NCBI GenBank assembly: GCA_025936045.1
Contig: JAICUB010000010.1
Location: 1-64,000, forward strand
Direction of reading: 5' to 3'
DNA length: 64,000 nucleotides
DNA from: Polyangiaceae bacterium
GTDB taxonomy: Bacteria; Myxococcota_A; Polyangia; Polyangiales; Polyangiaceae
Part shown: positions 1 through 64,000 of the stretch, piece by piece
How positions within the stretch are numbered: position 1 is the first letter of the stretch
Layout of the letters: each line of letters opens with the position of its first letter
Notes under the pieces: model-generated
What the model was told of the DNA's origin: nothing
The model's database searches: none
Seen by the model: only the letters and a program-made list of their open reading frames with translations
Program-made: the position numbers and the translations under genes

Positions 1-792
1 TCGCCGTCTTCCGTCGACGACTTCGCGCTCGCGATCTGCACGACCGATCGCTGGCCCAAGCTCGCCGAGGCGGTGCTCGAGACACCTCGAGGCGCCGCGC
101 GCGTGCTCGGGATCGCCAAGGGCGCGGGCATGATTCACCCGGACGTGGGTCCGCCCCAGGCGACGATGCTGGTGTTCCTGTTCACCGACGCGCGCGTGAG
201 CGAGCGGGATTTGACGGCGGCGCTCGCGCCCGCGGCCGATCGCACCTTCAACGCCGTGAGCGTCGACGGCGACACGAGCACGAACGATCTCGTGCTGGCG
301 CTCGCGTCCGGCGCCGGCGGCGTGGAGGTCGGCGCGGCCGCGCTCGTTCCCGCCTTCGAGAAGGTGTGCTGGGAGCTCGCGCGCTCGATGGTGCGCGACG
401 GGGAAGGCGCCGAGCACGTCGTCGATATCGTCGTTCGAGGTCTCGCGAGCGAAGCCGACGCGCGAAAGGTAGCGAAAACGATCGCCACGTCGCTGCTCGT
501 GAAGACGGCGCTCTTCGGTCGTGACGCGAACTGGGGCCGCTTGCTCGCCGCCGCGGGCCGCGCCGGCGTCGGCTTCGACCCGAACGTCGCGAGCATTTCG
601 ATCGCCGGGGTCGAGATCGTCAAAAATGGTCTCACGCTCGGCGCCGAGCTCGAGGCCGAGGCCCAACGCCGCATGCAGGCGGAAAGCTTCGGCGTGGAGC
701 TCGTGCTCGGCGCCGGCCCAGGACGTTTCACCTACGTGACGAGCGACCTCGGCCATAAGTACGTCGACGTGAACGCCGGCTATCGCTCGTGA
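1..792 (+). CDS. argJ: Glutamate N-acetyltransferase / ornithine acetyltransferase ArgJ, 3' part (5' end outside window)
   Basis: Arginine biosynthesis: moves the acetyl group from N-acetylornithine to glutamate and in many bacteria also makes N-acetylglutamate from acetyl-CoA. The frame is open from base 1, so the N-terminal part is missing. The visible part contains the K-G-A-G-M-I-H-P motif followed by A-T-M-L, where ArgJ proteins cleave themselves and expose the nucleophilic Thr, then the typical FGRDANWGR segment of the beta chain and a C-terminus ending Y-V-D-V-N-A-G-Y-R-S. Oddity: four extra residues (G-P-P-Q) lie between the conserved M-I-x-P-(N/D)-x and A-T-M-L, a stretch that is normally ungapped. 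The stop overlaps the GTG of the next gene. Family assignment is secure; which of the two activities it has cannot be seen. Confidence 0.95.
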   Translation, partial: SPSSVDDFALAICTTDRWPKLAEAVLETPRGAARVLGIAKGAGMIHPDVGPPQATMLVFLFTDARVSERDLTAALAPAADRTFNAVSVDGDTSTNDLVLALASGAGGVEVGAAALVPAFEKVCWELARSMVRDGEGAEHVVDIVVRGLASEADARKVAKTIATSLLVKTALFGRDANWGRLLAAAGRAGVGFDPNVASISIAGVEIVKNGLTLGAELEAEAQRRMQAESFGVELVLGAGPGRFTYVTSDLGHKYVDVNAGYRS

Positions 793-1172
793 CGGGCGCC
801 ATGACGGCGCGTCGCGCGTCGACCGCGGTCGTCGTGGCTGCCCTCGCGCTCGTGTTGGGCGCGTGCGGCGCGTCCCGCGGGACCATCGGAGCCGTGCTCG
901 CGAAGGACGGCGACGGCCGGCTCTTCGTGCGCGACGTGCCGTCCGGGCTCGCGGCGGCGGAGGGCGGTCTCGAGCCGGGAGACGAAATCCTGCTCATCGA
1001 CGGGCGTGACGCGAGGGCCCTCGGCGCGCGGGGCGTCCACCAGGCGCTTTCCGGCACGGTGGGCGAACCCGTCAAGCTGACACTCGTGCGAAAGGGGGAA
1101 ATCATGCGCGTGACCCTGCGGCGTACCGAGGCCCGGAGGTACCACTCGGGCCCCGAAAAGCCCGCGCCCTGA
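789..1172 (+). CDS. PDZ-domain lipoprotein
   Basis: A small exported protein of 127 residues. It starts with GTG overlapping the argJ stop (GTGA); an in-frame ATG at 801 is the alternative and leaves the signal intact. The N-terminus is a lipoprotein signal with lipobox L-G-A-C, so a membrane-anchored product is expected. The remainder is a single PDZ fold: a ligand-loop region, then G-G-L-E-P-G-D-E-I-L-L-I-D-G, the usual PDZ core, and a closing strand V-K-L-T-L-V-R-K-G. It has no protease domain, so it is not an HtrA-type enzyme but a stand-alone peptide-binding module. The coupling to argJ looks like gene packing rather than shared function. Its ligand is unknown. Confidence 0.8.
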   Translation: MTGAMTARRASTAVVVAALALVLGACGASRGTIGAVLAKDGDGRLFVRDVPSGLAAAEGGLEPGDEILLIDGRDARALGARGVHQALSGTVGEPVKLTLVRKGEIMRVTLRRTEARRYHSGPEKPAP

Positions 1173-1177
1173 GCTGA

Positions 1178-1257
1178 GGAGCGTGCTAGGTTCCCGGCCC
1201 CAGCCGGCAGGGGCTGCCCGCTCCGCGCCGGGGTCCGGGACGAGTGTGTCCCCGGAC
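1178..1257 (+). promoter_or_regulatory. Structured leader upstream of metK
   Basis: The 109-bp gap before metK holds three nested or successive perfect stems: GGAGCG (1178-1183) with CGCTCC (1219-1224), enclosing GCCCC (1197-1201) with GGGGC (1210-1214), and then GTCCGGG (1233-1239) with CCCGGAC (1251-1257). The last stem ends 24 bases before the metK ATG; AAGGA at about 1268-1272 is the likely ribosome site. metK is a classic target of SAM-sensing riboswitches, so a regulatory RNA is possible. I could not match the conserved cores of the SAM or SAH classes that I remember. The first stem may instead be the terminator of the PDZ gene. Confidence 0.4.
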
Positions 1258-1281
1258 ATCGCTTGCTGAAGGAATCGATCG

Positions 1282-2625
1282 ATGAGCTACCTTTTCACCT
1301 CCGAGTCCGTCACTGAAGGTCATCCGGACAAGATTTGCGACGCCGTGTCGGACGCCGTCCTCGACGCCGCCATCGCCGGTGATCCGAAGAGTCGCGTCGC
1401 GTGCGAGACGTTGGTCAAGACGGGCTTCGTCGTCGTCGCCGGCGAGATCACGACGCAGTCTTCGATCGACTTCGGCAAGATCGCGCGGCGCGTGATCAAG
1501 GACATCGGTTACACCGACTCCTCCATGGGGTTCGACTACGAGACGTGCGGCGTGCTGACCGCCGTCGAGCCGCAGTCGCCGGACATCTCGCAGGGCGTCA
1601 CCGAGGGTGAGGGGCTCTTCAAGGAGCAGGGTGCCGGCGATCAGGGTCTCATGTTCGGCTACGCGTGCGACGAGACGCCGGAGCTCATGCCAGCGCCGAT
1701 CATGTACGCGCACGCGCTTGCTCGCGTGCTCGCCGGTGTCCGCAAGGCCGGTAAGGTGAACTTCCTCCGCCCGGACGGAAAATCCCAGGTCACGCTGGAG
1801 TACGAAAACGACCGCCCGAAGCGCATCGAGACGGTCGTCGTCTCGACGCAGCACTCGCCGGACGTGAAGCACAAGGACCTCAAAGAGTCGGTGATGGAGC
1901 TCGTGGTCAAGAAGGCTCTCCCGAAGGAGCTGCTCGACTCGAAGACCAAGTTCTTCATCAATCCGACCGGGCGCTTCGTCATCGGCGGTCCGTTCGGCGA
2001 CGCCGGCCTCACCGGCCGCAAAATCATCGTCGACAGCTACGGCGGCATGGGTCGCCACGGTGGCGGCGCCTTCAGCGGCAAGGACCCGTCGAAGGTCGAT
2101 CGCTCGGCTTGCTACTACGCGCGCTACGTCGCAAAGAATATCGTGGCCGCGGGTCTCGCCTCGCGCTGCGAGGTGCAGGTCGCTTATGCCATCGGTGTTG
2201 CCAAGCCGACGGGCGTCTACGTCCATACGTTCGGCACCGGCAAGGTCGACGACGAGAAGCTCGGGGCCTACGTGAGCGAGCACTTCGACTTCCGTCCCCG
2301 CGCTCTCATCGAAGAGCTGGATCTGCTGCGCCCCATCTACCAGCCCACCTCCTCGTACGGTCACTTCGGCCGCGCGGAGTTCAGCTGGGAGCAGGTGGAT
2401 CGCGCGGAGCAGCTCGCGGCCGACCTGCTCGGCGTGAAAATCAAAGTGGCGCAGGTGAAGGCGCCGGCCGCCGCGAAGGCGCCGAAGGCCGCCCGTAGCG
2501 CGAAGGCGGACGGCAAGGCCAAGGCTCTGCCGAAGAAGGCGCCGAAGTCCGAGACGAAGGCCGCCGATCACACGTCGAACGGCGCTTCGCACAAGAAGCT
2601 CCGCTCGACGTCGCTGCGCGCCTGA
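1282..2625 (+). CDS. metK: S-adenosylmethionine synthetase (methionine adenosyltransferase)
   Basis: Makes S-adenosylmethionine from methionine and ATP in the cytosol. The protein (447 aa) begins [17 protein letters not shown], with the catalytic-loop His/Asp of G-H-P-D-K and the G-A-G-D-Q-G signature near residue 117. The D-S-Y-G-G and [15 protein letters not shown] blocks that bind the triphosphate and metal are intact. The family length of about 390 residues is exceeded by a C-terminal tail of about 55 residues (from about 393) made almost entirely of Ala, Lys, Pro and Ser, predicted to be disordered and basic. The ATG is preceded by AAGGA. A hairpin follows the gene. Assignment is secure; the role of the tail is unknown. 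Confidence 0.97.
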
Positions 2626-2643
2626 GTCGGCTCGAGCGTGAGT

Positions 2644-2671
2644 GGCGCCTCGGATTCACGTCCGGGGCGCC
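2644..2671. terminator. Terminator-like hairpin between convergent metK and the GGDEF gene
   Basis: An 11-bp stem (2644-2654 with 2661-2671, one G-U pair) closes a 6-base loop (TTCACG) in the 64-bp space between two gene ends facing each other. There is no T-run on either side, as is usual in very GC-rich genomes, so this is an inferred bidirectional terminator. Confidence 0.55.
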
Positions 2672-2689
2672 GCGCGCGCCGCACTCCCG

Positions 2690-3616
2690 TCAGCTGCGCA
2701 CGCGGTTACGGCCTGCGCCCTTGGCTTCGTAGAGCTTCGCGTCGGCGCGCTCGTAGAGCGCCTCCACGCTTTCGCTCGAGCCCGGTGAATACTCGGCGAC
2801 GCCGATGCTCACCGTCACGGCGAGCCGCTTGCCCTCGAAGCTGAACTTGTGGGCTTCGGCTGCGCTGCGGACGCGCTCCGCGAGCTCGACCATTTTCGCT
2901 ACGGAAGCACCTTCCCAAAGCGCCGCGAATTCCTCGCCGCCGACGCGCCCGAAGGTGCCCTCCGCGCCCATGGCCTCGCGAGCGACCGAGCAGAGCTCGC
3001 ACAAAACGCCGTCACCCACGACGTGGCCGTGCGTGTCGTTGATCTTCTTGAAGTGGTCGAGGTCGAGCACCATCAGTGAGAAGGGCGTATCGGTCGAGCG
3101 CGCTGCGTTCGCTGCGGCGCGCAAGGCTTCACCGAAGCTCGACTTGTTGAACACGCCGGTGAGCGCGTCGAAGCGCATCAAGCGCTGGAACTCTTCGTGG
3201 TACGTCGCCTCGATGTTGCCGCCGGCGATGTACTTGAGCAAAACCTTGCCGATCTGCACGCGATCGCCGTCGCGGAGCTCATGCTGCGTCACGCGCGAAC
3301 CGTTGACGAAGGTACCGTTGGTCGAGCCGAGATCGACGATGCGGTGCGAGGAGCCCATCCACTCGACGCGGGCGTGCCTACGACTCACCGAATCCGAATC
3401 GATCAAGAGCCCGCCGCGCACACCGCGCCCGATTTCGACCGGCGTCTCGGCCAAGAGCACGCGACTTCCGAGGCACGGCTCCGACAACACGATGAGCAGC
3501 GCCTGCTGCTTGGCCGCAACTTCCACCAGATCTCGCATGTCGCGCGAGACGGTGACTTCAAGTGTGGATTCGTAGGCGTCGCCCACGTTCGGAGGCCGGC
3601 TGGGTCCGGAGCCCAT
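2690..3616 (-). CDS. FHA-GGDEF diguanylate cyclase
   Basis: A predicted cytoplasmic c-di-GMP synthase whose input is a phosphothreonine-binding FHA domain (308 aa). FHA spans about 40-130 with G-R (63-64), S-R-R-H (78-81) and G-S-T-N-G-T-F-V-N (97-105), all the residues expected for phosphopeptide binding. The GGDEF domain (about 145-308) has an intact active motif G-G-E-E-F at 226-230. The usual product-inhibition site R-x-x-D upstream of it reads G-A-E-G, so feedback inhibition by c-di-GMP at this site is probably absent. The FHA domain suggests control by Ser/Thr kinases, of which the window holds two. The start is poorly defined: no clear ribosome site precedes the ATG at 3616, and an internal ATG at 3538 would also keep both domains. 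Confidence 0.9.
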   Translation of the reverse strand: MGSGPSRPPNVGDAYESTLEVTVSRDMRDLVEVAAKQQALLIVLSEPCLGSRVLLAETPVEIGRGVRGGLLIDSDSVSRRHARVEWMGSSHRIVDLGSTNGTFVNGSRVTQHELRDGDRVQIGKVLLKYIAGGNIEATYHEEFQRLMRFDALTGVFNKSSFGEALRAAANAARSTDTPFSLMVLDLDHFKKINDTHGHVVGDGVLCELCSVAREAMGAEGTFGRVGGEEFAALWEGASVAKMVELAERVRSAAEAHKFSFEGKRLAVTVSIGVAEYSPGSSESVEALYERADAKLYEAKGAGRNRVRS

Positions 3617-3814
3617 TGATCTTTCGTTCTGCAGTCGGTGCGGGGTCCCCCGGAAACGCAGGGGTTTCGGGCCCCTTGGACAATCGTCTGCCCGTACTCG
3701 ACCTTAGCATGCCGGGGCGCCGGGTTCTCCCCGGTCGCGCCGCCGAGCAGCGCTCCACGACCGGCTCACGCTCCGCATCGAGTGAGAGATCCACCTACAT
3801 CCGACCCTCGGAAG

Positions 3815-5227
3815 TCAGATGTCGTAGTAGAGGAAGAACTCGTAGGGGGTGGGGCGCAGGCGCATGGCCTGCACTTCCTGCTCGCGCTTGTAGTCGAGCC
3901 ACATCTCGATGAGGTCGCGTGTGAACACGTCGCCCTTGAGCAAAAATTCGTGGTCGGCCTCGAGCGCGTCGAGCGCCTCTTCGAGCGAGGCCGGCATGCG
4001 CGCGACGTCCCTCAGCTCCTCGGGGGAGAGGGCGTAGATGTCTTTGTCGAGCGGATCGCCGGGATCGAGCTTCTTCTGGATGCCGTCGAGGCCCGCCATC
4101 ATCATGGTGGCGAACGCGATGTAGGGATTGCAGCTCGGATCCGGGAAACGGAGCTCGAGCCGGCGCGCTTTCGGCGACGGCGAGTAGGTCGAGATCCGGA
4201 TCGCGGCGGAGCGGTTGCGGCTCGAATAGGCGAGGTTGACGGGCGCCTCGTAACCCGGGACGAGCCGGCGATAACTGTTCGTCGTCGGATTGGTGATCGC
4301 GGCGATGGCGTGCGCGTGCTTGAGGATGCCGCCCACGTAGTGGAGCGCAACGTCCGAAAGGCCGGCGTAGCCGTCGCCCGCGAACAGCGGCTTGCCCTCT
4401 TTCCACAGGGATTGATGGCAATGCATGCCGTTGCCGTTGTCGCCGAACATCGGCTTCGGCATGAAGGTCGCGGTCTTTCCGTTGCGGAACGACACGTTCT
4501 TCACGGTGTGCTTGAACCACATCAGCTTGTCGGCCATCGCGACCAAGCTGTCGTAGCGCATGTCGATTTCGCCCTGCCCGGCCGTCGCGACTTCGTGGTG
4601 GCTCACCTCCACCTCGATGCCGAGCCGCTGCATCTCGAGGCAGATCTCCGTGCGCAGGTCCATCTGCGTGTCCTGCGGCTGGACGGGGAAGTAACCTTCC
4701 TTGTGACGGAGCTTGTGCGCGAGGTTCGGCCCCTCGTCGCGCCCGGTGTTCCACGCCGCTTCATTCGAATCGATGGAGTAAAACGCTTCGTTCGAGCCGG
4801 CGGCGTAGCGCACGTCGTCGAAGATGAAAAACTCCGCTTCCGGCCCGAAGTACACCGTGTCGGCGATGCCGGTGGAGCGTAGATACGCTTCCGCTTTTTG
4901 CGCGACGTAGCGCGGGTCACGCGTGTAGCGCTGGCGCGTGATCGTGTCCTGAATCGTGCAAATGAGCGACAGCGTCGGGTGCTTCGTGAACGGATCCATC
5001 ACCGCGGTGGCGGGATCCGGCATGAGCAGCATGTCGCTCTGGTTGATCGGCTGAAAACCTCGGATCGAGGAGCCGTCGAAGCCGAAACCTTCCTCGAACG
5101 CTTCGGGCACGAGCCGGTGAATCGGGACAGACGTGTGCTGCCACTTACCGACGAGGTCGATGAACTTGAGATCGACCATCACGGCACCACTCTGCTTGCC
5201 GAGGTCGATTGCGCGATTCGCGTCCAT
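3815..5227 (-). CDS. glnA: Glutamine synthetase, type I
   Basis: Makes glutamine from glutamate, ammonia and ATP; the main entry of ammonium into metabolism. The product is 470 aa, the usual GSI length, and contains the beta-grasp [11 protein letters not shown] block, the ATP/metal motifs G-P-E-A-E-F-F and N-G-M-H-C-H-Q-S, and the glutamate-binding N-R-S-A-A-I-R-I block. The segment D-I-Y-A-L-S-P-E-E corresponds to the adenylylation loop and keeps its Tyr, so regulation by GlnE-type adenylylation is plausible. I chose the ATG at 5227 because GGGAG sits upstream and the protein starts at the conserved N-terminus; a longer frame extends to 5293. It lies 135 bp downstream of glnB on the same strand. 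Confidence 0.97.
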
Positions 5228-5255
5228 GTCCGAGTCTCCCGAACGAAGGGCCCCA

Positions 5256-5357
5256 GCCCGCCGCGCAAGGCGGCGGGCACCCTCCGACGACACTAGTGCC
5301 TCACCCCGAAAGTCGCGAGCGACTTTTGGAGCGAGCCCGCGCCACGCTGCGCGGGCT
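5256..5357 (-). promoter_or_regulatory. Three consecutive hairpins between glnB and glnA
   Basis: The 135-bp glnB-glnA spacer is nearly all inverted repeat. Reading in the gene direction: a stem at 5357-5349 with 5342-5334 (AGCCCGCGC arms), a stem at 5326-5319 with 5316-5309 (AAAGTCGC arms, 2-base loop), and a stem at 5278-5271 with 5263-5256 (GCCCGCCG arms). No strong T-run follows any of them. They could act as partial terminators or RNA stability elements that set different levels of GlnB and GlnA. Confidence 0.5.
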
Positions 5358-5362
5358 TCGAG

Positions 5363-8458
<3,096 letters not shown>

Positions 8459-8462
<4 letters not shown>

Positions 8463-9085
8463 AGCAATCGAAACCGGACCGCGCCGCGCTCGGGCTCGAA
8501 AAGCCGCCGCAAGGGCTCGCGTTTCCAGCTCGAAATCAGCTGCGCCGCGCGCCCCCGGCGAGCGGGCGTACGTTGCTCGTCCCGATCGACACGACCGACG
8601 GTCCCGAGCTCTGGGAGGCGGTCGAGGGTTCGCGCTGGCACCTCGAGCGCTGGCTGCCGTGGGTGCCGTTCAACTCGTCGCCCGAGGCGAGCATGCGCTA
8701 CGCGGAGGCTTGCGCGCTCGACTGGGACGCCGGCCGTGCCGCGCGCTTCGCCGTGCGCGATCGCGTCACGAACGAGCTGCTCGGCGTCGTCGGGCTCGAC
8801 TCGTGCGTGCATCTGCACCGCGCGTGCGAGCTCGGTTACTGGCTCCGCCGCGAGTGCACGGGCCGCGGGCTCATGACGGAAGCGGCGCAGGCGTGCCTCG
8901 ACTTCGCGTTCTTGCGGATGGGAGTGCACCGCGTGCGCTGCGCGGCGGCGACCGACAACGCGCCGAGCCTGCGCGTCATCGCGCGCCTGAATTTTCACTT
9001 CGAGGGCATCGCGCGCCAGGCCGAATGGGTCGGGTCCCGCTGGCTCGACCACGCGCTCTTCGCCCGCCTCGCGAGCGACGAGTAG
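8459..9085 (+). CDS. GNAT-family N-acetyltransferase (RimJ/RimL-like)
   Basis: A 208-aa acetyl-CoA-dependent acetyltransferase of the RimJ/RimL type that modifies protein N-termini or small amines. Its ATG overlaps the stop of the kinase gene (ATGA). The fold order is recognisable: W-L-P-W-V-P near the N-terminus, V-R-D-R-V-T-N-E-L-L-G-V-V-G-L, E-L-G-Y-W-L-R-R-E-C-T-G-R-G-L-M-T-E-A (acetyl-CoA loop, R/Q-x-x-G-x-G/A-like), then R-V-R-C-A-A-A-T-D-N-A-P-S-L-R-V-I-A-R-L-N-F and a final strand. The Asn and R-L-x-F elements are typical of RimJ/RimL. Coupling to a Ser/Thr kinase suggests the two are made together, but no functional link can be read from the sequence. Confidence 0.88.
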
Positions 9086-9138
9086 ACTAGTCCGGGAAGT
9101 CTTGGATGGTCAGGCCTCGAGAGCGCTGCCCTTAGCCG

Positions 9139-10629
9139 ATGCGCTCTCGTCGACGCTGGCCGTCGTTTCTCGTGCTCGCGCCCGCGATCGTCGTGGTCGT
9201 CGGCCTCTTGGCGGCGGCTGCCATCGGCGAAATCGGCCTGCAAAAACTGCGGCGGCAGGGCGAATCGGCGGCGGCGCGTGACAGCGAGCTGTTCGCGAAG
9301 ACGCTCGCCGCCCGGCTCGGTTCGGCCGCGCCCGCGGACCGCTTCGCCATTCTCGAGCGCGCGGCGTTGCGCTCGGGTGACGAGTTCCTGCTCGCCGACG
9401 AAGAGGGGAGCACGCTCATCGACCTCACGCGCGGCGTCGACGGACCGACGACGGCGGCGGCGTTCGTCGAGCACGGCTCCGGCGAGACGATCACGGGTCT
9501 CGGCCGTGTGCGCTTTCATGCCGCGCGGCTGCCCCGGCCGTACCAACGGCTCTGGCTCGTGGCGTTCGTGGCACCTCCCGACGCGCCGTTCGCGACGAGC
9601 TCGCTCATTCGCTCCGTGATCGCGCTCACGGCGTTGCTCGTCGGTGCGGCGGCGCTCGTCGCGTTCGCCCTCACGCGTGACGTGCACGCCGACGTGCGCT
9701 TCGTGCGCGGGCGCATCGTCGCCATGGCGCGCGCGAAGCACCAGCCGGGGGGCAAGCCCATTCCGGTCGGCGCCGTCGACCAGGTGGGCTTGCTCACGAG
9801 CGCGTTCAACGTCTTGGTCGATCGCTTCACGGCGGCGGAGCTCGCTTACCGGCAGGATCTCTCCGGCGCGCTCGCGTACGATCGCGATCGGAGCGCATTT
9901 CTCGCGGCCCTGTCGCACGAGCTCAGGACGCCGCTCAACGCCATCCTCGGCTTCACCGACGTGATTCTGTCGGAGGTCGACGGCCCGCTCGTGCCCGAGG
10001 CGCGCGAGGCGCTCAGCATCGTCCGCACGAGCGGCGGTCACCTGCGCGCGCTCATCGACGACGTGCTCGATCTCTCCGCGCTCGAGTCGGGCGAGCTGCG
10101 CCTGAACGTCACTTACGTCGACGTGTACGCCATCGTCTCCGAGATCGTGCGCGAGCTCGGCGTCACCGCGGAAGCGAAGGGTCTCGCGCTCCTGCTCGCC
10201 GGTTCGCCCGCGCACGCGTTCGCCGACGAGCACCGCGTGCGCCAAATCGTGGGCAACGTGATCGGCAACGCCGTGAAGTACACCGAGGCCGGCCAGGTCG
10301 ACGTGCGCGTCGACGCGCTGCCGGACGAGGTGTGCGTGCGGGTCACCGACACGGGGCCGGGCCTCGCCGAGAGCGACCACGAAGCGATTTTTCAGGAGTA
10401 TTGGCAGACGAGCGAAGCGCGGACGCGTCGCGCCGGCACCGGGCTCGGCCTCGCCATCACGCGCCGTTTGGTCGAAATGCACGGCGGGCGCGTCGAGCTC
10501 GAGAGCGAGCCCGGGCGTGGCTCGACGTTCCGCATCGTGTTGCCCATCGAGCGACCGGCGGACTCGCGGCGCGATCGCTCGCGGCCGCGCGCCTCGCGCC
10601 CGCCGCCGGCGCCCGTGGAGCGGTCGTGA
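9139..10629 (+). CDS. Sensor histidine kinase (orphan)
   Basis: A 496-aa membrane histidine kinase. It has a membrane segment at about 9-30, an extracytoplasmic sensor region of about 120 residues, a second membrane segment at about 157-178, a HAMP-like linker, a HisKA domain with S-H-E-L-R-T-P-L-N (His260) and an intact HATPase: N-box Asn377 in N-V-I-G-N-A-V-K-Y, D-T-G-P-G (404-408) and G-T-G-L-G-L-A-I (433-440). A Pro/Arg-rich tail follows. No response regulator gene is next to it. The stop overlaps the GTG of a second kinase-like gene, so both are made from one message. No clear ribosome site precedes the ATG. Confidence 0.93.
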   Translation: MRSRRRWPSFLVLAPAIVVVVGLLAAAAIGEIGLQKLRRQGESAAARDSELFAKTLAARLGSAAPADRFAILERAALRSGDEFLLADEEGSTLIDLTRGVDGPTTAAAFVEHGSGETITGLGRVRFHAARLPRPYQRLWLVAFVAPPDAPFATSSLIRSVIALTALLVGAAALVAFALTRDVHADVRFVRGRIVAMARAKHQPGGKPIPVGAVDQVGLLTSAFNVLVDRFTAAELAYRQDLSGALAYDRDRSAFLAALSHELRTPLNAILGFTDVILSEVDGPLVPEAREALSIVRTSGGHLRALIDDVLDLSALESGELRLNVTYVDVYAIVSEIVRELGVTAEAKGLALLLAGSPAHAFADEHRVRQIVGNVIGNAVKYTEAGQVDVRVDALPDEVCVRVTDTGPGLAESDHEAIFQEYWQTSEARTRRAGTGLGLAITRRLVEMHGGRVELESEPGRGSTFRIVLPIERPADSRRDRSRPRASRPPPAPVERS

Positions 10630-12470
10630 ACCCCGCCGCGTCTCACCTCGTCCGCCGCGTGCTCGGTTGGTTTTTGACCTTCACGCTGCTCGTCGCGCTC
10701 GTGGTCGCGCTGCTGGCGCCGCGGCTCTTGCTGCTGAGCGGGGAGACCGCCGTCGAAGGCGCGGCCGCGCTCGGGTCCGGCATCCTCGCGGGCGGTGCCC
10801 TCGCGGCGCTCGTGCGCGGGATCCGGCTGTTTCGCTACCGCTTTCTCTTGCGCGCGCTGGCCGTGGGCTCGCGCGCTGTCGAGGCCCATCAGCTCTACGA
10901 GCTCGGCTCCGAGCCGCGGCGATCGATCGTGGGCTGGCTCGTGCCGTCCGGACTCGGCGCCGCCGTGGCGACCCTTCCGTTCGCACCCCGCACGCTCGAT
11001 CCGAACACCTCCGTCACGCTGTGCTTGCTCGGTCTCACCATCCTCACCGCGGCGTCGCTGCCGCTCTTCGTGGTTCTACGGACCACGTTCGCGCGCGCCT
11101 TGATGTTGGCGCCGCCCGAGGTAATGCGTGAGGTCGTCGAGGACGCCGATCGGCTCGGGCACATCGCGGGACGCGTCGCCCGGCGCATGGTGCTCGCGGT
11201 CACGTTGCCGGTCCTGTGTCTCGCCGTCGGCGCGTCGCTGATCGTGGTCGGACATTTGCGTCGCGCGGACGAGCGCAGCCGCGAAGAAACGGCGCGCACG
11301 CTCGCGCGGGCGACGCTCGAGCCCGGCCCCGGTCCGCTGCCGTGGGCGGGCATCCCGGACGCGTTGCTGCAGGCGCGCGCGCTCGGCTTTTACGCCTACT
11401 CGCAGAAGGACAGCGAGGATTATCGGGTCGAGCGCGGCCGCGCGGGGCGCTTGACCGTCACGATGCCGCTCGATCGCGGTAGCGCGAGCGTCGAGTTCAC
11501 GGCCTCGACCGCGACGGTCGTGAGCCCGTGGGTGCTGCTCGTCGCGCTCGTCGCCACGGCCGTCGCCGCCCTGCTCGGCATGCTGATCGGGCGCGCGCTC
11601 AGCGAGGATCTTTCGAGCGCGACGCGCGACGTGCGCGAGCTCGGCACCGAAGCCGTGATGGAAGGCGGACGGCGCGTGGTGCGTTCGGCGCGCTTTCACG
11701 TCGTCGCGCAGCTCGGTTCGGCAATCGCTCGCCTGGCCGGCCGCTTCCGCGTCTTCGCGCGCGCGCAGGAGCGCAGCATCGACGCACGCAACGCCGCGGC
11801 GCGCACGCGCGGTCTCTTCTTCGCGAGCGTGAGCCACGATTTGAAGAGCCCGCTCAACGCGATTTTGGGCTTCACCGAGCTCGTGCGTCGCGCTCAGTTC
11901 ATCACGCTCGGACAAGCCGAGAGCCTCTTCGTCATCGAACGGCGCGGGCGTGAGCTGCTCGCCCTGATCGAAACCATCCTCGACGCCGCACGCGTCGAGG
12001 CCGGTCAGCTCACGCTCGTGCTCGATTCGGTGAATGCGGATTCCGTGATCGAGCAAGCCGTGCAGAAGGGCCGCGACCTGATCGACGGCCGCGAGGTGCA
12101 GGTCGTGCTGGAGATCGCGCCCAATCTCCCCAAATTCCGCGTCGATCGCGTGCGGCTTTCGCGCGCTCTCGCGACCTTCGTCGCGTACGCGATGCGTGAG
12201 GCCACGACGCCTGCGTTGCGCATCGCCGCCGGCCTCGAATCGCCGAGAGCGATCCGCATCGAGATCGAGGTTCCGAGCGAGCGCTTCCGCGAGACCGACC
12301 TTTCGGGGCTTCTGAAGCCGCCCGACGCGCCCGGGGCCGCGGAGCACCGCGGTTTGGCGCTGGCCCTGCGTCTCGGGCGGTCAATCGTCGAGCTTCACGG
12401 CGGCACGGTCGCGCCCGTGCGCCGCGCCGGCGTGGGAGCCTTCGCCGTCGTGCTGCCCATCGCGGCCTGA
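10626..12470 (+). CDS. Histidine kinase-like membrane protein with degenerate ATPase domain
   Basis: A 614-aa protein starting at GTG overlapping the stop of the preceding kinase (GTGA). Several hydrophobic segments (about 11-32, 45-65, 103-120, 130-152, 187-210, 298-322) make a more elaborate membrane part than its neighbour. The HisKA helix is well kept: F-F-A-S-V-S-H-D-L-K-S-P-L-N with His404. The C-terminal ATPase fold is worn: the N-box position reads A-T-F-V-A-Y-A-M-R-E-A without the usual Asn, there is no D-x-G-x-G box, and the G2 box reads H-R-G-L-A-L-A-L. It can probably be phosphorylated on His404 but may not bind ATP itself, which would suit a heterodimer with the upstream kinase. 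This is inference from motifs. Confidence 0.85.
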   Translation: MNPAASHLVRRVLGWFLTFTLLVALVVALLAPRLLLLSGETAVEGAAALGSGILAGGALAALVRGIRLFRYRFLLRALAVGSRAVEAHQLYELGSEPRRSIVGWLVPSGLGAAVATLPFAPRTLDPNTSVTLCLLGLTILTAASLPLFVVLRTTFARALMLAPPEVMREVVEDADRLGHIAGRVARRMVLAVTLPVLCLAVGASLIVVGHLRRADERSREETARTLARATLEPGPGPLPWAGIPDALLQARALGFYAYSQKDSEDYRVERGRAGRLTVTMPLDRGSASVEFTASTATVVSPWVLLVALVATAVAALLGMLIGRALSEDLSSATRDVRELGTEAVMEGGRRVVRSARFHVVAQLGSAIARLAGRFRVFARAQERSIDARNAAARTRGLFFASVSHDLKSPLNAILGFTELVRRAQFITLGQAESLFVIERRGRELLALIETILDAARVEAGQLTLVLDSVNADSVIEQAVQKGRDLIDGREVQVVLEIAPNLPKFRVDRVRLSRALATFVAYAMREATTPALRIAAGLESPRAIRIEIEVPSERFRETDLSGLLKPPDAPGAAEHRGLALALRLGRSIVELHGGTVAPVRRAGVGAFAVVLPIAA

Positions 12471-12537
12471 CCGTCCGCTTTAAGGGGTCGTCGCGAGGCC
12501 GTTGAGCGTGGGCTGCCCCTTTCCAAGGCCGTCGAAG

Positions 12538-12543
12538 TAATAT
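12538..12543 (+). promoter_or_regulatory. Candidate -10 hexamer for leaderless ruvB
   Basis: TAATAT ends six bases before the ruvB ATG (12550), so transcription would be expected to begin at or next to the A of the start codon. No Shine-Dalgarno sequence is present. The same spacing occurs at five other genes in this window. Confidence 0.5.
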
Positions 12544-12549
12544 CCGCCC

Positions 12550-13620
12550 ATGCCGAAGCGCAAGGCTGCCCCCGAGCAAAGCGAGCGGTCCGCCGCGCGT
12601 GAAGAGGTGCTGCTCGAAACCGGCGCGAAGAACGACGACGAGCGGTTCGACCGGGTTTTTCGCCCCGGCACGCTCGACGAGTTCGTCGGCCAGGAGCAGC
12701 ACAAGCAGAACCTGCGCGTCTTCGTCGAGGCGGCGCGGCGGCGCGGTGAGCCGCTGGATCACGTCCTGCTCTGCGGCCCCCCCGGGCTCGGCAAGACGAC
12801 GCTCGCCCACATCCTCGCGAAGGAGATGGGGACGCACATCAGCATCACGAGCGGCCCGGCGGTCGAGCACAAGGGCGTGCTCACCGGCATGTTGACGCGG
12901 CTCGAGCGCGCCGACGTGCTCTTCATCGACGAGATTCACCGGCTCTCCGCTCCGGTGGAGGAAGCGCTGTATCCCGCGGTCGAGGACTTTCGCATCGACG
13001 TGATGATGGGCGACGGGGCGTACGCGGAGAGCCTCACGCTCGACGTGAAGCCGTTCACGCTCGTGGGCGCGACCACGCGCACGGGCCTCCTCACGAAGCC
13101 GCTGCAAGAGCGCTTCGGGGTCACTTTGCGGCTCGATTTTTACCCGCCCGCGGACCTGGAACGCATCATCCTCCGGAGCGCGAAGCTGCTCGGCGTGCCG
13201 TGCGACGTCGACGGCGCACGCTCGCTCGCCTCTCGCTCGCGAGGCACGCCGCGTGTCGCGAATCGACTGCTCCGCCGCACGCGCGACTTCGCGGAGGTCG
13301 AGGGTGAGGGACGCATCACGCAAGCGATCGTCGAGCTCTGCTGCGATCGCGTCGGCGTCGATACGGCGGGCCTCGACGAGATGGATCGGCGGTTGCTCGG
13401 TGTCGTGATCGACCACTACGACGGCGGTCCGGTCGGTGTGGAGACGATCGCGGCCGCGCTCGCGGAGCCGCGCGATACGGTGGAAGACGTTTACGAGCCG
13501 TATCTCCTGCAGCAGGGCTTTCTCGGCCGCACGCCGCGCGGCCGCGTCGCGACGCGGAAGGCGTTCGAGCACCTCGGGAAAGAGATGCGCCCTGCGGCGC
13601 AGCAAGGTAAGCTCTTTTGA
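12550..13620 (+). CDS. ruvB: Holliday junction branch migration ATPase RuvB
   Basis: Motor of the RuvAB complex that moves Holliday junctions during recombination and repair. It is 356 aa with an N-terminal extension of about 25 residues rich in charged residues. Walker A G-P-P-G-L-G-K-T lies at 76-83, Walker B F-I-D-E-I-H at about 125-130, sensor 1 G-A-T-T-R-T-G-L-L-T, the arginine-finger segment P-L-Q-E-R-F-G, and the C-terminal winged helix with V-Y-E-P-Y-L-L-Q-Q-G-F-L-x-R-T-P-R-G-R. All expected elements are present. Neither ruvA nor ruvC is adjacent, so the usual ruv operon is broken up here. An esterase gene follows after 24 bp. Confidence 0.97.
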   Translation: MPKRKAAPEQSERSAAREEVLLETGAKNDDERFDRVFRPGTLDEFVGQEQHKQNLRVFVEAARRRGEPLDHVLLCGPPGLGKTTLAHILAKEMGTHISITSGPAVEHKGVLTGMLTRLERADVLFIDEIHRLSAPVEEALYPAVEDFRIDVMMGDGAYAESLTLDVKPFTLVGATTRTGLLTKPLQERFGVTLRLDFYPPADLERIILRSAKLLGVPCDVDGARSLASRSRGTPRVANRLLRRTRDFAEVEGEGRITQAIVELCCDRVGVDTAGLDEMDRRLLGVVIDHYDGGPVGVETIAAALAEPRDTVEDVYEPYLLQQGFLGRTPRGRVATRKAFEHLGKEMRPAAQQGKLF

Positions 13621-13644
13621 GCCTATTTTCGGTCCGGACGCCCC

Positions 13645-14457
13645 ATGACGACTTCCGCTGAAATCCCCGCGCGCTCGAGCAAGCCGGCCAGCGAAGCCTG
13701 GTCCGCCCCCGGCTCCGGCGAGCGGGGGCGCACCGGGATCCTGCTCGTTCACGGCTTCACCGGCAGCCCCGTCTCGCTCCGGCCGCTCGGCGAGCTCTTG
13801 GCGGCGCGCGGCTTCGCCATCGAGCTGCCGCGGCTGCCGGGTCACGGCACGACCTGGCGCGACATGTTGCCCACGCGCTACGACGATTGGCGCGCTCACG
13901 TGGAAGCGCGTGCGCGCTCCTTCGCCGAGCGGGTCTCGCGCGTCGTCCTGGTCGGGCTTTCGATGGGCGGCACGCTGTCGCTCGACGTCGCGAGCGGCTC
14001 GGGCGCCAGGATCGCGGGCGTCGTCAGCATCAACGCGCAGGTCCTCGATCGCACCGGCATCGTCGTGAAGCTCGGGCCCTACCTCGAGAAGATCCTGCCC
14101 GTCGTGCCGGCCGCGATGGCCGGCCTCACGGCAAACGACATCGCCAAGCCCGACGTCGGGGAGCACGCCTACGGCTGGGTGCCCTCGGCGGCCGGCAATT
14201 CGCTGCTCCGCGCGCTGCCGCGCGTCCGCTCGCAGCTCGCGCACATGCCGTGCCCCGTCGTGGTCATGTATTCACGCAACGACCACAGCGTTTCACCCGA
14301 GAACTCGAAGGCGCTCCTGCGTCTGATCCAGGGCGCGGAGCTGTCCGAGGTCGTCCTCGAGCGCTCGTACCACGTGGCGACGCTCGACTACGATCTGCCG
14401 CTCATCGAGGAGCGCGTGGCAGCGTTCGCCGACGGGCTCGCCACGCAGCCGTCGTGA
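13645..14457 (+). CDS. Alpha/beta hydrolase, carboxylesterase / monoacylglycerol lipase-like
   Basis: A 270-aa serine hydrolase of the Est30/monoglyceride-lipase type that cleaves short- or medium-chain acyl esters. The oxyanion-hole motif is H-G-F-T-G-S-P (36-42), the nucleophile elbow is G-L-S-M-G-G (Ser106), and the other triad members are probably Asp213 in Y-S-R-N-D-H and His243 in S-Y-H-V-A-T-L-D-Y-D. R-L-P-G-H-G-T near 63-69 is typical of the family. There is no signal peptide, so it should be cytoplasmic. It lies 24 bp after ruvB and 28 bp before the next gene. The natural substrate cannot be told from sequence. Confidence 0.9.
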   Translation: MTTSAEIPARSSKPASEAWSAPGSGERGRTGILLVHGFTGSPVSLRPLGELLAARGFAIELPRLPGHGTTWRDMLPTRYDDWRAHVEARARSFAERVSRVVLVGLSMGGTLSLDVASGSGARIAGVVSINAQVLDRTGIVVKLGPYLEKILPVVPAAMAGLTANDIAKPDVGEHAYGWVPSAAGNSLLRALPRVRSQLAHMPCPVVVMYSRNDHSVSPENSKALLRLIQGAELSEVVLERSYHVATLDYDLPLIEERVAAFADGLATQPS

Positions 14458-14485
14458 TCCTTCCTTCCGAGCTCACCCACGTCCA

Positions 14486-16225
14486 ATGAAGGTTCGAGCC
14501 GTCGCCGTCGCGTCCGAGCGCAGCAACGCCATCGGCACGGTCGAGCTCGAATGCACGCCGCACGGCTTAATGCTCGTGCACCTCGGCGTCGGCTCCTTCA
14601 GCGAGGACTACGCGCCCGGCGCGCTCACGACCGGGACGCGGGTGCTCGTGCCGTGGGCCGCTATCGAGCGCGCGGAAATCGAGGGCGATCGGCTATTTTT
14701 GGCATTCGAGCCGGCGCTCAGCCCGCACCACCGGCTCATGCTCGCGAATTTCTCCACGGGCACGAGCGTCGACCCGCGCACGTTGCGCCGCAAGCGCTCG
14801 ATCGCGCGACTCGCGGCGGGGCTCGGGGCGCTCGTCGTCGCGCTCGCGGGCGCCGAGGCCGCCGCGCGCTTGCTCGGGACGGGCCCGGCGATCGCCACGG
14901 GCGTGGCGCTCGGCGGGGCGCTCGCCGTGCTGCTCGTCGGACTCTTCGCCGATCGGCTGCTCGCGCAAGGCGGCTTGCCGCAAGAGGGCGTGCGCGAGGC
15001 GTTCGAGCGCGAGATGGACGTGTATTTGCCGGCGCTCGAGCGTTCGGAAACGCCGGCTGCGCCGAAGAAGCTCCGCGCGCTCACGTTGGCCGAGCTGCAG
15101 GGACTCCTCCCTCGCACCACGTTCGCGATCGTGGTGACGCTCACCGCGAGCGGCCTCGCTTTCGTCCTCGTCGCGCACTGGGCGCTCAGCGGGCAGCCGG
15201 AGCGCCGCTCGGGCTACGGCGAGCCGCGCCGTCACGTCGCGCCGGTCGATGAAGACGCACCCGAGGCTCCCGCGCCGAAGCCGGCCGCAAAGCGCCCGCC
15301 GCCGCCGCCGAAGCCCGCGCCCGCCGCGCTGCCGGCGGCCGGCACGCTCGCGCTCGGCGACCCCTGTCGTTGCGAGCGCGCGGACTCGCTGCTCTGGGCC
15401 GATCCGCCCCCGCGCCTGAGCATCCTTTTGCTCAAGCAGCGCGTGCGCCCGGGGCGCGGCGCGATCGAGCACGAAAGCGTGCGCAAGCGCTACACGGACG
15501 TCGATGTCGCCGTCGTGAACAACGGCGCGGGCGAGCTCGATCAGATCACGTTGCAGGTGCTCTTCTTCAAGCGCGACGCCGGCACCGGACGGCGCTCGCA
15601 GGTCGACAATCGGCCGCTTTTTTACGAGGGACCGCTGCTCGGCGGGCAGGCCATCAAGTGGAGCACCGACGCAGAGGGCACCGAGGTCGAGATCCAGGGT
15701 CCCGCGCTCGGGAGCCTCGGTGCGGAGGGGGAGTCGGCCGCGCCGTCCGATCGCTTCGCGGAGCTGCTCGTGGCGCGCCATCGCCCCGTGCGCTTGCACG
15801 CCGCGATGATGCTCGCGTACCTCGGGGATCCGCGCGCACGCGAGGGGCTGCTCAAGTTGCGCGAAGCCCTGCGTGAGGACGAGGCGCCCTACCTCGATCG
15901 TTTGCTCCAGGCGACATCCGAGCTGCGCGTGTGCCGTCTCGACGTGAAGCAGGACCAAAGCGGCGCGAACGTGAACGGTTGCCTCTTCAACACGACTACC
16001 GAGGCGAAGAAGGAGCTCGGCGTGAAGCTCCGTGGGCTCGACGCACCCGTGCTCGCGAGCGATCCGGTCGGTAACCCGCCGAACCTCGTCGTCGAGCAGG
16101 TGCTCGGCGTGCCGGGCGAGATCGCCCCCCAATCCGGCGTCGTTTTCACGGGCCGGCTGCCGCGCCTCGACGCCGTCCCCGCCGCGTGGGAAGCGATCGC
16201 GGACCGGCAGGAGCTACTGCGCTAG
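14486..16225 (+). CDS. Membrane protein of unknown function
   Basis: I do not recognise a family. The 579-residue product has a soluble N-terminal part (about 1-105), two hydrophobic stretches at about 108-130 and 135-157, a third at about 210-232, and then a Pro/Ala/Lys-rich linker (about 255-290, including P-P-P-P-P). The remaining 290 residues look soluble and extracytoplasmic. This last part has four Cys (C-R-C near 300, and single Cys near 475 and 495) and a helical segment L-H-A-A-M-M-L-A-Y-L-G-D-P-R-A resembling a HEAT-type repeat. It ends 4 bp before the convergent pilT-like gene. Codon use resembles the neighbours, so the gene is probably real. Confidence 0.7.
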   Translation: MKVRAVAVASERSNAIGTVELECTPHGLMLVHLGVGSFSEDYAPGALTTGTRVLVPWAAIERAEIEGDRLFLAFEPALSPHHRLMLANFSTGTSVDPRTLRRKRSIARLAAGLGALVVALAGAEAAARLLGTGPAIATGVALGGALAVLLVGLFADRLLAQGGLPQEGVREAFEREMDVYLPALERSETPAAPKKLRALTLAELQGLLPRTTFAIVVTLTASGLAFVLVAHWALSGQPERRSGYGEPRRHVAPVDEDAPEAPAPKPAAKRPPPPPKPAPAALPAAGTLALGDPCRCERADSLLWADPPPRLSILLLKQRVRPGRGAIEHESVRKRYTDVDVAVVNNGAGELDQITLQVLFFKRDAGTGRRSQVDNRPLFYEGPLLGGQAIKWSTDAEGTEVEIQGPALGSLGAEGESAAPSDRFAELLVARHRPVRLHAAMMLAYLGDPRAREGLLKLREALREDEAPYLDRLLQATSELRVCRLDVKQDQSGANVNGCLFNTTTEAKKELGVKLRGLDAPVLASDPVGNPPNLVVEQVLGVPGEIAPQSGVVFTGRLPRLDAVPAAWEAIADRQELLR

Positions 16226-16229
16226 GAGT

Positions 16230-17780
16230 TCAGCCGAGGTTCGGGACGGCGAGGTTGTTCTGCTGGAGCAGCGTCGTGAGCGTCGTCCGATCGTAGCTCT
16301 TCGAGAGCGCTTCTTCGGCGCTGATGGTTCCGTCTTTGGCGTGCTTGAGCAGCGCGTCGTTCATCAGCTGCATGCCGAGCTTGCGCCCCGTCTGCATGAT
16401 CGACGGGATCTGGAAGATCTTCGACTCGCGGATCAGATTGGCGATCGCGGGGATCGCGAACATCACCTCGAGCGCGGCGACGCGGCCGCCGCCGACCTTC
16501 TTGCACAGCATCTGTGAGATCACGCCCTTCAAGCTGCTCGAGAGCATCACGCGGATTTGATTCTGCTGCTCGGGCGGATACTGGTCGATGATGCGATCGA
16601 TGGTGGAAGGCGCGGACGACGTGTGCAGCGTGCCGAAGACGAGGTGGCCCGTTTCCGCCGTTTCGATGGCGATCGAGACCGTCTCGAGATCGCGCATTTC
16701 ACCCAGCAAGACGATGTCCGGATCTTCGCGCAGCGCGGCGCGCAGCGCGCGTTTGAACGAGTCGGTGTGCTCGCCCACCTGACGCTGATTGATGAGGCAC
16801 TTCTTGTTCGGGTGCACGAACTCGATCGGATCTTCGATCGTGATGACGTGCGCGCTCCGATTGCGGTTGATGTAGTCGATGAGCGCGGCGAGCGTCGTGC
16901 TCTTGCCCGAGCCGGTGGGCCCCGTGACGAGCACGAGCCCTTTCGACAGATGACAGAGCGAGAGTAAATCCTTCGGCAGCCCCAGATCGTCGACGGTCAG
17001 GATCTTGGTCGGGATCACGCGAAACACGGCGCCGATGCCGCGGAGGTCCGTGAAGATGTTCACACGGAAGCGGGCGCGACCCGGCAGCTCGTACGCGAAG
17101 TCGGCGTCGTGAGTCCGCTCGAATTCCTCGCGATTGCGCTCGGGCACGATGGGCATCAGCATCCGCTGCATCGCTTCGAGGTCGAGCTCGCCCTCGCCCG
17201 CGATCGGCACCATCTCACCGTCGAGACGCAAGAGCGGCGGCGAGGTGGTCGAGACGTGCAGGTCCGACGCCTTCTTCTCGAGCATGAGGAGAAGCAGGCG
17301 ATCGATCGCGGCGGTCGGCCCCGCCGGCTCTTCGAAGCTTGCGCGCGGCGACGGGATGCTCACGGGCGTCGGCGGCATGGCCGCGCGCAGCTCGTCCGCG
17401 AGCGGGATGCTTCCGGAGACGGACGCGGCCGTCGGCGCACCCGCCTCTCCGACACCGCCGCCCGGCTGCGCGCGTTCGAGGCCGAACGTCACGTGCTGCG
17501 CGCCCGCCTTGACCTCGACGCGCGCTCGCACGGCGCCGCGCCCCTCGAGTTGAAAATCCCATTCAGCCATCCCGGTGCGCAGCATGCCGCGCGCCGACGG
17601 CGTGATGACCTTCGCGACGATTTGGTCGATCGTTTCGGCGCTCCAGGTATCTCCGCGTACCTCGCTGTCACCCTGCGGCAGCGAAACGATGGTGCGCCGC
17701 CCGGGCGCGAGCCGTACCTCCCGGGCCCCGACCTGCAGCGCTCGTTTCAAGAGATCCGTGAGATCCAACGGTCCCGGCAT
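16230..17780 (-). CDS. PilT-like type IV pilus retraction ATPase with extra N-terminal domain
   Basis: A hexameric secretion-type ATPase that powers pilus retraction or a related twitching/secretion step. The PilT core begins near residue 158 (A-I-D-R-L-L-L-L-M-L-E-K-K-A-S-D-L-H). It has Walker A G-P-T-G-S-G-K-S (287-294), an Asp box with I-E-D-P-I-E, Walker B I-V-L-L-G-E-M-R-D (about 356-364) and the His box G-H-L-V-F-G-T-L-H-T (378-387). At 516 aa it is about 150 longer than usual PilT. The added N-terminal part (1-105) resembles the PAS-like domain that follows it: L-L-K-R-A-L-Q-V-G-A-R-E-V-R-L, then a long spacer and G-A-V-R-A-R-V. That suggests a degenerate duplication of this domain. 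No other pilus gene is close by. Confidence 0.9.
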   Translation of the reverse strand: MPGPLDLTDLLKRALQVGAREVRLAPGRRTIVSLPQGDSEVRGDTWSAETIDQIVAKVITPSARGMLRTGMAEWDFQLEGRGAVRARVEVKAGAQHVTFGLERAQPGGGVGEAGAPTAASVSGSIPLADELRAAMPPTPVSIPSPRASFEEPAGPTAAIDRLLLLMLEKKASDLHVSTTSPPLLRLDGEMVPIAGEGELDLEAMQRMLMPIVPERNREEFERTHDADFAYELPGRARFRVNIFTDLRGIGAVFRVIPTKILTVDDLGLPKDLLSLCHLSKGLVLVTGPTGSGKSTTLAALIDYINRNRSAHVITIEDPIEFVHPNKKCLINQRQVGEHTDSFKRALRAALREDPDIVLLGEMRDLETVSIAIETAETGHLVFGTLHTSSAPSTIDRIIDQYPPEQQNQIRVMLSSSLKGVISQMLCKKVGGGRVAALEVMFAIPAIANLIRESKIFQIPSIMQTGRKLGMQLMNDALLKHAKDGTISAEEALSKSYDRTTLTTLLQQNNLAVPNLG

Positions 17781-17853
17781 GGATCGAAGAAAACCAGGTC
17801 CCGCGGGCCGGACGCAAGGGCTAACGCGTCGGCGGGCGCCGCTCCGCGCGTGC

Positions 17854-19365
17854 TCACGGGTGCACGTACACCACCGTACCTCGCTCCTTATTGATGACGC
17901 CGTGCCAGCTTTGCGGAACCTCCGGGTCCGTCCACTCGAAGAGCCAGGCGGCGTCCGCGGGCGCGAGGTTCACGCAGCCGTGGCTCCGCACGTGGCCGAA
18001 CTCGTCGTGCCAGTAGGTGCCGTGGAGGGCATACCCCTTGTGGAAGTACTGCACGAAGGGCACGTCGTGGAGGTTGAACGAGTCGGCGCGATCCTCGTCG
18101 CCGTCCATCGTCGAGCTTACGTCCTTTTGATAGATCATGAACGTACCGCGCACGGTCGAGTTCGTCGTCTCGGGGTCCATCAGGCCGTCCCGACCGGTGC
18201 TGACGAGCGTCACGTACACCGGACGCTGTCCGAGGTAGGCGACGAGCGACTGCTCCTTGATCGACACGTCGACCCACTTCCGATCGCCCGTCGCGAAGCT
18301 CGGAAACGACGTGCGCGCCGGGATGACGCGCATGGCCGACTCGGGAACGAAGGACCCGTCGCGCGCTTCGAGGATGCCGCCCGCGCGCTTCTTGCCCGTG
18401 AGCGTGACGGCTTGCCGGTACGTGAGCGTCGCCGAAGGATACATATGGTGGTCGGCGTGCTCGGCGTAGCGTTGCGCGTAGCGCGGCATCGAGAAACCGA
18501 CGGGTAACCCCTCGTCCTCGCCGAGGGCGATGCCGTGGAACGAGCTCGGCACGACGGGCTTCGTGCGATCGAGCGCGATGATGTCGAGCTCCGTCGTGAG
18601 TCCGAAGCGGCGCCCTTCCCAGTCGAACGTCTGGGAGATCGCGAAGCCGCTGTCCACGCTCGCTTGCCCCGCGTGGTACGCGAAGCGGAGCGGCTGCTTC
18701 ACGCCGTGGGGCTTTTTGAGCTTGGCGCCCCCCGCGAGGAACGGCGGCGGTTCACCGCCGGCAAACAGGCTTTCGATGCCCAGGTTCTTGAGCTTTTCTT
18801 TGATGATCGCGCCGCGTCCGGCGACGTCGGTCTGCTCCGATTCGCGCATCTCCTTGGCGGTCGGCAGACGGAAATAGAGGAGCGGCGCCGGATCGGCCGA
18901 GAGCGCGTACGAATACGGCAGTCGATCGCCGCGGATCGCGCGCTTCGCCGACGCGATTGCGACCGGGTTCGTGAGCTCGAGCGTCGCGCCGAGGCCGAGG
19001 CAGACGAACCCGCGAGGGTTCACGCGGTACCAGCCGCCCTCGCAGCCGTCGTTGCGAATCGGCGGGCCGCGCACGTCCACCACGGCGCCCGCGCGCAAGT
19101 AGCCGTAGCGCGTGCGCTCTCGGCCCACGTCCGTGTAGATCCAGGTGCGCCACGCGATGCTCGCCGCGCGCTCGCCCGTCGGCGCAAACGGCAGATTGTC
19201 CTCGATCGAGCCGAGCGTCACCGCGTGCGGTGCGGTCACCCGCGGCTCCTCGACGCTCGCGCCCGCCGTGATGGTCACGCTGTGCGGCGTGAGCTCCGCA
19301 CCGGGCGGCTCCGCTCGTGCACAGCCCGCGAGGGCAAGGCACGAAATGAGGGCAAGGACGCGCAT
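17854..19365 (-). CDS. L,D-transpeptidase (YkuD) lipoprotein
   Basis: A cell-envelope enzyme expected to form 3-3 peptidoglycan crosslinks or attach proteins to the wall. It is 503 aa, with lipobox L-A-G-C (Cys15) after a short signal. A middle region (about 75-125) with G-W-Y-R-V and G-F-V-C-L-G resembles a bacterial SH3 wall-binding domain. The YkuD domain occupies about 335-500 and ends with the catalytic block S-H-G-C-V-N-L (Cys464); H-G-T-Y-W-H upstream supplies the His. A paralogue with the same order lies at 44741-46432. It is upstream of the pilT-like gene on the same strand, 73 bp away. The ATG at 19365 was chosen because it begins the lipoprotein signal. Confidence 0.92.
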   Translation of the reverse strand: MRVLALISCLALAGCARAEPPGAELTPHSVTITAGASVEEPRVTAPHAVTLGSIEDNLPFAPTGERAASIAWRTWIYTDVGRERTRYGYLRAGAVVDVRGPPIRNDGCEGGWYRVNPRGFVCLGLGATLELTNPVAIASAKRAIRGDRLPYSYALSADPAPLLYFRLPTAKEMRESEQTDVAGRGAIIKEKLKNLGIESLFAGGEPPPFLAGGAKLKKPHGVKQPLRFAYHAGQASVDSGFAISQTFDWEGRRFGLTTELDIIALDRTKPVVPSSFHGIALGEDEGLPVGFSMPRYAQRYAEHADHHMYPSATLTYRQAVTLTGKKRAGGILEARDGSFVPESAMRVIPARTSFPSFATGDRKWVDVSIKEQSLVAYLGQRPVYVTLVSTGRDGLMDPETTNSTVRGTFMIYQKDVSSTMDGDEDRADSFNLHDVPFVQYFHKGYALHGTYWHDEFGHVRSHGCVNLAPADAAWLFEWTDPEVPQSWHGVINKERGTVVYVHP

Positions 19366-19441
19366 CTTCGAGCGAGCGGCCGGCGCGTGAAGGGCTCGGC
19401 CAGGCGGTCCGCCCGAATACCATACTCATGAGCTTTGGGGC

Positions 19442-19918
19442 ATGCTCGGCGGCGTGAGGATCCCCGTCGCCCTGTTCCGCATCACGAAAGAAGTCGCCCG
19501 TCACCTCCTGCGCCGCCCCGTCGTCGGGATCTGCGCGGCCGCGCGCACGCGGGACGGGCGCTACGTGCTCGTCCGGCGCGGGGACACGGGCGGCTGGGCG
19601 CTCCCGGGCGGCACGCTCGAATGGGGCGAGACGTTCCGGAACGCGCTCGCGCGGGAGCTCGAAGAGGAGACCGGCGCCAAGGTGCTCGAGCTCGGGCGAC
19701 TCGTCGGCGTGTATTCGGGACCGGAGCGCGATGCGCGTTTTCATGCCGTGACCGTCGTGGTCGAGGCGCTCGTCGAGTTCGAACAGGGGCAAGCCGAAAA
19801 CCCGCTCGAAATCCTCGAGGTTCGCGCCTTCAGCGAGGCGGAGCTGCCCGCCGAGCTCAGCTATCGAATGACGGACATGCTCGCCGCCGCGCGGGCGGGG
19901 AAGACCGAGTGGGAATGA
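19442..19918 (+). CDS. NUDIX hydrolase
   Basis: A 158-aa pyrophosphohydrolase acting on nucleoside-diphosphate-linked compounds. The Nudix box is complete: G-G-T-L-E-W-G-E-T, then R-E-L-E-E-E-T-G-A at about 61-83 (pattern G-x5-E-x7-R-E-x-x-E-E-x-G). The sequence preceding it, V-G-I-C-A-A-A-R-T-R-D-G-R-Y-V-L-V-R-R-G, is the typical first strand pair. Substrate cannot be decided; the short sequence suits ADP-ribose or mutator-type enzymes. It is divergent from the L,D-transpeptidase gene, with 76 bp between the two starts, and is coupled by ATGA overlap to the lipoprotein downstream. Confidence 0.93.
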   Translation: MLGGVRIPVALFRITKEVARHLLRRPVVGICAAARTRDGRYVLVRRGDTGGWALPGGTLEWGETFRNALARELEEETGAKVLELGRLVGVYSGPERDARFHAVTVVVEALVEFEQGQAENPLEILEVRAFSEAELPAELSYRMTDMLAAARAGKTEWE

Positions 19919-21024
19919 ACGGCGGCCGGGAGCTCGGGAGGCACGGTCGCGCCCTTCGCCGCGCCGCGCTGGCGACGGCGGCCTGGTTCGTCGCCGGCTG
20001 CTCCGTCTTCGGCGGCGTTCACGTCGAGACGCTCGACGTGAGCGCGCAGAAGCCGTCGAACGTCGCGTTCTACGTGAGCGTTACCGATCACGGCGAGCCC
20101 GTCACCGAGCTCGACGCGAACAATTTCAAGATTTACGAAAACGGCCAGGAGCTCTCCGCGGGCGTGAGCGAGCGCACGCTCCTGCCGCGCGAGCCTGTCA
20201 CCGCTGAACGCGTGCTCTTGCTCGTCGATGTGAGCCAGAACCCGAACGCCGCGCAGCGCGCGAGTTACGAAGAGGCAATCGAGGCGTTCCTGCGGAAGCT
20301 CACGCCCACGCTGCCCGTCTCGGTGCGCGCCTTCGACGGCGGCCCCGGGCTCAAAACGGTGGGCGACTACGCGCGAGGCGCGCAAACCCCGAACGCAGCC
20401 TCCGTGACGAAGCTCACGAGCCACGACGCCTCGCGCGACCTCAACGGCGCGATCCTCGCGGGACTCGCCGAGCTCGATCGCACCACGGCCGACAAGAAGC
20501 CGATAAAGCTCGGTACGCTCGTCGTTTTTTCGCGGGGCCCCGATCTGGCCGGTCGCACCGAGGAGTCGAAGCTCGAGCAGGCGCTCGACACGACGACACA
20601 CGACGTGATCGGCGTCGGCATCGGCGATGACACGCCGTACCTCGGCTTCGCGCGCGGCGGCGTCATCCACGCGCAAAACGCGGATACGCTGCCGATCGCT
20701 TTCGAGGAAGCGGGCTCGCGCGTCGCCGCGACGCACGCCAAGTACTATCTCGTTGCGTATTGTTCGCCGGCGCGCGCAGGCCGGCGCAGCGTGCGCCTGG
20801 AAGTGACGCACGAGGACGAAAAAGGGGACGCGCACTCGGGCAGCACCGAGTACGAGCTCGACGCGAGCGGCTTCGGACCCGGCTGCCGCGCCGAAACCAT
20901 GCCGCGCTTCGAGCACCCGACGGAAACCGAGAAGCGCACGCCGAGCGCCCGTGTCAACCGGGCGCCCGTCGCGGATCCCGACGCGGTCGTGCCGCCGCCG
21001 TCGAGCGGTGACTACGCCAAGTGA
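19915..21024 (+). CDS. VWA-like lipoprotein
   Basis: A 369-aa exported protein. The ATG overlaps the NUDIX stop. The signal ends in lipobox V-A-G-C (Cys29). A von Willebrand A-type fold follows: V-L-L-L-V-D-V-S-Q-N carries a D-x-S-x-N form of the metal site, with helices and strands ending in H-D-V-I-G-V-G-I-G-D-D. The stretch before it (about 45-75; F-Y-V-S-V-T-D-H-G-E-P-V-T-E-L) resembles the Ig-like leader of VWFA-related domain lipoproteins in Acidobacteria and Myxococcota. The C-terminal 40 residues are Pro-rich. The last member of the apparent operon overlaps it by GTGA. Its partner and function are unknown. Confidence 0.8.
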   Translation: MNGGRELGRHGRALRRAALATAAWFVAGCSVFGGVHVETLDVSAQKPSNVAFYVSVTDHGEPVTELDANNFKIYENGQELSAGVSERTLLPREPVTAERVLLLVDVSQNPNAAQRASYEEAIEAFLRKLTPTLPVSVRAFDGGPGLKTVGDYARGAQTPNAASVTKLTSHDASRDLNGAILAGLAELDRTTADKKPIKLGTLVVFSRGPDLAGRTEESKLEQALDTTTHDVIGVGIGDDTPYLGFARGGVIHAQNADTLPIAFEEAGSRVAATHAKYYLVAYCSPARAGRRSVRLEVTHEDEKGDAHSGSTEYELDASGFGPGCRAETMPRFEHPTETEKRTPSARVNRAPVADPDAVVPPPSSGDYAK

Positions 21025-21404
21025 CGCCGAAACCACCCGACTCGGTGCCGCTCGAGCGCGTCGCCGTCGTCGAAGAGGAGGTCGTGATGTCCGGCGGCGC
21101 GAGCACCGTGTCATGGCTCGTGCGCCACCACGACGGCTGGGTGAGGGCGCCGTCGCATCCGACGGCGCGGAGTGAACGTCTCGAGCGCGGCAGCGGTGTC
21201 GTCTGGCGCACCCGCGTAGCGCTCGAGCTTCCGCGCGGCAGCGAGCTCGTCCGGATCGAAACGCGCCCGGCGCTACGCCAGAAGTCGGCGCTCGAGCACC
21301 TGACGGGCGGGGCGCGCGGTGCTGCGCGGAAGACGCTACGCCGTGTGTACCGCGTCGCGGCGGGCGGTGAGCTCGTCGCCGAGAAAGACCCGCGGCCCCG
21401 CTGA
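21021..21404 (+). CDS. Small basic protein of unknown function
   Basis: A 127-aa product, GTG start overlapping the stop of the VWA lipoprotein (GTGA), last in a three-gene run with the NUDIX gene. It has no signal peptide and no membrane segment. It is rich in Arg and Val, with strand-like patterns (V-A-V-V-E-E-E-V-V; V-V-W-R-T-R-V-A-L-E-L) suggesting a small beta-rich fold, and a basic C-terminus. I recognise no family. The overlap with a clearly coding gene and the absence of a competing frame support it being real. Confidence 0.6.
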   Translation: MTPKPPDSVPLERVAVVEEEVVMSGGASTVSWLVRHHDGWVRAPSHPTARSERLERGSGVVWRTRVALELPRGSELVRIETRPALRQKSALEHLTGGARGAARKTLRRVYRVAAGGELVAEKDPRPR

Positions 21405-21480
21405 CGCGCGAGCGGCGCCGGTTTCCGAGCTTCCCGAGCGCGAGATCGGTCCGGTGCGGAGGGAAATCGGCGCTTCCGCC

Positions 21481-21511
21481 TTGCCGTCTTTTTTTGGATT
21501 TGGTGTAGTCT
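21481..21511 (+). promoter_or_regulatory. Candidate promoter of the small coiled-coil gene
   Basis: TTGCCG (21481-21486) and TAGTCT (21506-21511) are separated by 19 bases that include a T-rich run. The start codon is at 21531 with AAAGGAAAAGG as ribosome site. The element GGTGTAG recurs before the lipoprotein gene at 29934. Confidence 0.35.
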
Positions 21512-21530
21512 CGCTCGAAAGGAAAAGGCA

Positions 21531-21734
21531 GTGGCGATCGATAGCGAGCTCCTGAAAAGCGAACGAGACAGGCTGCGTGACGCCCTGCGCGAAACCGAGG
21601 CCCTCGTGCGCAAGGTCGAATCCGATCTCAAGGTGCTGCGGCAGCGCGAGATCCAGACGAAGCGCGAGATCGAAGCGCTCTCCACGCTGATCGAGATCAA
21701 GGATCAGCGTGAAGTGAAATCCGACGGCACCTGA
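21531..21734 (+). CDS. Small coiled-coil protein
   Basis: A 67-residue product starting at GTG behind a good purine-rich ribosome site (AAAGGAAAAGG). Nearly the entire chain is a charged heptad helix: hydrophobic residues alternate at a/d positions through L-L-K-S-E-R-D-R-L-R-D-A-L, V-R-K-V-E-S-D-L-K-V-L and I-E-A-L-S-T-L-I-E-I. There is no signal peptide. Such proteins resemble short SlyX-like or adaptor coiled coils, but I cannot name a family. It is a single gene with its own promoter candidate. Confidence 0.7.
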   Translation: MAIDSELLKSERDRLRDALRETEALVRKVESDLKVLRQREIQTKREIEALSTLIEIKDQREVKSDGT

Positions 21735-21773
21735 GCAGCGCAAGCGAGCTGGAACGCCGCCGCGCGTGTGCTT

Positions 21774-22190
21774 TCAGAGCTTGGTACGGCCGAGCTCGAG
21801 CACGCGCTTGAACTCCGCGGCCGTCACGGGCACGACGGAGAGACGCGAACGGCGGAGCAGGAGCATCTCCGAGAGCTTCGTGTCTTCGCGGATCGCCGCG
21901 AGGGATACGGGCGCGGCGAGCGCCTTGACGGGTGCGATGTCCACCACTGACCAGTCACCTTCGTCCGCCGTGGGATCGGGGTAGGCGGTGCGCGCGACCT
22001 TGGCCACGCCGACGATCTCCTTGCCCTCGTTCGAGTGGTAAAAGAGCAGTAAATCACCCACCTTCATCGAGCGCAGGTGGTTTCGTGCCTCGAAGTTACG
22101 GACGCCGTCCCAAGTCGTGCGCTTGTCGGTGAGGAGCTTCGAGAACGGATACTTGAAAGGCTCGCTCTTGACGAGGAAGTAGCCGGGCAT
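21774..22190 (-). CDS. EVE-domain protein
   Basis: A 138-aa protein of the EVE (PUA-like) family related to thymocyte nuclear protein 1, which is thought to bind modified bases in nucleic acid. Diagnostic features are M-P-G-Y-F-L-V-K-S-E-P at the N-terminus, T-x-W-D-G-V-R-N-F-E-A-R-N-H-L-R, the K-V-G-D-L-L-L-F-Y-H-S-N block and V-V-G-V-A-K-V. Its length is normal for the single-domain form. It is monocistronic; a TAAGCT hexamer lies six bases before the ATG and no ribosome site is present. Confidence 0.93.
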   Translation of the reverse strand: MPGYFLVKSEPFKYPFSKLLTDKRTTWDGVRNFEARNHLRSMKVGDLLLFYHSNEGKEIVGVAKVARTAYPDPTADEGDWSVVDIAPVKALAAPVSLAAIREDTKLSEMLLLRRSRLSVVPVTAAEFKRVLELGRTKL

Positions 22191-22196
22191 GCGCCG

Positions 22197-22202
22197 AGCT
22201 TA
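22197..22202 (-). promoter_or_regulatory. Candidate -10 hexamer for the leaderless EVE gene
   Basis: TAAGCT (minus strand) ends six bases before the ATG at 22190. A GGAG lies further upstream, too far away to serve as a ribosome site. Confidence 0.4.
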
Positions 22203-22222
22203 CTCCGCCGCCCGAGCCCGGC

Positions 22223-23347
22223 TCAATCGCGGTCCACGTCGTCGAGATCGATCCAGATCGGGCAATGGTCGCTGAGCACGCGCTGCGCGGCGAGCCGGTC
22301 GCCGAGAGCGTCGCAGCCGAGCTCGGCGCACGGCCCCGAAACGGTGACGCGCCGCCCGGCGGGCAGCTCGGCGAGGTCGCTCTTCGCGGCCCAATCGAGG
22401 AGCACGCTCCGCCCTCCGTAGTGGTGCGAGCACACGGGGTCGGCTTCGAGTCGCGACAAGGGCCCGTGCGGCGGCGCGAACGATGCGTCGATGCGTGTGA
22501 GCTCCGCACCGGGCGACACCTTCGGTTCGCAGTCTTCGCAGCCCATCGTGTTCATGTCGCCGATGAAGAGCACGTCGCCGTCGCCAGTACGCCGGTGCTC
22601 GGCCGCGGCGGCTTCCCCGAAAGCGGCGAAGGAGAGCGCCCGATCGGCGAAATCACGCTCCTCCACGCCGCTCTTCAGATGCGCCGCGACGACGCTGAGG
22701 TCGAGCCCGCCCGGGAATCGGAAGTAGCCCGCGAGCCCCGGACGAAGCTCGTTCTTGCAGGGTTCCCCGAGCGGGTTCAGCGCGCCCACGACGGCGTGGC
22801 TGCGTAGCGTCACGCGCTTCGTGTCGAAGAGGAGCCCCACGTGTTGGGACGAGGCGTGCGGGCAGTCGTCGAGCAGGCTCCGCCACGAGCCGCTCGTCAG
22901 CGTATCGAGCCGTCGCACGAGCTCGGCGAGGCCTGCGTCGCCGCGCGGTGGGCGCTTGATTTCTTCGACCGCGAGCACGTCGACCTCGAGCCACGCGATG
23001 GCGCAAGCGAGCCAGGCGAGATCCGCGCCGCCGTCCGGATGCGCGTCGCCCGGGCGGCCGTCGGGAAACCAATGCAAATTCCACGCGCCGATGCGTGCGA
23101 CACCCGCCGGGCGCCCCGCACCGCCGCCGGCCAGCGCACGCTCGCACGCCTCGCGACTAGCCCACGGCGAGTCCGGCGCGAGCGGCCGGCGCGGCGCGCG
23201 CGGGTGTGCGCCTTGTTCGCGCGTTTCATGCCGGTGCGGCTTCGCTCGCGCCGTCGATTCACGCTTCGAAGCCGCGACCCAGCCGAACGCGAGGAGCACG
23301 AGCGCACCGAACAGCGTGCGGACATGAAGCGAACGGCGGCGGCTCAT
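22223..23347 (-). CDS. Exported endonuclease/exonuclease/phosphatase-family protein
   Basis: A 374-aa protein with an N-terminal signal or anchor (about 8-26) and a long basic linker before the catalytic domain (from about 85). The EEP motifs are present: I-G-A-W-N-L-H-W-F, D-V-L-A-V-E-E-I (metal Glu), A-A-H-L-K-S-G, I-G-D-M-N-T-M (G-D-x-N) and S-D-H-C-P-I (S-D-H-x-P). It should be a metal-dependent phosphodiesterase outside the cytoplasm, acting on nucleic acid or a phosphoester. Eight or so Cys in the C-terminal part may form disulfides. A TAATAT hexamer lies 11 bases before the start. The substrate is not predictable from this sequence. Confidence 0.88.
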   Translation of the reverse strand: MSRRRSLHVRTLFGALVLLAFGWVAASKRESTARAKPHRHETREQGAHPRAPRRPLAPDSPWASREACERALAGGGAGRPAGVARIGAWNLHWFPDGRPGDAHPDGGADLAWLACAIAWLEVDVLAVEEIKRPPRGDAGLAELVRRLDTLTSGSWRSLLDDCPHASSQHVGLLFDTKRVTLRSHAVVGALNPLGEPCKNELRPGLAGYFRFPGGLDLSVVAAHLKSGVEERDFADRALSFAAFGEAAAAEHRRTGDGDVLFIGDMNTMGCEDCEPKVSPGAELTRIDASFAPPHGPLSRLEADPVCSHHYGGRSVLLDWAAKSDLAELPAGRRVTVSGPCAELGCDALGDRLAAQRVLSDHCPIWIDLDDVDRD

Positions 23348-23413
23348 CGGGCGGCGCCATATTAAGCGCCCCGGCGCGTTTGGGCCGAGAAATTTGCCTT
23401 GTCGCCGCGGCCG

Positions 23414-24142
23414 TCAGCCGCAGCCGGTGAACTCGAGCTGGTCCACGGCGATGTCGAACACCGCACCCTTTTCCTTCACTTGAAACTGAATCCCGTAGAC
23501 GTGCGAAGGGTCGAGGCCGTCGTCCTTCGGTCCCCAATCTTCCTGATGCATCGCCTTGAACGGGATCACGTAACGCGTCCACTGGTCGTAGAGCTCGAGG
23601 TCCATCCCGTGATCGTTGAAGCACTGCTTGCAGAGCTTGCCGTCCGGGTCGGTCTGCGCGTCGGGCACCTTGAGCCGGACGTGGTTCGTCGAGCCCGGAT
23701 TCTTCTTCGCCCAGAACGCGATGCCGCCGAATTGGCTCGCGTCGTAGGTGCCCTTCGGATCCACGAAGTTCAACCCCATGCCCGCGTAAGCGACGTCGCC
23801 GCCGCCGACGGTCCCTTTCATTCGCGCGGCGTGCGCGCTCCCCGCCGCGCCGCCGTCGCTCATCTCGAAGGTGCCGCCGAGCGCGCCGGACAGCGGCCAA
23901 ATGTCGGAGCCGCCGTTGTCCTTGGTGTCGAGAAACGTGTACCAGTAGCCGCCGCGGCCCTGGATGAAGTTGGTTTTATTGGCGGATTCCGCGTCGGAAA
24001 TCATGCCGACGGACGCGGGACAGGCGCGCGCGGCGGGCAAGTTCGGATCCGGAGCCGTGGGGTCCGTCTTGGTGACGCACCCGCCGAGCAGGGTGCCCCA
24101 AAAAACGAACCCGCACGCTGCCGCCAAAGCCGCTCGTCCCAT
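23414..24142 (-). CDS. Lipoprotein with CBM11/galactose-binding-like domain
   Basis: A 242-aa exported protein. I start at the ATG at 24142, which has AGGTGA six bases upstream; the frame opens at a GTG at 24151. The lipobox is L-G-G-C. After a Thr/Pro-rich spacer comes a jelly-roll-like domain. Blocks such as W-Y-T-F-L-D, G-G-I-A-F-W-A-K-K, V-R-L-K-V-P-D and Y-D-Q-W-T-R-Y-V-I-P-F are characteristic of CIA30/CBM11-type carbohydrate-binding lipoproteins, which are common in Myxococcota. Cys pairs (C-K-Q-C and a C-terminal C-G) may be disulfides. It probably sits in the outer envelope and binds a sugar or polymer; no catalytic residues are apparent. Confidence 0.75.
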   Translation of the reverse strand: MGRAALAAACGFVFWGTLLGGCVTKTDPTAPDPNLPAARACPASVGMISDAESANKTNFIQGRGGYWYTFLDTKDNGGSDIWPLSGALGGTFEMSDGGAAGSAHAARMKGTVGGGDVAYAGMGLNFVDPKGTYDASQFGGIAFWAKKNPGSTNHVRLKVPDAQTDPDGKLCKQCFNDHGMDLELYDQWTRYVIPFKAMHQEDWGPKDDGLDPSHVYGIQFQVKEKGAVFDIAVDQLEFTGCG

Positions 24143-24233
24143 CGAAGTCACCTGCCGTCCTATGTCCGGCGGCGCGGCTTCGCGTCGACAAATCGACCGA
24201 TATGAGCGCGGCCCTCGCGGGCGAGCCGGCGGC

Positions 24234-26162
24234 TCAGTGTAAGGACGCGGGGGTCTCGTCGTAGCGGATGCGGACGGCGCCGGGGCCGAGCAAGCGCCTG
24301 AGCTCGTCCTTCTCGATCGTCTCGCGTTCGAGCAAGACGTCGACGAGCCGATCGAGCGCGTCCCGGTGATCCTTGAGCATCTTGATGGCCGCCTCGCGCG
24401 CCGCGGTCAAGACCTCGCGCGTCTCGCTCTCGATGAGGTGCACGGTCGCGTCGCTCGTGGCGCCCTCGGTCGCCAGCACTTGGCCGAGGAAGGGGTGCTC
24501 GCTGCGATGCTCGTGATAAACCGGGCCGATTTTGTCGCTCATGCCCCAGTGCGCGACCATCTTGAAAGCGAGATCGCTCGCTCGCTTGAGGTCGTTCTCG
24601 GCGCCGGACGAGATGTCGCCGAAGACGAGCCGTTCGGCGGAGTGCCCGCCGAGCATGACGCGCAGATTATCGGCGAGCTGCGGTTGCGTGTAGATGTGCC
24701 GGTCACCGCCGGGGCTCTGCTGCGTCACACCGAGCGCCATCCCGCGCGGGATGATGCTGACGCGCTGCGGAGGCTCCGCATTCGGAGAGAAATGGGCGAC
24801 CACGGCGTGTCCCGACTCGTGGACGGCGATGCGGCGCTTCTCGTTGCTGTCGAGCTTGGTCTCACGCGGGTCGCCCAGCACGATTTTGTCGTAGGCGGCC
24901 ATGAAGTCCGACATCGTGATCGACTCCGCGCCGCGGCGCGTCGCGGCGAGCGCCGCTTCGTTCGCGAGATTCGCGAGGTCGGCACCGGAAAATCCCGGCG
25001 TGTTTCCCGCGATTTCCTCGAGATCCATGTCGGCGGCGAGCGGCTTGCCACGCGTGTGCACCTCGAGAATCGCGCGCCGCGCCGCGACTTCCGGCCGGTC
25101 GATGATGACGCGGCGATCGAAGCGCCCGGGCCTGAGCAACGCGGGATCGAGCACGTCGGGGCGATTGGTCGCTGCGAGCACGATGGTGAGATCGTTGCGT
25201 GAAAAGCCGTCCATCTCGGACAGCAGCTGATTCAAGGTTTGCTCGCGCTCGTCGTGACCGCCGCCGAGCCCCGAGCCGCGGGAGCGGCCGACCGCGTCGA
25301 TCTCGTCGATGAACACGATCGCGGGAGCGACCTTCTTCGTTTCCTCGAAGAGCTCGCGCACGCGTGACGCGCCGACGCCCACGAAGAGCTCGATGAACTC
25401 CGAGCCGTTGATGGAAAAGAACGGCACGCCGGCTTCACCCGCCACGGCGCGCGCGAGCAGCGTTTTGCCCGTGCCGGGAGGTCCCACGAGCAAGACGCCG
25501 CGCGGCACCTTGCCGCCGAGGCGCCGGAACTTCTCCGGCTCCTTCAGAAACTGTACGATCTCCTGCAAATCCCGCTTGGCGGACTGGAGCCCGGCCACGT
25601 CGTCGAAGCGGACCGGAACCTCGCTCTCCTTCTCGAAGCGCCGCGTCCGGCCGCGCATCATCGCGAGCGGTCCACCGGCGCCCATCATGTTCGATGCGCG
25701 CCGCGACAGCCAAATCCACACGCCGCTGATGAGCACGAGCGGGAGAAAGGAGAGCGCGATCTGGAAAATCGCAGGTTGCTCGTCGCTACGTGCGTCGACC
25801 ACGACGCCCTTGCTGCGGAGTAGCGGCAAAAGGTCGCGATCCTCCTGCGGCGGCAGAGTCGTGCGGAAGGTCCGCGAAGAGTGGCCGTTGACGGTCGTCG
25901 GCTGCTTGAACGTGCCGGTTACCGTCTGTCCCTTGAGCGTCACCTTTTCGATGGTTTGCGCATCGATGGCTTTGTAGAAAGCCGAGTACGAGAGCGCCGG
26001 CTCTGCCCCGCCATTTCCAAAATAGTTCGTTAGGCTCCAGGACGCGACGAGGAGCCCGGCCAGGAGCACCCACGCGTACCGACTCGTGCGGGGGGCGGGC
26101 ACTTGGCCCTTCGGCGGCTGGTTCGGCGGCTCCGGTCGTGCGCTATTGCCCATTTCCGTCAC
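24234..26162 (-). CDS. ftsH: ATP-dependent zinc metalloprotease FtsH
   Basis: A membrane-anchored AAA+ protease that removes misfolded membrane proteins and regulatory proteins. It is 642 aa, the usual length. It has a Pro-rich N-terminus, a membrane segment at about 29-47, a periplasmic region, a second membrane segment at about 132-152, Walker A G-P-P-G-T-G-K-T (227-234), Walker B I-V-F-I-D-E-I-D (about 282-289), the second region of homology with R-P-G-R-F-D-R, and the zinc motif H-E-S-G-H (448-452). The GTG at 26162 is preceded by a TATCCT hexamer at leaderless spacing; an ATG at 26153 is the alternative. It is probably one of several FtsH paralogues, as is usual in this group. Confidence 0.96.
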
Positions 26163-26168
26163 AACGTA

Positions 26169-26174
26169 AGGATA
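26169..26174 (-). promoter_or_regulatory. Candidate -10 hexamer for leaderless ftsH
   Basis: TATCCT (minus strand) ends six bases before the GTG at 26162. No Shine-Dalgarno sequence lies between. The rest of the gap to 26349 contains a short direct repeat (GCCCGAAGTCC at 26300-26310 and 26311-26321) and nothing else that I can name. Confidence 0.45.
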
Positions 26175-26349
26175 GGCAGGCCCCCTGTCGATGGGCCTTG
26201 CGCTGCGAAGACGGCCGGCGGGCGCGTAAAATCGTCTCGCCCGGCAGCTCAGCGCTCGTTAATGCCCCGTTTGACGCCGAAATACGAGCGTCCCGCTCCG
26301 CCCGAAGTCCGCCCGAAGTCCGAAGTCCGGCCCGAGCGCGGCGGCGTCC

Positions 26350-27693
26350 TCAGGTGAGCGCCTTGAGCGGCCCCGTGCAGAACTCCGCGCGGCCGAACGT
26401 CTGCTGTTCGACGCCCATCGCGTTCAAGAGCGTCACGAGCAAGTTCGTGTGCGAGGGGTTCGTGCTGCCCTCGACGCAGTCGATGAAGCGGCCGCTCTGG
26501 AAGTGCCAGCCGCCGCCCATGAGGACGATCGGCATGTTCGTGTGCGAGTGCACGTTGCCCTCCGAAACCTCGGTGGACCACATGAGGAGCGTGTTGTCGG
26601 CGATGGTCGAATCGCCCTCGGTCACGCTCGCGAGGTTGTCGAAGAGGCGCGCGACGAGCCCGGAGTGCCATTGCGCGCGCGCGACGAGCTCCGAATGCGC
26701 GGTCGGATCCGCCGGATCCATGTGCGAGAGGGGGTGGCCCTCACCCATGCTGTTGAGCCACGGGTAACGGATGCGATTCAATCCCGTCGATACCTCGAAG
26801 CTTGCGACGCGCACGAGGTCGCACGCGAACGCGATCGAGAGCAGGTCGATCTCCAGCGTCGCGATGTTCGGCATGTCCGTCTCGCTCGTCGGATCCATCG
26901 CGGCCGGACCCGCGGGTTTAGCGCACGCGAGCGGCACTTGCGCGAGCCGGCGCTCCACGTCGCGCACGAGCGTGAGGTGTGCGTCGAGCTTCTGCTTGTC
27001 CTCCGTGGAAACGCGCGTCTCGAGCTCGCTTATCTGCGAGACGACGGTGTCGAGCACGCTCTGGCGCTCGGCCAACATCGCATCGGTCGCCACGGCGCCC
27101 GACTGGTCCGGGACGACCAGGTCCTTGAAGATGCGGTTGTAAACGTCGAGGGGTTGCGTGAGCGGAGGGAGCGGCGCGCCCGCGCCCGAGTAGGCGATGC
27201 GTCCCTGCACGTCGTTGTCGGTTGCGCGCACGCCGAGCTCGAGGCTCGGATAGGGCGTCGTCTGCCCGATCTGCGCGGCGATGACCTGGTCGACGCTGAT
27301 GCCGTCGGCCCAGCCCGCCGTCGAGCCGCAGCCGTCCACGAAGTTGCCGGTCTGCAGATATTGGCCCGTAAAGAGCGTGCCGATGCCGCGCTGATGCGGG
27401 CCGCCGGGGCCGGAGCCGGCCGTCTGCAGGTCTATGTTCTTCAGCAGCGTCAGCCGGCTCTTATGCGCGGCGAGGGGCTGATGAATGTCGTTCAGCGCGA
27501 AATCCGTCTGGCTCACGACGGATGTGGGCCACCACGCGGAGTGGATTTGCCCGTTCGGGGTGTACATCGTGACGAAGCGACGGATGGGCGACGCGCTCTC
27601 CCCGTGGGCGCGCAAGGACGGCAAGAGGGGCAGCGCCACGGCCAGGCCGCTCGCGGCGCGGAGGAACAGCCTGCGATCGATGCGCCGTTTCAT
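26350..27693 (-). CDS. DUF1552-family exported protein
   Basis: A 447-aa protein. The ATG at 27693 overlaps the stop of the DUF1592 gene (ATGA). The N-terminus M-K-R-R-I-D-R-R-L-F-L-R-A-A-S-G-L-A-V-A-L-P-L carries an R-R-x-F-L-R twin-arginine-type signal. The body has the DUF1552 hallmarks: R-F-V-T-M-Y-T-P-N-G near the N-terminus, a long helix with M-L-A-E-R-Q-S-V-L-D, D-L-V-R-V-A-S-F-E-V-S, and W-S-T-E-V-S-E-G-N-V-H with N-M-P-I-V-L-M-G-G-G. The fold looks related to alkaline-phosphatase/sulfatase-like DUF1501 proteins. These genes nearly always pair with DUF1592 genes in Planctomycetes and Myxococcota; the function is not known to me. Confidence 0.88.
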   Translation of the reverse strand: MKRRIDRRLFLRAASGLAVALPLLPSLRAHGESASPIRRFVTMYTPNGQIHSAWWPTSVVSQTDFALNDIHQPLAAHKSRLTLLKNIDLQTAGSGPGGPHQRGIGTLFTGQYLQTGNFVDGCGSTAGWADGISVDQVIAAQIGQTTPYPSLELGVRATDNDVQGRIAYSGAGAPLPPLTQPLDVYNRIFKDLVVPDQSGAVATDAMLAERQSVLDTVVSQISELETRVSTEDKQKLDAHLTLVRDVERRLAQVPLACAKPAGPAAMDPTSETDMPNIATLEIDLLSIAFACDLVRVASFEVSTGLNRIRYPWLNSMGEGHPLSHMDPADPTAHSELVARAQWHSGLVARLFDNLASVTEGDSTIADNTLLMWSTEVSEGNVHSHTNMPIVLMGGGWHFQSGRFIDCVEGSTNPSHTNLLVTLLNAMGVEQQTFGRAEFCTGPLKALT

Positions 27694-29408
27694 GGGTTCT
27701 CCAGCGCGGGGCGGTAGCGGAACGCGTCGCTCAGCGTGATGGCGACGAGGAGCTCGCGGAAGTTGCCGTTGCTCGAGGAGAAGCGAGCCTTCACGTCGTT
27801 CAGGCTGCACTGGTCGGTCGTGTCCTCCACGCGGCCCATGGCGTAACGGTACCACTGCGTCGCGATGCAGCTCCGCACCGTCTCGTTCGTCGCGAGCTTG
27901 CTCGAGAGCTCGAGGGCGCCGTTGAACGGCCCCTCGAGCGACGGATCGCCCGAGCCCACGACCTGTCCCGAGTCGTCCACCGGGAGTCCGTTTTCCATCT
28001 CACGGTAGCGGCCGAGCTGGTCGTAGCGCTCGAAGCCGAATCCGATGCCGTCGAGCGACACGTGGCAGCTCGCACAGCTCTGGTCCGCAATGTGCTGAGC
28101 GAAGCGCTCGCGCGTCGTCGCGGTTTGGTCGACCGCGGGCGGCACCGCCACGACGTTGGGCGGCGGCGGCGCGACCTGCATGCACAGGAGCTGCTGCAAC
28201 ACGAAGACACCGCGTTGCACGGGACCGGACTGATCGGAGTGCGCGAGGAGCGCCATGATCGCCGGTTGCGTCAATAGGCCGCTCCGTTGGGTCGGAACGC
28301 TCGCCGGGACGCTCGGATCGCTCGGAGCGGACACGCCGTAGAGCGTTGCGAGCTTCGGCGTCAGAAACAGCTTCGGCGACGTGAGCAGCCCGCTCACCGT
28401 GCCGTCGTTCCAAACCGCGTCGTCGATGAACGCGCCGAGCGACGATTTCCAATCCGGGACGAGCTCGGTCGGCCCGAAATTCTCGTCCGGGGCCTGCCGG
28501 GCCGCGCCGCTCAGCTGGTCGAGGCCGAGCCACTGGCCCATGAAGTCTTGCGCCATCTGCTTGGCGCGCGTGGTGCCGAGCAGGCGGCGCGCCTGCGTCT
28601 CAATGTCCGTCGCGCTCACGAGCTGGTCGTTCGCGGCGGCGGCGAGCAACGTGTCGTCCGGCGTGCTGTTCGTGAGAAAATACGAGAGGCGCGAGGCGAG
28701 CTCGTCCGCTCCGAGCGCGATGGCGCCGGACTCGGAGGTGGGCGCGTGCAGCGCGTCGACACGGTAGAGGAACTGCGGCGACTGCAGCATCGCGCGCAGC
28801 GTGAGCTCGATGGCCTTCGGGTACCCCGAGGGCAGCGTCGCGTCGAAGAGGGCGTCGAAGTTCGCCGCTTCGTTCGCGGTGAGCGCGCGGCGGAAGACCT
28901 TCGCGCCGAAGGTGGTCACGAAGGTGTGCCCGCACTCGCCGTTCGCGGCGCCGTCGGCGCAGGGCGCGAGCGTCGCGAGGCGCGACGAAACCGCGGTCGC
29001 TGCGAGCGACTCGGCAGCACTTTGATAAGCGGCAATGAGCGTCGGGTTCACCTGGTTCGCCGCGACGTTGTTGCTGAAGCCGAGCACGACGTTCTCGGCG
29101 GGGAACTGCTGCGACGGACGCGTGGTGTCGCCCAGCAGATCCGCGACCGTGTTGTCGTATTGCAGGTGCGTGAGCAGGCGCAGTGGGGCGACGCCCGGCG
29201 AGGTGGTCGTGCAAGCGAGCGTGCCCGACGATCCCCCCGTGCTCATGCCGCTGCTGCCGCCCGCGCTCATGGCCGCCGTGCCCATACCGGCGCTGCCGCC
29301 GCTACCGCCGGTCGCAGGAGTGCCCGGCGACGGCGTGCGAGGAGCGTTCGAGCAAGCGAGGACCCCGAGTGCAGCGAGGCCGATCATTCGGGCAACGGGG
29401 AGCGTCAC
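27690..29408 (-). CDS. DUF1592/DUF1588-family lipoprotein with CxxCH motif
   Basis: A 572-aa exported protein, GTG start, lipobox V-L-A-C at about 17-20. A Gly/Ser-rich linker (about 24-64) leads to the conserved multi-domain body. The order seen is a DUF1587-like block (R-L-L-T-H-L-Q-Y-D-N-T-V-A-D-L-L-G), a DUF1595/1592-like region with F-R-R-A-L-T, L-Q-S-P-Q-F-L-Y-R-V and S-R-L-S-Y-F-L, a DUF1588 block containing C-A-S-C-H followed by G-I-G-F-G-F-E-R-Y-D, and a C-terminal DUF1585-like end (S-D-A-F-R-Y-R-P). C-x-x-C-H could bind haem c, but this motif is invariant in the family without proof of haem. It is co-transcribed with the DUF1552 gene. Confidence 0.88.
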   Translation of the reverse strand: MTLPVARMIGLAALGVLACSNAPRTPSPGTPATGGSGGSAGMGTAAMSAGGSSGMSTGGSSGTLACTTTSPGVAPLRLLTHLQYDNTVADLLGDTTRPSQQFPAENVVLGFSNNVAANQVNPTLIAAYQSAAESLAATAVSSRLATLAPCADGAANGECGHTFVTTFGAKVFRRALTANEAANFDALFDATLPSGYPKAIELTLRAMLQSPQFLYRVDALHAPTSESGAIALGADELASRLSYFLTNSTPDDTLLAAAANDQLVSATDIETQARRLLGTTRAKQMAQDFMGQWLGLDQLSGAARQAPDENFGPTELVPDWKSSLGAFIDDAVWNDGTVSGLLTSPKLFLTPKLATLYGVSAPSDPSVPASVPTQRSGLLTQPAIMALLAHSDQSGPVQRGVFVLQQLLCMQVAPPPPNVVAVPPAVDQTATTRERFAQHIADQSCASCHVSLDGIGFGFERYDQLGRYREMENGLPVDDSGQVVGSGDPSLEGPFNGALELSSKLATNETVRSCIATQWYRYAMGRVEDTTDQCSLNDVKARFSSSNGNFRELLVAITLSDAFRYRPALENP

Positions 29409-29933
29409 GGAGTTCCGATCGAGAGTACCCAGAGCGTGCCCCGCGCAGTCGAACCCGTCAAATCGTAAAGAAATTTCCGCGAGGCGACATCCACGAGCGC
29501 CCTCGAGCGCAAGGACCCGCGCGAGTGCTGTGACGAGGTTTGCGCTGCCGTTGCCTGTCCTCGCTCGAGCGGTTCAAAGTTCCGTTGTGACTTTCGCCAG
29601 TTCCGTGTTGACGAGCTCCCTCAAGTCGAGGTCGAAGCCGGGGGTCGATGAGCTCTTCGCGGCTCGGTGTCACGTCGACTCGCGTGTCGATGGGCGCTGT
29701 CAGGGGTGACCGCTCGCCTGACGTGTCGCGCGCTCGCGCTCGTCAGCGTCTCGCGAACCGGCGCCGTCCGACGACGAGCTCGCTGTCCGCGATGACGCCG
29801 GTGCCGCGCGCTCGTCGCGAGCTCGTGACGTGACGTGACGTGGGACGTGCCCGACGCGATCACCCTCTCGTGCGCTTGCCGCTTCTAGTTTCGAAAGAAA
29901 GCCTGGTGTAGGGTCGGTTTCGGAGGCATCTCA
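29409..29933. other. 525-bp gap without a recognisable gene
   Basis: Short open frames exist on both strands, but they are Arg/Ser-rich, have no ribosome sites and overlap one another, so I do not call a gene. A CGTGA tandem (three copies and a variant, 29824-29843) is the only repeat. The right end holds the ribosome site and presumed promoter (GGTGTAGGGT near 29905-29914) of the next gene. The left end should hold the promoter of the DUF1592/DUF1552 pair. Confidence 0.5.
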
Positions 29934-30209
29934 ATGCAGCGCACCGCCAGCGTCCTTCTCGCGAGCCTCGTCGCCGGGCTCTTCATGACCGGATGTCCGG
30001 AGAAGAACGTAGAGAAGGAGGAGCCGGCTGCTCCAGCCGCAAGTCCCGGGCCGAAGCCGGCCAGTCACGCCGCAACCGATGACAAGGCAGACGAGGACCA
30101 TGGCGACGAAGGCGCTCCCGACGAGCACCCCGACGACAGCAACGAAAAGCGCCCGGCCCACCGTCGCCGGCCGGACAAGAAGGAGCCGGCCGCGGAAGGC
30201 GGCTGGTAG
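29934..30209 (+). CDS. Small charged lipoprotein
   Basis: A 91-residue product with a clean lipoprotein signal (M-Q-R-T-A-S-V-L-L-A-S-L-V-A-G-L-F, lipobox M-T-G-C, Cys21) and GGAGG eight bases before the ATG. The mature part is low-complexity: Pro/Ala first, then Asp/Glu/His-rich, then Arg/Lys-rich, with no defined fold. It probably sits in the envelope as a flexible spacer or metal-binding tail. I recognise no family. A strong hairpin follows three bases after the stop. Confidence 0.75.
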   Translation: MQRTASVLLASLVAGLFMTGCPEKNVEKEEPAAPAASPGPKPASHAATDDKADEDHGDEGAPDEHPDDSNEKRPAHRRRPDKKEPAAEGGW

Positions 30210-30211
30210 TC

Positions 30212-30241
30212 GCCGGCTAGCTCGAAGACCGAGCTAGCGGC
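30212..30241. terminator. Strong hairpin after the small lipoprotein gene
   Basis: GCTAGCTCG (30216-30224) pairs perfectly with CGAGCTAGC (30230-30238) around a five-base loop, and three more pairs form across a single-base bulge. No T-run follows, so termination is inferred from position and stem strength. Confidence 0.55.
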
Positions 30242-30302
30242 TCGCCATGGTATAGACGCGGCCGTTTCGACGGGCGGCGCCCGCCGAACAGGAAGGTGCA
30301 CC

Positions 30303-32006
30303 GTGTCTGACGCTACCGTGATGGACAAGATCGTCTCGCTCTGCAAACGGCGAGGCTTCATCTACCCGGCGAGCGAAATCTACGGCGGCATCAACGGCTT
30401 TTGGGATTACGGGCCGCTCGGCGTTCTGCTCAAGAACAACATCCGTGACTCGTGGTGGCGAGCGATGGTCGAGTGCCCGCCGATCGGCCCCGACGGTCAC
30501 CCGATCGAGATGGTGGGGCTCGACTCCGCCATCATTCAACACCCGAAAACCTGGGTCGCGAGCGGTCACGTCGGCGGCTTCGCCGATCCGATGAGCACGT
30601 GCCGTCAATGCAAGCGCCTGTTCCGTTCCGACCACGTGCCCGACATGCTGCGCGATGCGGAGTGGGTGAAATCGCTGCTCGGCGCACTCGGCAAGAGCGG
30701 GCTCGACGGACTCGTCGAGTTCCACGAAGATTTTACCGAAGCCGATCCGACGACGCAGGCGCTCTCGCGCTGGGCGCGCAAAGAAGGCAAAAAGCTCGCT
30801 CCCGGGCTCGCGCTCGTGCGGCAATGGACCGCGACGCTCGACGGGATGCGCAAGACCGTCAGTGAAACACAGCGGGGCGCCCCGCATGGGCAGCCCGTCG
30901 CCACGAACACCGTGGAATTTCTGCTGCGCGCGATGGCTCGTCCCTCCACGAGCGAGCCGCTGCTCGACCCGTGCCCGAATTGCGGCGGTGACCTCACGCC
31001 GCCTCGACAATTCAACCTGATGTTCGAATCGCACGCGGGCGCCGTGCAGGACGACTCGAGCAAGGTCTACCTCCGGCCCGAGACGGCGCAGGGCATCTTT
31101 CTCAACTACAAGAACGTGCTCGACACGACGCGCGTCAAAGTCCCGTTCGGCGTCGCGCAGATCGGCAAGAGCTTTCGCAACGAGGTCACGCCGCGCAATT
31201 TCGTTTTCCGCTCGCGCGAGTTCGAGCAGATGGAGATGGAGTGGTTCTGCCATCCGGACGAGGCGAAAACGTGGTTCGAGTTCTGGAAAGCCGAGCGCAT
31301 GCGCTGGTGGCGTTCGCTCGGTGTCTCGGAGCAGAACCTGCGCTTCCGCGATCACGAAGCGGACGAGCTCTCGCACTACTCGAAGATGACGGTCGACATC
31401 GAGTACCGCTATCCGTTCACCGCGCCGGACTACGGTGAGCTCGAAGGCATCGCGCACCGCGGCAGCTTCGACCTCACGCAGCACCAGCAGCACTCCGGGC
31501 AAAAGCTCGAGTATTTCGACCAGGAGCTCCAGCTCAAGCTCAAGGCCCAAGGCGTGGCCGAGGACGAGATCAAGGCGCGCAGCCGCTACGTTCCGAACGT
31601 GATCGAGCCGGCGTCCGGCCTCACGCGCGCCGTGCTCTTGCTCCTCTGCGAGGGCTACGCCGAAGACGCGTCCCGCGCGAGCCCGACGTACCTCAAGTTC
31701 GATCCGAAGGTCGCGCCCGTGAAGCTCGGCATCTTCCCGCTCGTGAACAAAGACGGCTTGCCTGAGATCGCCGAGAAGCTCTACATGGATTTGCGGACGC
31801 GTTTTGCTTGCGAGTTCGACGCCAAGCAGTCGATTGGAAAGCGCTACGCGCGCATGGATGAAATCGGCACGCCCTTCTGCGTCACGATGGACGGCCAGAC
31901 GCTCGAGGACCAAACCGTGACCCTTCGCGACCGCGACACCGCCGCCCAGGAGCGCGTCGCCCTCGACCAAGTGGCCGCACGGCTCATGCCGCGGCTGACC
32001 GCCTAG
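30303..32006 (+). CDS. glyS: Glycyl-tRNA synthetase, alpha2 (single-chain) type
   Basis: Charges tRNA-Gly. It is a class II enzyme of 567 aa and of the single-chain homodimer kind rather than the alpha/beta GlyQ-GlyS kind. The start is GTG with AGGAAGGTG upstream. Motif 1 region G-F-I-Y-P-A-S-E-I-Y-G-G and W-D-Y-G-P-L-G lie at the N-terminus. Two Cys pairs (C-R-Q-C and C-P-N-C) suggest a zinc knuckle in the insertion. Motif 2 is F-R-N-E-V-T-P-R-N-F-V-F-R-S-R-E-F, and motif 3 lies in G-L-T-R-A-V-L. The anticodon-binding domain follows, ending Q-V-A-A-R-L. A TATAGA hexamer at 30251-30256 may be the -10 element. Confidence 0.96.
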   Translation: MSDATVMDKIVSLCKRRGFIYPASEIYGGINGFWDYGPLGVLLKNNIRDSWWRAMVECPPIGPDGHPIEMVGLDSAIIQHPKTWVASGHVGGFADPMSTCRQCKRLFRSDHVPDMLRDAEWVKSLLGALGKSGLDGLVEFHEDFTEADPTTQALSRWARKEGKKLAPGLALVRQWTATLDGMRKTVSETQRGAPHGQPVATNTVEFLLRAMARPSTSEPLLDPCPNCGGDLTPPRQFNLMFESHAGAVQDDSSKVYLRPETAQGIFLNYKNVLDTTRVKVPFGVAQIGKSFRNEVTPRNFVFRSREFEQMEMEWFCHPDEAKTWFEFWKAERMRWWRSLGVSEQNLRFRDHEADELSHYSKMTVDIEYRYPFTAPDYGELEGIAHRGSFDLTQHQQHSGQKLEYFDQELQLKLKAQGVAEDEIKARSRYVPNVIEPASGLTRAVLLLLCEGYAEDASRASPTYLKFDPKVAPVKLGIFPLVNKDGLPEIAEKLYMDLRTRFACEFDAKQSIGKRYARMDEIGTPFCVTMDGQTLEDQTVTLRDRDTAAQERVALDQVAARLMPRLTA

Positions 32007-32046
32007 ACCGGGGACCACTCGCATCGTTTCGCCCAGGCGGAAAAGC

Positions 32047-33291
32047 TCAGCGCGCCGCAGGCGAGCTACAGCGCTCTCGCTCCGGCTTCGTGCGCGCGCG
32101 CCGCGCGAAGACCGCGCCGAGCGGCAGCCCGCCGAGAGCGAGCGCTCCGCCCCCCACCGCGAGCCCGACGGCGACGAACGCGAGCGGGTAACCCAAGGCG
32201 TGCACGATGAGCCCGCCGAGCCAGACGGCGAGCATATTTCCGGCCGCGAACAGGGCCTGGACCCGCGTGAGCGCCGAGCCCGCGCGCTCCGGCTCGGCAT
32301 GCTGCACGGCGAGCGCACAGAGCGCGGGCCAAGCCAGGCCGTGAGCGAAGCCGAAGCCGAGCCCGAGCGGGAATAGCGTCGCGGGCCGTAGCGCCGCTGC
32401 CGCGAGCACGGTCGCCGCGTAGGCGACGAGTGCGGTCCGCCCCGCCCGCGCCGGACCCCAGCGATCGACCGCGCCGCCGAAACCGAGCCGCACCGCGAGC
32501 GCCGTGAGCGTGTACCCGACGAACAGACTCGCGACGTGTGACGCGCCGAGCGAGAGCGCGTACGGCTGCGTGAAGGTGACGAGCATGCCGAACCCGGCGC
32601 CCGCCGCGAGCGTCGCGAAACCGGCGCCGAACCGCTTGCGTGCTAAGGTGACCGGACGCTCGTCGGAGTTTGCGCTGCGGGCGCGCGGCCGATCGACTCT
32701 CGGCTGGGTGAGCGCGACACCGAGGGCGAACGAGCAAGCGCCGCCCGCGACTTCGTACGCGATGCCCCAGCCAAAGGCGTCCGCCAAGCGCTCGGTCGCC
32801 GACGAAGCGGCCGCATTCATCATGAGCGACGCCGCACCGGCCGTGCCGAACGCGCGGCCGCGGTGCTCGGGCGGGACCGTGCGAGCGACGAACGCGCCCA
32901 CGCCGCCGAGCACGAGCACGTTGCCGACGCCGTGGAGCACTCGCAAAAAGTAAGCGAGCGGTCCGAGGTCGTGGAGGTAGCCGAACGCCGGCACGCTCAC
33001 GACGAGCACGATCGAGCCTGCGATCATCGCGGCTCGGTGCGCGCCCCGATCGAGCCACGCGCCGCAGAAGGGCGCACAGACGATGGTCGCGATGGTGGGG
33101 CACGCCGCGAGTGCGCCGATTTCACGCGGTCCGGCGCCGAGGCTCAGCGTGGCGAACTTCGGCATCAAAATCAGCGCGGCGTACGCGTACCCGAACGCCA
33201 CCTGAAACAAGAGGAGCTGGCGGAAGCGCGGGTCCAGCCACTCCGAGTAAGGCTCTAACGCGCGTGGATTGTGGGAATTGGAAGAGGACAT
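32047..33291 (-). CDS. MFS transporter
   Basis: A 414-aa inner-membrane transporter of the major facilitator superfamily with about 12 hydrophobic segments in two halves, joined by a hydrophilic loop near 195-215 (Q-P-R-V-D-R-P-R-A-R). The loop between segments 2 and 3 has G-A-W-L-D-R-G-A-H-R, an MFS signature A variant, and the second half repeats it with G-G-A-V-D-R-W-G-P-A-R. Such short carriers usually export drugs or small metabolites; the substrate cannot be told. It converges on glyS with 40 bp between the ends. The start at 33291 has no obvious ribosome site. Confidence 0.88.
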   Translation of the reverse strand: MSSSNSHNPRALEPYSEWLDPRFRQLLLFQVAFGYAYAALILMPKFATLSLGAGPREIGALAACPTIATIVCAPFCGAWLDRGAHRAAMIAGSIVLVVSVPAFGYLHDLGPLAYFLRVLHGVGNVLVLGGVGAFVARTVPPEHRGRAFGTAGAASLMMNAAASSATERLADAFGWGIAYEVAGGACSFALGVALTQPRVDRPRARSANSDERPVTLARKRFGAGFATLAAGAGFGMLVTFTQPYALSLGASHVASLFVGYTLTALAVRLGFGGAVDRWGPARAGRTALVAYAATVLAAAALRPATLFPLGLGFGFAHGLAWPALCALAVQHAEPERAGSALTRVQALFAAGNMLAVWLGGLIVHALGYPLAFVAVGLAVGGGALALGGLPLGAVFARRARTKPERERCSSPAAR

Positions 33292-33587
33292 CTGGCTCGC
33301 TGGAGCCAGGAGGAGGAGGGAAGTCGTGATCCGGAACGCTGCCCTCTGTCCGCCTGGCGGGGAGGGCTAACGTCAATCAACGGATCAGCGTGATCGCGCG
33401 CCCTCGCCTGCCGGACGGCAGACGATCCAAAGCTTCTGGGCGTGGCTACGCGTGGTCACGATTACTACCGCGTGTTTTTCTAGCGCCCTCGACCGATTTC
33501 GTCAATGGTGAGCGGGCGCTCGGACGTCGAACGAGCCGTAACGTGAGTGAGCGCGCACCTACCTTTCTCGAGACGCCATTTCGATCC

Positions 33588-34586
33588 ATGACACCGTCAA
33601 GCGTTAGCAGGCTCGCGTTCGTCTTCGCCCTCGCGTCCACCTTCGCGGTCTCGCTCCCGGTTTCAGCGCAGACTCCGCCTACGGCGGGTTTCCCCATCGA
33701 GCCTGCGCCGTCCGGTTCCGCGCAAGCTCCCGCTTCTGCGCCGACCCCGAGCGCGACTCCTCCACAGGCGCCGCCGCCCGCTGCCGCTCCGGCACCGAGC
33801 CCCGCGCCGACTCCGGCGCCAACACCCGCACCGGTGCCCGCACCAGCACCGGCGCCCGCACCCAACACGCCGGCGTCTCCGCCGCCCGCGCTGCCGAGCC
33901 CGACGGCTCCCGAGTCCGCGCCGCCGGCCGCCACCGCGCCGCCGCCCGGCTTCAACGGATTCGACGGTACGCCTCCAGCTGAAGACGGCGTCTCCTTGCC
34001 TCCTCCGCCCGGCCTCCCGGAGATCGGCTTCGAAGAGCACCCCGGTTGGGGCGTGGAGCTCGCCGCGCGCGGTGGCCTCGGCGTGCTCGCCGGTTCGGAC
34101 GCCCGCGGCGCCTTCGCGTTCGGGGGCGGCCTTTTGCGCGGACATTACGGCTACGTCGAGTTCGGCCTCTTTTACGATCACGCTGATTCGCAGCCGAACG
34201 GCGGCACGTTTTCACACGCAGGCGGCCTCGTGGGCGCGTGGCTGCCGTATCACAACTGGGTCGACTTCGAGGTCGCCGCGGGGCTCGGCGTCCGGCACTA
34301 CACCGACAGCGACCCACGCTACGGCGCGAACGGTTACGCGCTCGACGCTCCCGCGTTGTCGCTCGTCCTCGGCGTTTCCGATCGGGCGCACAACGGCAAC
34401 GTCGGTGGTCGCGTCGGCGGTGAGCTCGTCTTGAGCCAAGATCTGAAGCAGAAGGATCAGCCGTGGATGCTGCAAGAGCTGACTGAATCGGGCGAAATGG
34501 TGACCACGCGGGGCGTCACGCACGTCGGCGGCTTCTCCGCGAGCCTCGTTCTGCTCATCGGTCTCGATTACGGCGACACGCCGTAG
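33588..34586 (+). CDS. Secreted Pro/Ala-rich protein with outer-membrane beta-barrel-like domain
   Basis: A 332-aa envelope protein. I start at the ATG at 33588, which opens a classical signal peptide cleaved after V-S-A (before Q). Then comes a 100-residue Pro/Ala repeat region (A-P-A-P-x-P-A-P, about 30-125), probably spanning the periplasm or wall. The C-terminal 190 residues alternate aromatic and small residues in amphipathic strands (G-W-G-V-E-L-A-A-R-G-G-L-G-V-L-A-G; Y-G-Y-V-E-F-G-L-F-Y-D-H; L-V-L-L-I-G-L-D-Y-G), as in eight-stranded OmpA-like barrels. The 296-bp region upstream is shared with the divergent MFS gene and shows no other gene. Confidence 0.75.
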   Translation: MTPSSVSRLAFVFALASTFAVSLPVSAQTPPTAGFPIEPAPSGSAQAPASAPTPSATPPQAPPPAAAPAPSPAPTPAPTPAPVPAPAPAPAPNTPASPPPALPSPTAPESAPPAATAPPPGFNGFDGTPPAEDGVSLPPPPGLPEIGFEEHPGWGVELAARGGLGVLAGSDARGAFAFGGGLLRGHYGYVEFGLFYDHADSQPNGGTFSHAGGLVGAWLPYHNWVDFEVAAGLGVRHYTDSDPRYGANGYALDAPALSLVLGVSDRAHNGNVGGRVGGELVLSQDLKQKDQPWMLQELTESGEMVTTRGVTHVGGFSASLVLLIGLDYGDTP

Positions 34587-34647
34587 CCGTTCGGGCTGAG
34601 CGCGTGCACGCCTCCGCTCGGGAGCGCGATCGCTCGGCTGCGACCGG

Positions 34648-37600
34648 TCACACCGAATCTCGCCGCTTCAAGAAGAAGAGGATCGCGAGGAAAGTGACGA
34701 GCATCATCACGGCGAGCACGGCCGGCGGCAGCCAGATCTTCTGGTAGTCGGTGAACCCCCAGGCGCCGTTGAAGTCGAGGCTCGAGAGCTGCGCTTCGGC
34801 GCAGTGGAATTTGCCCTGGAAGACGAAGTTGTCGGGCGCGGTCACGTCCGGTTTCTTGAGGTCGAAAACCCAGGCAGCGTTATTCGCGATGGCCATGCGC
34901 TCTTGCGCGATGATGCCCTGGAAGCCCCAGCGCGCCGGCATGACGTACATGGGGATTTGAAGCATCGGGTTCGTGGTCATCGGAACCATGAGACCGCCGA
35001 GCACGACCTGCGGGATGAGCGCGATGGGCGTGAGCGCCATGGCCGCTTCGCTGCTCGCGACCACCGTGCTGAGGAGCAGGCCGAGCGCGACGGCGTTCAT
35101 GGCGGTGCAGATCATCGTGAAAAGCTCGATGCCGAACGCCTGCATGCCGCCGTTGTAGCCGAGCGCGAAGAACACGATGCTGAGCAGGAGCGTGCACTGA
35201 ATCACGCAAAAAAGGCTCAAGAGCACGAATTTGGAGAAGACGTAGTTGAACAAGCCGAGGTTCACCATGCGCTCGCGCTTGTACACGGCGACCTCGCTCA
35301 CGATTTCGCGCGCGGCGTTGCTCGTGCCGAACCACACCGCCGACACGACGAGGAAGAACATCGACGCCGCGTTGTCGGGCGTGACCGCCATGCTCTTCAA
35401 AACATCGCTCGTCCCGCTCGCGGCCGTGCCTGACTTTTGCGCGAGCTCCTGCATTGCGCCGAGACACCAGTACGGTATCGCAGCCTTTTGCCCGCCGAAG
35501 ACGCCCGCGAGCAGCACGCCGATGATGGGCGCCTGCAGCAGCATGATCGCCGTGCCCCCCACGTCGCGCACCTTGATCTTGAAGTAGCGGCTGAAGAGCA
35601 GCCCGAATTGCCCGCTCGCGGCCCCGCGCCCCGGCACCCCTTGCTGAGTCGTGCCGGTGCCGACCGAGCGCCTCCCGCCGAACATCTTCTGGAAGATGGG
35701 ATTTTGCGGGTTCAGGTACTCCGCGTTCCACTCGCGCGCGGCCTGGCCGCGAGCGGTCTGGCGCGTGACGGACGGGTTTTGCGCGCGCATCGCTTCGAAG
35801 ATCGGGCGCTCGCGCTGATTCAACATGTCGAACATGTCGCGCGGGTTGTCGACCTTGTTGGCCTTGCCCTGGCGCTCGAGCCAGGAGCCGAAGAAGCGAT
35901 AGCCGTCGTGCGGCGAGCCGTAAAACATCGTGATGCCGCCGACGCCGAGCACGAGCGCGAGGTTGAATTTCTCGAATTCGTCCTTCGCGGGCTGGTGGAT
36001 GGTCGTGATGATGGTCTTGCCGGTCTGCTTCGCGAGATCGTGCAGCAGGTTCACGAGCGCTGCGGTGTCGTCCGCGGCAAGACCGCTCGTCGGCTCGTCG
36101 AGGAACATGATGACGGGGTCCGTCACGAGCTCCATCGCGATGTTCACGCGCTTGCGTTGGCCGCCCGACAGGATCTTCTTTTCGGGTTTGCCGATCTGCA
36201 GGTGCGCGACGTTTTCGAGGCCGAGCTGCGCGAGCGTGGTGTCGACGCGCCGCGCGATCTCGTCTTCGGAGAAGTCGGGAGGCAGCCGGAATTTGGCGCT
36301 ATAGCGCACGGCCTCCCACACCGTGAGCTCTGGATGCACGATGTCGTCCTGCGGCACGTAGCCGATCGAGCCGCGCAGAGCGTCGTAGATGGCGTAGAGA
36401 TCCTCGCCGTTGATGCGCACCTGGCCCGCCGTGGGCGGCAAGTAGCCGTTGAGCGTCAAGAGCAGCGTCGTCTTGCCGGCGCCGCTCGGTCCCATCAGCG
36501 CGATGAAATCACCGGGGAGCGCTTTGAAGCTCACGTGGTCGAGCAGGGTCTTGAGCTCGCTCGGGTTGTCGCGATCGGGCACCTGCGAAACGAGATCCCA
36601 CGCTTCGATTTCGTAGAGCGGTCGCCCTTCCCAGTGCGCCTGATCCTCGACGACGACGGCGACCTCGAGGCCTTGCACTGGCAGCACCAAGGGCATCGGG
36701 CCGATGAAGACTTTTTCGCCGTTTTGGACCGGAACTCGCTGGCCCGGCGGAATACGCTGGCCGCGCACGTACGTGCCGTTCGCGCTGCCTCGGTCTTCGA
36801 TGAAGAGCTGTCCGCCCGTGCTGTGCAGAATCGCGTGGCGGCTCGAGACCTGAGGGCTAGGGATCTTGATGTCGTTGTCGGGGGTGCGGCCGATGGTTTT
36901 CTGTCCGCCCGCGCCGCCGCCACTGCCCCCGCCGAGCTGCAACTGACCGATGACGGTCTTGTGCTTCGGGCGCGCGACGCCCGGCTCGGGCGTCGGGGGC
37001 ACGGGGGAGTTCGGCGCCGGGGCGTGGGCGCCAGGAGCGGCCGCGACGGGCGAAAAACCGGCTTGCGGCGGGATCGGTGCGAATTGCTGAGCGGCTCCCG
37101 TGGCGGCCGCGGGCGCCGAGCTCACTCCGGCGACGCCGAGGCCCTGCGCGAGTTGCTGGATCAGCGACACCGGTAGCGAAACGGGCCCGAGCGCCACGAA
37201 CGCGTGCGGCGTGAGCGGATGCGGCTGTCCCGGTGCGACGCGCTGGCGATCGACGTAGGTACCCGAAGTGGAGTTGTGGTCGATGACGGCGAGCGGGGAG
37301 AGCTGGACGGTCGCGTGGCGCGCCGACACGTTCGGATGGTGGACGGCGATGTGACTCTGCGCCGGCTCGCGTCCGAAGACGAGCTGTCCGGGTACGGTGG
37401 GTGCTTTGCCGACCTCGAGCAGCATGAGGGTGACGGCGGGATGCGCGTTCGGGATCGACGCTTGGCCGACGACGAACTGCTTGCGCAGGTCGAACGGGGT
37501 TTGGCTGCCCGCCGCGAGCTGGACTCCATCCACGAACGTCGGGCCCGCGCCGAGATCCACGAGCACGAGCGCGCCGCCGCCTTGATTGACGATGCGCGCG

Positions 37601-37692
37601 TGCTCCGGCGCGACGCCTGGCCCGCCGAGCCGGATGTCGGAATGTGGGGCACTGCCGATGGTGATGGTTTGCTTGCCGAATCCGGGCACCAT
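34648..37692 (-). CDS. FHA-ABC transporter (ABCG-like, three FHA-type domains)
   Basis: A 1014-aa single-chain exporter half. Three FHA-like domains lie at about 5-90, 100-172 and 262-338. The first is degenerate (G-S-A-P-H-S-D and A-P-E-H in place of G-R and S-R-x-H); the second (F-G-R-E, S-A-R-H, S-T-S-G-T-Y-V-D) and third (I-G-R-T, S-S-R-H, G-S-A-N-G-T-Y-V) keep the phosphothreonine-binding residues. The ABC ATPase follows: Walker A G-P-S-G-A-G-K-T (401-408), signature L-S-G-G-Q-R-K-R, Walker B I-M-F-L-D-E-P-T-S-G-L. An ABC-2 membrane domain fills the last 290 residues. The order resembles the mycobacterial Rv1747 exporter, which is regulated by Ser/Thr kinases. It is the last of three FHA genes on this strand. 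Confidence 0.92.
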   Translation of the reverse strand: MVPGFGKQTITIGSAPHSDIRLGGPGVAPEHARIVNQGGGALVLVDLGAGPTFVDGVQLAAGSQTPFDLRKQFVVGQASIPNAHPAVTLMLLEVGKAPTVPGQLVFGREPAQSHIAVHHPNVSARHATVQLSPLAVIDHNSTSGTYVDRQRVAPGQPHPLTPHAFVALGPVSLPVSLIQQLAQGLGVAGVSSAPAAATGAAQQFAPIPPQAGFSPVAAAPGAHAPAPNSPVPPTPEPGVARPKHKTVIGQLQLGGGSGGGAGGQKTIGRTPDNDIKIPSPQVSSRHAILHSTGGQLFIEDRGSANGTYVRGQRIPPGQRVPVQNGEKVFIGPMPLVLPVQGLEVAVVVEDQAHWEGRPLYEIEAWDLVSQVPDRDNPSELKTLLDHVSFKALPGDFIALMGPSGAGKTTLLLTLNGYLPPTAGQVRINGEDLYAIYDALRGSIGYVPQDDIVHPELTVWEAVRYSAKFRLPPDFSEDEIARRVDTTLAQLGLENVAHLQIGKPEKKILSGGQRKRVNIAMELVTDPVIMFLDEPTSGLAADDTAALVNLLHDLAKQTGKTIITTIHQPAKDEFEKFNLALVLGVGGITMFYGSPHDGYRFFGSWLERQGKANKVDNPRDMFDMLNQRERPIFEAMRAQNPSVTRQTARGQAAREWNAEYLNPQNPIFQKMFGGRRSVGTGTTQQGVPGRGAASGQFGLLFSRYFKIKVRDVGGTAIMLLQAPIIGVLLAGVFGGQKAAIPYWCLGAMQELAQKSGTAASGTSDVLKSMAVTPDNAASMFFLVVSAVWFGTSNAAREIVSEVAVYKRERMVNLGLFNYVFSKFVLLSLFCVIQCTLLLSIVFFALGYNGGMQAFGIELFTMICTAMNAVALGLLLSTVVASSEAAMALTPIALIPQVVLGGLMVPMTTNPMLQIPMYVMPARWGFQGIIAQERMAIANNAAWVFDLKKPDVTAPDNFVFQGKFHCAEAQLSSLDFNGAWGFTDYQKIWLPPAVLAVMMLVTFLAILFFLKRRDSV

Positions 37693-37900
37693 GGTCCGCG
37701 AGCTTAGGAGACGGGCCGGCGGCTGGGAACCCTGCCGTGGACAGTCGGAAACGCGGCCTCAGGTTCGGTGGAGGGGAAACGCGTTCATTCTCGACGCGGC
37801 GCGGACTTTCCTCGGCGCTCGTCACGCTCTGCGTCGGCGGCGGGACGGGCGTCGCGACGGTGATTGAACGGGTTTGAACGCGCTCACCGCGCGGTTCGGC

Positions 37901-40087
37901 TCAGCCGACGCGGGCGCTGAACTCGACCGGACCGAAGCGCAGGATCGAGCCTTGCGGTACGGGCGACCACACGCCGGGCGCGACGCGCGCTCCGTTTACG
38001 AGCGTGCCGTTGTTGCTGTTCTCGTCACGGACCCAGAGCTGTCCGTTTTCGAGCTTGAGCGTGGCGTGTACGCCGGAGACGCGCGCTTCGTTCAAGAGGA
38101 TGCCGCACTGCGACGCGTCGCGGCCGGCGCGGAGCTCTTGCCCGGCGAGCAGCGTGAAGATACCGGCCTGCCCTTGCAGCGTCGCGCTCGAGGCACCCCC
38201 GCCGTACGGGCTCGGGGGCGCGGCTTGCGGTTGCGGCGCCGCGACGCCGAGGCCCGCAGCCTGTCCGGGCGCGCCGTACATGAACTCCGGGCTCGGGCCC
38301 TGGGGAGCCGCCCCATAACCGGGCGGTGAGGCGTAGCCGCCCGGCGCGCCGTAGGCCGGCGCGTGGGCGAGGGGAGCGGGCGTGCCGCCGCGCTTTTTCC
38401 CGCCGCTCTTGGCGATCACGATGATGAGGAGCGCGATGACGACCGCGCCGAAGGCCGCGCCCAGGATCACCATCAGGTTGAGCGGCGGCGAGGTGCCCTT
38501 GAGCGAAAGGATGGTCTCGGCGGTGACGCCGCTCGTACGGTGCGCGCGGTTGTCGTAGACGACCATGCGCACGAGCGCTTGATCGCCCGAGCCCCAGAGG
38601 ATCTTGTCCTTGTCGGGCGCCTGGACCTCGACGTACGTGTCGGCGGCTTCGACGGCCGTGCCCTTCATGCCCATTGCGATGAGCTGCTGCTGCGTCGCTT
38701 TGGCCTGGTCGATGTTCGCGCCGACGAGCGCCGTCGGAAGCGGCTGCCCCGACGGAAGGAAGTAGACCTCGGCGCGAGTCTTGTCGCCGCCCCAGCAAAA
38801 GTCGCCGTAGATGCGGAAGTTGCCGCCCGGGTACACGGGGTGGGTCTGCGCGATCTGCGCCGAATAGTCGTTATTCACGTCGAGCGGCCACGTCGTCGGA
38901 TCGATGCCGACGGGGACGTCCTTGAACGTGTTGTCGCCCACGAGCGGCGTGCTCATGTTGTTGAAGATGAGCTCGAAGGACTGCGTGACGGTCGGCGCGA
39001 CGCACGCGACCTTCCAGCGCACGATGCTCATCTTCGAGAAGCGCTGGCGCACGGTGCCGATGATCGCCTGAGCGCGAGCGCCGCCGCCCTCTTGCACGAT
39101 GGTGAAGAAGCCGCCGATCTCCGGGTTCGCGAGGTTCTGCATGAACTCGAGGGAGTTCTGGCGAAACTCGTCGATCACCTTGAGCGGGAAGTAGATGCTG
39201 ATGACGGGCACCGGCGACTTCGGAAGCGCCGTGTTGTCCTCGGGGAAACGTCCGCCCGTCAGGTACTGCTGGAGCTGCAGGGCGCCCGGGCCGGTCGTTG
39301 CCGGATCGGTGCCGCCGAAGCCGCTCGAGAGCACGACGAGCGCCTGGTGCAGCGGCACCTTCACGTTCTCGCCGACGTTGCCGAGCGAGCCGAAGCCGTC
39401 CGTCGCCGCTTGCTTGATGAGGGTGAGGAGCGAGCGGTTGCGACCGCTCGACGGGTACGTCTCGGGCGCGCCGTTGATGAACGCGACGCCCGTCTTTTGC
39501 GCCCCGCCGAGCCACTTGGAATCCTTCACGACCTGGCGGTCGTTGAAGAACATGATGTCGATGATGTCGTTCGGGCCGAGGCTCGCGACGAGCTGCTGCG
39601 CGATCTGCCGTGCGTCGTTGAAGCTACCGCCCATACGGCGGTCGGCGTCGATGAGTACGAGCCACGCGGTGCCGACGCCCGGCTGCTGTTGGCTGTCGCC
39701 CCACGCCGAATGGCTCACGTACTTCGCCGGATAGGCGGCGTTGTCGATCGTGACGGTGAAGATCGCGTTGGCCGCCGGGAAGGGGAACGGCGTGTAGAGC
39801 GCGAACGGCTTCTCGAGCGCCTGGCTCATGCAGTCGAGCTGGCTGTTGCCCGTGAGCGCCCCGCAGCTCGCCGTCGCGTCGCTCACGCGCTTCGACTGCG
39901 AAACCTCGATGACGGTCGTGAGCACGGGGTTGCCGTTCTGCTGCGCCGCCCGCGGATCGATGCGCAAAATCCGCGCTTGGGGCGCCGCACCGGCCGGCGC
40001 CGCCAAGAAGAACAGCACCGCGCCGAGCGCGGCGGTGATGACGCGGACAACGTGTCGCGCGAGCCCCGAACGACCATGTTGATTCAT
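37901..40087 (-). CDS. Exported VWA-like protein with membrane anchor and cytoplasmic FHA domain
   Basis: A 728-aa protein. The ATG at 40087 has GAGGG upstream and opens a signal peptide ending A-P-A-G-A-A. The exported part (about 30-540) holds a VWA-like fold (W-L-V-L-I-D-A-D-R-R-M-G-G), in which the metal-binding D-x-S-x-S is replaced by D-A-D-R-R, so metal binding is doubtful. A membrane segment at about 552-575 (V-I-L-G-A-A-F-G-A-V-V-I-A-L-L-I-I-V-I-A) is followed by a Gly/Pro/Ala linker and a C-terminal FHA domain: G-R-D-A-S-Q-C, S-G-V-H, N-S-N-N-G-T-L-V-N-G. The FHA would therefore face the cytoplasm. It begins 8 bp after the zinc-ribbon FHA gene. Confidence 0.85.
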   Translation of the reverse strand: MNQHGRSGLARHVVRVITAALGAVLFFLAAPAGAAPQARILRIDPRAAQQNGNPVLTTVIEVSQSKRVSDATASCGALTGNSQLDCMSQALEKPFALYTPFPFPAANAIFTVTIDNAAYPAKYVSHSAWGDSQQQPGVGTAWLVLIDADRRMGGSFNDARQIAQQLVASLGPNDIIDIMFFNDRQVVKDSKWLGGAQKTGVAFINGAPETYPSSGRNRSLLTLIKQAATDGFGSLGNVGENVKVPLHQALVVLSSGFGGTDPATTGPGALQLQQYLTGGRFPEDNTALPKSPVPVISIYFPLKVIDEFRQNSLEFMQNLANPEIGGFFTIVQEGGGARAQAIIGTVRQRFSKMSIVRWKVACVAPTVTQSFELIFNNMSTPLVGDNTFKDVPVGIDPTTWPLDVNNDYSAQIAQTHPVYPGGNFRIYGDFCWGGDKTRAEVYFLPSGQPLPTALVGANIDQAKATQQQLIAMGMKGTAVEAADTYVEVQAPDKDKILWGSGDQALVRMVVYDNRAHRTSGVTAETILSLKGTSPPLNLMVILGAAFGAVVIALLIIVIAKSGGKKRGGTPAPLAHAPAYGAPGGYASPPGYGAAPQGPSPEFMYGAPGQAAGLGVAAPQPQAAPPSPYGGGASSATLQGQAGIFTLLAGQELRAGRDASQCGILLNEARVSGVHATLKLENGQLWVRDENSNNGTLVNGARVAPGVWSPVPQGSILRFGPVEFSARVG

Positions 40088-40095
40088 GCACGCCC

Positions 40096-41175
40096 TCAAA
40101 CGATCTTGATGATCGTCACGTAGCCACCGAAGCGAACGACGTCGCCGTCCTTGAGCTCGTGCTTCTTTCCGCGCTCGAGCATCAGGTCGCCGACGAACGT
40201 GCCATTCGTGCTGCCCATGTCCTCGAGCTTCATGCGCCCCGGCCGCGCCGAGGCGAACAGCGTGGCATGGCGCGACGAGGTGGTGCCGTGCTCGATCTCG
40301 ATATGGAGACCGGGCGCGGCTCCCTTTCTGCCGACGAGGTTTTGCCCCTGGTAGATCGGATAGAAGACGCCGAGATCGTTGCCCTCGTAGCTCACGAGGA
40401 ACCCCGCGAGCGCACGCGGCGCATGCGGATCGACGAGCTCCGGATCACCCGCTGCGGCCACGGGATGTGTCGACGGACGCGTCGGCGGAGCGGCCCCGGG
40501 CGCTGGTAACGGCGCCACGGGCTGCGGCGCGGCGTACGGCGGAACCGCCAGCCGCGCCGGCTCCTCTTTCGGCGGAGTCGTCGGTGCGTAGGCGGCTTCA
40601 CCGGGCCAGGGCTGCGGCGCCGGCGCGGCGGGCGCACCGGGGTTCCCTTGATCGGGCGGACCCACGGTGGCCCCGAACGGGTTCAGCCCTTCGGGCGAAC
40701 CGACGCGCAGGTGCGCGGGAGCGGGACCGAAGCCACCGGCGGGCGCGAACCCTCCCTGTGCTGCTCCCTGGTTCCACGGTTGCGGCTGCGGCGCTTGCCC
40801 GGGCTGCGAGCCCCAGGGTGCCGGGGCCGCGGGAGGATTGGCCGGCGGCTGCCCCCAACTCTGTTGCGGCGGGGGTGCTTGCGGCGGTTGCCCCCACGCG
40901 GGCGGGGGTGGCTGCTGACCCCACGGCGCGGGGGCGGCGGCTGGCGGGGGTTGTCCCCACGCGGGTTGCTGCGGCGGCTCGGGCTGAGCCTGCCCCCATT
41001 GACCCGCGGGCGCCGGCGGCGGCGCACCCCACGGCTGGGGTGCGGGCGCGGGTTGAGGATTGGCCACGGGTGCCGGGGCGGCGGGTTGCCCAGCCTGTTG
41101 GACGGGGGCGCCGCACGACAAGCAGAACTTGTTGGTCGGCTGGTTTTGGGCGCCACAGCGAGCGCAGACGATCAT
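40096..41175 (-). CDS. Zinc-ribbon FHA protein
   Basis: A 359-aa cytoplasmic protein. I take the ATG at 41175, which has GGAG eight bases upstream and places the zinc ribbon at the very N-terminus (C-A-R-C and C-L-S-C, spaced as in zinc-ribbon_2 domains). A long disordered middle (about 25-250) consists of Pro/Gln/Ala/Trp repeats (W-G-Q-P-P-like). The C-terminal FHA domain (about 275-355) is intact: V-G-R-K, S-S-R-H-A-T-L, G-S-T-N-G-T-F-V-G. It should bind a phosphothreonine peptide. It is the first gene of the FHA unit and lies 8 bp before the VWA-FHA gene. Confidence 0.87.
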   Translation of the reverse strand: MIVCARCGAQNQPTNKFCLSCGAPVQQAGQPAAPAPVANPQPAPAPQPWGAPPPAPAGQWGQAQPEPPQQPAWGQPPPAAAPAPWGQQPPPPAWGQPPQAPPPQQSWGQPPANPPAAPAPWGSQPGQAPQPQPWNQGAAQGGFAPAGGFGPAPAHLRVGSPEGLNPFGATVGPPDQGNPGAPAAPAPQPWPGEAAYAPTTPPKEEPARLAVPPYAAPQPVAPLPAPGAAPPTRPSTHPVAAAGDPELVDPHAPRALAGFLVSYEGNDLGVFYPIYQGQNLVGRKGAAPGLHIEIEHGTTSSRHATLFASARPGRMKLEDMGSTNGTFVGDLMLERGKKHELKDGDVVRFGGYVTIIKIV

Positions 41176-41240
41176 GAAAACTCCGGGGGGCGCGAGCATA
41201 TACGCTCGGGCTCACCAGCGGAACACCCGCTCGACTCGAG

Positions 41241-41313
41241 CTCGGGATCTTGGAAGGAAAGATCCGAGGGAGGCCCGAAGGGCTCCCGGCGACCCTCGGC
41301 TCGACCCGAGGTC
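41241..41313 (-). terminator. Run of hairpins downstream of rplS
   Basis: Three inverted repeats follow one another between rplS and the FHA unit: about 41241-41251 with 41259-41268, 41268-41276 with 41280-41287 (GAA loop), and about 41291-41299 with 41305-41313, each with a single-base bulge or shift. The last one overlaps the rplS stop. Together they probably end or process the rplS transcript. Confidence 0.45.
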
Positions 41314-41671
41314 AGCGGTCCTTTTCGTCCTGAACACGGGCGGCCTTGCCCGTGAGGTCGCGCAGGTAGAAGAGGCGACCCTTGCGTACTACACCGCGGG
41401 AGACGACCTCGATGGCTTCGAGGCGCGGCGAGTGCAGCATGAAAATGCGCTCGACGCCGACGTTGAAGCTCACCTTACGCACCGTGAAGGTGGAACGGAG
41501 ACCGGCGCGGTGCCGCTTGATGACGACGCCGCGGAAAACCTGCACGCGGAGCTTATCGCCCTCGACGATCTTGTAGTTGACGGCGACCGTGTCGCCCACC
41601 CGGAAATCCGGGAGATCCTTGCGGATTCCGGCAGATTCGAGGGCGTGAATTGTGGACAGGGTCGCGCTCAT
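41312..41671 (-). CDS. rplS: 50S ribosomal protein L19
   Basis: Structural protein of the large ribosomal subunit at the subunit interface. It is 119 aa with the family's core: F-R-V-G-D-T-V-A-V-N-Y-K-I-V-E-G-D-K-x-R-V-Q-V-F-R-G-V-V-I, then the T-F-T-V-R-K-V-S-x-x-V-G-V-E-R block and the C-terminal R-K-G-R-L-F-Y-L-R-D-L-T-G-K-A-A-R. The ATG at 41671 matches the known N-terminus better than an upstream in-frame start. It stands alone here, away from rpsP-rimM-trmD, its usual partners. A consensus-like sigma-70 promoter lies just upstream. Confidence 0.97.
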   Translation of the reverse strand: MSATLSTIHALESAGIRKDLPDFRVGDTVAVNYKIVEGDKLRVQVFRGVVIKRHRAGLRSTFTVRKVSFNVGVERIFMLHSPRLEAIEVVSRGVVRKGRLFYLRDLTGKAARVQDEKDR

Positions 41672-41704
41672 GACAAGACTCGTTTCCGGCAGGAGAGGCG
41701 CGGG

Positions 41705-41732
41705 ATTATGCACTCGAACCCGATCGCGTCAA
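41705..41732 (-). promoter_or_regulatory. Sigma-70-type promoter of rplS
   Basis: Minus strand: TTGACG (41732-41727), a 16-base spacer, and CATAAT (41710-41705), close to the housekeeping consensus. The start would fall near 41698, giving a leader of about 27 bases before the ATG at 41671. It is the best promoter match I see in the window. Confidence 0.7.
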
Positions 41733-41804
41733 GCATCCCCGCTCCCTGTCCCGCTCGTGGCGGCGGTTTCTCCCTCAAATTGAGCATTTCTGCTCGGACC
41801 CCAA

Positions 41805-43457
41805 GTGGCCTTCGAATCACTCCTTAAACCGATCCGCGAAACGCGCGTCCTTCATCACGAGCAGGGGCTGCTCGTCGTCGACAAGCAGTGCGGCATGCCC
41901 GTGCACGGCGGCGACGAGGTGCTCGGGGGTGACCTCGTGGGGCGGCTCGCAGCGTGGCGGCGCGCGCGCGGCGAGGACGAGTACGTCGGCGTGCACCAGC
42001 GGCTCGACGCGGGCACTTCGGGCGTCCTTCTGTTCACGACCGCGCGCGAGCGCAACGCCGAGGTCGCGCGTGCCTCGGCCGAGCATGCCATCGAGCGGCG
42101 CTACCTCGCGGCCGTGACGCTCCGCTCGCGCCGCTTCTCCGAACGTCTCGAGCGCGGTGCCGTACGTCTCGAGCATCGACTCGCGACGTCCGACGGTCGC
42201 TCCGCGATCGTGCCGAGCGGCGGAGTCGCTGCGAGCGCGACGGTGTCGCTCGTGGAGCGCGCGGGTGAACGCGCGCTCGTCGCGCTCGTGCCGGAAACGG
42301 GACGCACGCATCAGCTCCGCGTGCAGCTCGCGCACGAAGGCGCGCCGGTCGCGGGTGACCTCGAGTACGGCGGTGACGCGGCGCCGCGCCTCGCGCTTCA
42401 TGCGCACGAGCTCGCGTTCGCGGGCGAGCGGTTTCGTGCCGCGGAGCCGCACGGCTTTCGGGCTTGGGTGCGTGGCGAGGCGCCGTCGCTCGGCGACGCG
42501 GCCGTGCTCGCCGACGCGCTCGCCGACGCGGGGATTTTGCGCGCGCCGCTCGCCGCCTTCTCGGATGCGTATCGCCTCGCGAACGAGCTCGCCGACGGCT
42601 TGCCGGGCGTCACCATCGATCGCTACGGCGACTTCGCCGTGCTGCACGTGGGGTCGCCGGAAGCGGACTCGCGCGCGGCGGAGCTCGCCGCGCGCCTCGT
42701 CGACCTCGGCGCGCGCGGCGTGTACTTGAAGCGGCGCGTGCGCGGCGACGTGCGGCACGCCGGCCCCGAGCGCACTCCGCCGCTGCCCGTCGCGGGCGAG
42801 GCCGCGCCGGAGGGCTTGGTGGTGACCGAGCACGGCATGCGGCTCCACGTTGCGCTCGGTGACGGGCTCTCGACGGGGCTCTTCGTGGATCAGCGCGACA
42901 ACCGGCGCCGCGTCCGTGAGCTCTCGCGGGGCAAGAGCGTGCTAAACCTCTTCTGCTACACGGGGAGCTTCTCGCTTGCGGCGGCGCTCGGCGGCGCGCG
43001 TCGCGTCGTGAGCGTCGACCAGGCGCGGCGACCGCTCGCCGTGGCGCGCGAGAACTTCGTGGCGAACGCGCTTTCGCTCGAGGGGCACGCGTTTCTACGA
43101 GCCGACGCGCTCGACTGGCTCGCTCGCGCCGCGAAGAAGAGCGAGCGCTTCGAGATCGTGGTGCTCGATCCGCCGAGCTTCGCGAGCTCGGCAGGCGGCG
43201 CGCCGTTCAGCGTCGAGAAGGGCTACGGCGTGCTCGCGGAGCGCGCGCTCGCCTTGCTCGCTCCGGGCGGCACGCTCCTCGCGGTCACGAACCATCGCGC
43301 AACGAGCGTCGGGCGCTTGCGCCGGACGCTCAGAGAATCTGCCGCGCGCGCGGGGGTGACCATCGCCAAGCTCAAGGACCTCGGGTCCGGGCTCGATTGC
43401 CCCGACGGGCCCGACGGTCCTGTGCCGAGCAAGAGCGTGCTACTCACGCGGTCGTGA
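41805..43457 (+). CDS. Fused RluA-type pseudouridine synthase and RlmI-type 23S rRNA methyltransferase
   Basis: A 550-aa two-enzyme fusion, GTG start. Residues 1-225 are an RluA-family pseudouridine synthase with catalytic Asp68 in H-Q-R-L-D-A-G-T-S-G, and E-T-G-R-T-H-Q-L-R-V-Q. Residues 240-550 resemble the RlmI/RlmK class of SAM-dependent RNA cytosine-5 methyltransferases: D-A-Y-R-L-A-N-E and G-V-T-I-D-R-Y-G-D, then G-L-F-V-D-Q-R-D-N-R (about 358-367), V-L-N-L-F-C-Y-T-G-S-F-S-L (SAM site, 379-391) and V-V-L-D-P-P-S-F (452-459). The N-terminal PUA domain normal for RlmI is absent; the synthase domain takes its place. The stop overlaps the GTG of rlmE. It probably modifies two positions in rRNA. 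Confidence 0.88.
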   Translation: MAFESLLKPIRETRVLHHEQGLLVVDKQCGMPVHGGDEVLGGDLVGRLAAWRRARGEDEYVGVHQRLDAGTSGVLLFTTARERNAEVARASAEHAIERRYLAAVTLRSRRFSERLERGAVRLEHRLATSDGRSAIVPSGGVAASATVSLVERAGERALVALVPETGRTHQLRVQLAHEGAPVAGDLEYGGDAAPRLALHAHELAFAGERFRAAEPHGFRAWVRGEAPSLGDAAVLADALADAGILRAPLAAFSDAYRLANELADGLPGVTIDRYGDFAVLHVGSPEADSRAAELAARLVDLGARGVYLKRRVRGDVRHAGPERTPPLPVAGEAAPEGLVVTEHGMRLHVALGDGLSTGLFVDQRDNRRRVRELSRGKSVLNLFCYTGSFSLAAALGGARRVVSVDQARRPLAVARENFVANALSLEGHAFLRADALDWLARAAKKSERFEIVVLDPPSFASSAGGAPFSVEKGYGVLAERALALLAPGGTLLAVTNHRATSVGRLRRTLRESAARAGVTIAKLKDLGSGLDCPDGPDGPVPSKSVLLTRS

Positions 43458-44047
43458 GCCGACAACCGTATGCGCGCCCCGACGCCCGCACCCGCGCGGC
43501 GAAAGCCCAGGGTTATCCCGCGCGCAGCGTGTTCAAGCTCGAAGAGATCGATCGGCGCACGAAGCTTTTGCTACGGGGCCAGCGCGTGCTCGATCTCGGC
43601 GCGGCGCCGGGCTCGTGGTCGCTCTATGCCGCGACTCGCGTCGGCGACAAGGGCATGGTGCTCGCGATCGACCGCCAGCCGATCGCGCAAGCGTTTCCGC
43701 CCCACGTCCGCGTCGTGCAAGGCGACGCGCTGACGCTCGAAACGGCGGCGCTGTCGGAGCTCGCGCCGTATGACGTCGTGCTGAGCGACATGGCGCCGAA
43801 CACGTCGGGCTCGAAGGCTGCCGACCAGGCGCGGAGCTTCGAGCTCTTCATGCGCGCGGTCGAGGTCGCGCGCGAGCTCGGGCGCGCGGGCTCCCATTTC
43901 GTCGGCAAGCTCTTCATGAGCGCGGACTTCGAAGCAGCGCGCGCGGCGCTCACGCAGAGTTACGAAAAGTGCCAGGTGATTCGTCCGGAAGGCACGCGCA
44001 GTCGGAGCTCGGAAGTCTTCTTGGTGGGCCTGCGCCGAAAGGCGTGA
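43454..44047 (+). CDS. rlmE: RlmE/FtsJ-type 23S rRNA 2'-O-methyltransferase
   Basis: Methylates the ribose of a U in the 23S rRNA A-loop in the E. coli homologue (U2552). It is 197 aa. The GTG overlaps the stop of the fusion gene. The catalytic K-D-K-E set is visible: Lys28 in R-S-V-F-K-L, Asp112 in V-L-S-D-M-A-P-N, Lys152 in V-G-K-L-F and Glu in S-S-E-V-F-L-V. The SAM site L-D-L-G-A-A-P-G-S-W-S lies at 47-57. With the gene upstream it forms a two-gene rRNA modification unit divergent from rplS. Confidence 0.94.
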   Translation: MSRQPYARPDARTRAAKAQGYPARSVFKLEEIDRRTKLLLRGQRVLDLGAAPGSWSLYAATRVGDKGMVLAIDRQPIAQAFPPHVRVVQGDALTLETAALSELAPYDVVLSDMAPNTSGSKAADQARSFELFMRAVEVARELGRAGSHFVGKLFMSADFEAARAALTQSYEKCQVIRPEGTRSRSSEVFLVGLRRKA

Positions 44048-44059
44048 GGCGGTGTGTGA

Positions 44060-44065
44060 TAGGCT
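44060..44065 (+). promoter_or_regulatory. Candidate -10 hexamer for the leaderless gene at 44072
   Basis: TAGGCT, preceded by TGA as in an extended -10 element, ends six bases before the GTG at 44072. No ribosome site is visible. Confidence 0.4.
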
Positions 44066-44071
44066 TGGTTC

Positions 44072-44677
44072 GTGCCGACGAACAAGCTCTGGCTGGAGCA
44101 CACCGAGCAAGCTGCCTGGCAGTCCGTCGACGCTCTTCGCGAGAAGGTCGTGCTGCTGGAGCAACGCCAGCAACGTCTCGTCCCGCCGGTCGACAACTGG
44201 CGCGAGCTCCTCGACGCGCTCGACGCCGCGAAGAACGAGCACGCGATCGGCGGTGACGGTTACGGAGCGATGATCCGCGGACTCATCGAGCGCATCACGA
44301 TCGCGGAGGGTCGTGTGCGTGAGCTCGAGCAAGCGGCGCCTCCCCTGACGACCGTCTCCGTGTCGCTCGAGGGTCCGACGTTTCGCTCGTCACGCCGCGC
44401 GCCGTCGTCAGCGTCCGAGGACGACGAGAACGACGAGAACGACGAGAACGGCACCGCCTCGCCCGTCGCGGGCGAGGCGCGGCTCTTCCGCGAGATTCGC
44501 GAGCGCTATCAGCGGCTGGTGCATGAACGCGGGCGCGATCCGCAGGGCTTGCTCGCCGACATCGAGGCGCGCCTCGACGAGCTGCCCGAGCTCGATCCGG
44601 GAGAGCTCGCCGACGCCGCGGCCGATTTGGCCGCCCTGGCCCTCGTGGTGGGGCGACGCGGCGGTTTCGACGAATAG
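44072..44677 (+). CDS. Acidic helical protein of unknown function
   Basis: A 201-residue soluble protein without a signal peptide. The N-terminal half forms charged helices (W-Q-S-V-D-A-L-R-E-K-V-V-L-L-E-Q-R-Q-Q-R-L; I-E-R-I-T-I-A-E-G-R-V-R-E-L-E-Q), probably coiled coil. A disordered Ser/Asp/Glu/Asn stretch in the middle includes a perfect tandem of D-E-N encoded by three copies of GACGAGAAC (44423-44449). The C-terminal 60 residues are again helical and acidic. It follows rlmE by 24 bp but may have its own promoter. No family recognised. Confidence 0.65.
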   Translation: MPTNKLWLEHTEQAAWQSVDALREKVVLLEQRQQRLVPPVDNWRELLDALDAAKNEHAIGGDGYGAMIRGLIERITIAEGRVRELEQAAPPLTTVSVSLEGPTFRSSRRAPSSASEDDENDENDENGTASPVAGEARLFREIRERYQRLVHERGRDPQGLLADIEARLDELPELDPGELADAAADLAALALVVGRRGGFDE

Positions 44678-44740
44678 CGCCAGAGTTACGGCGTCTTCCG
44701 AAACTTGGCCCGGCCCGCGGGCCTGTGGTTAGCACGGAGC

Positions 44741-46432
44741 ATGGCGCGCCTCCGCAAGCGAGCACCCCTCCGTGCCGGAGCGATCGTTGCGTTCATCGCG
44801 GCGGTTGCTTGTTCCGGCAATGAGCTCGCGCGGACGATCGCGGGGACCGAACCGAAGGCGACACCCTCGCGGGTGATTGCCGTGCCCGCTTCGCCGGACC
44901 GAACGCCGCACGTCGCGGACACGCCGCACGTCGCGGACACGCCGCACGTCGCGGACACGCCGCACGTCGCGGACACGCCGCACGTCGCGGACACGCCGCA
45001 CGTCGCGGACACGCCGCACGTCGCGGACACGCCGCACGTCGCGGACAGCCCGCACGTTGACGGGCAGGTCGTTGCGACGGAGTCGTCGCGGCCGCTCGAC
45101 GCGCCGGCAGCGGACGTGGGGGCGGAACCGAGCGTCGCGTACGAGCCGCCCGAGCTCGTCGCGACCGCGCGTGAAGTCGTCGTCTACGCGGACCCGACGC
45201 GGAGTTCGAAGAAGCTCGGTTACCTGCGCCTCGGCGCGCGCATTCGTCGAGCCGAACGCGCGTCCGGCCACGAAGGCTGCGCGCTCGGCTGGTACCGCGT
45301 CGCGCCCGACGGATTCGTGTGCGTGGGCGCCGCCGCGAGTCTCGACCCCACCCACCCGCTCGCCGAGCTCGCGCACACGCGCCCTGATCGCGACGCCGCG
45401 CTGCCTTACGCCTACGGTCGCTCGAAACCGGTGCCGCCTCCGCTCTACGCGCACTTGCCGACGCGCACCGAAACGGCCGCTCTCGAAGGCACGGCGGCGC
45501 GCAGCCCGACCGGCTTCGCCGATCTCACCCCGCGCCCGTTGCCGGCGCTGCTCGCGGACGGCGGCGCACTGCCGGCGCCGCTCGGCTTCGAACGGCCCGC
45601 CGACCCCGGTACGCCGCGAGCGCTGCCGAACAGCGGCTTCGCGTTGCTCGACGTGCTCGAGCACGAGGGGCGTCGCTTCGGGCTCACGACGGATCTCGAG
45701 CTCGTGCCGCTCGATCGGCTGACGCGCGTCGAGCCGAGCTCGTTTCACGGCGTGGTACTCGACGAGACCACGACGCTGCCGCTCGTCTTCGTACGCAGCC
45801 GGCATGCTTGGCTCCTCACGGGCAGCCCCGAGCACGGCTTCCGGCCGGCGCGGCCGCTCGGCTACCGCGAAGCCGTTTCGCTCGGCGCGCGCAGCGTCAA
45901 AATCGACGGCGTGGGCTACCTCGAGACGCGCGCGGGCGAATGGCTGCGCGACGTGGAGCTCGTGCGCATCGAGGCCGGCGCGAAGCCGCCCGCCGGGGTA
46001 CGCGCCGATCGCACGTGGCTCCACGTGTCGATCGCGGATCAGACGCTCGTCGCCTACGCGGGCATGCGGCCGGTCTACGCGACGCTCGTCTCGACGGGCA
46101 AGGACGGCATGGGCGACCCCGAGACGACGCATTCGACGCCGCGTGGTGAGTTTTTGATTCACACGAAGCACGTCTCCGCCACCATGAGCGGTGACGAGCT
46201 CGGCGACGAGTTCGACCTCCGCGACGTGCCCTACGTCGAATACTTCACGCAGGTCTTCGCCTTTCACGCCGCGTATTGGCACGACGCGTTCGGCGAGCCG
46301 CACAGCCACGGCTGTGTGAACCTGTCGCCGCTCGACGCGCGCTGGCTCTTCCATTTCACCGAGCCGGCGGTGCCGCGGGGCTGGCACGGCGCGTTCTCGC
46401 GCGACGGAACGCTGGTTTCGATCACCCCGTGA
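44741..46432 (+). CDS. L,D-transpeptidase (YkuD) with TPHVAD repeat region
   Basis: A 563-aa exported enzyme and paralogue of the gene at 17854-19365. The N-terminus is hydrophobic with A-V-A-C at about residue 21-24, a poor but possible lipobox. Eight perfect copies of T-P-H-V-A-D (55-102), then S-P-H-V-D, form an extended stalk. An SH3-like region with G-W-Y-R-V and G-F-V-C-V-G follows. The YkuD domain fills about 410-560 with catalytic S-H-G-C-V-N-L (Cys525). The shared middle blocks (H-E-G-R-R-F-G-L-T-T and P-S-S-F-H-G) show the two enzymes arose by duplication. The 3' end overlaps the convergent gene by 11 bp. Confidence 0.9.
   Translation: MARLRKRAPLRAGAIVAFIAAVACSGNELARTIAGTEPKATPSRVIAVPASPDRTPHVADTPHVADTPHVADTPHVADTPHVADTPHVADTPHVADTPHVADSPHVDGQVVATESSRPLDAPAADVGAEPSVAYEPPELVATAREVVVYADPTRSSKKLGYLRLGARIRRAERASGHEGCALGWYRVAPDGFVCVGAAASLDPTHPLAELAHTRPDRDAALPYAYGRSKPVPPPLYAHLPTRTETAALEGTAARSPTGFADLTPRPLPALLADGGALPAPLGFERPADPGTPRALPNSGFALLDVLEHEGRRFGLTTDLELVPLDRLTRVEPSSFHGVVLDETTTLPLVFVRSRHAWLLTGSPEHGFRPARPLGYREAVSLGARSVKIDGVGYLETRAGEWLRDVELVRIEAGAKPPAGVRADRTWLHVSIADQTLVAYAGMRPVYATLVSTGKDGMGDPETTHSTPRGEFLIHTKHVSATMSGDELGDEFDLRDVPYVEYFTQVFAFHAAYWHDAFGEPHSHGCVNLSPLDARWLFHFTEPAVPRGWHGAFSRDGTLVSITP
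44903..45046 (+). repeat. Perfect 18-bp coding minisatellite, eight copies
   Basis: The unit ACGCCGCACGTCGCGGAC is repeated eight times without a single mismatch, followed by a diverged ninth copy from 45047. It encodes T-P-H-V-A-D. Since 18 is a multiple of three, gain or loss of units keeps the frame. Perfect identity, including third codon positions, implies recent expansion or active slippage. Confidence 0.95.
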
Positions 46433-48098
46433 GCAGAGAGCGCGCACGGTCGGCGACGCTGCCCGAGCTCTGCCCCCGCAGTCGCTCGAGCGTCCAGAGC
46501 ACCGGGTAGGCCGCGCCGCCGTCGGTCGTGATGAGCTCGAACCGCAGCGGCCCGGGCGGCGCGTCCGCATTTTCGCTCCAGCGCGCGCCCGCGTTCAAAC
46601 ACAAAACCTCGCCCAGGTAAGCGCCCGTGAGCACCGCAGGGCGCCGCGCCCAACCGCCGCTCGCCTCCGCCGGCAATGCGCTCGCCCCGAGCAGCCCGAG
46701 GTACTGATCGATCGCGGACAGGCTCGCGAGCGAGCGATCGAGCGGCACCTGCACGATGCGCGCGGACCAAGTGCCGAGTACCGAGCTCGGTACGACGCGT
46801 CCGATCAGCTGAAATAGCGAAAAATCCGGCCACGGCGCGGGCGCCCACGCGGAAGGCGGCTCCGGGGGCCGTCGCGGGCGCTCGGGCGTGTCCGGGCTCG
46901 TGCGGCCGGCGCTCGCGGCGACTCGAATCGGGCGACCGTCCATCAGCGCCTGGTGCACGGCGCGCCATGGCTGATACGTCTCGCCGCGGGGGCGTTCGAT
47001 CGTCGCCATATCCGGCTCGGCGAGCCGGCCCTGCCAGCGTCCACCCGACGCCCGCCGCACGCTTTCGCCGACGTACGCGCTCAAGAGTACGGAGAGTGCG
47101 TAGCGCGGACCCCGTTGCGGCCGGCGCGCGAAGAGCGCGAGCGCCGCGTCGAGCCGCGCGAGACTGCCGAGGGACAGGTCGTACGCCGGGAAGTGGCAGG
47201 TGATGGGGGCGGTCGCGAGGAAGTCCGCCGCGTGCTCCGCGATCGTCTCGAGCTCCGGCATGCGCTTCTGCACGAGCTCATCGAGCCGCTTGCCGGCTTG
47301 CTTTTCGAGCGCGGACAACGCGGATTCGACGCGACCCGAGGCGAGATCGAGCTCCACCTGATCCCAGATGCCGCGTCCCGCCGTACTCGGTGGTTCCGGC
47401 TCGAAGCGCGGCATCTCGAGCGACGCGGGGTCGCTCGGCGGCGGCGCCGGCTCGGTCGGCATCTCGGAGCGCGGTGGTTCGAGCGTGCCGAGATCGCGAA
47501 TCACAGCGCGTGGCGCCGCATGTACGATGGGTCCCGGCACGCGCGGGGTTTCGAGCACGGACGGGCGTGTGCGCTGCGCGCCGGGAACCTTCGAAGCCCT
47601 GGGTGACGGCGCCGTCGGAGCGGTAGGCGAGGGAACGCTGATGAGCGGCCCCGGCGCCGGGACACTCACGAGAGGATCGGGCGAGGGGACGCTCGCGAGG
47701 CGGCCGGGGGCCGGCACGCTCGCGGCAGCGCTCGGCGACGCGCTCGTCTTCGACGTGGGGAGAACGCGTCCACTTTGCGGATCGAGCGCGCCGCTCAGCG
47801 TGGGCGCGTGCGCGAGCGCGTGCGCCGCCGCAGCCGGTCGCACCGAGTTGAGATAGTTGCGCGCTTCGGGGAAATCGGGGGCCTCCGCGAGCACGTCGTT
47901 GATGCGTTCGGTGATGGCCGACGCGTCGAGCCGTCCGCGCTGCGCGAGCAGGCGTGTCGTCAGGTAGGCGACACCCGGCCCGAGATCCCGAACCGAACCG
48001 AGGGCGACGAGCTTACGCTGTGCTTCCTCGAAACGTCCGTCGTTGAGGCACGCTTCCACCTCTTGAAGGCGAGGGTCGTCGAGCGGCCCACCGGACAT
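46422..48098 (-). CDS. Large protein of unknown function with Pro-rich linker
   Basis: A 558-aa soluble protein; I recognise no family. Residues 1-90 are helical and resemble a TPR-type unit (V-E-A-C-L-N-D-G-R-F-E-E-A-Q-R-K-L). A Pro/Ser/Ala linker with near-repeats of S-V-P-A-P-G/S-V-P-S-P follows (about 125-235). The C-terminal 310 residues form a globular part with L-S-L-G-S-L-A-R-L-D-A-A-L-A-L-F and W-P-D-F-S-L-F-Q-L-I-G-R-V-V. The segments Y-A-L-S-V-L-L-S-A-Y-V-G-E and L-T-G-A-Y-L-G-E-V-L-C-L-N-A-G-A-R-W look like two copies of one motif. It lies 31 bp downstream of the kinase fusion, yet has its own candidate leaderless promoter. Confidence 0.7.
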   Translation of the reverse strand: MSGGPLDDPRLQEVEACLNDGRFEEAQRKLVALGSVRDLGPGVAYLTTRLLAQRGRLDASAITERINDVLAEAPDFPEARNYLNSVRPAAAAHALAHAPTLSGALDPQSGRVLPTSKTSASPSAAASVPAPGRLASVPSPDPLVSVPAPGPLISVPSPTAPTAPSPRASKVPGAQRTRPSVLETPRVPGPIVHAAPRAVIRDLGTLEPPRSEMPTEPAPPPSDPASLEMPRFEPEPPSTAGRGIWDQVELDLASGRVESALSALEKQAGKRLDELVQKRMPELETIAEHAADFLATAPITCHFPAYDLSLGSLARLDAALALFARRPQRGPRYALSVLLSAYVGESVRRASGGRWQGRLAEPDMATIERPRGETYQPWRAVHQALMDGRPIRVAASAGRTSPDTPERPRRPPEPPSAWAPAPWPDFSLFQLIGRVVPSSVLGTWSARIVQVPLDRSLASLSAIDQYLGLLGASALPAEASGGWARRPAVLTGAYLGEVLCLNAGARWSENADAPPGPLRFELITTDGGAAYPVLWTLERLRGQSSGSVADRARSLLTG

Positions 48099-48104
48099 GA
48101 AATC

Positions 48105-48110
48105 AATCTA
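48105..48110 (-). promoter_or_regulatory. Candidate -10 hexamer for the leaderless gene ending at 46422
   Basis: TAGATT (minus strand) ends six bases before the ATG at 48098, within the 31-bp gap after the kinase-fusion gene. This suggests that the downstream gene can be expressed independently of the MNIO locus. Confidence 0.4.
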
Positions 48111-48129
48111 GCCTGACTCGAGCGCTCTT

Positions 48130-51069
48130 TCACAGATCCGCCACGCAGCGGAAGCCTATGCCGTAGGAAAACGCCGTCGGAGCTTGCGCATAACGGAACG
48201 AAGGCCTGAGCCAGGTCGTATAGCTGCCGTTCCAGGCGCCGCCGCGGATCACCTTCTTGTCGCCGGTGTCGGGGCCCTTGGGGTTGAGCTTCGCGTCGGC
48301 GGTGTAGGGGGCGTAAAAGTCCGAGACCCACTCCCAGACGTTGCCGGCAACGTCGTAGGGGCCGAAGCGTGAGCGGCCGGCCTCGAACTTTCCGACGGGC
48401 GCGGTGGTCGGGTAGCCGTCGTCTTCCGGGTAAAGGGCCGTCAAGGCGCTGCCGTGCTTTTGCCCCCAGGCGACGCACTCGGTGCCGCACGCATTCAGGT
48501 GTTTGGCGGTCGGCGCTTCGTCACCCCAAGGGTAGATTCGTCCGTCGGGGCCGCGCGTCGCGTACTCCCATTCGGCCTCCGTCGGGAGCCGCTTGCCCTG
48601 CGCCTTGCAATACGTCTCCGCCATCTCGAAGCTGACGCAGTTGATGGGGTGATCCTCCATGCCCTCTTTGCCGAAGGTGCAGAGCGGCGAGTAGAGCTTG
48701 CGATCCGCGGGCGTGATGCTCGGCCACTCGACTTCGTTCGAGGCTCGCCGGCACTTGCCGACGTCGGAGCACGTTTTGTATTCCTTCGCGGTGGTCTCGT
48801 AGAGATCCATGCAGAAGGCGTTCAAGGTCACGTTGTGCGAGGGCTTCTCGTTCGCGGCCGCGTCTTTCGCATCCGAGCCCTGAAAATATTGGCCCGCTGG
48901 AATTTTGGCGGTGCGCTCCGGGCAGCTCGGCGCCGCGGGCGCTGCCGACGCGCTCGGAGCCGGCGCGCTGGCGACGACGGGCGCCGCACTCGCGACGGGT
49001 GCGGCTCCGGGGGCGCTCGGACCGGAGCCGTGGCCGCCACCGCGGAGCCCGATGGCGGCGGCCGCGGCGACGCCGAGCGCGACGACCCCGCCGACCACGA
49101 GACCGAGCTTGGACTTCGCTTCGGCGGGTCGAGGTTCCGTCGTCGCGGCGCCGTCGCCCGTCGTGCTCGCCGCGGGGCGAACCAGCGACGGAGGCGCGAG
49201 CTCCGTCGGCGCGGTGGTGGCGCGCACGGAAGGCGTGGCACCCCGCGAACCTGCCGGGCTCGCGACGCCGAGCGCGTGTTCGAACGCCCCCCAGAACTCT
49301 CCCGCTCGCGCAAAGCGCTCTTCCGGCTTTACCGAGAGCGCGCGCTGGAACACCGCTTCCACCGCGTCCGGCAGCGCGACGCCGAGCGTGCGCGGCGTAG
49401 GGCGACGCTCGGGATTCCCCGCCGCGAAGCCGAGTTGCACGAGATCTTCGCCGTCGAGCGCGACTTTGCCGGAGAGCATTTCGACGGCGACGAGCGCGAG
49501 GGCGAACACGTCCGTCCAGGGGCCGGTGGCGCCGTAGGTGCGGCTGAATTGCTCCGGCGCGCCGTACTGCGGGGTGAACGACGTGACGCCCATACCCGTC
49601 TTCGCGAGCGCCGCCTTGAGCTGCGTGTTGTCGCTCATCATCTTGGCGACGCCGAAATCCAGCACCTTGACGGCGGACTTCGGGTTCCGGCCGCCCGCGC
49701 CCGCGCCGAGCACGAAGAGATTCGGCGGCTTGATGTCGCGATGGGCGATGCCTTTGCCGTGCGCGACATCGAGCGCCGCGGCGACCTGGCCGAGCAGCGC
49801 GTGCACTTCCGCGAGCGTCCACGGCGCGCGCCCTTCTCGCCTCTCCCGGTCGAGGAGCTCGTCGAGCGCGAGACCCTCGAGCCACTCGAGGACCATGAAT
49901 GGCATCCACTGACCGTCGGGCGACGTGTACGTCCCCACGTCACGCGCCTGCACGATGGCGGCCGTATGACTCGAGAGCTCGGTGAGGAGCGCGCCTTCCT
50001 GGATGAACGCCTGCTGGAACTCCGAGCGCTGATCGACGGGAGCGGACGAGAGGCCATTGAAGAACTTGATGGCGACCGGCTTGTTCCAGATGGTGTGAAC
50101 CGCCCGGTACACGACCGCGAAGCCGCCCTCGCCGACGAGCTTTTCGACGCGGTACTTCTCGGCGACGAGCGTGCCGACGATGCCGATGGGGTCACGAAGC
50201 TCATGGGGTTCCTTGTCGCGGCCGAATCCGGCCATGTTCGAGCTTTCTCCGGGCGCTCGCAAGCGCTCGCTGGCCGTCCCAAAGGCGCCGGCCGGTCCGA
50301 GCACGACCCCGCGTTCGGCCAGATCGGCGAGCAAGCGCGCCGTTCCGTCGAGAGCCGACGCCGGCTCGTGCTGCGTCTCGCTGCAGGCGCCGAGCACGGC
50401 TTCTTCGAGCGACGCGCCGGCGATCAGGCGCTCGAGGAGCGCGGCGGCAAGCGGCGTCAGCTCGAGGTAGCGCACGTCGTGCTCCGGATCACGGTACACG
50501 AGGAGCCGTGTCGGCACGGCGTCGGGCGGGGTGCGGTCCGCCTCGTCCGCGCTCAGGCGGTGTACGGCGAACGCGTAGCGAACGACGCGCGCCGCTTCGA
50601 CGAAGCGGAGTCCCCGCGTGAGCTCGAGCTCCCCGAGCGGCGCCGCCAGCGTGCGTTCGCGCAGCGAGGACACGACGATCTGCACGGCTTCGTGCCGCGC
50701 GAGCTCGAGCGCCCAGGCCGGTACGCGCGGATCCGCGGCCCAGAGCGGCGCGCAATAGTCCAAGAGCTCGCCCGTCACGTCGCGGAGGTAGTGCGTCGTG
50801 GGGCCGTGCTCGTGGAGGAAGCGCGCGAAATATTCGTCGAAGAGCGCGCCGAGGCGCGCGATCGTCCGCGGGATCGCGAGGGCGACGGCGTCGCGCAACG
50901 TGCCCTGGACGAGCTCGCGGTAGACGAGCCAGCGCTCGAACTCCGCTGCGAGCGCGGCGCTGTCCTCGGCGGCGAGCCCGTGGCGCGCCGAGAGCGCGTC
51001 GAGGTCGCTCGCGCCGAGCGGCGGTCCGAGCACGAGCTCGGCGAGCGCTCGCTCAAGCGCCGATTGCAC
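48130..51069 (-). CDS. Fusion of DUF2063-like MNIO partner, Ser/Thr kinase and FGE-like domain
   Basis: A 979-aa protein. Residues 1-260 resemble the DUF2063/HvfC-BufC partner of MNIO enzymes: W-L-V-Y-R-E-L-V near 47-54, then P-R-T and a G-x-L-F-D segment, T-T-H-Y-L-R-D-V (91-98), and a second part with L-L-V-Y-R-D (189-194) and L-T-P-L-A-A-A-L-L-E-R-L-I-A-G-A-S-L-E-E-A. A kinase (about 305-600) follows with V-G-E-G-G-F-A-V-V-Y, Lys335, H-R-D-I-K-P-P-N (Asp445) and D-F-G (471-473). A membrane segment lies at about 654-675, then an FGE/sulfatase-modifying-factor-like domain (715-979; R-L-P-T-E-A-E-W-E-Y, N-V-W-E-W, R-G-G-A-W). The start overlaps the MNIO gene by 17 bp. An internal ATG at 50235 (Met279) has GGAGAAAG upstream and would give a 701-aa kinase-FGE. 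Confidence 0.88.
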   Translation of the reverse strand: MQSALERALAELVLGPPLGASDLDALSARHGLAAEDSAALAAEFERWLVYRELVQGTLRDAVALAIPRTIARLGALFDEYFARFLHEHGPTTHYLRDVTGELLDYCAPLWAADPRVPAWALELARHEAVQIVVSSLRERTLAAPLGELELTRGLRFVEAARVVRYAFAVHRLSADEADRTPPDAVPTRLLVYRDPEHDVRYLELTPLAAALLERLIAGASLEEAVLGACSETQHEPASALDGTARLLADLAERGVVLGPAGAFGTASERLRAPGESSNMAGFGRDKEPHELRDPIGIVGTLVAEKYRVEKLVGEGGFAVVYRAVHTIWNKPVAIKFFNGLSSAPVDQRSEFQQAFIQEGALLTELSSHTAAIVQARDVGTYTSPDGQWMPFMVLEWLEGLALDELLDRERREGRAPWTLAEVHALLGQVAAALDVAHGKGIAHRDIKPPNLFVLGAGAGGRNPKSAVKVLDFGVAKMMSDNTQLKAALAKTGMGVTSFTPQYGAPEQFSRTYGATGPWTDVFALALVAVEMLSGKVALDGEDLVQLGFAAGNPERRPTPRTLGVALPDAVEAVFQRALSVKPEERFARAGEFWGAFEHALGVASPAGSRGATPSVRATTAPTELAPPSLVRPAASTTGDGAATTEPRPAEAKSKLGLVVGGVVALGVAAAAAIGLRGGGHGSGPSAPGAAPVASAAPVVASAPAPSASAAPAAPSCPERTAKIPAGQYFQGSDAKDAAANEKPSHNVTLNAFCMDLYETTAKEYKTCSDVGKCRRASNEVEWPSITPADRKLYSPLCTFGKEGMEDHPINCVSFEMAETYCKAQGKRLPTEAEWEYATRGPDGRIYPWGDEAPTAKHLNACGTECVAWGQKHGSALTALYPEDDGYPTTAPVGKFEAGRSRFGPYDVAGNVWEWVSDFYAPYTADAKLNPKGPDTGDKKVIRGGAWNGSYTTWLRPSFRYAQAPTAFSYGIGFRCVADL
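50245..50251 (-). promoter_or_regulatory. Internal ribosome binding site before Met279 of the kinase fusion
   Basis: On the minus strand CGGAGAA precedes an in-frame ATG (50235-50233) by nine bases. This ATG lies exactly at the junction between the DUF2063-like part and the kinase. It is stronger than the ribosome sites of most starts in this window, so two products from one frame are plausible. Confidence 0.5.
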
Positions 51070-51934
51070 CTAGCGCCTCCGGCCGGCCGCCGTGCTCGCC
51101 GAGCGCGCGCTCGACCACGCCGCGCACGGCGCGCACCTCTTCGAGCAGCACGCCGAGCGGCGGGACGTCGTTGTCGCGCTCGAGCAGTACCGGGAGCGGC
51201 CCCGTGCGAGCGAGCGTCGCTGCGAGGAGGTCGAGCACCGGCGCCGCGACCGGCGCGCCGTGCGTGTCGATGAGTAGGCCGGACCGAGCGCGCGTGTGGC
51301 CGGCGACGTGCAGCTCCACCGCGCGTTCGAGGGGGAAGGACGCGAGCGCGGCGTGCGCATCGAAGCCGTGGTTTTGCGCGTTCACGTAGACGTTGTTCAC
51401 GTCGAAGAGCAGCCCCGCGCGTGTGCGTTCGAAGAGCGTGTGCAAAAAGTCGCTCTCGGAGAGCTCGGCGCGGCCCGCGTGCGCGTAATAAGTGACGTTC
51501 TCGATCGCGACGGGGCGAGCGAGCGCCTCCGCGAGCGCCTCGAGCCGGTCGGCGACGCGGTACGCGACGTCACGGCTGAATTTCAGCGGCAAAAGCTCGT
51601 GAAAAACCCGCCCGGCGCCGCTCGTGAGCGCCAGGTGGTCGGAGTGCCACGGCGAGCCGAGCCGCTCGACCTCGGCCGCGAGCTCGGCGACGTAGGCGCG
51701 GTCCGGCACGGCCTGCGCGCCGACCGAGAGCGAGAGCCCGTGCGTGACGAGCGGGTAGCGCCGGCTGATGCGCTCGAGCGCGGCGGGATAGTACCCGCCG
51801 CGGCGCATGTAGTTTTCGGGCGAGACCTCGAAAAACGCCACGTCGACCGTGGGCCCCTCGAGCACCTCCTCCAAAAAATCCCAACGCAGGCCGAGTCCGA
51901 CGCCGCTCGTCAAGGGGCGCGCGGCTCGGTCCAT
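51053..51934 (-). CDS. DUF692 / MNIO-family RiPP-modifying enzyme
   Basis: A 293-aa TIM-barrel iron enzyme of the MbnB/BufB/TglH superfamily (multinuclear non-haem iron-dependent oxidases), which change cysteines of a precursor peptide. The family signature is complete: G-V-G-L-G-L-R, F-F-E-V-S-P-E-N-Y-M (E36, E40), T-H-G-L-S-L-S-V-G (H65), H-S-D-H-L-A (H97, H100), I-E-N-V (E145), F-D-V-N-N-V-Y-V-N-A-x-N-H-G-F-D (D178, N180), E-L-H-V-A-G-H (H209, H213), I-D-T-H-G (D223, H225) and L-E-R-D-N-D (E252). All likely metal ligands are kept, so it should be active. It starts 21 bp after the precursor gene and overlaps the partner-kinase gene by 17 bp. Confidence 0.93.
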   Translation of the reverse strand: MDRAARPLTSGVGLGLRWDFLEEVLEGPTVDVAFFEVSPENYMRRGGYYPAALERISRRYPLVTHGLSLSVGAQAVPDRAYVAELAAEVERLGSPWHSDHLALTSGAGRVFHELLPLKFSRDVAYRVADRLEALAEALARPVAIENVTYYAHAGRAELSESDFLHTLFERTRAGLLFDVNNVYVNAQNHGFDAHAALASFPLERAVELHVAGHTRARSGLLIDTHGAPVAAPVLDLLAATLARTGPLPVLLERDNDVPPLGVLLEEVRAVRGVVERALGEHGGRPEALGAIGA

Positions 51935-51955
51935 CGTCCGTCGGCGCTCCTCGGG

Positions 51956-52306
51956 TCAGCCACAGGTGCCGGGGCCGCAACCGGCTTTGGCACCAGCCGC
52001 CTTCTTCTTGCCGGCGGGCTTCGGCGTGCCCGTGGACTTGTCGGCGGAAGCGGGCGCGGGGGCCGTAGCGTCGCCAGCTACCGGCGCGGGCGCGGCGTCG
52101 GCTGCCGGAGCAGCCGGATTCGCCGGCGTCGCATCCGCCGCGGCGGGAGCGGGAGCCGCTGCGGGCGCCGCGTCGGTCGCGGCGGGGACTTCCTTCGCCT
52201 GGACAGGGCTTTGCGCCGGTTCGGCGGGAGCGCTGCCGCCACAAGCTGCGAGACCGAGCGCTGCGAGCGTCGTGGCGAAGGCCTGAAAATTGAGCTTCTG
52301 ATTCAT
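51956..52306 (-). CDS. Putative RiPP precursor: lipoprotein-type peptide with C-terminal CGPGTCG
   Basis: A 116-residue product; the ATG at 52306 has AGGAG eight bases upstream. It has a signal of the lipoprotein kind (M-N-Q-K-L-N-F, lipobox L-A-A-C, Cys22), an 80-residue Ala/Pro/Asp low-complexity spacer, a basic patch (K-P-A-G-K-K-K) and a C-terminus A-G-C-G-P-G-T-C-G with the only two other Cys (110 and 115). Being immediately followed by a DUF692 gene, and ending in a short C-G-x-x-x-C-G core, it fits the role of MNIO substrate. In characterised systems such Cys become oxazolone/thioamide or similar copper-binding groups. The lipid anchor would leave the modified tail tethered to the membrane. 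The identity as substrate is inferred. Confidence 0.75.
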   Translation of the reverse strand: MNQKLNFQAFATTLAALGLAACGGSAPAEPAQSPVQAKEVPAATDAAPAAAPAPAAADATPANPAAPAADAAPAPVAGDATAPAPASADKSTGTPKPAGKKKAAGAKAGCGPGTCG

Positions 52307-52343
52307 GCGAAGGACTCCTGTCGGAAAAGTCGCGAGCGGCCCG

Positions 52344-52349
52344 AGCATA
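52344..52349 (-). promoter_or_regulatory. Candidate -10 element for the precursor gene
   Basis: TATGCT (minus strand) lies in the 51-bp gap after the YceI-like gene and would give a leader of about 30 bases including the AGGAG ribosome site. No clear -35 element is seen. If used, the precursor could be made in excess over the genes upstream. Confidence 0.3.
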
Positions 52350-52357
52350 GCGCTCTC

Positions 52358-53131
52358 TCAATCCGGGACGAAGGCCAGATCGAAAGTCACCTTTGCTTCG
52401 TTACCTACCTTGTCACCGATGAGGCCAAGGTCCTTCGCGATGGGGACGCCCGAGGCATCACGGGGGGCGATGTCGTGGGTGCTCAGGCTCACTACGAGCG
52501 GCTTCCGGGATCGGATCAAAAGCTCCGCGGGCGGCCCTGCCGGGTCGTCGCCCGGCACGATCGTGAGGGCGACGTCCGCTGTCAGTGGAGCCCGCACGCC
52601 GTGCAACGAGAGCTCGCCGCGCACCGTCCAGCGGCTCTCGAGCTCCCGCCGCGCGGCGCGCCGGTCACCGTTCGGCGCGGCGACGACGTGCCCGGCGTCG
52701 AGCGAGCTGAGAGCGAAGGTGACGTGGCGCTCGAGCTCGCGCTTCTCCGCCGTGACCGCGCGTCCGAGCTCGAGCCATTCGAGCGCGCGCGTGGTGTACG
52801 TCTCGTTCGGCGTTCCGCCTTCGCCCGTCAGCGTGAGCTCGCCGAGATCGAGCGCGACGCTGCCGGTCGTGTGCGACAAATCGTCGAGGTCGACGGCGAG
52901 GTCGCCATGCGGATGCGCGAGCTTGCCGCGCGGCGTGGCGTGCTTCGCCGGCAGCTCGAAGCCGATGTCGGCGCGAGCGAGCTTGTAATGGAGCCGCCGG
53001 AGCGCCGCGGGTGCGTTCGACGAAGACGGACTCGCGGACGCGGGCCAGGGCGCAGTGCGTTCCGGCTTCGGCGGCGCACGGTGGCAGGCCGCCGCGGCGA
53101 CGGCGAGAAGAACGGGCGCGAGCTCTTTCAA
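52358..53131 (-). CDS. YceI-like lipoprotein
   Basis: A 257-aa exported protein starting at TTG, where the start overlaps the stop of the previous gene (TTGA). The signal (K-E-L-A-P-V-L-L-A-V-A-A-A-A-C) ends in a lipobox-like A-A-A-C. The mature part is a YceI-type beta-barrel that usually binds a polyprenyl or other apolar ligand: D-L-A-V-D-L-D-D-L near the middle, a strand R-H-V-T-F-A-L-S-S-L, and the diagnostic G-E-L-S-L-H-G-V-R-A-P-L-T-A-D-V-A-L. A frame open further upstream is not needed. It is co-expressed with the FadL-like gene and lies just before the putative RiPP precursor. Confidence 0.78.
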   Translation of the reverse strand: MKELAPVLLAVAAAACHRAPPKPERTAPWPASASPSSSNAPAALRRLHYKLARADIGFELPAKHATPRGKLAHPHGDLAVDLDDLSHTTGSVALDLGELTLTGEGGTPNETYTTRALEWLELGRAVTAEKRELERHVTFALSSLDAGHVVAAPNGDRRAARRELESRWTVRGELSLHGVRAPLTADVALTIVPGDDPAGPPAELLIRSRKPLVVSLSTHDIAPRDASGVPIAKDLGLIGDKVGNEAKVTFDLAFVPD

Positions 53132-54651
53132 TGCCAGACTCCGATCGCGAGACCCCAGCCGAGGTAGTCTCGCGCCACGTCGAGCGAGCCGCCGAGCCAC
53201 CACCAATTTTCCTGCGGAAATGTCCCGAAGACGTCCCACGGCAAAAGGCGCGCTTGCCCGCCGAACGTGACGTGGCTTCGGCCGCCGTCCTCGTTCGAGC
53301 GAAAGCGCGTAGGTTCGAAGTAGACGCCCGCGCGCGCCTGGAGCCAGTTGGGAATCGGCTCGACCTCGACGCCGAGCCGCGGTGAGAGCGTGATCTGCTG
53401 ACCGGAGCGCTGCAGCTCGCGGTTCAAGAAGCCTTCGATGCCGACGCCGTCCGCCACGGCGCCCGTCATCAAGAACGAGCTCGTGAGCAGGACGTGAAAG
53501 CGCGGCAGCGCGGCGGCCCGCCGCCGTAACTCACGATCGACTTCGCGTTCGGCGCGCTCGAGCTCGGCGTGATCGAGCGCCGCTTCCGCCGTGTCCGCCG
53601 CCTTGAGGACGCGCTCGAGCTCGACCGTGTCGTGCCCCTCCCGCCGGGCGTCGGCGAGCGCCTCGCGCGTCCTCCGCTCACGTTCACGGGCCTGCCAAGC
53701 GAGGTAACGCCGCTTGTGCGCGAGGAGCTCCGCCGGGCTCACCCAGCGTGGATTGAGCGGCCGCCGCCCGAGCTGCACCGCGGCACCGAAGCTCAAATCC
53801 CACGGAACGGTGAGGCGGTTCGGCAAGTAGAGCTCGTCCGCGGTGCCGCGATAGATGACGCCGCCCGGCGTGTCGGCGTTCACTTCGGAACGAAAGGCCG
53901 CGCCGACGCGCACGCGCTCGCCGTTGGGGCGCCAGACGAAGCCGAGCTCGAGGCCGGCGCCGCGCGTATTGAAGGTGTCGACGCCGCTGCTCAAGAAGGT
54001 GGCGCGCGTGCTCACGTCGAGCGCCACGACCCGCGCGCCGACGCCGAATACGAACTGGTCGTCCGCGAACGCGTAGGCCGCGAGCAGGTGGTTTTGCATG
54101 ATTTGACCGGTGAGTGACGTTGTCGTGCCGGTCAGGTCGAGTAGGCCGCGGCGTTGTGGGGCGCTCGGCTCGTCGCGGCGCAGGCTGTATTGCTGGAGAT
54201 CGGCCGTCACGCCGAAGCCCCAATGGTTGATCTGCAGGTTGAACCCGCCGTTCAGAAAGACGTAGAGGTTGTTGCCTGCGACGACCTTGGTGCGGCTCCC
54301 GGAGTTGAAGAAGTCCCCCGAGCGCCCCAAACTGCCTGGAAATGAGAGGCTCGCGCTGAGGTCGAAGTCGACGTCGGTATAGGAGAAGGGGACGCGCACC
54401 GCGGGCGAGGCGGGGTTCTGCGTGTCCCCGTCGATGCCGTCCGCCATCGCGACGAAGGCGCCCGCGAGGCCGACCACGCGGCTGCCCGCGAGCACCGGCC
54501 CTTGGTATAGGTCAATCGTGTAGTCGTTCGTGCGGAGCGGAGCGGGCGCGGCCGCCGGTGGCTGCGCCAAGGCCGGGGTAACCACGAGCACGCCGCAAAG
54601 TCCGAGACTTTTTCGCCACGAGCGGCCCGAGCGCATGCGCGCGCCTACCAT
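53128..54651 (-). CDS. FadL/OmpP1-like outer-membrane protein with internal coiled coil
   Basis: A 507-aa exported protein. An N-terminal signal ends near A-L-A-Q; the ATG at 54651 or the one at 54636 may be used. The start of the mature part, G-S-R-V-V-G-L-A-G-A-F-V-A-M-A-D-G-I-D-G-D-T-x-N-P-A, is the plug/hatch motif of the FadL/TodX transporters of hydrophobic compounds. Amphipathic strands follow to the C-terminus. A charged helix of about 70 residues (about 308-385, rich in Arg, Glu and Ala) interrupts the barrel and would form a coiled coil in a loop or in the periplasm. The gene is coupled to the YceI-like lipoprotein. Confidence 0.75.
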   Translation of the reverse strand: MVGARMRSGRSWRKSLGLCGVLVVTPALAQPPAAAPAPLRTNDYTIDLYQGPVLAGSRVVGLAGAFVAMADGIDGDTQNPASPAVRVPFSYTDVDFDLSASLSFPGSLGRSGDFFNSGSRTKVVAGNNLYVFLNGGFNLQINHWGFGVTADLQQYSLRRDEPSAPQRRGLLDLTGTTTSLTGQIMQNHLLAAYAFADDQFVFGVGARVVALDVSTRATFLSSGVDTFNTRGAGLELGFVWRPNGERVRVGAAFRSEVNADTPGGVIYRGTADELYLPNRLTVPWDLSFGAAVQLGRRPLNPRWVSPAELLAHKRRYLAWQARERERRTREALADARREGHDTVELERVLKAADTAEAALDHAELERAEREVDRELRRRAAALPRFHVLLTSSFLMTGAVADGVGIEGFLNRELQRSGQQITLSPRLGVEVEPIPNWLQARAGVYFEPTRFRSNEDGGRSHVTFGGQARLLPWDVFGTFPQENWWWLGGSLDVARDYLGWGLAIGVWH

Positions 54652-54668
54652 AGCCCGGGTGCCACGAG

Positions 54669-54674
54669 TATAGT
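54669..54674 (+). promoter_or_regulatory. Candidate -10 hexamer for leaderless thrC
   Basis: TATAGT ends six bases before the thrC GTG at 54681, and CCGCCC fills the gap exactly as in ruvB. Only 29 bp separate thrC from the divergent FadL-like gene, leaving no room for a long leader. Confidence 0.5.
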
Positions 54675-54680
54675 CCGCCC

Positions 54681-56006
54681 GTGCCCTACAGTGCCGAGTT
54701 CCGCTGCTTCAACGGCTGCGAGGGATCGTATGCCGTCACCGAGCCCATCTACCGTTGCCCCAAGTGCGGGGGCTTGCTGCAGGTCGTGCATGACATCCAG
54801 GCCCTCGCCGACCGTACCGGCCCCGTCTGGATGAAGCTTTTCGACGAGCGCTATCGCCAAAATGCCTGGCCCTACGGCTCCGGCGTCTGGGGCAAGCGTG
54901 AGTGGGTCATGCCACAAGTGCCCGATGAGACGATCGTGTCCATGTACGAGGGCGGCACGAATCTTTTTTGGGCCGAGCGCTACGGCAAGCAAATCGGGCT
55001 CGACGAGCTCTGGGTGAAGCTTTGTGGCAACAGCCACAGCGGGTCGTTCAAGGACCTCGGCATGACGGTGCTCGTGAGCGTCGTGCGCATGGCGATCGAG
55101 CAGGGGCTCAAGGTCAAGGCCATCGCGTGCGCGTCGACGGGCGATACGAGCGCGTCGCTCGCCGCTTACGGGGCCGCTGCCGGCCTGCCCGTCGTCGTGC
55201 TCCTGCCCTACGGGAAGATTTCGACCGCCCAGCTCGTGCAGCCGCTCGCCCACGGTGCCCTCGTGCTCGGCCTCGATACGGATTTCGACGGCTGCATGGA
55301 GATCGTCCAGCAGCTCGCCGCCGAAGGCATCGTCTACCTCGCGAACTCGATGAACCCGCTGCGCATCGAGGGGCAAAAAACGGTTGCGATCGAGATCGTT
55401 CAGCAGTTCGACTGGCAGGTGCCCGATTGGGTCATCCTGCCGAGCGGTAACCTCGGCAACGCGTCGGCGCTCTACGCCGGCTTCAAGCTGATGAAGGAGC
55501 TCGGCATCATCACGCGTTACCCCCGCCTGGTCGTGGCGCAGGCCGAGAACGCGAATCCGCTCTACCGCGCCTGGAGCGCGGGCAAGCGCGCGGTCGAGCC
55601 GATCCAGGCCCGGCCGACGCTGGCGACGGCCATTCAAATCGGTAATCCGGTGAGCGCGCCGCGAGCCATTCAGGCGCTCGAGGCGATGAACGGCATCGTC
55701 GAGCAGGCGAGCGAGCAGGAGCTCTGTGACGCGGCCGCGCGCGCCGATCGCACCGGCATGTATACCTGCCCGCACACGGCGGTCGGCCTCGCGGTGCTGG
55801 CGAAGCTCGTCGCGCGCGGGACGATTCAGCGCGGGGAGCGCGTCGTGTGCGTGTCGACGGCGGCCGGGCTCAAGTTCACCGAGTTCAAGGTGCGCTACCA
55901 CGAAGCCGAGATCGAGGGGGTGAACGCGGAGCTCGCGAATCCGCCGGTCAAGCTCAAGCCCGACTACGGCAAGGTCGTCGACGCCATAACCAAGCGGTTC
56001 TCCTGA
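54681..56006 (+). CDS. thrC: Threonine synthase
   Basis: The PLP enzyme of the last step of threonine synthesis, acting on O-phosphohomoserine. It is 441 aa, starting at GTG. The N-terminus has four Cys (9, 13, 26, 29) arranged as a small zinc ribbon, found in the archaeal/plant-like ThrC branch. The PLP-binding Lys is Lys124 in [18 protein letters not shown] and L-P-S-G-N-L-G-N are the phosphate-binding loops. The C-terminal part, C-P-H-T-A-V-G and S-T-A-A-G-L-K-F, is typical. It stands alone; no hom or thrB gene is near. A leaderless transcript is likely from the position of the TATAGT hexamer. Confidence 0.94.
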
Positions 56007-56033
56007 GCGCTTTCGCCTCTGCTCCGCCGATCG

Positions 56034-58457
56034 CTAGGGCGAGGCTTGGCGATTGCTCGCGAGCGCGCTGACGTCGTCGTCGAAGTTACTGCCCACGCAC
56101 GCCATGAACGTGATGGAGCCGTTCGCCGGCAAGCCGTCGCCGATGAAGCGCAGGCTCCGTTGCGTGGCGGCAGGGCAGTCCGCCGTGAGCGCCGGGTTGC
56201 CGATGCCTTGCGCGGGATCGACGTAACAGTAGCCGTAATCGGTGCCGCTTTCGGTACCGGCCTGGCACGCGGCGAGCTTGTCGCCGGCGAGCGGCTCGAG
56301 CTTGCAGAGGCAGAAATCCTCGCAAGAAACGCCCGTACCGTTGCCGCATTGGGCGGTCGCCTCGAGCTCGTCCTCGACGGCGCTCGCGAGCTTTTCGTCG
56401 TCGGAGCCGAGCTCGCCGCGGCCGTGCGTCGTGTCACAAGAGCACGCTCCGCCTCGCTTGGGCGCCGCCTCGACCACGTCGCACGGCACCTGGCCGAAAT
56501 CGGGGGCCTTCGGATCTTTCTGCACGGAGAGCTCGCGCGGCAGACACTGCCGTGCGAGGCGGCTTCGGATGATGTCGCCCATCGCGGCGACTGCCGGATT
56601 GTAGCCGTAAGAGGCGTCCGCTTCGGCCGCGAGTCCCGCCGCGGGCACGGTGTGCTTCGCGCAAATGCTCGCGACGATGCCGTTGTCGCCGACACCCCGC
56701 AGCACGCCGAGCTCGCGTAAGCCGGGATACGCTTTGGCGTAACGTTGGACGCCGTCGGTGTTCGGGCCGTTCGGAAAGTCGCAGAGCGGGCGATCGTATT
56801 TTTGATCGGCGGCGGTGCAGTCGCAGCCCGAGGAGTCGCACTGGCGCGGCGTCGGCAGCGGGAAAATGCACGCGTATTGCAGGTCGTTGTCGTCCGAGAT
56901 GTTCATTTCGTGGCCGTTGATCGGGTTCGTTCCGGGCACGTCCGTGCTGGGGGGCGCGAGCGCCGCGTCGATGATCGGGTTTTGACCCGTGCGCGGCGCG
57001 ATCGACTCGACCATGAGGGGATCGGCCGGCACCGAACCGTCTTCCCCGCCCAAGATGGTGTCCCAGCGCTTGCGCTTGCTGAGCTCACTGGCCGTGAGGT
57101 AGCTGAGCCCGTCACCGGTCAGGCTGTCGTCGGTCGCGATGTCCTGCCAGGGCACGCCGACGATGCCGGCGAGCAAGACCAGGTTCTTCGGTCGCGGGGG
57201 TTGTCCCCCCGACGCCTGGAAGATCGGATTCGGCACTTCCTGGCCCGAGCGATCGCGCACGGTGGTCTTGGTGAGCCCGTCGATGTAACGGTCGAGCGGG
57301 TACAGAAGGTCCAGCCCGAAGCGCCGCTTTTGCTCGAAACAGCGCAGGTTGTTGCCGTCTTCGCTCTTGTCGAGCGAGCGATTCGTCTTGCTGCATTCGC
57401 CGTCGTTCTCGTTCGGCGTACAGCCGTTCGGAGCCGCCGCGGCGCAGGAGTGACAGCACGGATCATCCGGGTTCTCGGCGCACGCCGCCGAAGCACGCGG
57501 CAGCCGGAAATCGTCGAGCTTCGTCACGAGCCACCCCTGGCTGCCGTCGTCGTCGATGACCGAGCAATCGTTTTCGTCGGTCAGCATGACGACGGAGAGC
57601 AGCGAGTCCGGCCGCAAGAACGCCTTGCGCTGCGCGAGCACGACCTGGTTCACCGGCCCGAGGTGGTTGACGATGAACCCGTCGGGGCCCGCCGCGCTCG
57701 TCACGCTCTCCGGCGGCGCGGGATCGACGAGGAAGCGATACCAAGCCTCGAGCGAAGACTCGTAGCCGCAGCCGTTTTCGCCGGCCTTCTGCACGTACGT
57801 CCCGAAGGTTGCGCCGAAGTCGACCAGGTCCTTCGAACCGGGCGGCATATCCTTCTGCCCGGCGTCCCACGCCAAAAAGCCCGTGTTGTCGTAGGAATCG
57901 ATGTTGCCGCGCACCGCCGGATTCGCCGTGGGCAAGAGCTCGGCGTGATCATCGGGGGTGCGGCCGTTCATCGCGTCGTCCGCGGACGGCGTGCACTCGG
58001 TCCCGCCGTGGTTGCCGAGGCTCGAGGTGACGACGCCCACGTGGATGTCCTTCACGGCGGCGAACTCGGGATGCCCCGAGCCGCAGTGCCCATTCACGTC
58101 CGAGACGGAGCCGTTGGGCGTTCCCTGCGCATCCAGGCAGCGCGGCGTCGCGAGGCGCTTCACCAGCACCGGCACGGCCTTCGCGAGGATCTCCTGCTTG
58201 TCCGCCATCGACACCGAGTTGTCGATCATGAAGAGCAGGTCGGCCTTATCGACGAGGTGATTCGGCAGCGAGTTGACGAACAGGTTCGTCGTCGTCGGAC
58301 GTGCCGGCGAGACCGGGCGATCCAAACAGCCCGCCGCGAACACGAGCGTCGCGAGCGGCAGCATGAGTCCGAGTAGCGGACGCCCGGGGACGATGTGCGT
58401 GAGCGGAACGAGCGGCTTCGGCATGCCGTGCGACATCGCAAGCCGCATGCCGCGCAC
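56034..58457 (-). CDS. Large Cys-rich VWA-type lipoprotein
   Basis: Up to 807 aa; several ATGs (58457, 58448, 58436, 58424) precede the signal and I cannot decide between them. Lipobox F-A-A-G-C (Cys44 in the longest form). A VWA-like domain starts near 70 with L-L-F-M-I-D-N-S-V-S-M, a full D-x-S-x-S metal site, and continues through V-V-M-L-T-D-E-N-D-C-S. Very many Cys (C-C-H-S-C; C-D-S-S-G-C-D-C; C-E-D-F-C-L-C) point to a disulfide-stabilised, extracellular protein. Family members of this length are frequent in Myxococcota, in several copies. They are probably surface adhesive or structural proteins; the ligand is unknown. It converges on thrC. Confidence 0.82.
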   Translation of the reverse strand: MRGMRLAMSHGMPKPLVPLTHIVPGRPLLGLMLPLATLVFAAGCLDRPVSPARPTTTNLFVNSLPNHLVDKADLLFMIDNSVSMADKQEILAKAVPVLVKRLATPRCLDAQGTPNGSVSDVNGHCGSGHPEFAAVKDIHVGVVTSSLGNHGGTECTPSADDAMNGRTPDDHAELLPTANPAVRGNIDSYDNTGFLAWDAGQKDMPPGSKDLVDFGATFGTYVQKAGENGCGYESSLEAWYRFLVDPAPPESVTSAAGPDGFIVNHLGPVNQVVLAQRKAFLRPDSLLSVVMLTDENDCSVIDDDGSQGWLVTKLDDFRLPRASAACAENPDDPCCHSCAAAAPNGCTPNENDGECSKTNRSLDKSEDGNNLRCFEQKRRFGLDLLYPLDRYIDGLTKTTVRDRSGQEVPNPIFQASGGQPPRPKNLVLLAGIVGVPWQDIATDDSLTGDGLSYLTASELSKRKRWDTILGGEDGSVPADPLMVESIAPRTGQNPIIDAALAPPSTDVPGTNPINGHEMNISDDNDLQYACIFPLPTPRQCDSSGCDCTAADQKYDRPLCDFPNGPNTDGVQRYAKAYPGLRELGVLRGVGDNGIVASICAKHTVPAAGLAAEADASYGYNPAVAAMGDIIRSRLARQCLPRELSVQKDPKAPDFGQVPCDVVEAAPKRGGACSCDTTHGRGELGSDDEKLASAVEDELEATAQCGNGTGVSCEDFCLCKLEPLAGDKLAACQAGTESGTDYGYCYVDPAQGIGNPALTADCPAATQRSLRFIGDGLPANGSITFMACVGSNFDDDVSALASNRQASP

Positions 58458-58555
58458 GAGCCAGCATCAATTCGGCCTAAAGCGCCGAAGCGCCCCTGCC
58501 AACGCAGTTGAAACGCGCACTCGAACGCCAACGCCGGTTGACGACCGGACCCGGC

Positions 58556-58600
58556 ACACAAAACGAAAGCGCGGAGGTCTCCGGTGGGGAGCCTCCGCGC
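58556..58600 (-). terminator. Intrinsic terminator of the TPR-PEGA gene
   Basis: On the minus strand a 9-bp perfect stem (58600-58592 with 58577-58569, arms GCGCGGAGG), extended inside by a four-pair stem, is followed by TTTCGTTTTGTGTG. This is a classical Rho-independent terminator and the clearest in the window. It lies 30 bp after the stop. Confidence 0.85.
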
Positions 58601-58629
58601 AAGTCGTATTCAGTCGGCGCGAGCGGGCG

Positions 58630-59757
58630 CTAGAACGTGAGCTTCGCCTGCGCGCCGCCGCTCTTCGGGCCGGCGTACGGCAGGATGTCGAGGTGCGCCC
58701 TCTGCGGTTGGTGGCGCTTGAGGCGCGCGGCCGGCGAGGCCGGGGGCGTATCGTCGTCGCTCGTAAGCAGCACGACGCCGGTCACGCCGAGCGTGATCGC
58801 GACGCCGAACGCCATGTCCGCGATGAGCGCGCTGCGCTCGGTGTCGTCCGCCGACTTGGTCGTGGGGTTCTTGTCGAAGTCGCTCTTCGAGCCGAGCGCT
58901 TTCACCCCGAAGACGGTGCCGACGACTGCGGCCGCGCCCGCGATTCCGAGCGTGACGTACGCCGGAACCATGCTGTGCTCCTCGGGCGACGGCGGAGGGG
59001 GCGGGGGCAGGGGAGGCGGGGGAGGCGGTGCGGCGACCGGGATCGGCGCCGCGGGGGCCTCCTTGACGAGGGCGATCGACTGCTTCTGCTGGTCGCCGCC
59101 CTTCACTTCGAGGTCGAAATCCTTCGGCTGATAGCCGGCGGCCGTGACGGTGACGTGGTGCTTGCCGGGCGTGAGTTTGAGCGTCATCGGCTGCTGGCCC
59201 TCCTGCGGAGCGCCGTCCACGCTGACCGAGGCACCCGGGGGATCCGTATCGAGGGCGACTTCGCCGACCAGTGTCGCCTTGAGCGCGTCGAGGCGCGTCT
59301 TCGCATCGGCGAGCTTCTGCTCGCCGACCTTGGAGCTCTCGGGCTCGGCCAGAAACGACTCGTAAGCAGCGATCGCCTCGCCCGTCTTATTTTGCGCGTC
59401 GAGCGCCTTGGCGATCCAGTAGTCGGCCTGCGGCGACTTGATCGCCTCATTGGCCTTTTGGAAGGCGACGACGGCGCTCGCGTAATCGCCGCCGTTGAAC
59501 GCCTTCTCCCCTTCTGCGTAGGCCTTACGTGCCGCGTCCTTTTGCTTCTTGGTCGGCGGCTTGGCGGCGGCGGGCTTGGCGTCGCCCGAGGAGGCCCCCG
59601 CGTCGGCCTTGGCCGTCTTGGCGGGAGCCGCCTTGGCTGCGCCTGCCTTCTTGGCCGGCGGGTCCGCCGCGAATGCCGGAGCGGCCACGAACGTGGTGGC
59701 GACGAGCCCGGCAAAAAGGCCAACCACGACGTGTGCTGAATGAGCCTTGTTCCGCAT
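58630..59757 (-). CDS. TPR-PEGA domain membrane protein
   Basis: A 375-aa exported protein; the ATG at 59757 has GGAGG seven bases upstream. A signal peptide is cleaved after A-P-A-F-A. Then comes a Lys/Ala-rich segment (31-72), TPR-like helices (about 74-140; A-Y-A-E-G-E-K-A-F-N-G-G-D-Y-A-S-A-V-V-A-F) and a PEGA domain (about 164-232; D-T-D-P-P-G-A-S-V-S-V-D-G, L-T-P-G-K-H-H-V-T-V-T-A-A-G-Y). A Pro-rich linker and two hydrophobic segments (about 265-285 and 315-335) follow. Such proteins are common in Myxococcota, often beside Ser/Thr kinases, and may hold surface structures. A good terminator follows. Confidence 0.85.
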   Translation of the reverse strand: MRNKAHSAHVVVGLFAGLVATTFVAAPAFAADPPAKKAGAAKAAPAKTAKADAGASSGDAKPAAAKPPTKKQKDAARKAYAEGEKAFNGGDYASAVVAFQKANEAIKSPQADYWIAKALDAQNKTGEAIAAYESFLAEPESSKVGEQKLADAKTRLDALKATLVGEVALDTDPPGASVSVDGAPQEGQQPMTLKLTPGKHHVTVTAAGYQPKDFDLEVKGGDQQKQSIALVKEAPAAPIPVAAPPPPPPLPPPPPPSPEEHSMVPAYVTLGIAGAAAVVGTVFGVKALGSKSDFDKNPTTKSADDTERSALIADMAFGVAITLGVTGVVLLTSDDDTPPASPAARLKRHQPQRAHLDILPYAGPKSGGAQAKLTF

Positions 59758-59913
59758 CAGTGTCCTCCGCTGCCCGAAGCCCGGGCGGTAGGCACAGGGT
59801 AGACCGCGAGTCACGGCGCGGACAAGCCCCTCGCGCGGACCCTTACTCCTGCCAAAGCCTCGATGAAGCCGTTATAGTGGCTTGGGGTTTTGGCCTTCGG
59901 CCCGCCCTCCGAC

Positions 59914-62900
59914 ATGCCGCCCTCGACGCCGCCGGATCGCGCCAAGCTCAGCGTTTCCCCTTCGGATCGGCGCACGCTCCCGCCGCCGGAGTGGCAGGAC
60001 CGGCCGGGGCCGCGCTCCGCCGCTTCGCTCCTCTTGGAACGGCCGCCGTGGGGTGCGCCCGTCGAGCGCAAGAGCGGGCCGCGCGCCGAGCTCACCATCC
60101 TGTTCGCGAAGCTCGAGACCTCGGAGGGTGACGATGCGGCGGAGCGCGAAGCGGCGACCGCGCTCGCCCGCTCGCTCGCGACCCGCGGCACCCAGCTCGA
60201 CGTCGCGACACGGCTCGCGCGACGCGCGCTCCTGCTCGGCGACGATCCGATGCTGCGTGAAGAACTCGCGGGTTGGTTCGTCACCCTCGGCGAGCCCGCC
60301 CTCGCGGCGGCGACGCTGCGTCCCCTCGTTCCCGCGAACGGCGGCCCCGAAGCGACCTCGCTCCTCGTGCGCATCGGCGTGCTGCTCGCGCGCGCCGGCG
60401 AGGCGCACGCCGCGAGCGAGGCGCTCGCGGATGCCGCTGCTGCCGACGCTACCGATCCGATCCCGCTCGAGATCCTCGCGTCCATCGCTGCGTGGGCACC
60501 GCAAGCGGTCGAGCCCGTGCGCGGCGCCGACGCCTACGTGGCGGCGGCCGAGCGCCGCGACGCCCGCAGCGAGAAAGCGGCAGGCTTCGAGGATTTGTTG
60601 CGGGGCTTCGAGCTTTGCTCGAGCCACCCGCTCGTCGCCGAGCGCTTGGCGGCGTCGCTCCTCGCGCGCGGACGCGGCGGTGCGGCGGACGAAATCCGGC
60701 GCGAGCACGCCGCGTCGCTCGCCGAGGGCGCGCGCGCCGCGCACCTCAAGCGCATGCGCCAGGCCGTCAAAGACGGTGACTTGCCGCGCGCGCTCGGCGC
60801 CGCCTTCGACGCGCGCCTGGACGCCGAAATCGATCTCCGCAGCGTGCTCGCTTCGATCGATCCGGTGGCCGGAGCCGAGGAGTTGCCGCTCGGCATCGAC
60901 GGTCTGCTCGAGCGCGCCGGCATGCACGAGCTCCTCGCCGCGCGCGTCGAGCTCGCGTCGGATTTTCTCGCCGGCCGCGAGCGGGCGCGCGCGCGCGTCG
61001 CGCTCGGCCGCCTCTACACGGGGCCGCTCGGACGGCCTGATCGCGCGGTGGACGCCTGGATCGACGCGCTCGTCGCCGATCCGGGGTGCGAGCCCGCGCT
61101 CGACGCGCTGCGTCGTCACGGCACGGTCACGCGTGATGCGTCTCCGCTCGTCGAAGCGCTGGTTCGCGCAGGCTCGCCCAGGGCCCCGGGCACCCGCGCC
61201 GAGCAGGTCGCGTGTCTGCGCGAGCTCCTCGCGCTCGCGGAAGAACGACTGGGTGATCCGGGGCTGGCGCTCTGGGCCGTCGGTCGCTTGAGCGCGCTCA
61301 CGAGCGCGACCGACGAGATCACCGCCGCCGAAGCGCGCCTCCGCCCGCGCGTCGCGCAGCAAGACGAAACGCTCGCCGAAGCGCGTGAGGAGCTCGACTC
61401 TACGGCGGGCCCCGCGCGCATCGCTCCGCTCGGTCGCATGGCGGGGATCCTCGCGGGCCGTCCCGACGCGGCCGAGGACTACCTCGGCACGCTGCGGGAG
61501 CTCTCCGAGCTCGAACCGGAAGAGCGCGCGCATGCCGTCGCGGCCGAGCGCGTCCTCGTCCGTCTCGGGCGGCAAGCGGAGCTCGAGGCCCTCCTGCGTG
61601 GCCTCGAGGAGCGAGCCGGCTCGGGCGTCGAACGCAGCCGGCTGCGCCTCGCGCTCGCCGTGCTGCGCCGTCGCGGCGGCGACGCGGAGGGCGCTCTGCA
61701 CGAGCTCTTGCCGTTGCTCGCGGAGCCGGGCGCGCACGGTCCGGCGTGGAGTCTCACCCTCTTGCTCGCCGCTCAGTGCGGCGACAAGCGCTCGCGCTCG
61801 CTCGCGCTCGCTCGCGTCGCCGGACAACTCGCCCCGTCGCTCCGCGCCGTGCTGCTCGCCGTCGCCGCCGAGGAACAACTCGCCACGGGCGACGTGGACG
61901 GCGCGCGCGTCACGAGCGAGCTGGCTTGTTCCGCCGATCCGTCCCTGGCACGTCCGGCGGCGGCGCGCGCGCGCGTGGGCGTCGCCGCGGGCGGCCGCTG
62001 GGGTGCGGAAGCCATCGAGCGCGCGATGAGCATCGTCGTTCCTCGCCCCGCGCTCTCGGCGGCGCTCGCCGACATCCTCGATCGCCTGGGTGAGCCGCTG
62101 CTCGCGGCGGCATGGGCGCAACGTTCGGGCGCGCTCCGTCCCGGGGATCTCGACGCCGCGCGCGGCCGGCTCACGCGTGCGCTCGCGAGCGGCGACGGTG
62201 TCCGGCTCGCCGACACGCTCGCTTGGCTCCTCTCGCAGCCGCAACGGCTGACGGCGGCGGCGCCGACGATCGCGGAAGCCATCGAAAAGTTGTCGCGGCT
62301 GGCGCCCGGTCGTGCGGCGGCGCTTGCTCGCCGCGCGCTCGACGTGCTCGGTCCGCGCGACCCCGTGCTGCGGGCGGCCGCGCTGGCGGTCGCCGATCGG
62401 GTCGGAGAGCGCGGGCTCGGTATCGCCGTGATGGAGCGCTGGCTCGCGACGGGCTCGCTCGGCACCGAGCGTGGCCAGGTGCTGCTCGACCTCGCGCGGC
62501 GTCGCAAGCTTTCGGGCGACGCCGACGGCGCGGCCCGCGCTCTCAGCCGTTCGCTCACCGAAGGCGCGACGCCCGCCGAGGTGCTGCCCGAGATCGATAG
62601 CGCGCTGCCGACGCGCTCCTCCGACGGGGAAATCGCCTTGCTCCAGGCGCGCGCGGAGGCGCTGAGCGCGCTCGCGGAAGCCGATCAGCGCGGGACGTTG
62701 CGAGCCTGGCGGGAGCTCGGCGCAGCGCTTTGGGACCTGGCGGGGGACCACGTGGGAGCGCTCCGGGCGTGGGACCGCGCGGCTGCCATCGACGTCGAGC
62801 ATGGGGCCGAAAATCTGGCCGGCGATTTGCTCGCGTTCGCGGGTGAGGCACATGCCCTGGAGCGGCTCGTGGAGCACGCGCGGCGCCGTGGGGAGACGCC

Positions 62901-64000
62901 CGAGGCGGCGCGCTACTACGCGCTCGCCGCCGCGATTGCGCTCGGCGGCGCCCGCGCACCCGAAGCCTTTTTCTACGCGCGCCGCACCCTCGAGATCGAT
63001 CCCGCCCGCAGTGACGCAATCGCGATCGCCGAGCGATCGGCGGGTGACGGCGAGCTCGACGCGCTCGATCACCTGTACGACCGCTTGGCGACGAACGCGC
63101 TCGGCTGCTTCGGTGAGCGCGCCGTTCGTTACCGCGCGGCGCGCCAGTTCGAGCGCCGCGGCCTCTTGGAGCGGGCTCTCCGCCACGCGGTCGGCGCGTT
63201 CGAGGCGGTACCGTCCGAGGGCGTCGTCTTCGTGACGCTCGCGCGGCTCGCCGAACGCGGCGATTTGCGAGCCGAAATGGTTCACGCCATCGAGCGCGTC
63301 GCCGAGCGCACCAAGCACCCGGAGCTCGGCGCCGCGTGGCTCAGGCGGGCGGCCGTTTTCGCGGGTGAAAGCGAGGAAGGCCGGCGCCAGCGTGTCGAAA
63401 TGTTGCTGCGCGCGCTCGCCGTGCGCGTCGACGTCGAGCTCGTGACGCAGCTCTCGCTCGCCATGGCCGAGCTCGTGCGCGACCAGCCGGACGAACGCGA
63501 CGCGGCGGAGCTGCGCTTCCGTCGCGCCGCGCGTGCCGTGCTCATGCGCGCAGAAGGGCCGGAGGGCGCGCGTGTCGCGATCGAGGTGGCGCGCTGTGCG
63601 CTCATGACCTTCGACGACGCGACGCTCGCGGCCGAAGCCGTCGAACGTGCCGCGACCGCCGCGGGCGATCTCGAGCGCTTCGCGGAGCTCGAGCCAGAAG
63701 CGACGACCATCGCGCGCGGTGCGCGCGCGGAGGCGCTGGTCGACAAGCTGGTGGAGCTCGGCGCGCAGCGCTTCGCGAGCGCCGGCACGCCGCTCCTGGC
63801 ACTCGGAGCCGCCATCGCCGCGGCGCGCGGAGACGCTGCAAAAGCGGCGCGGCTGCTCGTGCTCGCCGCGGGGCGCGATCCGGGGGACGCAGCGTTGCTC
63901 GCACGGGCCGAAGCGGCGGCCCGCGCGACGGGCGACCCCGAGCTCATCGCGCTCGCCGTGGACGCCATGCCCGATCGCGGGCGCTTCACGCTCGTGCTGG
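59914..64000 (+). CDS. Very large helical-repeat protein, 5' part (continues beyond window)
   Basis: The frame beginning at this ATG stays open for 1362 codons to the edge of the window, so both the true length and the C-terminus are unknown. The N-terminus is P-P-S-T-P-P-D-R-A-K-L-S-V-S; no signal peptide is seen. The remainder consists of Ala/Leu/Arg/Glu-rich amphipathic helices in pairs (A-G-D-L-E-R-F-A-E-L and R-A-L-A-V-R-V-D-V-E-L-V-T-Q-L), suggesting a TPR- or HEAT-like superhelix of many units. A TATAGT hexamer at 59873-59878 may be its -10 element. The 1148-codon frame on the opposite strand is its shadow. Family assignment is tentative (TPR-like). Confidence 0.8.
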   Translation, partial: MPPSTPPDRAKLSVSPSDRRTLPPPEWQDRPGPRSAASLLLERPPWGAPVERKSGPRAELTILFAKLETSEGDDAAEREAATALARSLATRGTQLDVATRLARRALLLGDDPMLREELAGWFVTLGEPALAAATLRPLVPANGGPEATSLLVRIGVLLARAGEAHAASEALADAAAADATDPIPLEILASIAAWAPQAVEPVRGADAYVAAAERRDARSEKAAGFEDLLRGFELCSSHPLVAERLAASLLARGRGGAADEIRREHAASLAEGARAAHLKRMRQAVKDGDLPRALGAAFDARLDAEIDLRSVLASIDPVAGAEELPLGIDGLLERAGMHELLAARVELASDFLAGRERARARVALGRLYTGPLGRPDRAVDAWIDALVADPGCEPALDALRRHGTVTRDASPLVEALVRAGSPRAPGTRAEQVACLRELLALAEERLGDPGLALWAVGRLSALTSATDEITAAEARLRPRVAQQDETLAEAREELDSTAGPARIAPLGRMAGILAGRPDAAEDYLGTLRELSELEPEERAHAVAAERVLVRLGRQAELEALLRGLEERAGSGVERSRLRLALAVLRRRGGDAEGALHELLPLLAEPGAHGPAWSLTLLLAAQCGDKRSRSLALARVAGQLAPSLRAVLLAVAAEEQLATGDVDGARVTSELACSADPSLARPAAARARVGVAAGGRWGAEAIERAMSIVVPRPALSAALADILDRLGEPLLAAAWAQRSGALRPGDLDAARGRLTRALASGDGVRLADTLAWLLSQPQRLTAAAPTIAEAIEKLSRLAPGRAAALARRALDVLGPRDPVLRAAALAVADRVGERGLGIAVMERWLATGSLGTERGQVLLDLARRRKLSGDADGAARALSRSLTEGATPAEVLPEIDSALPTRSSDGEIALLQARAEALSALAEADQRGTLRAWRELGAALWDLAGDHVGALRAWDRAAAIDVEHGAENLAGDLLAFAGEAHALERLVEHARRRGETPEAARYYALAAAIALGGARAPEAFFYARRTLEIDPARSDAIAIAERSAGDGELDALDHLYDRLATNALGCFGERAVRYRAARQFERRGLLERALRHAVGAFEAVPSEGVVFVTLARLAERGDLRAEMVHAIERVAERTKHPELGAAWLRRAAVFAGESEEGRRQRVEMLLRALAVRVDVELVTQLSLAMAELVRDQPDERDAAELRFRRAARAVLMRAEGPEGARVAIEVARCALMTFDDATLAAEAVERAATAAGDLERFAELEPEATTIARGARAEALVDKLVELGAQRFASAGTPLLALGAAIAAARGDAAKAARLLVLAAGRDPGDAALLARAEAAARATGDPELIALAVDAMPDRGRFTLVL

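Follow-up and report, generated by a model that had tools for sequence, protein, structure and literature searches.

A putative MNIO peptide-modification locus with a Cys-tailed lipoprotein-type precursor and a neighboring kinase-SUMF1 gene in Myxococcota

Our analysis of a 64,000-nucleotide stretch of a Polyangiaceae genome (here, the window) points to a probable variant, in Myxococcota, of the MNIO-PME1 RiPP pathways (oxazolin/HvfA-like, "captophorins"), with a kinase-SUMF1 gene in the same neighborhood. The gene order, the domains, the conserved motifs and the junction between partner and kinase can be read directly from the DNA. All genes of the cluster lie on the minus strand, where the precursor gene is followed after 21 bp by the MNIO gene and then by the P0002 gene, which overlaps the MNIO gene by 17 bp. 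This bears out the initial annotation, which had described a lipoprotein-type gene ending in C-G-P-G-T-C-G, a DUF692 gene 21 bp later and a further overlapping gene. The evidence that follows likewise supports its broader proposal of a RiPP-type locus in which an MNIO and a DUF2063-type partner accompany a Cys-tailed precursor with a lipid anchor.

The lipoprotein-type precursor (116 aa; 51956..52306, minus strand) likely starts at the ATG at 52306, which has an AGGAG upstream, and consists of the signal MNQKLNFQAFATTLAALGLAAC, an Ala/Pro-rich spacer and the tail CGPGTCG. Its Cys residues are at positions 22, 110 and 115. In an alignment of the window precursor with those of 19 relatives, C22, C110, G111, G113 and C115 are kept and the three Cys are invariant. 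The motif LAAC provides the lipobox signal expected of a RiPP-lipoprotein, with Cys22 (codon 52241..52243, minus strand), the predicted lipidation site, invariant in 20/20. The C-terminal CGPGTCG (51959..51979, minus strand), with C110 and C115, is the predicted modification site.

No Pfam or NCBIfam precursor model matches the window precursor, which also lacks the EGKCG repeats of oxazolin/HvfA precursors. Profile searches led us to reject its membership in HvfA, BufA1 or BufA2, and the HvfA models found just one of 20 relatives' precursors at an E value of 0.01 or better (E 0.0026).

In 32 of the 39 loci checked, the MNIO gene comes after a gene for a lipobox protein whose Cys tail matches, which makes the precursor credible; L065-L069, belonging to another MNIO group, were left out of this count. 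MNIO genes of relatives occurring without a Cys-tailed gene had been named at the outset as evidence against the proposal. Such loci exist (7/39 by the motif used), although 3 of them still have a related Cys motif and the tail is kept in the other 32. Taken alone, the DNA pattern of the tail is not enriched (51 matches versus 78 for a reversed-pattern control) and so is no evidence; what counts is its placement before MNIO genes. Across 59 genomes, 15 of the 51 matches lie ≤400 bp upstream of an MNIO gene, where a rough estimate gives an expectation of about 0.005.

The MNIO enzyme (293 aa; 51053..51934, minus strand) belongs to DUF692 by profile (PF05114, 289 bits, cut-off 25) and by its invariant residues. 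H65, H97, H100, H112, E145, D178, N181, H209, D223, H225, E252 and D254 are the same in 21/21 aligned MNIOs, in agreement with the earlier observation that the likely metal ligands are kept. By our own reading of the 3BWW alignment, these 12 residues include the equivalents of HvfB N175/D242/H244 and FonB D249; the assignment of individual residues to particular irons is in part our assumption. The enzyme falls below both equivalog cut-offs (NF050167 BufB, 264 versus 310; HvfB NF003818, 252 versus 360). It also has W18 and N255 at the positions of FonB Arg16 and Phe250, with Phe there in 0/21, so its specificity and perhaps its product may differ.

Residues 1-262 of P0002 (50284..51069, minus strand) form the HvfC/PME-type-1 partner domain (DUF2063 + RRE-type), as indicated by NF050145, PF22106 and an AF2 model. 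The first ~260 residues had been described as DUF2063-like, and score and fold now place them as HvfC-type. They pass NGO1945_C (PF22106; 66 bits, cut-off 27), and their AF2 model (pLDDT 95) has Foldseek matches to PDB 3dee (E 6.9e-7) and TglI (1.9e-6); scores stay below the cut-offs for NF050145 (109 bits versus 142 for the equivalog) and DUF2063 itself (PF09836, 26.4 versus 27.2). The DUF2063-like helical domain and RRE-type domain that define PME type 1 are thus both present. PME type 1 partners are described as stand-alone proteins of about 250-260 aa (PMC12452194), whereas the window's open reading frame is 979 aa long.

The P0002 frame goes on into a Ser/Thr kinase domain (residues 306-540; 49450..50154, minus strand; PF00069, 104 bits; VAIK, HRDIK, DFG) and through a predicted transmembrane segment (residues about 655-675; 49045..49107, minus strand; hydropathy maximum 2.43). 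It ends in a SUMF1/FGE-like domain, predicted to be periplasmic, which the initial annotation had left unnamed (residues 721-976; 48142..48909, minus strand; PF03781, 174 bits); the AF2 model of this domain is poor (pLDDT 66.9). The VAIK Lys, HRD and DFG of an active Ser/Thr kinase are present in 35/35 kinases compared, a set without the truncated genes (L056/L096, L076) and without many of the kinase-SUMF1 places not linked to an MNIO gene.

The HvfC frame passes into the kinase frame at 50193..50205 (minus strand), where, at the gene overlap and kinase start (M[ST]..DP in relatives), the window is short of a single base compared with its nearest relative, G004. A one-base deletion in this genome would have merged the two genes into one reading frame. 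The claim that the partner is part of a membrane Ser/Thr kinase does not hold beyond this assembly: HvfC and kinase are two separate genes with a stop between them in 14/14 relatives compared. A survey of 240 genomes of the class gave 100 HvfC places, with the window's own as the only fused one; it inspected this frame and nine others >700 aa, and frames of 560-700 aa in part. We therefore reject a conserved kinase-partner fusion; judged from these comparisons, the two genes either fused recently or were joined by an error of assembly, and the fused protein is no feature of the system and should not be read as its usual form. A one-base sequencing or assembly error, with the living cell having two overlapping genes as in G004, is quite possible. 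The stop found in all relatives compared and the single missing base fit such an error, as does the fragmented assembly (87 contigs, 86.6% complete, 4.29% contamination). Against it, there is no other frame break across 33 orthologous open reading frames of the window (14,444 aligned codons, with overlapping pieces counted twice), and an error has no reason to land precisely between two genes, where a real deletion would be tolerated by selection.

As a separate gene, the kinase-SUMF1 lies near an MNIO gene in 19 of the 36 genomes that have such a gene. Nineteen of 56 kinase-SUMF1 places are ≤6 kb from an MNIO gene, where 0.19 are expected. Three gene orders occur: the linked gene follows HvfC (15 genomes), precedes the precursor gene (3) or is divergent (1). 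Against a tie, the other 37 places are not near an MNIO gene, a kinase of this type is missing from the surroundings of many MNIO-tail loci, and in a tree the MNIO-linked kinases do not form a single group (3 changes). The literature searched contained no report of a kinase-SUMF1 gene linked to an MNIO locus. The conserved feature is this separate gene beside the MNIO, whose function we infer. The proposed tie to phosphosignalling thus stands in the weaker form of a conserved neighboring kinase-SUMF1 gene and falls as a kinase-partner fusion.

Further genes adjoin the cluster here and, by synteny, in many relatives. Upstream are a YceI-like lipoprotein (52358..53131, minus strand; PF04264, 24.7 bits, cut-off 23.7), whose gene has a TTG start overlapping the P0005 stop, and P0005 itself, an uncharacterized protein of 507 aa (53128..54651, minus strand) with no Pfam match at E 1. 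Downstream is the uncharacterized P0001 (558 aa; 46422..48098, minus strand), with no match at E 1 in Pfam or NCBIfam; phospho-motif repeats were sought among its relatives, and none was conserved.

The locus shares with oxazolins (HvfA-HvfB-HvfC) and captophorins (fontiphorin FonABC) an exported Cys-Gly precursor, an MNIO, a DUF2063-RRE partner and the order A-B-C, and relatives in Myxococcota carry EGSCG repeats, close to EGKCG. It differs in its single C-terminal CGPGTCG without Lys-Cys, its long Ala/Pro spacer, its W18/N255 MNIO, its kinase-SUMF1 neighbor and a precursor that matched no family model. The lipid anchor, initially considered unusual, has precedent in the oxazolin NedA (EGKCG), shown experimentally to be lipidated and to lose 4 Da per motif, and in a predicted lipoprotein CxxxxC group (PMC12636315). 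DybA and NedA, like the window precursor, are lipobox proteins encoded next to an MNIO, for NedA an MNIO with a partner (PMC12636315). The window's C-GPGT-C has the CxxxxC spacing of the lipoprotein "Cluster X" of that study, a likeness of spacing alone, and the text of PMC12636315 mentions no kinase. By its description, the "CxxxxC" precursor family also has a signal peptide, CxxxxC and MNIO and DUF2063 genes, with a Lactamase_B_2 gene in 54% of its clusters (PMC12452194). Since publications already describe both lipidated MNIO peptides and CxxxxC precursors, we treat the precursor/MNIO part as a variant of the oxazolin/HvfA ("captophorin") type. In this genome, the other MNIO (L065) is preceded by a lipobox protein carrying Cys-Lys repeats, as in Buf2 bufferins, that weakly matches BufA2 (19.5 bits, cut-off 60); such repeats are missing from the window precursor, which instead has two Cys in its tail. 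The kinase has the kinase domain, membrane segment and SUMF1-like outer domain of myxobacterial kinase-SUMF1 (FGE-sulfatase) receptor-type kinases, and differs in that its subfamily lies beside MNIO genes while homologs elsewhere in the genomes do not.

In the pathway that we favor, the MNIO and HvfC partner would oxidize both Cys of the CGPGTCG tail in the cytoplasm, most likely to 5-thiooxazole-type groups with a predicted change of -4 Da per Cys. After export of the precursor via Sec and its lipidation at Cys22, a flexible arm rich in Ala and Pro would display the modified tail at the membrane for the binding of copper or a similar metal. The membrane Ser/Thr kinase, with its periplasmic SUMF1-like domain, probably monitors the state of this peptide or of its metal. 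These roles, from modification and its chemistry to lipidation, metal binding and kinase function, are predicted from sequence. As a precedent, 5-thiooxazole is the product of FonBC, which tolerates Thr preceding the Cys and Gly or Ala following it (PMC13097082). On the opposing side, the same paper describes some substrate positions as not accepting Pro, and the window tail has a Pro; the related mmr pathway of Microbulbifer is described as not responding to copper (PMC12538549).

Other readings of the locus concern the fate of the tail and the part played by the kinase. Rather than being an MNIO substrate, the Cys-tailed protein may be a lipoprotein of the operon that binds metal without modification, as might be suggested by tail lipoproteins (L171, L172) for which the DNA retrieved around them contains no MNIO match. 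We think this improbable given the tail gene's position directly before the MNIO in 32/39 loci; moreover, the L172 protein, a related Myxococcota tail lipoprotein, exceeds the NCBIfam HvfA domain cut-off (25.9 versus 19.5 bits), and lone precursor genes are known for bufferins too (PMC12452194). Far less probable still is a SUMF1 domain that works as a formylglycine-generating enzyme and alters a tail Cys after export. Its PF03781 score and best PDB matches, which are FGE, agree with such an enzyme, yet neither the window's domain nor any of the related kinases (0/35) has the human FGE Cys pair (...MCHRSYC...) in the corresponding stretch, and we reject a catalytic FGE on this ground. In human FGE, this Cys pair has a copper role. 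A possible, if somewhat doubtful, alternative is that the kinase is a bystander of a lipidated oxazolin/captophorin-type locus, held there by local synteny with no functional tie. Myxobacteria are rich in such genes (360 protein kinases and 69 FGE-sulfatase proteins in Minicystis rosea; PMC8436480), the flanking P0005, YceI and P0001 genes are syntenic as well, synteny with G004 extends over 50 kb around the window, and the kinase is absent from many MNIO-tail loci. Simple inherited synteny would not be expected, however, to place the same kinase subfamily beside MNIO genes in three gene orders and two families. Rather unlikely, and offered tentatively, is a stronger role in which the kinase-SUMF1 is a dedicated receptor, its outer SUMF1-like domain recognizing the tail once modified or loaded with metal and its inner kinase reporting this to the cell; it might also control maturation via HvfC, with which it forms one protein in this assembly.

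Among RiPPs, MNIO peptides form a class that is growing quickly, and mass spectrometry has a simple substrate in the compact two-Cys tail carried by a predicted lipid-anchored arm. If the receptor reading were true, this would be a RiPP made for sensing by the producer's own kinase. The kinase gene recurrently found beside the MNIO is a concrete and testable candidate, in Myxococcota, for the sensing and control of MNIO peptides outside the sigma-factor bufferin clusters.

Six minus-strand genes stand in a row: the uncharacterised P0005 (53128-54651), one for a YceI-like lipoprotein (52358-53131), those for the precursor (51956-52306) and the MNIO, a DUF692 enzyme (51053-51934), then the HvfC-kinase ORF (48130-51069) that includes the partner, and the likewise uncharacterised P0001 (46422-48098). 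Because successive gaps are -4, 51, 21, -17 and 31 bp on a single strand, we read the six as one tight unit. The source assembly comprises 6.37 Mb in 87 contigs (86.6% complete; the window is on contig 47), and close homologues that carry names come from Polyangia/Myxococcota. The YceI-like gene stays beside the cluster even at kinase-less loci, such as L047, L050 and L059.

Searching with the window MNIO gave a match in 48 of 59 genomes. The initial annotation had expected related MNIO genes to be accompanied by a Cys-tailed gene. This held at 32 of 39 fetched neighbourhoods, where a lipobox protein carrying C-[GASK]-x-[GAN]-x-C close to the C-terminus stops no more than 400 nt before the MNIO. 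It failed at seven (L043, L046, L054, L057, L059, L060 and L061), despite related Cys motifs at L043 (ending SCGEDNCG), L060 and L061. A scan of genome contigs, other phyla included, found such a protein at 25 of 69 further non-duplicate loci; several of the remainder carry EGKCG or GSCG repeats. Across 20 aligned precursors C22, E39, C110, G111, G113 and C115 are kept, and the stretch between signal and tail is Ala/Pro-rich and variable. As a DNA pattern the tail is not enriched in the searched genomes (51 matches versus 78 for a reversed-pattern control); 15 of the 51 stand directly before an MNIO, versus roughly 0.005 expected. The RiPP-type reading is well supported by conservation, whereas the modification chemistry is inferred. 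The lipid anchor, initially called unusual, has precedent in DybA and NedA, shown to be lipidated (PMC12636315, which also predicts a lipoprotein CxxxxC group). PMC12452194 describes a CxxxxC family, Buf_EGKCG/oxazolins and MNIO precursors that bear signal peptides, with about 16% of Buf2 having lipoprotein signals.

Similar tail lipoproteins occur at L171:4853-5305 and L172:5010-5288, with no MNIO match in the fetched 10-kb stretch; that of L172 scores above the NCBIfam HvfA domain cut-off. Geothrix/Holophagaceae MNIOs follow GSCGKGSCGSKD-repeat proteins (L114-L116, L119, L120, L123, L128, L150, L152). The second MNIO of the source genome (L065 ~4650-6930, contig C2) lies between a Cys-Lys-repeat lipobox protein that weakly matches BufA2 (19.5 bits, cut-off 60) and an HvfC-type-looking protein, a probable Buf2-like cluster.

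The window MNIO scores 289 bits against PF05114, with BufB (264 bits) and HvfB (252 bits) its best named neighbours, each below its equivalog cut-off; PDB 3BWW, TglH and MbnB also align. In FonB, the MNIO of a captophorin pathway (captophorins are defined in PMC13097082), Arg16 and Phe250 shape substrate choice (PMC13097082). The window MNIO has W18 and N255 there; across a 21-member MNIO alignment, residue 18 is W in 19 and F in two, and residue 255 is one of N, H, Q and S, with no F in any. These replacements would fit a tail without Lys-Cys. The HvfC region passed NGO1945_C, just missed the DUF2063 cut-off and also missed that of the HvfC equivalog; its AF2 model (pLDDT 95, 32 sequences) matched, at E ≤0.001, 3dee (NGO1945) and TglI alone in the PDB.

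The proposal that this partner is part of a kinase did not extend beyond the window. All 14 compared relatives having both genes show a stop between them (a 1.5-kb gap at L051), as expected if the fusion were an error. The nearest relative, G004, whose MNIO is 76% identical, has overlapping HvfC and kinase genes; the window is one base shorter there, which places the two in one frame. Against an error, 33 orthologous ORFs compared with G004 contain no other frame break. We lean modestly towards a real fusion and give an error a somewhat smaller, still considerable, chance. HvfC was listed at 100 places in 90 of 240 genomes of the class; none of the nine other places with open frames >700 aa, all inspected, has a kinase in the HvfC frame. 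Eight of them, plus L038 and L100, instead combine MNIO and HvfC. The kinase-fused partner is an oddity of the source genome or of its assembly. MNIO-partner fusions recur in the class, since ten non-duplicate loci (L038/L074, L100, L174, L176-L182) have both matches in a single open frame. PME-type-1 partners are of narrow size (PMC12452194).

As a separate gene the kinase-SUMF1 recurs. A SUMF1-domain query (E 1e-50, 59 genomes) found 56 places in 36 genomes, 19 of them (19 genomes) within 6 kb of an MNIO versus 0.19 expected at random placement; one more, in G026, is 14 kb away. The kinase follows HvfC in 15 genomes, precedes precursor-MNIO-HvfC in three (G043, G050 and, truncated at a contig edge, G056) and is divergent in G018. 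Eleven more contigs repeat the pairing. They are L076, L079, L100, L174 and L184; L088 and L093 from Polyangium; L107 from Minicystis rosea; L086 from Sorangium cellulosum So ceGT47, with ~5 kb between the two; and L075/L185 and L081/L183, each pair taken as a single contig because the lengths are equal. Against a strict tie count the 37 of 56 kinase-SUMF1 places away from any MNIO, the many MNIO-tail loci without such a kinase, and a tree of 35 kinases in which MNIO-linked and unlinked members are mixed (three changes; none of 500 shuffles gave so few). HRD, DFG and the ATP Lys are kept in all 35; in the corresponding stretch the FGE Cys pair is found in none. At four non-duplicate loci (L048/L095, L049/L083, L097, L118) HvfC is convergent to the MNIO and adjoins, on its own strand, a different kinase gene (only ~30% identical), which may be chance in kinase-rich genomes; Minicystis rosea has 360 kinases (PMC8436480).

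The word 'kinase' is absent from the text of PMC12452194, PMC12636315 and PMC13097082; the related MNIO literature also includes PMC13419390 and PMC12538549, and we found no description of a kinase tied to MNIO clusters in open-licence literature. What would surprise a specialist here is the recurring kinase-SUMF1 neighbour, which is testable in cultured relatives.
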